DNA from: Spirogloea muscicola | Taxonomy: Eukaryota; Streptophyta; Zygnematophyceae; Spirogloeales; Spirogloeaceae | Direction of reading: 5' to 3' | Length of the DNA stretch: 34,772 nt | Assembly: GCA_009602725.1 (NCBI GenBank) | Contig: WELB01000010.1 | Span: forward strand, 22,234-57,005 | Part shown: positions 1 to 34,772 of the stretch, in pieces | Position numbering within the stretch: the first letter of the stretch is position 1 | Layout: every line of letters starts with the position of its first letter | Notes under the pieces: model-generated | Databases searched by the model: none | Seen by the model: the letters and a program-made list of their open reading frames with translations, nothing else | What the model was told of the DNA's origin: nothing | Translations under genes and position numbers: made by a program

Positions 1-590
1 GTGCATATCCCAGACTCGCTATGTTCTCGAGTAGGGTATGGAAGCGAGGACCCAAGCAGCCGAAAGTGTCGATTGCGGCCGGGAGGAGGTGGTCACTGCG
101 GGGGTAGTCTGAGTAGTGTCGGAGCTTTTTCTGCTCAGCACCTCCCACTGCGTGGCCAGCAATGTGTGTGGAAGCCGAACTCTTGTATGCCTCAGGGGGG
201 GGGGGGGGGCTGTGGGGCGTGGAGGTGCGCTTGAAAAGTAGGCCAAATCGAGGTAAAGCACTGATCATGCAAGTGCAAGGAGTGGGGCTACTTCAAGGAG
301 AGAAGGCGCGCGGTGCGCATGAAGTGAGAGGGTGGCAGCTTTCAAGCCAATTCATTGTTTAGGCGAGAACGAGTGCATGAAAGAGAAAAGGTGCGCGGAG
401 TGCTTGAAATGGAAAAGAAGCCAATTCAAGCCAATACATTGTTCAGGCAGAATTTAGTGCAGATTAAACAAGGCTACATAGTATGGAGACCTAAAGCAAG
501 GTGCTTAAGGTGACATTAAGTCCCCACGGGTGAGCACAAACAAATCCGACAAGCCAACTTGAGGAGCTGGAGCGCCGCCACGAAAGCCGG
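1..590. other. No recognisable gene; left flank
   Basis: I see no supportable gene here. Open frames are short, overlap on both strands and have no family signature. A homopolymer of about 14 G begins near 196. The text around 290-440 has loosely repeated purine-rich phrases (gaga, gaaaag, 'ccaattcaagccaat'), which suggests old degraded repeat DNA. Confidence 0.5.
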
Positions 591-599
591 AGGCAAAGA

Positions 600-1125
600 A
601 AAAGATCGTGTATTAGAAAGAAATGTAGGCCAAATGGCCAGGTACAAAGGCAAAGGGAGCAAAGAAAATGACAGGAAGCGAGGGATGAGTGAGCGTTGGC
701 TGGCCGAAGCCAAGCGCTGAGGGCAATAGTGGTCCGGGGCGGCGGGGGGGATGGGCCGGGCACGGCGGCCCGAGCAGCTAGCCGCGTGGGCGGCCTGCGG
801 AAGCGACAGGGCGGGCGCATGCCCACCTCAGAACATTCATTCAAGGCCTTGCTCCTTTTCCAACATTTCTGACATAGCTTCTTCAGGCCCCTTCGTAGCT
901 GCTAAGCATTTTTGGCCCCTTCGAACTTCTGTCACTTCTTTTCGGGCTGGCTTTTCGCAGCCCTTGCCCCCATTGGGAGTGCCACTTCTCCTTTTTAGTA
1001 AACTTCATGTTTTGACCCGTGGTTATTGAGCGGGTCAATCTGCTGTAGGTTACGGAGATCTTTAGATGTGCTTGCCTTTGTACTTGGCCATTTGGCCTAC
1101 ATTTGTTTCTAATACACAGAAATTA
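600..1125. repeat. Inverted pair of a short dispersed repeat
   Basis: The segment at about 600-655 is the reverse complement of about 1070-1120. Both carry the phrase 'tggccatttggcc' (or its complement), followed by a 'tctaatacac'-like end. The same phrase recurs at about 33796-33845 and 34211-34262, so this is a dispersed family, not a local palindrome. Between the arms, 885-992 is the reverse complement of about 34345-34446 near the other end of the window (shared 'ttttcgggctggcttttc' and its complement). No coding function is visible. Confidence 0.7.
1012..1038. repeat. Stem-loop repeat, copy 1
   Basis: An 8-bp perfect inverted repeat, TTGACCCG...CGGGTCAA, encloses an 11-base loop. It is followed by 'tctgctgtagg' and then the 'gtgcttgcctttgtacttgg' tail. 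The same stem-loop with the same tail occurs at 33735-33761 and 34155-34181. The stem is exact in all three copies while the loop varies (ttatt, ttgct, ttact), so the stem is the constrained part. Confidence 0.75.
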
Positions 1126-1296
1126 CTTTTTCCAAGAGATGGCTACGGAAGTCCAGCAAGGCATGATGGGTTGGAAGGAAGAAAGTGCCCGCCCCTAGAG
1201 AAGAAGCCCATAGAGAAGAGGGGCTGGCAAAGCCACCCAAAAAGAATGGACAATGTTCAAAGCCAAAGAAGGAAGTGCCGAAAAAGGACTACACTA

Positions 1297-1328
1297 CAAA
1301 GTGCAAGACGGTGTCGTCTTGCACTTTG
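1297..1328. repeat. Perfect 14-bp hairpin with 4-base loop
   Basis: CAAAGTGCAAGACG at 1297-1310 is exactly complementary to 1315-1328, leaving the loop gtgt. It lies in non-coding repeat DNA. It is one of several unrelated perfect foldbacks in the window; see 15371, 28914 and 32172. Confidence 0.8.
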
Positions 1329-1448
1329 CAGAGGGAGATGCAGATGAATGCTCAGTATCCACGTGTGAGCAACAGCAGCACTGAGTGGGGAGTGATTGGT
1401 TCCCGCCGCACGCGGCCGCCCAACAACAGCCCCCTGGTCAGGCAGCAG

Positions 1449-1632
1449 CTGAAGAAAGTGCTCGCCCATTGAGGATAGGGGCTGGAAGTCCGCCCAAAAA
1501 AGAATGAACAGAGTACGAGAAGTGGGCCAGGGGAAGCGCTAAGGGAAACAAGCACACAAGGCAGCTACGAATCACTCAGTAACCCCTGCTAAGCAGCCGC
1601 AGATCAGAGATGCCAGGCTCCTGGAAAAAGAA
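1449..1632 (+). repeat. Short modular repeat (hairpin-core family), copy 1
   Basis: This copy begins 'gaagaaagtgctcgcccatt', then has a GGGGCTGG hairpin arm (the second arm is degraded here), 'aaaaaagaatgaacagagta', a 'ggggaagcgctaag' block, 'tcactcagtaacccctgc' and 'cagatcagagatgc'. Other copies are at 3636, about 4097-4345 (reverse), 23700, 23936, 24358 (reverse) and 34545. This copy stops at 'ctcctgg' and is joined directly to the retrotransposon 3' end that starts near 1637. No open frame is shared between copies, so I read it as a non-autonomous element. Confidence 0.8.
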
Positions 1633-1636
1633 ATGT

Positions 1637-1988
1637 GGCTGCTGATATCATAGAATCGGCTGTAAACTGCCAGCCAGATGCATACAGGTGTTCATGACGG
1701 AGCCAAAGGCTAGGCAGACAGGGCGCCCTCAATACCCCCGTGTCAGCAGTAGGAAGTCAGATGAGCTGAGGGGAGGAAGAGCAACCCCGCTGCGCAAACC
1801 AGAGGCTGCTGCAAGGGCGCGACCAGCCCGGCGATGCAAAGCAATCGCCTGGGGCCGCTGTAGGCACATAGACAAACGCATTCGGTAGCAGGACACAAGA
1901 CCCGAAGGCACCGAGCCACCGGGAAGGGCTGCACCCTGGTCCCGGCGCCGCTGGTCAGCTTGAGAGGCCAGCAGCGAATGTGTGAAGC
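1637..1988 (-). mobile_element. Solo 3' end of the non-LTR element (352-bp tandem unit 1)
   Basis: 1637-1978 is nearly identical to 1989-2330 at a fixed offset of 352 bases. The shared landmarks are 'ctgctgatat', 'gttcatgacggagccaaagg' and the end 'gaggccagcagcgaa'. Unit 2 runs on into retrotransposon coding sequence, whereas unit 1 stops after the untranslated part. Unit 1 therefore looks like an extremely 5'-truncated copy, or a 3'-end duplication, lying on the 3' side of copy A. Open frames inside it are not gene evidence. Confidence 0.75.
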
Positions 1989-3809
1989 GGCTGCTGATAT
2001 TAAAAAATCGGCTGTAAACTGCCAACCAGATGCATACAGGTGTTCATGACGGAGCCAAAGGCTAGGCAGACAGGGCGCCCTCAATACCCCCGTGTCAGCA
2101 GTAGGAAGTCAGATGAGCTGAGGGGAGGAAGAGCAACCCCGCTGCGCAAACCAGAGGCTGCTACAAGGGCGCGACCAGCCCGGCGATGCAAAGCAATCGC
2201 CTGGGACCGCTGTAGGGACATAGACAAGCGCATACGGTAGCAGGACACAAGACCCAAAGGCACCGAGCCACCGGGAAGGGCTGCACCCCGTTCCCGGCGA
2301 CGCTGGTCAGCTTGAGAGGCCAGCAGCGAAAGTAACGAGGACCACCGACCCCCGTAACACCCATGGATGTCCATGGCCAGGGGGTAAATGGTATCACCCG
2401 CCGGGTGGTCCTTGTACTTGTGCAACTTCTTCCGTTCGGCCACCTTCACGACATAGCCGGTCTCAGAAGTAATGGGGCCCTTCGTCCGGAAGCTGTCGGT
2501 CAAGACGACGTCCATGAGGAGCCGCTTGCCACCTCCCAGGGGGACGCCAACCAGATCGACACGCCTCGTCCGAGGGACCCCGTCGCGGAGTTGGACGGGC
2601 ATCACCCCGGTGCTCTCCAACGCCACTTGATATCCCGCCTCCTCGACGATGCCATACATGGCGTCACGTAGGAGGTTGTGGGAGCCCATGCGCTCATTGC
2701 CTCTGGCACACCTGAGCATGTGGTCACCCATGAGCAATGCATCATGCTCAATAAGCCCACATTCACATTGGGTCACACCCCTGCCAAGCACAGGATTGGT
2801 AAGCCAAGGCCGCAGCGCATAGTATCGCAAAACAAAGCATTTTCCATCCACAAGCCCGCATGCAAAGGCAAAGCGCGGAGCCACTCAGACGCTCCCAGAG
2901 ATGAAACAGATAGGAGCCGAGCCTGGCCTCGAGCATCCCCTTGGAGGATACGCCGGAGATGCTCCAGTGGTTGCTCGTCTGCAGCACGGGAAAACCGCGA
3001 TTGAGCCTTAACATCAGAAACGTCAGCTCAGGCAGAAAAACTACAGGCTCATTCACCAGAGGCGGGCATGCGGCGGAGAGGTCCTGTTGGCATGCTTTGA
3101 GAGTCACTTGGAAAGGCAGACTCCCCTGAACCACGTTACAGATGTGAGTCGCCAATACACGACGTTGCTCAAGGAGGGATCGTCCAGAAATGGACGGAGC
3201 CACTTGAGCCCAGCAGCCAAGGTGCGCTGGTCTGCATAAGCGGACCAAGGGGCGACAACCAAGCCCACCGTGGCGTATGGGCAGCGTACATTGCACCAGT
3301 GCTGCTGGAGACTGCTCTAGGAGTGGGTGAGCAATCGGATCAGCAAGGCATTGCTGAAGCTTGACATCAATGGATGCATAGATAGCATCCAAGCTGACCG
3401 AAAGTGGGACCGTACGCAGGAGGTAGCACGGCCGCTGTGCCACACTCCTGGTCAAAATGGCCACTGCCAACTGAGAGTCTCAATGGCTGGGGAGCTCTGG
3501 CAGGACCTGCATGTATCCTTGGAGACGAGCAAGGACAGCACCCTCCGAGAAAGACGGGTCCCCTAGTGGCACTCCCAAGATCCTCAAGCCGCCCTCTGGA
3601 GTCTGACTAGATGTCGGCAACGAGGGGAAGAGGGAAAGAAGAAGAAAGTGCTCGCCCATTGAGAATAGGGGCTGGAAAAGCCAGCCCAAAAAAGAATCAA
3701 CAAAGGACGAGAAGGGAAAGAGGGATGCCAATGGGGGACCAGGCAGAGCACTTAGCCGGATTGACCCCAAGCCCAAGATAAGCTGGTGCTGAAGCGTGCC
3801 GAAAGCTCA
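1989..3809 (-). mobile_element. Non-LTR retrotransposon copy A, 5'-truncated and decayed
   Basis: This is the minus-strand C-terminal part of a LINE-type polyprotein plus its 3' untranslated region. Near 2700-2770 it encodes a cysteine/histidine cluster beginning CECG and ending H-x3-C. Near 2500-2620 it encodes 'RRVDLVGVP' and 'LLMDVVLTD', whose spaced acidic residues fit the restriction-like endonuclease (PD-(D/E)xK type) at the C terminus of some LINE families. The segment at 2763-3776 matches the region downstream of the reverse transcriptase in copy B. Homology to copy B stops at about 3809, so the reverse transcriptase is missing, as expected from incomplete target-primed reverse transcription. 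Frameshifts and an insertion at 3636-3713 break the frame, so it is not functional. Confidence 0.8.
3636..3713 (+). mobile_element. 78-bp hairpin module inserted into LINE copy A
   Basis: Copy B reads continuously through the equivalent site ('ggggaagagggatgcc'). Copy A is interrupted there by a short form of the hairpin-core repeat. The insert is flanked by 'gggaagaggga' (3625-3635) and 'gggaaagaggga' (3714-3725), an 11-12 bp near-perfect target duplication. It contains the core GGGCTGG-aaaag-CCAGCCC followed by an A-run. This is direct evidence that the short family moves as a unit. Confidence 0.8.
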
Positions 3810-3998
3810 CAAAAGTGGAGAAGTGGAGTAGTGGGTCCCCTGGCCAGAGCCAAAGAGAGAAGCGCGGCCAGATTGACTGGTGGCTGGGAAAGGCCAGCCC
3901 AAAGGAATGGACAAGAACTGAAGGAGCCTGAGTGCGAACGACTAGGACTAAGACATCAGCCAGGGAACGCTTAGTAACCTGCCAGAGCCAGAGCCAAA

Positions 3999-4392
3999 GC
4001 GGCTGCTGATATTAAAGAATCGGCCTGTAAAGTGCCAGCCAGATGCATACAGGTGTTCATGACGGAGCCAAAGGCTAGGCAGACAGGGCGCCCTCAAATC
4101 TTCGTGCCGGCAGAGCCCTCGCTGCTGCCTCTGGCTCTGGCCAGGGGACCCACTTCCTCGAGCCTAGCATCTCCGACTTGCGGCTGCTTAGCAGAGGTCA
4201 CTGAGTGATTCGTAGCTGCTTTGTTTCTCTGTGTGCTTGTTTTTCTTAGCGCTTGCCCTGGCCCCCTTCTCGTACTCTGTTCATTCTTTATTGGGCTGGC
4301 TTTTCCAGCCCCTATTCTCAATGGGCGAGCACTTTCTTCAGTACCTCCGTGTCAGCAGTAGGAAGCCAGATGAGCTGAGGGGAGGAAGAGCA
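3999..4392 (-). mobile_element. 3'-end fragment of the LINE with an embedded reverse-oriented module
   Basis: 3999-4096 matches the LINE 3' untranslated region ('gctgctgatattaaa', 'gttcatgacggagccaaagg'), and about 4345-4392 matches its continuation ('gtcagcagtaggaagccaga'). Between them, about 4097-4345 holds a long-form hairpin module on the opposite strand, ending in 'ctttcttca'. LINE copy B carries a short form of the same module in the same position, while copy A has none there. Similarity ends at about 4392, 247 bases before the receptor kinase start codon. Confidence 0.75.
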
Positions 4393-4525
4393 GCTGATGG
4401 AGGTCGGCAGCCCGACGCCACGTCGGCACACCCTCTCCCCCGTCGCCGTGCGGCCCCTCGGGCAGACCTCCGGCGCGCCCCGCGGCACCCCCCCGCGCCC
4501 CCCCGCAGCCATGGCGCCCGCTGCG

Positions 4526-4526
4526 N
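4526..4526. other. Single ambiguous base (n)
   Basis: One undetermined base lies in the GC-rich stretch upstream of the receptor kinase gene. It is outside the predicted coding exons. Confidence 0.99.
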
Positions 4527-4638
4527 CCCGCGCTCGACCAGCTGCCCGGCCAGCTGCGCAACGCTCGCGCCTGCCTGCGCCCACAAGCTGCGCCCCGCGG
4601 CCGCGCGCCGGCAGCTGTGATGCCCGCCCGCAGTCAGA

Positions 4639-7600
4639 ATGAGGCGCCCCCGCGGCCTACCGGTCCGGCCGTGCCAGCTGGCGCTGCTCCTCCTCCGCTG
4701 GGCGGTGCTGGCGACGGGAGTTGCCGGCCAGCCCCTGCCGGCCCTCCCCGCCGAGGCCGCGGCGCTGCAGGTGGCCACCTGCACACCGCCTCCCCTCCAT
4801 CTTGGCTTGCCATCCCGCCCTCTCCTCCCCGCTCACCACTACCCCTCTCCCCCTCTCCCTGCTCTCCCCCCCTCCCTCTCCCTCTCTTTCCCTTGGCAAC
4901 TTCCTCCTCATTCTGGCTCAAGCCCGTGCCTGCCCACAGATGTAGATGTCCTTGTCGTTGTGACCAGTCATTTTGGCCCTCTGCCTCAGCTCTGCAAGGG
5001 CGATCCGTAGGGAGCAGGATGGTATAACGCCTTTCAGAAGAGCAAATGCAGACCTGTCCCTGAGTCGCCGTCTGCCCACTGGCGTTGTCAAAATGCAAGT
5101 CCTCACGTGGCCTTCACGGTCACCCGCATGACTGGCTGTGGCGCCCAGGCATTTGGAAAGGTGGTGGGCATAAATGCAGGCAGTGTGGAGCGGTGGCCGG
5201 CACACACAGACCCTTGCCAGCGGCCGTGGCCAGGCATCACGTGCAACGGCAGTAGCGACGCGAATGGAGCGGCCGCCGCGCACGTGGTGGCTGTGTGCCT
5301 CAGTGGCGTGCCTCTGGGCGGGTCGCTGGCGGGCGCCATCAGTGCGCTAACTGCCTTGCTGGCGCTCACCATTCTCAAGCTTACTGCAGCGGGCCTCACC
5401 GGCAACACTCCCTGGCTTGACATTCTCCAGCTGTCCAGCCTCCGTGTGAGCCCAGGATGCTCACCCTCATCGCTACGGCCACTGCTGCAGTCACTGCCGC
5501 ACGGTTGCTGCCGCCAATGGCGCTGCTTGCTGACAGCAGCCATTGTGCTGCATACAGTCGCTGAATCTGAGCAGCAACCAGCTGGAGGGCGTTCTACCGG
5601 GCTTCCTTGCACTCCCGCACCTTGAGGTGCGTGCCCCCCACCTGCCCGCCTGCCGCCACACCTACAAGCCCCACCTGCGGCTGCTTGCTCAATTGCTTGC
5701 TGCTGCTGCTGGCGTGCTGGCGCTGGCGCAGGCGCTAGACGTGAGTGGTAATCGGCTGGCCGGAAGAGTGCCTGCTGGCCTCTCCCTGCTCTCGAGCCTC
5801 ACGGTTCTTTCCTTCTCGTGGTATGCTTGGCCCCGTCTGGCCACCACAACCAGTGTTGTCACTGTTGCCACCGCAGCTGCTGCTCCTGCTGCGCTGCTGG
5901 CCTCTGCACCTGCTCTCGGTTGAGGAGCTCTAGGTGCTTATTGCTGCAGGAATGCAGGCATTGGGGGGCCATTGCCGCCGTCGCTGGGCCAGCTCGGATC
6001 CTTGCAGCGGTTGCGTGCGGCCAGCTGCAACATCAGCGGTAGTGTGCCAGCAGCACTCTTTCCTCGCGGCTCGCGCCTCGTGGAGCTCGATCTCTCCTCC
6101 AATCGCCTGGCGGGGCCGCTGCCCACATCGCTGGCCAATGCAGAGGGCCTCATCAATCTGCGTCTCCAAGGCAATGAGCTCAGTGACGCCATTCCACCAC
6201 AAATTGGCGGACTGCTGCACCTCGGCAACCTTGAGCTGCAGGTGCCTCCTCCCTCTTTCCTTGAGCCAGTTTCTCTTCATAACCAGCAAGCTCGAGCTAA
6301 AACTATTCCTATACTCAGCCCTGTTTGCGCCGAACTGTGCTCCTGCCTCATTGAGCTAAAGGCGAGTCTGCTGTTGAAGTGCACAGGGTAACCGCCTGAC
6401 TGGCCCGCTGCCAGTGGAGATTGCGGGCCTTCCACGCCTTGCTACACTGGACTTACGCTTCAACGATCTCAATGGCACCATACCTCAGGTATTGGCACCC
6501 CTGCAGCCTTCTCCTTGGGAGCAGCCGTAGGAGCTGCGGCGCGATGCAAGCTCTCCGGCACTGCCATGCTGACTTGCCAGAGGGTGAGCATGCAGGGCTT
6601 TGGCAACCCGGCATTCAGTCTTTCGCAGCTGCTGCTCGGTCACAACAGCTTTTCTGGTTTCATCCCAGGTGCTCCATCAGAATTATGCTCAACAGCGCTG
6701 CCAATGGTTCTCCAATACAGTGCGCTGCGCACGAGCAATGCGCAAATTACCTGACAATTGATCCTTGCTGCATGGGCGGCAGTCAACCTTGGATCACTGT
6801 CGCGACTGGCGACGCTGGACCTGTCTCACAATGCCCTTATTGGCACCATCCCGAGCAGCCTCCTCGGGCTCGGCGCTGCCAATGCCGCACCTGTGCAGGT
6901 CCGGCCAGCCCTGCATGTCGACCCAGCTGATTTTGCGTGCCAGTCAGGGGCTGCTGCCGCTGTCGTGAAGCATCGTGGGCTGCTGGTCATTGTTTGACTG
7001 CCAGGCGCTCCTTGATGCGCTTGGCTACACAGCTGGACCTGGCATTTAATCTGCTTAATCTGTCGAGCGCGGTCAACAGTGGCCTTGCCCAGGCTGCAGC
7101 CTTCAACTGCGTAAACGGATCAAGCACCACGTGCTTGCGCTCCTGGGCTCCCGGATTATCGCTTGGCTTCGCTGTCAATGCTGGCGGCCTGGTTCACATG
7201 CGCCAGTGCTTGACGGCAAATGAGCCAGCCTGCCAACCGGCATCGCCGCTCATCTTCAGCGCAGACGACACCTTAAATGCCTCAATTGGCGTGGGCACGA
7301 GTGCTAACATGGACTGGGTGTTGGAGGCCAGCGGCAAGCGCGGCATGGTCGCATCTACGACACGCGCCATTGAAGGAGCTGCTGACAATGTGCTGTACCA
7401 GACATGCCGCATCTCGTCAGATTACCTGGCATACTGCGGGCTGGGGCTTGCCCGCGGCGAGTACGAGGTGCGGCTTCACTTTGCAGAGATCATAGTCGCC
7501 GCACGTGGCCTTCGTGTATTTGATATTATCCTGCAGGGCGTGGTCGTGGCTGCCGGACTTGACATTGTCTTGTCCGCGGGGGGGCCCTTCCGAGCTCATG

Positions 7601-10600
7601 TGCTTACTTTCAATGCTTCTGTGAATGGTACCAATCTTCTGCTTTTAGCTCTGCTCTGCCCTGCTCTGCTTCAGACACTGAACTTCTACAGAATCAACAT
7701 ACCATCTGCTGCACATTTGATCTTGGCTAGCCAGAGGCAGCTGCATCTGCTGAGTACCTCTCCCTGAATTCATCGGTCAGCGACTGGGCTGACCTTGCTG
7801 CCACAGCAACTGCTGTGCTGATCATTGCCATTGTCATCCAGATGGGCTGCTCTGTGTGGAGCTGTATGGGAGGGGCAGGCACGAGGAGCTGCCGGATGGT
7901 GGCCTCTCTGGCCCAATAATCTCAGCTCTGGAAGCGAGCCAGCTCACACCATTTCTGCCGCCGCCATCGCCGCCCCCGCAAGGCCCGCCGCCTGTCGCAG
8001 ACAAGTCCAGCGCAGGGCAGGTGGGCAGCGCCGTTGGGCTCACCATTGGCGCTGTCCTAGGGCTGAGCGCGGCAGTCTTCATCTTTGTCTTCATTCGGCG
8101 GAAGCGCAAGAGCAAGCATGTGAGAAGCCTCTGCTGCAGGCCAGGCCCCAATGTCGCCGTGTTCTGCCTCCACGTGCAATTGCATCCGGTTTAGAGGCTA
8201 CCTTGCATGGTGGCGGGCCTTGTAAAGGTGCCCTACCATCACATACATGAGCATCATCACCTACTTCCATCAATCCCGTGAGCATGGAGGAACCATCTGA
8301 AGAGCTGCATGCTCCAGCTGGGCAGGATGTTTCGTCTGTGCTTGAGCTTGGTACACGGTGCATTGCAGATGGAGAAGCATGGTAAAGGGGACATTGGGCC
8401 AACCTTCTACTCCTTCAAGGAACTGAGAGTTGCCACTGACAACTTCAGGTGCTCTTTGGATGCTGACCAGCTCAATTTTGGTGCTGCTTGATGCCAATTA
8501 TTTCCATTGTGACTGCTTGGTCTGTGGGGTTGCCATCAAGCCGAAGTGGGAATAGTCTTGACTGAAGTTCACCAAGCAGTCCACGAGGGCAGGAGCCAGT
8601 GGACAACCCTCAGCAGAAGCTTTTGATGAGCCTTGCTTTGCCAAGTTGCTTGAAGTCTAAAGCATCCTTGGAATAGCTCACGGTCTTGCTTCACGGTCAC
8701 ACTTCTGACATTGTCATGTCAATCCCTCCCTCCAACCTTGCCCACCACTGGCACGGCTGCTCAGCGAGCAGAACCTGCTTGGGGAAGGAGGCTTTGGTTC
8801 AGTGTACAAGGGCGTGCTGCCAGGCAAGCCCAAGACGGTGGTTGCTGTAAAGTTGCTCAAGCGACCAACAGCAGCGAAGCGCAGCGAGCGCAACCTGATC
8901 GTAGAGGCCCTTCGCAACGAGGTCCTAATCATCTCGGCAGTTCGGCAGGTCTGTGACCATGAGCCTCAACCATCTTCTCAGCTGCGCCTGACGGTCGCAG
9001 TATGTTGGTCGTAGCCCACTCCATCTGATGGATGGCATTCTCACCTTTGAGCTGCTGCAGAGGAACCTGCTGCGGCTGAAGGGGTGCTGCTTTGACGGCG
9101 AGAGCCCCATCCTCGTTTGCGACTTCATGCCGCGGGGTTCACTAGACCACCTGCTGGCTACCAGCACCCTCAGCTGGCCGCTACGCTTTAAAATTGTGCT
9201 CGGCATTGCCCGCGGCCTTCAATACCTGCATGAGGACTCACCGTACCGCATCATCCACCGTGATGTCAAGGTGCGCCTACCACTTTTGTGCTCGCAGGCA
9301 TTACAGGCATTTGTCCCGCTGCCTACTTTCGCCTGCCGTGAGATGCGATCTGAGTTCATCAAATGGTAAGGTAGATAAAATTACTGGATCAATGAAATTG
9401 TTAGGGAATACAGATTGTAGTATTGGATCTTTTGGGTATTGATTGCTCCTGCCCGTCTCCTACTTCACACATGGTTAGTCTTTCGACAGATTTATTGTGC
9501 ATTGAATGCTGTCAAGGTCTCTTCTCAATGGTGTGCCTGATTCGAGATGAGCTCTTGACTATTTATGTAGTATAAGTAATCGCTAACCAACGAAGTCTAC
9601 AGACCCAGTCGATGATCTCAACAGAGGATGTAAAATGCACGTCGTTGATATGTGGAAAGCAAAACCTTGCCTTGGAGAGATTCCTTGAAGATATGTATTG
9701 ACTCTGATTCAAGTGCTTTCAAGCTCTAATCCAATCGGAACAATATAGGTCTGGCTTCTAACCCTTTCTGTGCTTGCTATGTGGATGCTGGCCAATCTGT
9801 CTTGGTCACTGCAGCCTGCGAACATACTTTTGGATGAGGATTGGACACCCAAAATTGCTGACTTTGGCCTGGCGAGGCTCTTTGGAGAGACAGAGACGTT
9901 GGTCATCACTTCCATCATGGGCACCCGTGGATACGTTGCTCCAGGTATGGCCCTCATCTGTGAAGCGGGAGGCTTGTGCTGCATCGCCTCCTGTTCTGGA
10001 GCATATTCTCATAAGAGCTGAGGGCTGACTTTATAGCCACCTGCTTTTGCTTAAGTAGCCATGGGCAACCCCCAATGAGCCATTTTGTTGCTGCCTGTCT
10101 TGCAGAATATGCACTGCAGGGGCAACTGTCAGACAAGGTCGACGTGTATAGCTTTGGTGTGGTGCTGCTGGAGCTGGTGAGCGGAAGGCCGCCCGTTGAC
10201 CATGCGAGGGCGCCTGATCGTGTCCTGCTTGTGGACTGGACGTGGGCACTGCTGCAAGAGGGTCGGCTCGCAGACATCCTGGACCGTGAGCTGCATGGAG
10301 ACTATGCGCCGGACGAAGTTGTGCGTGCTGTCCTGGTGGCTCACTGGTGCACGCAGCAGAATCCTCTCTTGCGGCCTGCCGTCAGCCAGGCGCTGCTCAT
10401 GCTCACTGGCAAGGTGGGCATCCCTGACCTTCCAGCACGCCGACTCTTTGACGAGCTACCTGATGTACCCAACCCATTTGCCGGCGACTTGTGGAAGTCA
10501 CTCCTGTCTGCCGATCTCTCGAGCATGCGAACATCCTTCGATGCTGGTGCTGCGGCTGCAGATAGCTCAGGTTCTGGGTATCACACTCATGCTGCAAATT

Positions 10601-10602
10601 GA
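4639..10602 (+). CDS. LRR-malectin receptor-like kinase (15 exons, predicted 1047 aa)
   Basis: Predicted single-pass plasma-membrane receptor kinase. Exons: 4639-4770, 5149-5445, 5558-5626, 5732-5820, 5950-6241, 6387-6488, 6596-6668, 6783-6898, 7033-7627, 7842-8119, 8369-8448, 8765-8948, 9061-9270, 9815-9944, 10106-10602. Every junction is GT-AG and the phases close to 3144 bases. Seen: an N-terminal signal peptide (about residues 1-30); an LRR N-terminal region with [17 protein letters not shown]; about 11 plant-type LRRs (residues about 115-390, e.g. [13 protein letters not shown]); and a malectin domain (about 410-620, with [13 protein letters not shown] and [11 protein letters not shown]). 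A proline-rich linker follows, then a transmembrane helix (about 653-673) with a basic stop RRKRKSKH. The kinase has the glycine loop GEGGFGSV (714-721), K737, E760, HRD (835-837), DFG (855-857) and APE, so it should be catalytically active and of the RD type. Domain order is that of the land-plant LRR-VIII class. The ligand is unknown. The start is the ATG directly before the signal peptide. The last intron boundaries are the firmest; exon 3 is the least certain. Confidence 0.9.
9271..9814 (+). other. Unusually long AT-rich intron in the kinase domain
   Basis: This 544-base intron separates the HRD-containing exon from the DFG-containing exon. It is the longest intron in the gene and is visibly AT-richer than its neighbours, with several short T/A runs between 9360 and 9720. 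No open frame or known repeat from elsewhere in the window is recognisable in it. It may contain an old insertion. Confidence 0.6.
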
Positions 10603-10626
10603 TCAGGACAGCAATTTGCACACCCA

Positions 10627-10632
10627 AATAAA
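10627..10632 (+). terminator. AATAAA polyadenylation-type signal
   Basis: AATAAA lies 25 bases after the receptor kinase stop codon, in an A-rich context (cccaaataaaattc). This form is usual in animals and common in land plants, while chlorophyte algae such as Chlamydomonas mostly use TGTAA. A single instance is only weak evidence for the lineage. Confidence 0.4.
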
Positions 10633-10639
10633 ATTCGGC

Positions 10640-12175
10640 TTCGTATAAGCAGTGTCACAGCTTTACTGCTTCATTAATCTCAGTCGCCTCCCTAGCTGCA
10701 TGACACTTGAGTGTCACCGTCGAAACATTAACATTCATTGCAGTTGCAAGATGATCGAGAACAACAAGCGCCCAAGTGTGAACCTTGTACCGCACACCTG
10801 GAATACTGTATTTTCATTATGAATGAGATGAAGCTTGTTGAACGTCAACATTATACGTTGCTCCCTTTATGTGACCAATGTGTTAATCGGTTTGACTAAT
10901 CTATCATGAAGATCCTAATAATATGACAGTATAATACTTTGATCAACTATGAGTGAATAGAATATACACTTATCTATCTTATGGGGCTAGTGATCTGCAC
11001 CCTAGATGACACTATCTTGACGCCAGAGTAGAAGCCAGGCTCCAAAGTTTGTGGAGATTGCATCTACTACACCAATTACCACGGCTGGCTGCTGTTGTCT
11101 GTCGCCCTTCACTGCCGTCTTCATGGCAGGTGAGTTGCAGACAGTGCTCCTCAGTCTTGAGGGATGCACACTTGCGATGGTGACAAAGCTGCAACTGCTG
11201 CTGAGGACTGCTGAGAGTAACCTCCATGACAAGAAAGACGGCCAAGAGTATGGCCATCCATACTAAATTGCGGTGCCAATAAGCCTAGAGTGCAAATTGC
11301 ACTTTTGGACGTACAAGGTTGACTCTGTGAAAATCTTGAGAATCATACTGGCTTGTGGATGTCACTGGTAAGCCTGCAACTTGGGCTCCTTGGATCGGCT
11401 AAAGGGCTGCTGCCGATGGTGCTTGCTGCTGTCGCCCCTGTACTTGCTTAACAACGCCTTGCCCCACGTGAAAAGCAAACCCTCATGTGCCTGAGACGAA
11501 GCTAATGGAGAAGGGCCAACAGACGGTCGTCGTGGGCCGCGTGGAGGCCTGTCAAAGGAGCCCTCTCTTGATGATGGCTGCTCAGATGAGCAACTCGATT
11601 GTGCAACTTCCCGTGATGGCATGAGTATGGCCTTCAGCAGGCCGTTTAAATGGCTACCCCATTGCAATGCAACCTGCACAGAGTCCAAATAGTAGAAAAG
11701 TTCATCAGTATGGCTGGTAAAGCGGGAGCAGCGGTGTCAAGACAAGGTCCCCTCCTCAAGGACATCACATTGCCGAGCCGTCCCCAGGTTGTTCAGTACT
11801 GTAGCAATGCCAAGACAGCATGCCCAGAAGCAGGATCAGGTTAGGATCTCCCAGGTCAAACATTGTGAATTTACACAAACCTGAGAGTCCTGCTTTGCTT
11901 CATAGACGTGGGGATGCAGTGCAACCAAATATCGTAGTTGGACAGGAGATGTACCTGTCATGCAGAGGGCTCACATTGTAAAGGGGGAGGAGAGGCAAAA
12001 TGCTCTGTAATCATGACGCTCTCATAGTACTGATACACTGGCCTTGCCGGGGCCCAGAATATTGACCCAAAGTGTATTCCTTGACAGCTTGAATCATCAT
12101 AGGAAAAGCAAGGTGATGCATGTGGTGCTTCCTATAAAGCACTGGGCACTGTGAATGCACCAGTGCTCATCAATT
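10640..12175. other. Intergenic, convergent 3' ends; nothing supportable
   Basis: This lies between the 3' end of the receptor kinase (+) and the 3' end of the unknown gene (-). About 10680-10990 is AT-rich. A 15-bp palindrome, AGTGCAA-a-TTGCACT, sits at about 11289-11303. Open frames on both strands (for example 11362-11688) show no family signature and no convincing splice context. I see no gene. Confidence 0.5.
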
Positions 12176-15100
12176 TCAGGCTACACTATGCTGGTGGATA
12201 CCTGAGACTCGCAGAAAGAGCCCTGAGCTGGTAGCCTCTGGAGTTTCGTCCACTTCATCCAGTTGTTCAGGAGGCTGCTGCACATTGTTGGCTTTCAGAA
12301 AGTTCTGTTTGGCTGGAGAAAAGTATACATGGTCAAGCTAAGGAACGAATGGCATCCTGTGAACTGACGCCCAAGCAGTTGAGCAGACGCACAAGCACGA
12401 ACCTGGGTAGGTGTCTCTCTATCTTTGAGCACCTCAATCACTCCCATCAGGAAAGGCTCCTGCCCATGCCACCAGTGCTGCAAACGAGCATACGCCATGG
12501 CTGCCGTGATGTCCTTAGCAAAGTGGAAGCTGTCAGTGCCATCCTTATCCAGCAGGTCGCCTATTCCTCCATGCTCAGCCCGAAGGACAGAATGCCATTT
12601 GTGCAGGGGCAGTGTCAGAATTGCAAATTCCGTGGCCTCCTCTTGCCGCAGCTTGAAGTTAGCCAGCTCCTCTTCCAGATCGTTGTTTACAAGTGCAACC
12701 TGCGCCCACACAACCCAATTCCATTTCCACCAGACCAGACGAGTGAGCAAGCTGGAGTACGAGCATAGATGTCAAGCAGGCCACCTAGGAGAGTGAGATC
12801 ATGTTGTCCAGCCAAAGTACAACGAGGAGATCAAGATTCCCACCTGCAGCAGGCTTCCTTGGATAGGCAACCGCTCAGCAGCGGTCAATCGGTGAAGATT
12901 AAAGCGCAGGTTGAAAAGGTAATGCAACAGGTTTGCAGGCAGCAGCTGTGCTTGCACTTGTTCTGGATCATCCTCCCTCACGTTTCCCAGCAAGAAGCCC
13001 TTCAAATCTTTGTCATTCCTGCACATGAAAAGGCCGCACTTTACTATACAGCATCTGGTGGAGATGGACCAGAATTACAGTCCTCAAGGGGAGATGGCAG
13101 GCTGAGACAGTATGCAGACCTGCAAGTGAGAAGTACAGGAAGAGGGGGAATTCGTTCAAGTAGGGCACGGACGACTTTGACGGCTTCCCAATCAGCAGAC
13201 TGAGCTTCATTGTGAAGTACTCCATTCTGCTGAACCTCAGTATCAGCAAACACAGCAGCACAACCTGATGAAGTGTAACACACGGCAAACATGCATTCAG
13301 TTGAAACGAGTCTCATCAAGCAGCTTCCAAGATACTCATGAGAATGATATTCGTAATCTTCAGTCGCGGAAAGACGTTGCCGCATGGTCTTTGCTTCTAA
13401 GTTACCTCAGCTATTTGTCGTGATATTGGAATTGAACGCGATGAGAACAAAGCAAGACAGTCGGTTGCAGATGGCAAATGTCAAGAATGGTGTTGTGCTA
13501 TTGCACATTTCGAGGCAGCGATACGCGCATAAAGGGCATACCTGACGGGGAGGCCGGAGAAGAGGGCACCGAAGACCAGGGCGAGGTTGTTGCCATTGAC
13601 CACGGTGATGCTCCAGACATAGATGATCCAGAATTTGACCACTGCGAGTAGCTTGTGGATGGCGAAGCAACCTCAAGTGCCAGAGAAGAGCAGGCCACCT
13701 GTTTGCCTTTTCCGCTTGCCGGAACATATGTACTTTTGGGCAAGCAGCGGGTGGCAATGGGAGCCAGACACTCTCCAGCCTGGTCAGCCTTCATGACACT
13801 TGCAGCGTCACTGAATGTAGTCGTTGTAGTTGCAGACACTGGTGTTGGGGGATCTAAGGACATGGCCTGCACTCGGTCCACTAAGGACAATGGAAATGAC
13901 TGGAACGAAATCACTGCCCTTGGGCTCTCGGCTGCGGCCTGAGCCAAATCTGCAGCAACAGCGTATCATATAAATCTCCACTCATGGTCCATTAACTCCC
14001 ATATTGATAAATCATTCACACTGCATGCAAATTGTCTTATTTGATCCTACTTGCCAATCTGTGACACAACATCCACCTTTGGGAAATCAGCAGGACAACT
14101 GGTACTCACCAAGAATGAATGCCACCACCTCTTCACTTTGATTTACCAACTTGACAATGTCCAGCCGTAGCAGAGATGTGCTTCCTGATAACCAATATGA
14201 AGACCACCTATCAAGTGTACAAATCATCAGAGCGTTTTTGGTCAGCCGTGACGTTGCCAGCCATTGCATAGCACAACCATTGCTTTGTGCGTCACTGAAA
14301 TAATTACTTCTTCAGGGGCAATCATCATTGCCTCGTTCACTCTGAAGTACTACCTTGCTTCAGCTCTCTGAGCAGATAGGAGGGCACATATGATTGTTGC
14401 ATTCTGCAATCATCCCAAGTTAGGCAAACATTGTCAAACCTTGGGAAGTGCTTAGAAGAAAGTCCATCCAGCCAATCAGCCTCAGATGAGCTCACCAGGG
14501 CTTCCTGTAAGACGAGAGGTTGACTGTCATAAGGAATGCAGAAGACACACGTCCCACCTCAGTAATTCCCACCAAATGACGGACTACCTGAGAACACGAT
14601 GCTCAGATCTCACCCGTATACAGGGGTTTCTTAGTTGCAGATGCACATCCAGCTGCCAGGAGAGGATTTTCCACTCACATTTGGCGCTTGTAGGGGGTGG
14701 TCTTGGCAAACACGGTTAAACTCCAGCTCACACTGCTTGCGATTGCATAGCTGCGGCACCATCACGATTGCACTTCAGCTCACAGGTGTATGTGCTTGCA
14801 GGCTGCTGGCTTGCTGCAGGCTAGAAAACTAGCCACAGTGGCTTGTATGAAGTGTATCCAAGACATACACGAACAGACAACTGGTTCCACTGCGTCTTCA
14901 CTTTATCGACACATCAACAAACAAAACTGAAGAGTCTCGTGAACAGAAGAAGGGTTCTAATCTGCTCATGCCAAAATACAAGCAGGCACACATCCTCCTG
15001 CATATCGAGACCTATCATCTAACATTGGCCACATCTTGCTGGATATTCCGCCACTAGATGCAGCCTGGAGGCACCTCACAGAGGATGTTTCACCTGAAAG

Positions 15101-18100
15101 CCTTCAGCTAGCAAGGGGCCCAGACCCTCTTGGACATCCGCTCCACAAGTAAGGCATGTCTTCGCAAGGTGGATAATTCTCTCCCTGATCTTCTGAATGA
15201 GTGAGAGAAACAGATGCCCATATGGTGGCTGGAAGTGGGCTGTAAATGCACAAAGCTTCTTGTTACCCTCAAGGGATCTGAATGATAGCTCTCAGATCTT
15301 TCGCCTCATTCAAGCTATCGCCACACATCGCCACAAGAGCTACAAGGAAAGACAGCGGCGATAGCTACATAAGACCTGATTCAATGCCAGATCAGGTCTT
15401 GCTATCGCAAGAAGTTGTGGACATCTTTAAGTTAGTGTCATGAAGTTGACTTGACAGCATGGGGTGCATTGAAGTCCACAATCGAATCTTCCTGACCATC
15501 ATATTCACACTTCTCCTTGACGTTGTCAAACAGGTGCTTTTGTGCTGTGACTTGTAGCAGGTGGAAGCCATAGGCGCATGGTGTAGTGGATGCTGCTCCT
15601 GGTTGATGAACAAGGACCGCTGGGAAATACCCAGCCTCTTCATTGTGCTCCATTGAGCAATTCAGAACTTCCCTCCAAGTAGTTGCTGCAGTCATCATAG
15701 AAGCACTCAGCTGGCCACATGGAAATAAGTGCACACTACTTGAGCAGTCGAAAATTTAGCCAAGTAGGCATTCTATTCTTGCACTGCCAACATTCTCAAT
15801 AGAGAAGTGCTTAACTCATCAGAGCAGTACTACCTGCAAATTGATCTTCTGAGAAGGACAATGTGAAGGTAACTGGCCAACCCGGCTGCAATCCAAGGGC
15901 ACCTGCTGGCCATACCAGCAGATTATACAGCTGCATATATCTCAAGGACAAAGCACAGATGCATCTGTACACCTTGTACATGGCTCACTATCACTGAAGC
16001 AACATCCTCACAATCAAGTTGGAACACATCCACAACCTTGAAATGGACAGTGGCGTCTTAAGGGGCCAGAAGCACTGTCTCTTTATGGGCATCTCAACGA
16101 TCAAGTTGCACTTGATGGCAGCTGTCACACATCCGTGAAGGTGTCGACCATGAAACTGACCAGCTCTTTCTGTAATATGCTGTAGACCGACATCCAAAAT
16201 CAAGTCCACCTTCTGGACTTCCCTATCAACCCTAACCTGGATCATGTTGTCTGCCGAGTGCGTTGTCTGCAAGTCAAAAGCAGTAGCAGCAATCCCCTGG
16301 TCAGTCTCTATGCAGATGATACAATCCCTGGGAGCATGGTGCAGACTTCACGAGGAACTTGCAGTATCTTTACAGGCGCGTATTGTGATTACCAGCAACT
16401 TGCTTCCAGCAGCTGTGTCTTTCTCCAGCGTCCCTAGGAAGTTCCTCAGTAACTCAGCTCTCCTTGTGCTTTGCTGAGCAACAATTTCCTACGAGACAAT
16501 CAGTGAGAGTACTTTTGTAAATTGTTTGCATCTGCAGTTTTCCATAGAGGACTAGGACTTGATAGGGCACAAACTCTTTTGTTCCCAGTCCGCACACTTT
16601 GGCAGTGTTTCACAGGGATATTTCACTTTTCGTATCCTAGTAAAACATCGTCAAACTGCACGCAGAGACCAAGCGCTTTCGAGCTTGCATGAAGCGCAGA
16701 TGAGCAGGGGTTGCTTGCTAGGAAGCCAAGGCTGGGAGGAAGATAGTGGCTTTGCAAGAATAATAATCACTGTTTTGCACTTGCCAATGTTTGACGTATT
16801 CTCTCTCAGCAAGCAAAACTGAGCGACAAATCGCAGTCATCAAGAGAATGACAAGAACATCCATCCAACCGGGTCAGGGGACCTACGTTATCGATTCTTC
16901 AAGCAAAGGAATGATGCCTCAGGCTCACATATGCGAAAGAGCAGATGGTTTCTTACGTGCAAGGCAGTTGCCTCTCTGATGACAGCAGGAACACAGATAT
17001 CACGAATGTCTCTGTGATCACCGGCGACGGCGGCCACATTCACCAGGTCATCCATAGTGACATCTGCGAGTCAAGATCACCATCATTTGCGCGAAGCTCT
17101 GTGGCACGGCGATAGGAGCAAGGAGATCTGGTCAAGCAGTTGAGAGACAGTTGGTCCAAGTACCGGCTCACAGCTTCCTGCCGTCTATCACGTAGAGCAA
17201 GCAATATAGGACAGACCTGCAACCCCGTCTGAATGAACTTGCTTAAGATGAGGCCTGCTGGCTGCTGAGAGGTAGTCGAGGTCGTCGAGGTCGATGGCAA
17301 CATCTGCTGGGCGAGTGCTAATCTGACAATCACCAACCAGCTGCACACAGAGTGAGGCAGGTGCAAAGACAATCAGGCAAGTAGCAGCGCCACGTCCTCT
17401 TTTGTGCTACATTCGACTTGGGCGCTGCTGCATGCAAGGCTTGTCACAGGCTCTGAGGTTGGCGGAGGAAGCATGCCCAGGCTCTTGTAGCTGCAGCGTT
17501 CCAGAAGGCCATGGCACAGGATCCCAGCAACTAGCTCTCGTCGGACAGATCATGGGGACGGATACGATAGAACACTCGACTCACAGGAGGGAGGGTAGTA
17601 AGAGGACCACAGGGGAGCAAAGCAACAGGCCTTACGTCAGGTGCACTTGCATCCACAATATCCAACACGTGGGCAAGGGTTCGCAAATTGTTGCCAAGGC
17701 TTTCGGAGAGCTGGTAGTTGACACGGGCCGCAGTGGGCTGCCCCTGCGGCGTCAGAGCCTCAAGTCGAAACACCCTGCAATGTGGCGGAGGCACATTTCC
17801 TTGTCAGAGACCACTCTACTGCCCTTCACTGCTCGATGTGTGCCGGACGTCCAGCCAAGCGAGGTTCGCACTGGAGTGTGTGCCCGGATCAGGAGGCTTC
17901 CAGTTATACGCTGCGGCAATTCTGCGCGACGCGCGGCGCGCTCGATAGCTGGATGACTCGTGGCTGACTGGCCGGAGTGCTGCACGTCGCTCTGCCCGAG
18001 TCAGCCTTCGCCTGTGCCTGGGCTGGAGGCGGCGGAGAGGCCCGCTGGGAGTCGAGAGCAGGGCGGGACGGCCACGAGGCGGCGACTCACGCGCTGGCCT

Positions 18101-18314
18101 CCGGCGCCATCTCGAAGCGGCTGGGGACGCGGCGGGCCATGCGGCTGCCGTAGGCGGCGGGGACGTGCAGGCGCAGGGGCTGGCCGCCGAGCGCCAGGAG
18201 CACCTCGCCGGGCTGCACGCCCTGCACCACGAGCGCGCGCGCGCGGCCGGGCGCGAGCGTGGACAGCCACGCCGCGGCCTCCAGCTCCAGCTGCTCGCGT
18301 AGCAGCGCCGCCAT
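12176..18314 (-). CDS. Unidentified multi-exon protein
   Basis: Not recognised. Minus-strand exons whose phases join exactly: 18091-18314 (ATG at 18314), 17636-17774, 17217-17340, 16957-17063, 16393-16488, then a short exon ending at 16266 (down to 16210 or 16237). After an unresolved middle come about 13120-13357 (or to 13385), 12844-13018, 12403-12699 and 12176-12337 (TGA at 12176-12178). The N terminus (MAALLREQLELEAAAW) is helical and acidic/hydrophobic. The third exon is rich in aspartate (VAIDLDDLDYLS); the fourth (VTMDDLVNVAAVAGDHRD) and fifth (EIVAQQSTRRAELLRNFL) look helical. The C-terminal 140 residues include HKWHSVLRAEHGGIGDLL and a polar tail rich in E, D and P. Candidate middle exons are 14110-14269 and 13542-13641, which match in phase and would encode a hydrophobic stretch (VVKFWIIYVWSITVV), and about 15438-15700. 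It is possible that two genes are present. It is head to head with the Sgf11-like gene. Confidence 0.6.
13542..13641 (-). CDS. Candidate middle exon of the unidentified gene
   Basis: On the minus strand an acceptor 'actcgcag' precedes 100 bases of open, strongly hydrophobic sequence (KFWIIYVWSITVV, then NLALVFGALFSGLP), followed by a donor 'gtatgc'. Its entry phase (1) matches the exit phase of the candidate exon ending at 14110 with donor 'gtgagt'. It could be a membrane segment or buried strands. The onward phase to the 13120-13357 exon does not match, so one small exon is missing or this call is wrong. Confidence 0.35.
14110..14269 (-). CDS. Candidate middle exon of the unidentified gene
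   Basis: An open minus-strand stretch ends at a strong donor, 'gtgagtacc' (14101-14109). It encodes leucine- and serine-rich sequence containing LLRLDIVKLVNQSEEVV. The upstream boundary is not fixed; 14269 is simply the first methionine of the open frame. The function is unknown. Confidence 0.35.
14280..15437. other. Intronic or intergenic; hairpins at the right end, no gene seen
   Basis: No exon can be supported on either strand. Two adjacent perfect inverted repeats occur at its right end: 15313-15322 with 15357-15366, and 15371-15380 with 15391-15400. It may be intron of the minus-strand gene. Confidence 0.4.
15313..15408. repeat. Two adjacent inverted repeats sharing a GCTATCGC motif
   Basis: AGCTATCGCC (15313-15322) pairs exactly with 15357-15366 across 34 bases. 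Immediately after it, AAGACCTGAT (15371-15380) pairs exactly with 15391-15400 across 10 bases. A third GCTATCGC follows at 15401-15408, so the 3' flank of the second hairpin could instead pair with the GGCGATAGC arm of the first. This gives alternative folds. No coding potential was seen. Confidence 0.7.
15438..15734 (-). CDS. Possible exon of the unidentified minus-strand gene
   Basis: An open minus-strand frame with coding-like composition contains EEAGYFPAVLVHQPGAAS and KHLFDNVKEKCEYDGQ. An acceptor-like 'gatgactgcag' precedes part of it. I could not fix the donor or show phase agreement with a neighbouring exon, so it is offered only as a candidate. Confidence 0.25.
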   Translation of the reverse strand: MHLFPCGQLSASMMTAATTWREVLNCSMEHNEEAGYFPAVLVHQPGAASTTPCAYGFHLLQVTAQKHLFDNVKEKCEYDGQEDSIVDFNAPHAVKSTS

Positions 18315-18503
18315 GGCGGGCGGCGGGGGGGGCGGCGGCCGGAGCAGGGCAACCAGGAGAAAGCTCCCGCTGGGCCGGGCAGCCTGGAAGTGGGCCCAGG
18401 CGCCCACCGGAGGTGATTCTCCGAGCTGCCCGCCACGTGGGGGCCGCCCCTCCCACGTGGCCACCGTCACCGTCGCGCCCTCGTTCCGTCGCCGCCGACG
18501 CCG

Positions 18504-18530
18504 GCTGTCGGCAGCGCCGCTGCCGACAGC
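18504..18530. promoter_or_regulatory. 27-bp palindrome between divergent genes
   Basis: Arms of 13 bases (GCTGTCGGCAGCG and its exact complement) flank a single central C. The half 'gccgacagct' recurs at about 18554-18563 as 'gccgacagctaagg'. A dimeric-protein binding site or a cruciform is possible, but no known factor is assigned. Confidence 0.6.
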
Positions 18531-18638
18531 TACGCTTCGTCCCCGCTTAAGCCCGCCGACAGCTAAGGATCCCCACCAGCCCCCGCCGCCGCCGCCGCCG
18601 CCGCCCCCGCCCGCGCCGCTGCCTCCGTGCTGGGCCCG

Positions 18639-18786
18639 NNNNNNNNNNNNNNNNNNNNNNNNNNNNNNNNNNNNNNNNNNNNNNNNNNNNNNNNNNNNNN
18701 NNNNNNNNNNNNNNNNNNNNNNNNNNNNNNNNNNNNNNNNNNNNNNNNNNNNNNNNNNNNNNNNNNNNNNNNNNNNNNNNNNNNNN
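18639..18786. other. Assembly gap (148 n)
   Basis: A run of unknown bases follows a (CCG)n-rich stretch, a typical place for short-read assembly to fail. It probably hides the 5' part of exon 1 of the Sgf11-like gene. Confidence 0.99.
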
Positions 18787-20454
18787 GCCGCCGCCGGCCG
18801 TGGCCCAGCCCCCGGCAGCTGCCGGAGCCGCCGCTGCCACCGCCGCCGGCGGCCCTTTCAGCTTCTCGGCCGGCGCCGCGGCTGCCGCTCCCGTGGCTGC
18901 CGCCGCTTGCGGTGACAAGGCGGACGAGGAGATCCGGCGGCTGCAGGCGCAGGTGGAGGCCACGCGGCGCCTGGCGGCCAGCCTCAAGGGGCCGTCCCTT
19001 CCTGGCCAGGTTCTAGTGGCCTCCATCCTTCCAGCAGCTCACGGATTGACTGCATCCCGTGAGCTGCAATGTAGACTTAGTTGCCCCAATCTCGGCGGCC
19101 TGCGGAGCCAGCAGAGCCACTGCCTGACGTGCGACACTGCCGAGTGCTCTTCCCTGCGCAGATTTTGGCTGTCTATGCCGACATCCTCGAGTCGCTCATC
19201 ACGGATGTGGCCGCGGAGGCCCACCGGGCCATCCGCCTCGGGCTGGACCATCGGCTCCACGCCAATGCCGACTGCGAGGACGAGGACAGCATCACGTTCT
19301 GGGGAGGCCAGGCTGCACGCCGGGCACAGGACGCCCAGATGGGCTGCAGCACTGAAGGCGGCAGCAAGCACGCGGTTGACGTCTTTGGCCAGAGCCACCC
19401 GTCCGTCGCCACCGACACCTTCCAGTGCCTGAATTGCGCGCGGCTCGTCACAGCCGGACGCTACGCGCCCCACCTTGAAAAGTGCATGGGCAAGGTCAGT
19501 GCTCAGCATTCCCGCTGCTAAGCCCGCCCCCAAACTTGCGTATGTGGCTCACCCGCTGAGTTGGCCCCCAACATGGCGGCTGAGTCCTCAGTGTTCTGGT
19601 TGAGCTGAATTGGGGCTGGGCACGTGCCATGGCAGGGCCGAAATGCGAGCCGTGTGGCAAATCGGAACCTCCACAGCCAGTCTCACAAGCGCCAGCGGGC
19701 CAGCCCTGCACCATCCACCTTGGTCGGGACGAGTGCTGCTGTCGTCGTTGCAGGAGCGGGCAACGTGGCCAACACGACTCCGGACCTCACCCCGGACGGC
19801 TCCCTTCACAGCAGCCAGGACTTGGGCGATGCAAGCTCCCAGGAGAGCCAGGACGACGAGGCCAAGGTGAACGCTCGCTGCTCCAGTCACGACCTAGTCT
19901 GCCCAACTTCATCGACCATCCTGACCAGCACATCCACAAGAAGTAACATGGGCAGTTTCAGATTTGTAATATGCTTGGGGTGTACTTGCTGACACTTGGT
20001 TGTTCTTGGGTTGAGCATTGCCAATCAGGACATGTCGTATGGTCCACCTGCGCCCGGGAGGATGCAGCAGCAGCGGCGAAGTTCACTTGCACCATCCCGC
20101 AAGCCTCGATTAAGCTTGAACCACCACACCAACCTGCTGGCGTCTGAGCCTCCCATACCCGACTGGCAAGCGCCCAGCAGCACCGAAGACATGCCAGTTC
20201 GACTGACTGGTAGTTGCTTCTCTGCCGTCTTGCAGCCGCTTTCAGGGGTTGTCGTGTGGTCTGAGCATGCAGCAATTGACCTGCCTGCCCCAGGGTCCTG
20301 CGGACCTGCTGATGGCAGAGCATTCACTGTTGAGCTTGTAGGTAACAGCCTTGAACCGGGAGTCCGAAGGAGCAAATGCGACACTGCCGTCACTGCGGTT
20401 GGAGAGAGGGACCGCAGCCCGTACCTTGCATCCCCCCAGGCCTCTGGCTGAGGG
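18787..20454 (+). CDS. SGF11: SAGA-associated factor 11-like protein (5' end in gap)
   Basis: Subunit of the deubiquitinating module of the SAGA co-activator, which removes ubiquitin from histone H2B in the nucleus. Exons, all phase 0: (gap)-19009, 19162-19494, 19636-19866, 20029-20454. The first visible exon is alanine-rich and then helical (EIRRLQAQVEATRRLAASL). Exon 2 continues the helix (YADILESLITDVAAEAHRAI), which in the family packs against Ubp8/Sus1/Sgf73. It ends in the diagnostic zinc finger CLNCARLVTAGRYAPHLEKC with C-x2-C...H-x3-C complete. Exon 3 opens with GRNASRVANRN, the usual basic tail after the finger. About 60 residues rich in acidic and polar amino acids lie between helix and finger. 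Exon 4 carries a long unrecognised polar tail, and its end as a single exon is uncertain. Confidence 0.88.
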
Positions 20455-21479
20455 CAGGAGCAGCCTGCTTGAGGTGGGTAAACAAGGTAACCCGTCAAAT
20501 GAAGCTTGGAGCACTCCTATTGAGCAGGCAGCGGAGACCACAGGGCCCGTGCTTGGTGCATGACAACACCAGCATCGCACCGTAGCGGCCGCTCATCAGC
20601 AGCACGCATGTCCGCAAAGGGCAAACCGACATTGCAGCCTAGATCCACAGCCATTTTGACAGCCAGGAGGTGTCAGCCTTGGTTATTACTGACTCAGCAC
20701 TGTTCCAGTATGAGACAGTCCTAGGTAGCCTTTATCTGGATAGAACCTAGATTAAACAGGCTGCTGATTACTTCATTCTTTTCAAGGGCATCCACAGGTC
20801 TTCTTGCAAGCCAGGAAAACGCAATGATTACCGCTGGCTCGCTTAAAATCGTGAGCAATTCCCTTTTGGGCGCTGTCTTGTTTGCAGCCAGGAGTGCATA
20901 TGCTGTTAAGACTGCCTTGTTGAATGCTAAGAGCAACAGTGAAGTAGCTGGTCAGCAGACACTACTGCGGCTGGAGGTCAATGCAGCGAATTCAGCCGGT
21001 TTAGAATGGCACGTCTTTGAGCAATGGGAAGTCTGAAGTGACGCGAGCATCACAAGTGTTGTACTCGAGACAAGGCTATGCCATGCGCAGCACAGTCCAC
21101 CACTTGGTCGTCCCATGGATTGGTCACTAATGTAAGACCAGAGCTCAAGAGAGCAGCGCTCCTTTTCGCAACAGAGCTCAAGCGCGTAATAGAACATCCA
21201 AAATATCTGCATCGAACAATCTGCAGGTTCCAGCACTGCATCAGACGTGCCAGGCAACAAAACCCCTACCAGCAACCTGCTATACATTGGTAGTGTCGGA
21301 GCTTTTGTGTGCCTTGCCTAAGCTGAAACACAGAAGCAGCTCGCAGAGCGCTTATGCTACAGCCCGCTCCTAGTCTCAACATCATTGTGCTGGAGTCACA
21401 CCGTGCACAGCACACCAATGTTGTCCCTCTCATTGCATATGAGCAGAAGCATGTAAGACTGGCTCCATAGCTTGTGTGC
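20455..21479. other. Intergenic between convergent genes; nothing supportable
   Basis: This lies between the Sgf11-like gene (+) and the 3' end of the TOM2A-like gene (-). Short open frames exist on both strands (for example 20721-20936, minus, with an alanine/leucine-rich product) but have no family signature or splice support. It probably contains the 3' untranslated regions. Confidence 0.5.
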
Positions 21480-23427
21480 TCAGAGTATTGTGCACGTTCC
21501 AGAAGAGCGGCCCTCTGGGCCTCTCGCAGGCCGGGAGCCTGCCTGGGCAGCCAGTCTACCTCCTTCAGCATTGTACGTGAACTCATTTGTGTCCAGCCCA
21601 TACTGCAAGGAGCAGCCCGACATGGCACAGTCAGGTGTGCAAGGCGACAGCATCGAGCGGTCCAGCCTCAAGCACGGATCACTAGGTCAATGAGCAAGAC
21701 ATGATGCCTGAGTGAGTGGAGCCGCAGGATCTGAAGTGGCTTGCATCGAGCTAGCCAGCACCTCACACTCAAAAGCACACCTTGTCGAGCATGCGCGTTC
21801 GCCAGGGGTCAGTCTTGCCGGCACTCCTAGGGTCGGCGGCACTTGCTGTCGGCGGCAACGATGCCACATGGGCAGGCGCCGCGGCCTGACGCGGCAACAG
21901 CGGCTGCCTTCCTGCGGGTCGAAGGTACTCGTCATCCTCGTCCTCAAAGTGCCTCCTGCCATCCTGCATAGCCCGCAGCGTCATCGCCAGCAGGAGTGCA
22001 AGGACCTGTTCACAAGGCATGGTGAGGCCCGAGGCCTAAGTCAGAAACAAGCCCAGTCCACCAGCACGTGGCTAGCAGGCTGTGCTGCGCGCTTCTGCAG
22101 GACCTTGTTAATGAAAGAGGGTCCAACACATGTGTCATGTTTAGCTTGCAGCAGCGCTCCAGTCGTAATCACCTCAAGGCTGATAATGGCAAGGCCAACC
22201 CACTTGCAAATCTCCAGGTTTTGGAGAACAAACTCCTTGGTGTGCTCCAGCTCTCCTGTGGGGTCATCGGGCAGGTCCTGCACAGATACCAACGAGCATT
22301 GGCGATGAGCTGAGGCATGTACGCCAGCCATGGCCGAACAGCAAGTCAGTGGTCGTTCTCCAGCACTTGCAGCCAGAGCTCTGCATCTCCTGTGGTGCAT
22401 AGAGGATCACTAGGGAGCACAGATTGTCAGGCCACGCAGACGCTGGCTGTTGCTGGCCGTCTCTACTTGTAACATAGGTACAGCACTGGCTTGCATGACA
22501 CGCACGACAGCCTCCATGTTGACTCACGAGGCCATAGGCAAAGGCTCTTGCTGCAAAAGCACTCACCCTCTCCCACGACCTGTCAAGGTAAAGTGCCGCG
22601 GCAATGGTGCCCTGAAGGAGCAGCAGGACGCCCAAGCCGAATGTGTACTGCATATAGAACAGCAGGTGGACTGCCAAGTCAGGAGCTGGGGCCACTCTGA
22701 GGCACTCATCCTGCGCATGATCAGACTGACCAACTGGGCTTGACGACCTAACCCACGACCGATGTACCGAAAGACCATCCGACTGTCCGCGTGTGCGTTC
22801 CAAGAGATGCCAGCAGCACTTGCTTTGACTTGACAGAAGCGGGCATGCGTGAGGACAACAAGAGGAGCAGTGAATCGGAGCGAGGAGAGGGGAAGACGTT
22901 ACGCAGGAGAGGCAGCATGCATGGCCGCTCTCGCCGGCGACCGCACCGATGAAGGTAACGCAGGCGATGAAGACGCCGGCTCCCAGGAAGGCGTAGATGA
23001 ACCTGGAAATGGCTGGCAGGCATGAGCTGAGCCAGCTGGCAGAGGCAGGGCATGCTTGGCTGCGGCCATCGCGGCACTGATTGCAACACGCTGCGGCAGC
23101 TGACTTAGGTCGCGGGAAAGGGAGGAAGGCAAGTGAGCACCAGGGCTTGGGGAGCTCGAAGCGCGGCTCGTCAGAGCCAAGTGCGTCCACCGGGCTGCTC
23201 ACACTGCCCAGCCTGCCCTTGGTGAGGGCGGCGAGGAAGGAGGGGCCCACGGGGACGGAGAAAGGTCCCGCTGGGACGGCAACAGCGGCGGCGACGTCGT
23301 CGGGGTCGGTGTGCCGGTTGTACTCGCCGAGCATCCAGACGGCGTACACGACGGCAAGCACACCGGCGAGCGCCAGGAAGAAGTTGGCCAGCTTCAGCGT
23401 GCACAGCAGAAAGCCCTGGCAGCCCAT
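21480..23427 (-). CDS. TOM2A: TOM2A-like tetraspanin membrane protein (6 exons, 306 aa)
   Basis: Homologue of the plant four-span protein TOM2A, a tonoplast tetraspanin-like protein known in Arabidopsis as a host factor interacting with TOM1. Exons: 23141-23427, 22903-23002, 22567-22647, 22173-22277, 21781-22005, 21480-21602. Phases close to 921 bases and all introns are GT-AG. Seen: N-terminal MGCQGFLLCTLKLANFFLAL with the first membrane span (about 10-33); spans 2 (about 96-120), 3 (about 130-150) and 4 (about 182-201); a small loop with CCLSC; and a cytosolic tail with the family signatures EDEDDEYLRP, KTDPWRTRM and YGLDTNEFTYN. It ends in CTIL, a CaaX-type prenylation box. The Arabidopsis protein is about 280 residues, so the length fits. 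The normal cellular role is poorly defined. Confidence 0.93.
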
Positions 23428-23630
23428 CGTGCCACAGCGACGCCAGCGGAGGCTGTAGCGGCGGCAACGACGGCGGCGGCAGCGGCAGCAGCGGCGGCGG
23501 CGCGAGGGCCGCGCCGCCGGGAACCGGGAGGACGGGTGGTAGTTTGGGAGATGAGAGCGACTGCCGAAGAGACGGCTGCGAAATAACGGCTGCGTAAGCC
23601 AGCAATTTTCACATGGACGGAGTTGGAGTT
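23428..23630 (-). promoter_or_regulatory. GC-rich 5' flank of the TOM2A-like gene
   Basis: Immediately upstream of the start codon lies a GCC/GGC-rich tract (about 23455-23520) that gives long spurious alanine- or arginine-rich frames on both strands. It is probably the 5' untranslated region. The repeat field begins at about 23700, roughly 270 bases upstream of the start. Confidence 0.45.
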
Positions 23631-23699
23631 GCATTTACAGCGGGGAAACTACAACCTACAGGGAGAAAGTGAAACCAAGAGGGAAAGGATTTCGCACAA

Positions 23700-23826
23700 G
23701 GGGAAGAAAGTGCTCGCCCATTGAGAATAGGGGCTGGAACAACCAGCCCGAAAAAGAATGAACAGAGTACGAGAAGGGGCCCAGGGGAAGTGCTAAGAAA
23801 CAGGAACAAAGCAGCTACTAGGCACT
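23700..23826 (+). repeat. Short modular repeat (hairpin-core family)
   Basis: 'gaagaaagtgctcgcccatt' is followed by GGGGCTGG-aacaa-CCAGCCC, 'aaaaagaatgaacagagta', and then the downstream blocks to about 'cactcagtaac'. It is a partial copy; the terminal 'ctctgccggcacg' block is absent. Confidence 0.8.
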
Positions 23827-23935
23827 CAGTAACAAGGGGCTCGACGGCTGGGAGTAGTTTGTGTGCTTTGCGCCTTCTGGCCCTTCGTTCCCTGCATGTG
23901 ACGTCTCGACGATGATGCGGAGCCAACAAAGAATA

Positions 23936-24155
23936 AAGTGCTCGCCCAATGAGAATCGGGGCTGGAAAAGCCAGCCCAAAAAGAATCAACAAAGGACGAG
24001 AAGGGGGCCAGGGGAAGCGCGAAGAAAACAAGCTCACAAAGAAACAAAGCAGCTACGGATCACTCAGTAACCCCTGCTGAGCAGCCTCAGGTCAGAGACG
24101 CTAGGCACCTGGAAGTGGGTCCCCTGGCCAGAGCCAAAGGAGCAGCGAGGGCTCT
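23936..24155 (+). repeat. Short modular repeat (hairpin-core family), near full length
   Basis: This copy runs from 'aaagtgctcgcccaatgaga' through GGGGCTGG-aaaa-GCCAGCCC, the 'ggggaagcgcgaag' block, 'tcactcagtaacccctgctg' and 'gtgggtcccctggccagag' to 'ctctgccggcccg'. A further block of about 85 bases (24156-24240) then leads directly into the LINE 3' end at 24251. That short module and LINE 3' end are adjacent here, as at 1632/1637, suggests they travel or recombine together. Confidence 0.8.
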
Positions 24156-24357
24156 GCCGGCCCGCAGGCGCAGCGCGCGGGACACTGACCGCTGCAGCGA
24201 GACGGCCAAGCGCATCCGGTACACCTGCGCTAGCGACCAGGCTGCAGGAACAAAGCGGCTGCTGATATATTTTAGAATTGGCTGTAAACTGCCAGCCAGC
24301 TGCATACAAGGTGTTCATGACGGAGCCAAAGGCTAGGCAGACAGGGAGCCCTCAATC

Positions 24358-24432
24358 TCTTACTCCGTTCATTCTTTTTTGGGCTGGCTTATCCAGCCCC
24401 TATCCTCAATGGGCGAGCACTTTCTTCAATAT
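24358..24432 (-). repeat. Short hairpin module embedded in the 3' end of LINE copy B
   Basis: The reverse orientation of the short module ('tttgggctggcttatccagc', then 'gggcgagcactttcttcaat') interrupts the LINE 3' region between 'gccctcaat' and 'cccgtgtcagcag'. Copy A is continuous at this point. TCAAT occurs on both sides, consistent with a short target duplication. The same site is occupied at about 4097-4345 by the long form. Confidence 0.75.
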
Positions 24433-25454
24433 CCCGTGTCAGCAGTAGGAGGTCAGATGAGCTGAGGGGAGAACGAGCAACCCCGCTGCGCAAACCAGAG
24501 GCTGCTGCAAGGGCGCGACCAGCCCGGCGATGCAAAGCAATCGCCTGGGGCCGCTGTAGGCACATAGATAAACGCATTCGGTAGCAGGAAACAAGACTCG
24601 AAAGGCACCGAGCCACTGGGAAGGGCTGCACCCTGTTCCCGGCGTCGCTGGTCAGCTTAAGAGGCCAGCAGCGTAAGTAATGAGGACCACCAACCCCCGT
24701 AACACCCATGGATGTCCATGGCCAGGGGGTAAATGGTATCACCCGCCGGGTGGTCCTTGTACTTGTGCAACTTCTTCTGTTCGGCCACCTTCATAGCCGG
24801 TCTCAGAAGTAATGGGGCCCTTCGTCCGGAAGCTGTCAGTTAGGACGACGTCCATGAGGAGCCGCTTGCCACCTCCCAGGGGGACGCCAACCAGATCGAC
24901 ACGCCTCGTCCGAGGGACCCCTCGCAGAGTTGGACGGACATCACCCCGGTGCTCTCCAACGCCACTTGATATCCCGCCTCCTTGACGATGCCATACATGG
25001 CGTCACGTAGGAGGTTGTGGGAGCCCGTGCGCTCACTGCCTCTGGCACACCTGAGGATGTGGTCACCCATGAGCAATGCATCATGCTCAATAAGCACACA
25101 TTCACATTAGGTCACCCCTGCCAAGCACAGGGATGGTAAGCCAAGGCGGCGGCGCATAGAATCGCAAAACAGAGCATATTCCATCCGCAAGCCCGCATGC
25201 AAAGGCAAAGCGCGGAGCCACTCAGACGCTCCCAGAGACGTAACAGATAGGAGCCGAGCCTGGCCTCGAGCATCCCCTTCGAGGAGACTCCGGAGATGCT
25301 CCAGTGGTTGCTCGTCTGCAGCACCGGAAAACCGCGATTGAGCCTTAACATCAGAAACGTCAGCCCAGGCAGCAAAACGAACAGGCTCATTCACCAGAGG
25401 CGGGCATGCGGCAAAGAGGTCCTGTTGGCATGCTTTGAGAGTCACTTGGAAAGG

Positions 25455-25532
25455 CAGACTCCCCTGAACCATGTTACAGATGTGAGGCGCCAACAGACTC
25501 CCCTGAACCACGTTACAGACGTGAGGCGCCAA
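25455..25532 (-). repeat. 39-bp in-frame tandem duplication in LINE copy B
   Basis: 'cagactcccctgaacc' begins at 25455 and again at 25494. The two 39-base units differ by a few bases. Copy A has one unit. The duplication adds 13 codons without shifting frame, so it could date from a time when the element was still translated. Confidence 0.75.
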
Positions 25533-27772
25533 TACACGTTGTTGCTCAAGGAGGAATCGTCCAGATATGGACGGAGCCACTTGAGCCCAGCAGCCAAGGT
25601 ACGCTGGTCTGCATAAGCGGACCAAGGGGCGACAACCAAGCCCACCGTGGCGTATGGGCAGCGTACATTGCACCAGTGCTGCTGGAGACTGCTCTAGGAG
25701 TGGGTGAGCAATCGGATCAGCAAGGCATTGCTGAAGCTTGACATCGATGGATGCATAGATAGCATCCAAGCTGACCGACGGTGGGACCGTACGCAGGAGG
25801 TAGCACGGCCGCTGTGCCAAACTCCTGGTCAAAATGGCCACTGCCAACTGAGAGTCCCCGAGGCTGGGGAGCTCTGGCAGGACCTGCATGTATCCTTGGA
25901 GACGAGCAAGGACAGCACCCTCCGAGAAAGACGGGTCCCCTAGTGGCACTCCCAAGATCCTCAAGCTGCCCTCTGGGGTCTGACAAGATGTCGGCAACGA
26001 GGGGAAGAGGGATGCCAATGGGGGACCAGACAGAGCACTTAGCCGGATTGACCCCAAGCCCGATAAGCTGGAGCTGGTGCTGAAGCGTGCCGAAAGCTCG
26101 CAGCACCTCCTCTGGGGGGCCGAGGAGCGTGGGTGGTATCATCCGCATAGCTCGAGAGGAGAACGCCAGGGTGAGCGCTCGCCGTGTTGCGCAAAGCACG
26201 GTGATGCGCCAGAGCGAAGAGGAAACCACCCATCGGATCACCTTGGCGTGTCCCCGTCTTTGACTGCAGAACAGCCAAAGAAGTCCCTGCCCCCCACAAC
26301 AATGCAGATGGCGAGCCATACATGCAGCGGAAGTGAGGGAGGAGGGTGGGAAAGTACTGCCTTAGCTCCTCGGCAAGAACCTGCTGATCCACGGAGTTGA
26401 AGGCGTTCTGTACGTCCACGCTCAAGGCCAGCCAATGGGGGTTGACATCCAGTGCCGCTCGTACCCCGTGCACTAGGGTCTCCGCGCCAGCACGCATCCC
26501 AGCCCCATACTGGTGGGGATGGAAGTGCGCCTGGGCATCGTCCTGGATCTGCATGATCAGGGTGCGCCCCACGAGGCGCGACAGAACCTCCCCCATCGAG
26601 ATAGGACGCACTCCCCCACTGTCCTTCTGCAAAGCAATGAGATTGCTTGTGCAGAGGACTGCGCCTATGCGATGGGTGAGGTGTCCGCGCGCAACGTTTG
26701 CGCGACCCTAAGCAGCAGATCGAAATTTTCCGAGTCGTCCTCCCCATAGAGCTCCAGCAAGTGCTCAAAGAGCATGCCCTATGGACCCCAGGCGACTGCC
26801 TTGCGGCTACTCACAATTGCCCGACGGAAGACTGCCGGGTCCAGGTCCACCGGTTGAGCAGGCGTGAAGCTCTCCATCCATGTATCTACTCTTCGCGGGG
26901 CCGGAAGATGGAGCTGCTCGAGTGCGGCCAAGGTTGCCGCATCATGTGGTGCTGGTGTGGAGGGCTCCAAGGCTTGAGCAGCACTGGCAAGGTCGCCGGC
27001 TCGGCCAAATTGGATGGCACGTCGCTTGCCCGCCTCCTTGATATCCATTACCGACATGGTGGGCGGATAGTTGGCTTGCGCGAGTTGGGCAGCCGCTTGG
27101 TGCTTTGCAAGTAGCAGCTGCCACTCCCCACCTTCAAAGAGGTGGAGGCGCAGCAGCAGCTCCTTGCGACCTGCCTTCCCCTGCGGCAGGCGACCAAGCA
27201 AGAGTCGCGGAAACAACACAAACACACATGCAGCCTCATCCTCGCTGTCACGAGCCAGACGTGTCAGGAGGGGCCGAAGGGCTCGCCGTGTGTTGGGCCG
27301 GGCCCAACACGGGATGTGTCGTAGGAGCTGCGCGTTGGTCGTCTGCAGGATCTCGGAGACGTGCACGCTCTCCGCCCACCGCCAGTGTTCTGCCGTAGGC
27401 CCTGGTGGTGGTGTTGGCATCGCCCCTCTTGTAGCCGGAGCCGCAGGGCTGCGCGGACAAGGCCCTCTCATTCGGCCTTCCAGCAGACCTGGGCATGCCG
27501 GCAGCTTCAGGTCAGAGCTCACACTAGCGCCCCTGACGCCCCCGCCGCTCCCGCCCCCGCCGCCGCCGCCGCCGCCTGCGGCGCGGCCGGCCGAGGCTGG
27601 TGCCCGCGCTCAGAGTGCTGCGGCGGGGCCGCCAGTAAGCCGCAGCACTACGGGCCCTGCTCGCGGCAGCACCCTGGGCCGCCAGCAGCAGCCGCCGCCA
27701 CTCGTGGGATTATCTCCCGCGGCTCTGAGCTCTCAGTCCCGCCGCCGCAGTCCTCGGCCTTCTGCAGAAGCG

Positions 27773-30700
27773 ATGACTCCAGAAGTCGCGACTCCGGCTG
27801 CGGCACCGCCGGAGGCAGCCCCCGCCGCCTTTGGCCCCACTGCGGCGCCTGCGCGTGCTGCCACGCACGTCATCCTCGACCTCGACGGCACCCTCTTAGA
27901 CACAGGTAGCCACCCTGCCGTCCACCTCCTTGCTTGATGTCGTGAAAGTCATTATCAACATGAGTGTTATACAGTAATAGCTACGGCGCCTTATTAGCCA
28001 AATGCTCTATGTGGCGGAGCGGAGCTAGTGGAGACTCGCTGCCGCTACTGCTGCCGCCACCACAGCGGCTGACTGGCAGCACAACAGCAGCAGGCCATCT
28101 TTATGGCAGCTGAGGCTTGGAGCATGGCCACTTCACAGAGTGCCTGGTCCAGGACGCGTCCCGCACCATTGTCGAGGGGTACGGCCGTACATGGACCACC
28201 GCCAATGCCGCCAGCCGGCTCGGCAAGCGACCTCTCGAGGGCTGCGCCTCCGTCGTCGCGGAGTTTGATCTGCCTTGCACGCCGCACGAGTACCTTGCAC
28301 AGAGCATCGCCCTCCTGGACGAGCGGTGAGATGTCTCTGCACTGCTTCTTTCTCCCACCAGATGCTGCTGGGTGTGTGATTTCTGCCCTCAAAGGCTGCA
28401 AACATTATCCAGGCACATAGTCATGCTCCTAAGGTGCAGCAGTCATCTTAGTCCGGGCTCCAGTGCTTGTGCTTACTTATGCTCTGGGCTTACGGGCAGC
28501 TGCTCACGACAGGTGGCACCAGGCCAAGGCATTGCCTGGCGCTGAGCGGCTGCTCAAGCACCTCCATGCGCACGGCATCCCGACAGCCCTGGCCACCAGC
28601 TCTCCGCGGCGCAACCTGGTCAAGAAGCTGGATGTGTATCCAGGCAGGCACACCCACACTTTCCCAGACCAATAATAGATTGTCCACGCTCTGAAGCCTC
28701 AATCGGAGTTCGGATCTTATCCCATGACTTCAAATGCGTCACGGTGTTCATGCCGCCAGCAGAGTGGCGAGCGATGCTCAAAGTGATCGTGTGTGGTGAC
28801 GAGGTGGAGAATGGCAAGCCTGCTCCAGATATGTGAGTCTTGCTCCAGTCACTTTGGTCCTTGATGCATGTGTCTGCCAGCAGATTCGGGCAGCATGCTT
28901 TCTAATCAAGTCACACAACTAGGAACAGCTTCGTTCCTAGTTGTGCGATAAAGTAGCCTGCTAGCTAACGCGTGCTCCCAGGAGCCGTTGATATTGCAGT
29001 AGAGCTTTGCGTTTAGACAAGCTGTCGGCTGATGCTGTAAAGTGCGCTTGCGTGATGCCGCCCTGCAGCTTCTTGGAGGCAGCTAGACGACTGGAGGCTG
29101 AGCCCAGCAGCTGCCTTGTGGTCGAGGACGCCCCGTGAGCAAAAACTTCCTGCCCCGCTCAAAGAGCTCACGGAGGCAGCAATGTATGTCGTGGCACACT
29201 GTTATGTCACTGTCCCACCAGTGTTGCCGCAGCCTTCAAGCACGGATGGGCAATGTCCAGCCAGCTGGCTTTACAGCCCAGCAGCAACGCCGTCAAGGCT
29301 ATGACCTTGAGATGTGTACAGTGGTGCACTGGTTGTGAGTTCAGCGCTGGGGTGGAGGCCGGCAAAGCCGCCTGCATGCAGGTTGTGGCGGTGCCGTCAA
29401 TGCCCAAGAAGAGCGACCGTCATCACTATGCATTTGCAGATTTCATTCTTAGCTCTCTCCTTGACCTGAGGCTTGAGTCATGGGGGCTTCCACCCTTTGA
29501 TGACTGTGAGTGCACCCAACCTCACAATCGAAGTCTAGGTTAAAGTGGCCGCCACATCTTGTTGGTTACCTGGTTTTTGTAGGATGTGGCTGCAGGAATG
29601 TTTCACAACAAATGCTTTAATATGAGCAGGTGCACACATCTTGACAGACGGGTTTTTAAGCAAGTGAGCATGAAGCGTGCAGGGATAGAGGAGGCTTTGC
29701 CCATTGATCCGTGGTATGTCGGAGGCCCTGTCATTAAGGGCTTTGGCCGCGGCTCCAAGGTCCTTGGCATACCAACAGGTCAGATAAGGTCCTCAGAGGC
29801 CCAATATGCGCCATTGCTCCACATCCTGATCTTTGTGCACATTTAGATGCTCAAGTGATGTGAACCAGCTGATGTCGTGGCTTCAGCAAATGTCAGAGCA
29901 TGGCTTTTGTTTGGCTAGTTAGCTTGAGAGAGGACCTCGCCAATCACTGGCTCAAGGATGACGTGCAGCGCATCTGCCTCTGCGAATGTGCCACAGCCAA
30001 CCTTCCCACAGAGGCTTTCTCAAAGCAGCTGGCAGACCACGTGTGCGGCATATACTTGGGATGGGCTGGCCTGTCTGACAAGGGTACATTTAAGATGGTC
30101 ATGAGCGTGGGTTGGAATCCGTACTTTGACAACTCAGAGAAGACGGTGGTGAGCGCATACTTGCCAATGGCAGCACTCCCACAAGCACTACAACTTACGG
30201 GCAATCTAGCAGCGCAGCAGTGCCCTTTCATTGTTCAACTTAGTTGCTAAGGTGACCAGGCAGATTGTTAGTTTCTCCCTCCCAAGTTATGCAGCAACTC
30301 CGATCTTGCATATGCTAGCATATGGGCTTATACGCAGTGTCATCTAGGATCTGCTGGCACTGAGGTGCTCATGGCTTTCCCATGCAGGAGCCCTGGTTGT
30401 TGCATGAATTTCCTGAAGACTTCTATGGTGAGGAGCTGCGATTAGCTGTTGTCGGCTACATACGACCAGAGGCGAGCACTACTATTTGACCACAACATCG
30501 TGCAAACCCATGTGTGGTTGTTCCACAGCCTTGAAATGTTTTGGCATCGGCTTGTCAGACTTCAAGGGTGCTCATGATGAACTTGTAGACAGGGCCACAG
30601 TGTCATCCCCCACTTTCCAGTGCACATTTGGCACGTTGTGTATTTGCTTGGCAAATGCAGGTTTAAGACCAGCCCTTCGTCCTGATCTCCACTTCCTGAC

Positions 30701-30848
30701 TATCGTCTTCCTCTAACAGGCGAACTTTCCAAGTCTGGATGCCCTTGTAGCCCGTATTCATAGGGATGGGGACATTGCGAGAAGAGCGCTGGACGTGCCG
30801 CCATTTAGAAATCATTTGACCGATCCATACCTTTTACGACGAGCTTGA
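27773..30848 (+). CDS. FHY: Bifunctional FMN phosphatase / riboflavin kinase (10 exons, 402 aa)
   Basis: Plant-type fusion enzyme. The N-terminal HAD domain hydrolyses FMN to riboflavin, and the C-terminal domain phosphorylates riboflavin with ATP to FMN. Exons: 27773-27905, 28139-28325, 28513-28643, 28763-28832, 29069-29134, 29345-29505, 29683-29778, 29997-30148, 30388-30471, 30720-30848. The total of 1209 bases closes in frame. HAD motifs: ILDLDGTLLDT (nucleophile D36), ATSS, GKPAPD (K169) and VVEDAP (193-194). Kinase motifs: VIKGFGRGSKVLGIPTAN (PTAN at 280-283), MSVGWNPYF and EPWLLHEFPEDFYGEELRL. Arabidopsis FHY is 379 residues, with the same order. The intron after 30471 must use a GC donor, since no GT is available before a stop. 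The intron after 28643 is best read as GC-AG too, although a GT at 28634 is an alternative. The first exon begins about 250 bases after LINE copy B. Confidence 0.93.
28914..28945. repeat. Perfect 13-bp hairpin in an FHY intron
   Basis: CACAACTAGGAAC (28914-28926) is exactly complementary to 28933-28945, with loop agcttc. It lies within the intron between exons 4 and 5 of the flavin gene. Confidence 0.75.
30309..30324. repeat. 16-bp perfect palindrome in an FHY intron
   Basis: CATATGCTAGCATATG reads the same on both strands. It is in the intron before exon 9. No function is assigned. Confidence 0.6.
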
Positions 30849-30899
30849 CAACGAGCTTGGCATCGGAGTTTGACAAGGCCGTCAACCTTGATGGAGCAA

Positions 30900-31523
30900 T
30901 TAAGATGACATATGGTGCTCATCATATGGTTGACCACCCTTTTCATACAACAATTCTTTTAGATTGTTGGGAGCAAGAGCCTGCGAGTCCGGCAGTAAGA
31001 GCTGTGTCATGAGATATCCCGCCGGTGGCTTATTGATGTCGGTCTGACACAAGGCACGTGAGGTGGCTGCACACGTGGACATTGAAGGCACGTCACCTAT
31101 CAGTTCATTGTGAACCAGGATCCGCAACCACGGCACCTCCAGCTCAATCCGGGTCAGGGTAAGTGGTAACCCAGTCCCCGCAGCTACCTTGGTTCTCAGA
31201 GAAGTAGGCATTTTCTCAGGGTATTTACGCCAGCACTGCTGTTCAACATGACCTGACCTTGAACAATATGCACACGTAGCACCAGCAGTCTGACGCGAAG
31301 TTGAGCAGTCCTTCTTAAGAAGGCCTTGCCTTCCACAACCATGACACTCTGGGACCGGGCGAGGATGGCCAGAACATTTCTCAATATACTGAACACCAGA
31401 AGTCAAAGCAGCATTAGCACTCTTCATGCCTTTCTGACATTTCAACTTTGGAGGCCTGTTTGGAGTCCTGTAAACGTCCACTGCCTGCAAATCGCTCGTC
31501 CACAATGTGGAGCGCAAAGTCAT
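30900..31523 (-). pseudogene. Gag-like zinc-knuckle remnant of an LTR-type retroelement
   Basis: A minus-strand open frame of 207 residues has two zinc-knuckle units near residues 65-100. The second, CAYCSRSGHVEQQC, is a complete CX2CX4HX4C. The first, CHGCGRQGLLKKDC, has leucine where histidine should be, so it is broken. Basic residues surround both. Paired knuckles of this kind mark the nucleocapsid part of copia- or gypsy-type gag. No protease, integrase or reverse transcriptase follows within the window and no long terminal repeats are seen, so it is a fragment. It is antisense to, and about 50 bases beyond, the flavin gene stop. Confidence 0.6.
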
Positions 31524-31549
31524 CAGCTTCCTTTTCCATCATGACCTTG

Positions 31550-32530
31550 TAAATATCTCTAAGGTCATAGTCAGTTTTGCCTAAGGATAAAGACCTTCCT
31601 CCGTTTCAAGTTCTGGTAGAACACACCAGGTCATCTGTTGGTAACTCCATTTCAATAATCCAGTGCGATATTGATGTAATTCTTTTATTTCTCGCTTTTT
31701 CGTTGCTTTTTCGTTTTCTTTCATAATGCAGACCTTGCCAACTGCGTGGACTCCTGACATGTCACCTGAATTCTTTACCAATCTGCCCTATCGACATTCC
31801 CTAGCAATCGACACTGTATGGCACGCAGCTGAGTGGGGGGCTCCAGGCCCTGATAAGAAGGACCAGGCACTTGCGGTAGCAGGGGGAGGATCAAGTCAAA
31901 ACTTTAGACGTGAAGCGTCTGGATATTCGAACACGAGGGTGTAGAGATCCGGGTACATTACTCTTTAGCCAAGGGTATTGGGTTGTAATGCAGCCCTGGG
32001 ATCCTTTGAACAAGTTTTCTCCTTGCCTTGGCGAGTGTGAGGCTTCTAACTCCCTTTGACAAGTCATTAAGGCACATGCTTTTCTGCATTCACACCCCCG
32101 GAGAACTCCCATCCCTCTCGGTACCCCTTACCAGTTGGTTTTCGGAACACCCGACTTGGCAGGCGCGCGCGGGATACTTCTCTGAAGTGCTCAGAGAAGT
32201 ATCCATGCAGAGCTCTGTACAGATGCCCAGCAACTCCAAGCTGGTCTTTTGGCATGGCATAGTTATTATCAGTCTGGCTGCATTGGTATCAGACAAGAGC
32301 TGCTGTTGATGCTTGGCTTGACCTGCATACATTCATACATTTGGAGCACTAGAAGCATGTCCAGATGTCTCATTGCGACTGTTTTGGGAGCGCTCTGGTA
32401 AAGGAATAGAAGCCTACTGCCTCACTCATGCCCGATCCTGCAGGCCGTTCACTTCGAAGGGGCAGCTGTCCAGCCTGTTGGGCCGCCTCCTTACCGACTC
32501 CCACGAGTAGGCATTTGACCGTCGGACCTT
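31550..32530. other. No recognisable gene
   Basis: Open frames are short and without signature. A minus-strand frame at 31581-31781 could be an upstream piece of the gag remnant, but this cannot be shown. A perfect 14-bp hairpin lies at 32172-32204. Confidence 0.4.
32172..32204. repeat. Perfect 14-bp hairpin with 5-base loop
   Basis: GGATACTTCTCTGA (32172-32185) is exactly complementary to 32191-32204, with loop agtgc. It is intergenic. Confidence 0.8.
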
Positions 32531-33660
32531 GTCCATCCTTCTCGGGCTGGCCATTCATTCTTTCTGGGCTGGCCAATCACAGCCATCGCCCTCTAGTGGA
32601 AGAGCCTTTCTCCTTTCACATTCGTCGCCCTGTTGGGAAAGTTTTTCCACTTACGAAGGATAAATTATCCCACCCGTGAAAGTTTCTCACCATCTCCAGC
32701 GGCAGCTCCATGCCAACTCGCTCCACGACTCTTGTTGCGCCTCATTGTGGGCCGGCATGCAAGCTGCCTGCCTCCTACTTTCCTTGACCACCTCAGACGT
32801 CATTGATTCCTATTGGGCTGGCTTCAGAGACGACTCCCCCTTTTCAATCAACTTTTCAACAACTTTCTTGTCAGTGGGCCTCTCCATCCTCCAATCTGGC
32901 TGGAAGCAGCTGAATTATGCAGCTGCTGACTAGGCATCATGGACACCCGTTCGAGTTAGCCACTAAGGCAGCTACGTGCTTCAGCTCTTTCCGGCTCCTT
33001 CGGACCTTGTCCACTCAATACGGGGCTGGTCCAGAAAGAGGTAGCACCTGTACGTAAGGCGATGGCTGTGAACGAAACAACTCTTTCAATATAAGGCAAT
33101 AGCTGTGAGAGGCCAACCCAAAGAAGAAGAAAGACACTGCCAGTAGAGGGCGATGGTTGTGATTGGCCAGCCCAGATGGAATCCACAAGGTCCAAAGAGG
33201 CCGAAATGCGCCACAAACACACAGCTATGCAAGGGACTACAGCGCATGGGAGCTTACTTACTCCGAGTCAGCAGCCGCAAGTCGGAGTAAATTGCGGCTG
33301 GAAAAGAGGCACCCCAACGAGACCCAGAAGTAGCAGCCGCATGCCCACAACTGCACTGCTTGAGCCAGGGAAGCCCAAAGGAAAGTACAAAACGAAGAAA
33401 GAGTCTACCAGTAGAAGGCGACATAGGTCTGAAGGCCAGCCCAGAAGATACAGCTCTTATTACAAGCAAGGGGTTGATGTGAGAGGAAAGCCCAAAAGGT
33501 TGAGGGTGGTCAAAAACACGTGTAGGAGAATGAGTAAGCTGCACTTGCGTGCAGGTCATGCCTTGGCTGCTGCCTCCAGGTTCCGTCAGGGCGACGCCTT
33601 TCCGCCCTCTGCTAAATCTAACTTGCACTTTGGGCCTCTCTCTGAAGGAAAATTCTGAAG
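32530..33660. repeat. Field of diverged GGGCTGG/CCAGCCC repeats in both orientations
   Basis: Several related phrases recur: 'ctcgggctggccattcattc' and 'tctgggctggccaatcacag' near 32540-32585, 'ggggctggtccagaaagagg' near 33022, 'gaggccaacccaaagaagaa' near 33110 and 'ggccagcccagatggaatcc' near 33165. Each is near 'agccatcgccct' or its reverse 'gggcgatggttgtga'. These are more diverged members or relatives of the short modular family. Open frames through the field (for example 33176-33658) are repeat-derived. Confidence 0.6.
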
Positions 33661-33686
33661 GTAGAAGGGCAGGAGGCAGAAAGGCT

Positions 33687-33850
33687 TCGTATCCGCCATT
33701 TAGTATTCAGGCATCGATTAGCGACCATTATGTATTGACCCGTGGTTGCTGAGCGGGTCAATCTGCTGTAGGGTTATGTAGGTCCTTTAAAGTGCTTGCC
33801 TTCGTACTTGGCCATTTGGCCTTCACTTGTTTCAAATACACGAAATCTCT
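33687..33850 (+). repeat. Stem-loop repeat, copy 2
   Basis: The unit runs from 'ccatttagtattcaggcatc' through the TTGACCCG...CGGGTCAA stem-loop (33735-33761) to 'ttggccatttggcc' and 'tcaaatacacgaaa'. It lies 420 bases from copy 3 at the stem-loop. Confidence 0.75.
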
Positions 33851-34107
33851 CTGACGTCTTGGAGGCTAGTATCTCTCCGTCCGGCCCTTCCAGACCTTGT
33901 ACGTTCCTTGGCCTCTCACAGCCATTGCCGACAATTGGAAGAGCTGTTCCCCCCAACGACATGCAGATGTGTTTCCGGGTGAGATGGGCCTACCAGCTGC
34001 ATATCTGTCGTTCTTGCGATGACGCGTTTCGGCCTGTCTGCAGCGTGCTCAGGCAAATGCTTTACACCAGAAAGCTAGGCGAGCTCTGGTTGGTGGCCGA
34101 AGGGCTT

Positions 34108-34265
34108 CAAATCTGCCATCTAGTATTCAGGCATCGAATAGCGACCTCTATGTTTTGACCCGTGGTTACTGAGCGGGTCAATCCACTGTAGGTGATGTGC
34201 GTCCCCTGATGTGCTTGCCTTTGTACATGGCCATTTGGCCTTTGTTTGTTTCAAATACACGAAAA
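34108..34265 (+). repeat. Stem-loop repeat, copy 3
   Basis: Same layout as copy 2: 'ccatctagtattcaggcatc', the stem-loop at 34155-34181, then 'catggccatttggcc' and 'tcaaatacacgaaa'. Loop and tail differ at a few positions, while the stem is exact. Confidence 0.75.
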
Positions 34266-34344
34266 TCTCCCCAAAGGGGGTCGAGGGCACGGGCCAGCCC
34301 TGAATGAGGAAAAGAGCAGTTCTACCCTTGTGAGGCAACGGCTG

Positions 34345-34446
34345 TGAGAAGAAGTGGCACTCCCAATGGGGGCAAGTGCTGTGAAAAGCCAGCCCGAAAA
34401 GAATTGACAAAGGTTCGAAGGGGCCAAAAACGCTTCGCAGCTACGA
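34345..34446 (+). repeat. Second short module family, reverse partner of 885-992
   Basis: 'gtggcactcccaatgggggc' leads into 'gaaaagccagcccgaaaaga' and 'gacaaaggttcgaaggggcc', ending in 'cttcgcagctacgaag'. The whole stretch is the reverse complement of about 885-992. The 'ggttcgaagg' segment resembles, but does not match, a pol III B box. Confidence 0.65.
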
Positions 34447-34544
34447 AGAGGAAGAGGCCAGCTCAAAGAAAGAAAGAGCTCTGCCGATGTGAGGCAACGC
34501 CGGCAACGGCTGTGAAGAAGCGCGGCTGTGAAAGGGCCAGCCCA

Positions 34545-34772
34545 GGGAAAGAAAGTGCTCGCCCATTGAGAATAGGGGCTGGAATAACCAGCCCGAAAAA
34601 GAATGAACAGAGTACGAGAAGGGGGCCAGGGGAAGCGCTAAGTAACAGAAACAAAGCTGCTACGAGACACTCAGTAACCCCTGCTAAGCAGCCGCAGATC
34701 AGAGATGCTGGGCTCCTGGAAGTGGGTCCCCTGGCCAGAGCCAGAGGCAGCAGCGAGGGCTCTGCCGGCACG
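34545..34772 (+). repeat. Short modular repeat, long form, running off the window
   Basis: This is the longest clean copy: 'gaaagtgctcgcccattgag', GGGGCTGG-aataa-CCAGCCC, 'aaaaagaatgaacagagta', 'ccaggggaagcgctaag', 'cactcagtaacccctgctaa', 'gtgggtcccctggccagag' and 'gagggctctgccggcacg' at the window edge. It sets the reference extent of about 230 bases. Whether it continues beyond the window is unknown. Confidence 0.8.

Follow-up and report, generated by a model that had tools for sequence, protein, structure and literature searches.

Receptor kinases of the land-plant LRR-VIII class, such as CORK1 and RFK1 (the latter presumably a member), carry leucine-rich repeats (LRRs), a malectin domain, a transmembrane (TM) stretch and an RLK/Pelle kinase, in this order. 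The CrRLK1L kinases (FERONIA) and SYMRK share the RLK/Pelle kinase and have differently arranged malectin-like domains; PF12819 is the malectin-like domain of the CrRLK1L kind. RFK1 has 13 LRRs, with malectin between the LRRs and the TM stretch (PMC10868138), and CORK1 is named among the LRR-RLK-VIII/Xa members (PMC9579050). CORK1 is needed for the cellotriose responses of Arabidopsis, and two Phe residues of its malectin are required (PMC9563578).

Among 38 genomes, which included two core chlorophytes, two prasinophytes, one Klebsormidium and one Chara, malectin was reported only from embryophytes and the red alga Porphyra (PMC6362431). According to a review, RLKs occur in 9 of 18 chlorophytes, with one to four per genome and no monophyly, LRR and C-Lec receptors are traced to Mesostigma and Chlorokybus, and malectin ranks with the major domain families of Chara; the review names no LRR-malectin receptor in any chlorophyte or early streptophyte (PMC10868138). 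The two sources disagree on malectin in Chara, and such surveys therefore miss cases. Chlamydomonas has four RLKs, of C-Lec, L-Lec and RLCK kinds (PMC10152718). Secreted LRR proteins are named for Trebouxia A48, with no mention of a receptor or kinase in the accessible text, and the accessible parts of the Mesostigma and Chlorokybus genome papers do not mention malectin or leucine-rich proteins. Nothing on algae turned up in PMC9579050, nor anything on LRR-malectin proteins in PMC8269361, and PMC9678776 offered general information on flavin enzymes. No announcement of an LRR-malectin kinase in a chlorophyte was found among the titles and abstract beginnings listed, a scope that does not prove that none has been published. 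The initial sequence-only reading had expected chlorophytes to lack this architecture, which agrees with the survey and the review as far as their few chlorophyte species go.

The window, meaning the whole analysed stretch of 34,772 nt, carries a receptor gene at 4639-10602 on the forward strand. It has 15 exons, all 14 introns are GT-AG, and all joins are in phase. Exon borders were set by eye and then checked by script, which bore out the 15 in-phase exons of the sequence-only reading, and the gene ends are also the same. The exons and the parts of the protein encoded by them are as follows.

4639-4770 (+), exon 1: putative signal peptide (by eye), start of the LRR N-cap
5149-5445 (+), exon 2: most of the LRRNT_2 cap (3.4e-5), LRRs 1-2
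5558-5626 (+), exon 3: LRR 3, a single repeat of 69 nt
5732-5820 (+), exon 4: LRR 4 and the start of LRR 5 (LRR 5 by eye)
5950-6241 (+), exon 5: LRRs 5-8, start of LRR 9
6387-6488 (+), exon 6: LRRs 9-10
6596-6668 (+), exon 7: LRRs 10-11
6783-6898 (+), exon 8: LRRs 11-12
7033-7627 (+), exon 9: LRR-like cap, most of the PF11721 malectin
7842-8119 (+), exon 10: last part of malectin, proline-rich linker, TM stretch with RRKRK after it
8369-8448 (+), exon 11: juxtamembrane part, start of the kinase
8765-8948 (+), exon 12: glycine loop of the kinase
9061-9270 (+), exon 13: kinase up to HRDVK (RD kinase)
9815-9944 (+), exon 14: DFG, activation segment up to VAP
10106-10602 (+), exon 15: C-lobe of the kinase, C-terminal tail, TGA stop

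The joined coding sequence is 3144 nt long and encodes 1047 aa, with the terminal TGA as its only stop; the other five frames of the joined sequence hold 13-52 stops each. From base composition, 1047 stop-free codons have a chance of about 2e-14, a figure that ignores the freedom of choosing splice sites by eye and in this differs from the E-values of the domains, which are independent of that choice. The ATG at 4639 is the first in frame, and a TGA in the same frame precedes it by 21 nt. Introns are 105-544 nt long (n = 14), and 13 of them have G+C content of 51-71%, with one at 43%. All 14 acceptors are CAG without a pyrimidine tract; the acceptors of land plants differ from these. An AATAAA at 10627-10632 (+), 25 nt past the stop and one of two on the forward strand of the window, is the candidate polyadenylation signal. 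The Cys codon is TGC in 15 of 16 cases, and several other amino acids are only mildly biased in codon use. Searches by blastn and tblastn found no further copy of the gene elsewhere in the window, and the window had no tRNA or Rfam match.

Nine Pfam families matched the 1047-aa protein at E<=0.01, namely Pkinase, PK_Tyr_Ser-Thr, LRR_1, Malectin PF11721, LRR_8, LRR_4, LRR_14, LRR_6 and LRRNT_2. LRRNT_2 lies at residues 37-77 (3.4e-5); LRR_1, LRR_8 and LRR_4 scored 5.9e-21 (LRR_1) to 2.1e-15, Malectin PF11721 is at residues 498-617 (2.2e-20), and Pkinase is at 708-922 (6.9e-45), with PK_Tyr_Ser-Thr at 2.9e-39. The domain search suggested with the sequence-only reading thus returned LRR, Malectin and Pkinase in receptor order. 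PF12819 is not among the nine families, and the malectin is of the PF11721 kind, as in LRR-VIII; the CrRLK1L ectodomain, with PF12819 and without LRRs, is not the one found here. A consensus scan identified 11 LRRs with at least 7 of 9 positions, and a further repeat with an insertion at about 188-212, recognized by eye and missed by the scan, raises the total to 12, compared with about 11 estimated from the letters and 13 in RFK1. A 6-of-9 match at 407 was taken as false. The strongest hydrophobic 19-mer of the protein, at 655-673, lies between malectin and kinase where a transmembrane helix had been predicted; RRKRK follows at 674, and a proline-rich linker separates the hydrophobic stretch from malectin. 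The putative signal peptide was recognized by eye only, from a basic start and a hydrophobic stretch at about 14-29 that contains one Arg. Eight N-glycosylation sequons are present within the first 640 residues. The kinase keeps the glycine loop (714), VAVK (734), HRD (835, in HRDVK), DFG (855) and APE (881), which is consistent with an intact RD kinase, and by frame, domains and catalytic motifs the gene appears complete and intact, both as first read. The order LRR, malectin, TM, kinase is that of the LRR-VIII class; Pfam, hydrophobicity and the LRR scan agree in this with the first description.

When the kinase domain was compared with PDB sequences, 245 distinct matches were obtained at 1e-20, and the best 60 of them are considered here. 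Fifty-nine of these 60 are receptor-like kinases (including receptor-like cytoplasmic ones) or IRAKs, if 8hoa, 8hod, 5xd6, 2qkw and 3hgk, which have generic names, are presumed, in part from their alignment, to belong here. BAK1 is the best match (7.4e-69, 235.5 bits); a lectin-RLK matched at 1.2e-61, FER at 2.3e-54 and SYMRK at 2.8e-51. The only other entry among the 60 is an EGFR entry (5e-36, 127.8 bits). By this similarity ranking, not by a tree, the kinase falls into the RLK/Pelle family, in agreement with the sequence-only reading. No kinase named as LRR-VIII is among the best 60 of the 245 matches. In a scan with a single protein, which reaches close relatives only, three stretches of viral contigs and 14 of genome contigs matched the kinase pattern, and none was confirmed.

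The malectin region had six PDB matches at E<=1. The best is 9hhu_A (1.2e-13), followed by four malectins at 3.8e-6 to 1.2e-5, and the sixth is weak and unrelated. The PDB names 9hhu_A, a chain of 618 residues matched on the ectodomain only, as a 'non-specific serine/threonine protein kinase'; we infer a plant LRR-malectin receptor from its match, which spans 168-591 of the 595-aa ectodomain. The whole ectodomain had 134 PDB matches at 1e-10. Most of the best 60 of these are LRR receptors with long arrays, GSO1 is first and 9hhu_A is in row 41, as the one entry aligned through both LRRs and malectin. Many LRR receptors lacking malectin outscore it over the ectodomain, and we attribute this to the greater length of their LRR arrays. 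Phe residues in FAEI and RxFD motifs are kept in the window malectin as F540 and F553, with a spacing of 13 here and 19 in 9hhu, and by motif and spacing in 9hhu they may be the CORK1 pair, although they may also be the wrong pair. The structure 2jwp, which we take to be Xenopus malectin, has Phe in both columns aligned with F540 and F553. The CORK1 pair is stated not to be conserved in Xenopus (PMC9563578), and set against the 2jwp residues, this means that the pair may be misassigned. Two things are unlike land-plant LRR-VIII receptors, namely the alga-like genome and the shorter loop between the two Phe.

Malectin-domain relatives are also known from animals and bacteria. In scans reaching close relatives only, nine stretches of viral contigs matched the malectin pattern and none was confirmed, while one of 76 stretches of genome contigs was confirmed, as a bacterial malectin. 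It belongs to a 3058-aa Anaerolineaceae ORF (L001, 129-9305), with a malectin 33% identical to that of the window; no LRR or kinase was seen in this ORF on inspection by eye.

Downstream of the receptor, a gene with HAD-type and riboflavin kinase domains, in order on one strand, extends from 27773 to about 30848 (+) in about ten pieces, as read from the translated pieces only. Pfam gave Flavokinase at 2.3e-7 and HAD-type Hydrolase at 1.2e-5, the latter with 26.2 bits, 0.2 bits under the cut-off of 26.4. A riboflavin kinase, presumably the human one, matched the kinase part at 8e-42. Fusions of FMN hydrolase and riboflavin kinase are described from land plants, Chlamydomonas, Coccomyxa and Ostreococcus, and most eukaryotes have plain riboflavin kinase (PMC2972280). 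The predicted neighbour combines both parts of this fusion and points to a Viridiplantae host. A gap of 148 N at 18639-18786 lies between it and the receptor, and a single N at 4526 lies between the receptor and the left copy of a retroelement. The two copies of this element, at 2081-3635 and 24426-27609 (-), stand on either side of the N gap and are 92.6% identical over 1596 nt; the family is LINE-like by eye, with RVT_1 (2.2e-15) in the right copy, and the left copy seems shorter. Adjoining the left copy at 1637-2330 is a tandem duplication of a 352-nt unit with 96% matches, and related copies are near 3997-4097 and 24253-24673. A gene for the SAGA-associated protein Sgf11 is at about 19170-20451 (+), with a Pfam match at 19411-19494 (7.9e-14) and its end at 20451 a guess; the N gap is just upstream of it, possibly within its 5' part. 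A stop-free frame of 456 aa at 22267-23634 (-) had no Pfam match at 0.05 and may resemble a plant tetraspanin/TOM2A homologue.

The word TGTAA is absent from the 600 nt past the stops of all three genes compared (receptor, riboflavin kinase gene and candidate Sgf11), against a chance expectation of about 0.4 per 600 nt; the next one is 1375 nt past the receptor stop, and 621 and 680 nt past the other two. Among 12 green algae, UGUAA is the top word in seven of eight chlorophytes, averaging about 60% of 3' ends; it is also over-represented, though not positioned, in all four streptophytes studied; positioned AAUAAA is found only in Mesostigma, at 19% (PMC1868727). The AATAAA past the receptor stop and the lack of TGTAA are a weak sign against a core chlorophyte, from only three genes, whose 3' UTRs may reach beyond the 600 nt. 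Mesostigma has a mean intron of 1142 nt (PMC6947507), unlike the receptor introns. The genome had been called alga-like, a view that fits the HAD/riboflavin kinase neighbour and the CAG acceptors without a tract, and a green-algal host is most likely.

The malectin comparisons bear on convergence, in which an algal RLK/Pelle kinase would have gained LRRs and malectin independently of land-plant LRR-VIII, giving a receptor of LRR-VIII-like working and other origin. In BLASTP, the window malectin scored 69.7 bits against the 9hhu segment (31% identity over 144 aa), 67.8 bits against the Anaerolineaceae MAG malectin (33% over 133) and 48.1 bits against 2jwp. The first two scores are nearly equal, which favours convergence, and plant-type descent of the malectin module is therefore not shown by them. 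Convergence is also favoured by the lack, in both the window malectin and the 2jwp segment, of a loop of six residues that the 9hhu segment has (the bacterial malectin has seven residues there), and by the patchy, non-monophyletic occurrence of chlorophyte RLKs (PMC10868138). Against this, the 9hhu segment is far closer to the window malectin than to the bacterial one (39.3 bits) or 2jwp (34.7 bits), the sole LRR-malectin receptor among the six malectin PDB matches ranks best, and the module order is the same as in the known plant class. The window malectin is intermediate in similarity, and its descent from a plant-type module is likely, not proved; independent assembly of the receptor is rather unlikely.

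Exon 9 holds the LRR-like cap together with most of malectin, and exon 10 the end of malectin together with the TM stretch, in both cases without a break. TM and kinase are joined across the intron at 8120-8368, so their link rests on a splice call, and the locus could be read as two genes, one for an LRR-malectin-TM receptor-like protein and another for a cytoplasmic kinase that begins with the ATG at 8369. That ATG is the first codon of exon 11, unspliced read-through of exon 10 stops after 24 further codons, and a TGTAA lies at 8221 inside the intron. This word is found 23 times on the forward strand of the window, so a single match is weak, and the intron resembles its neighbours, with a GT donor, TGCAG as acceptor and a join in phase 0. 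As RRKRK directly follows the TM stretch and the kinase comes next, in receptor order, a split into two genes is very unlikely. Recent horizontal transfer from a land plant, or contamination by one, is extremely improbable: the domain order is plant-like, but the acceptors have no pyrimidine tract, the introns are mostly G+C-rich as given above, one retroelement family has copies both before the gene and on the far side of the N gap, and identity to the 9hhu malectin segment is only about 31%.

The in-phase model of 15 exons and the Pfam domains in receptor order together indicate one LRR-malectin receptor kinase. The gene very probably encodes a functional single-pass receptor of LRR-VIII architecture in a green alga, and by its predicted domains it is another LRR-malectin receptor kinase, a kind already known. 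The putative signal peptide would provide for the entry of the protein, with the plasma membrane as its probable location. The LRR-malectin part would bind a ligand derived from the wall or the surface, which by analogy with Arabidopsis CORK1, the best functional analogue, may be an oligosaccharide. Binding would bring the kinases together, leading to trans-phosphorylation and an inward signal.

The wider question touched by this gene is when the architecture of plant receptor kinases was assembled. In a charophyte near land plants, an LRR-malectin receptor gene is expected and would be of little interest; the gene would matter if its host is a chlorophyte or an early streptophyte. It is proposed tentatively, at somewhat less than an even chance, that the LRR-malectin receptor kinase predates land plants and arose outside the surveyed lineages, with an early streptophyte of the Mesostigma/Chlorokybus grade or an early-branching chlorophyte or prasinophyte as host. 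A complete receptor of this kind in an earlier branch would date the fusion earlier and allow it to be tested in a simple alga. If the proposal holds, extracellular sensing by LRR-malectin receptors would be older than the multicellular plants rich in cell wall.
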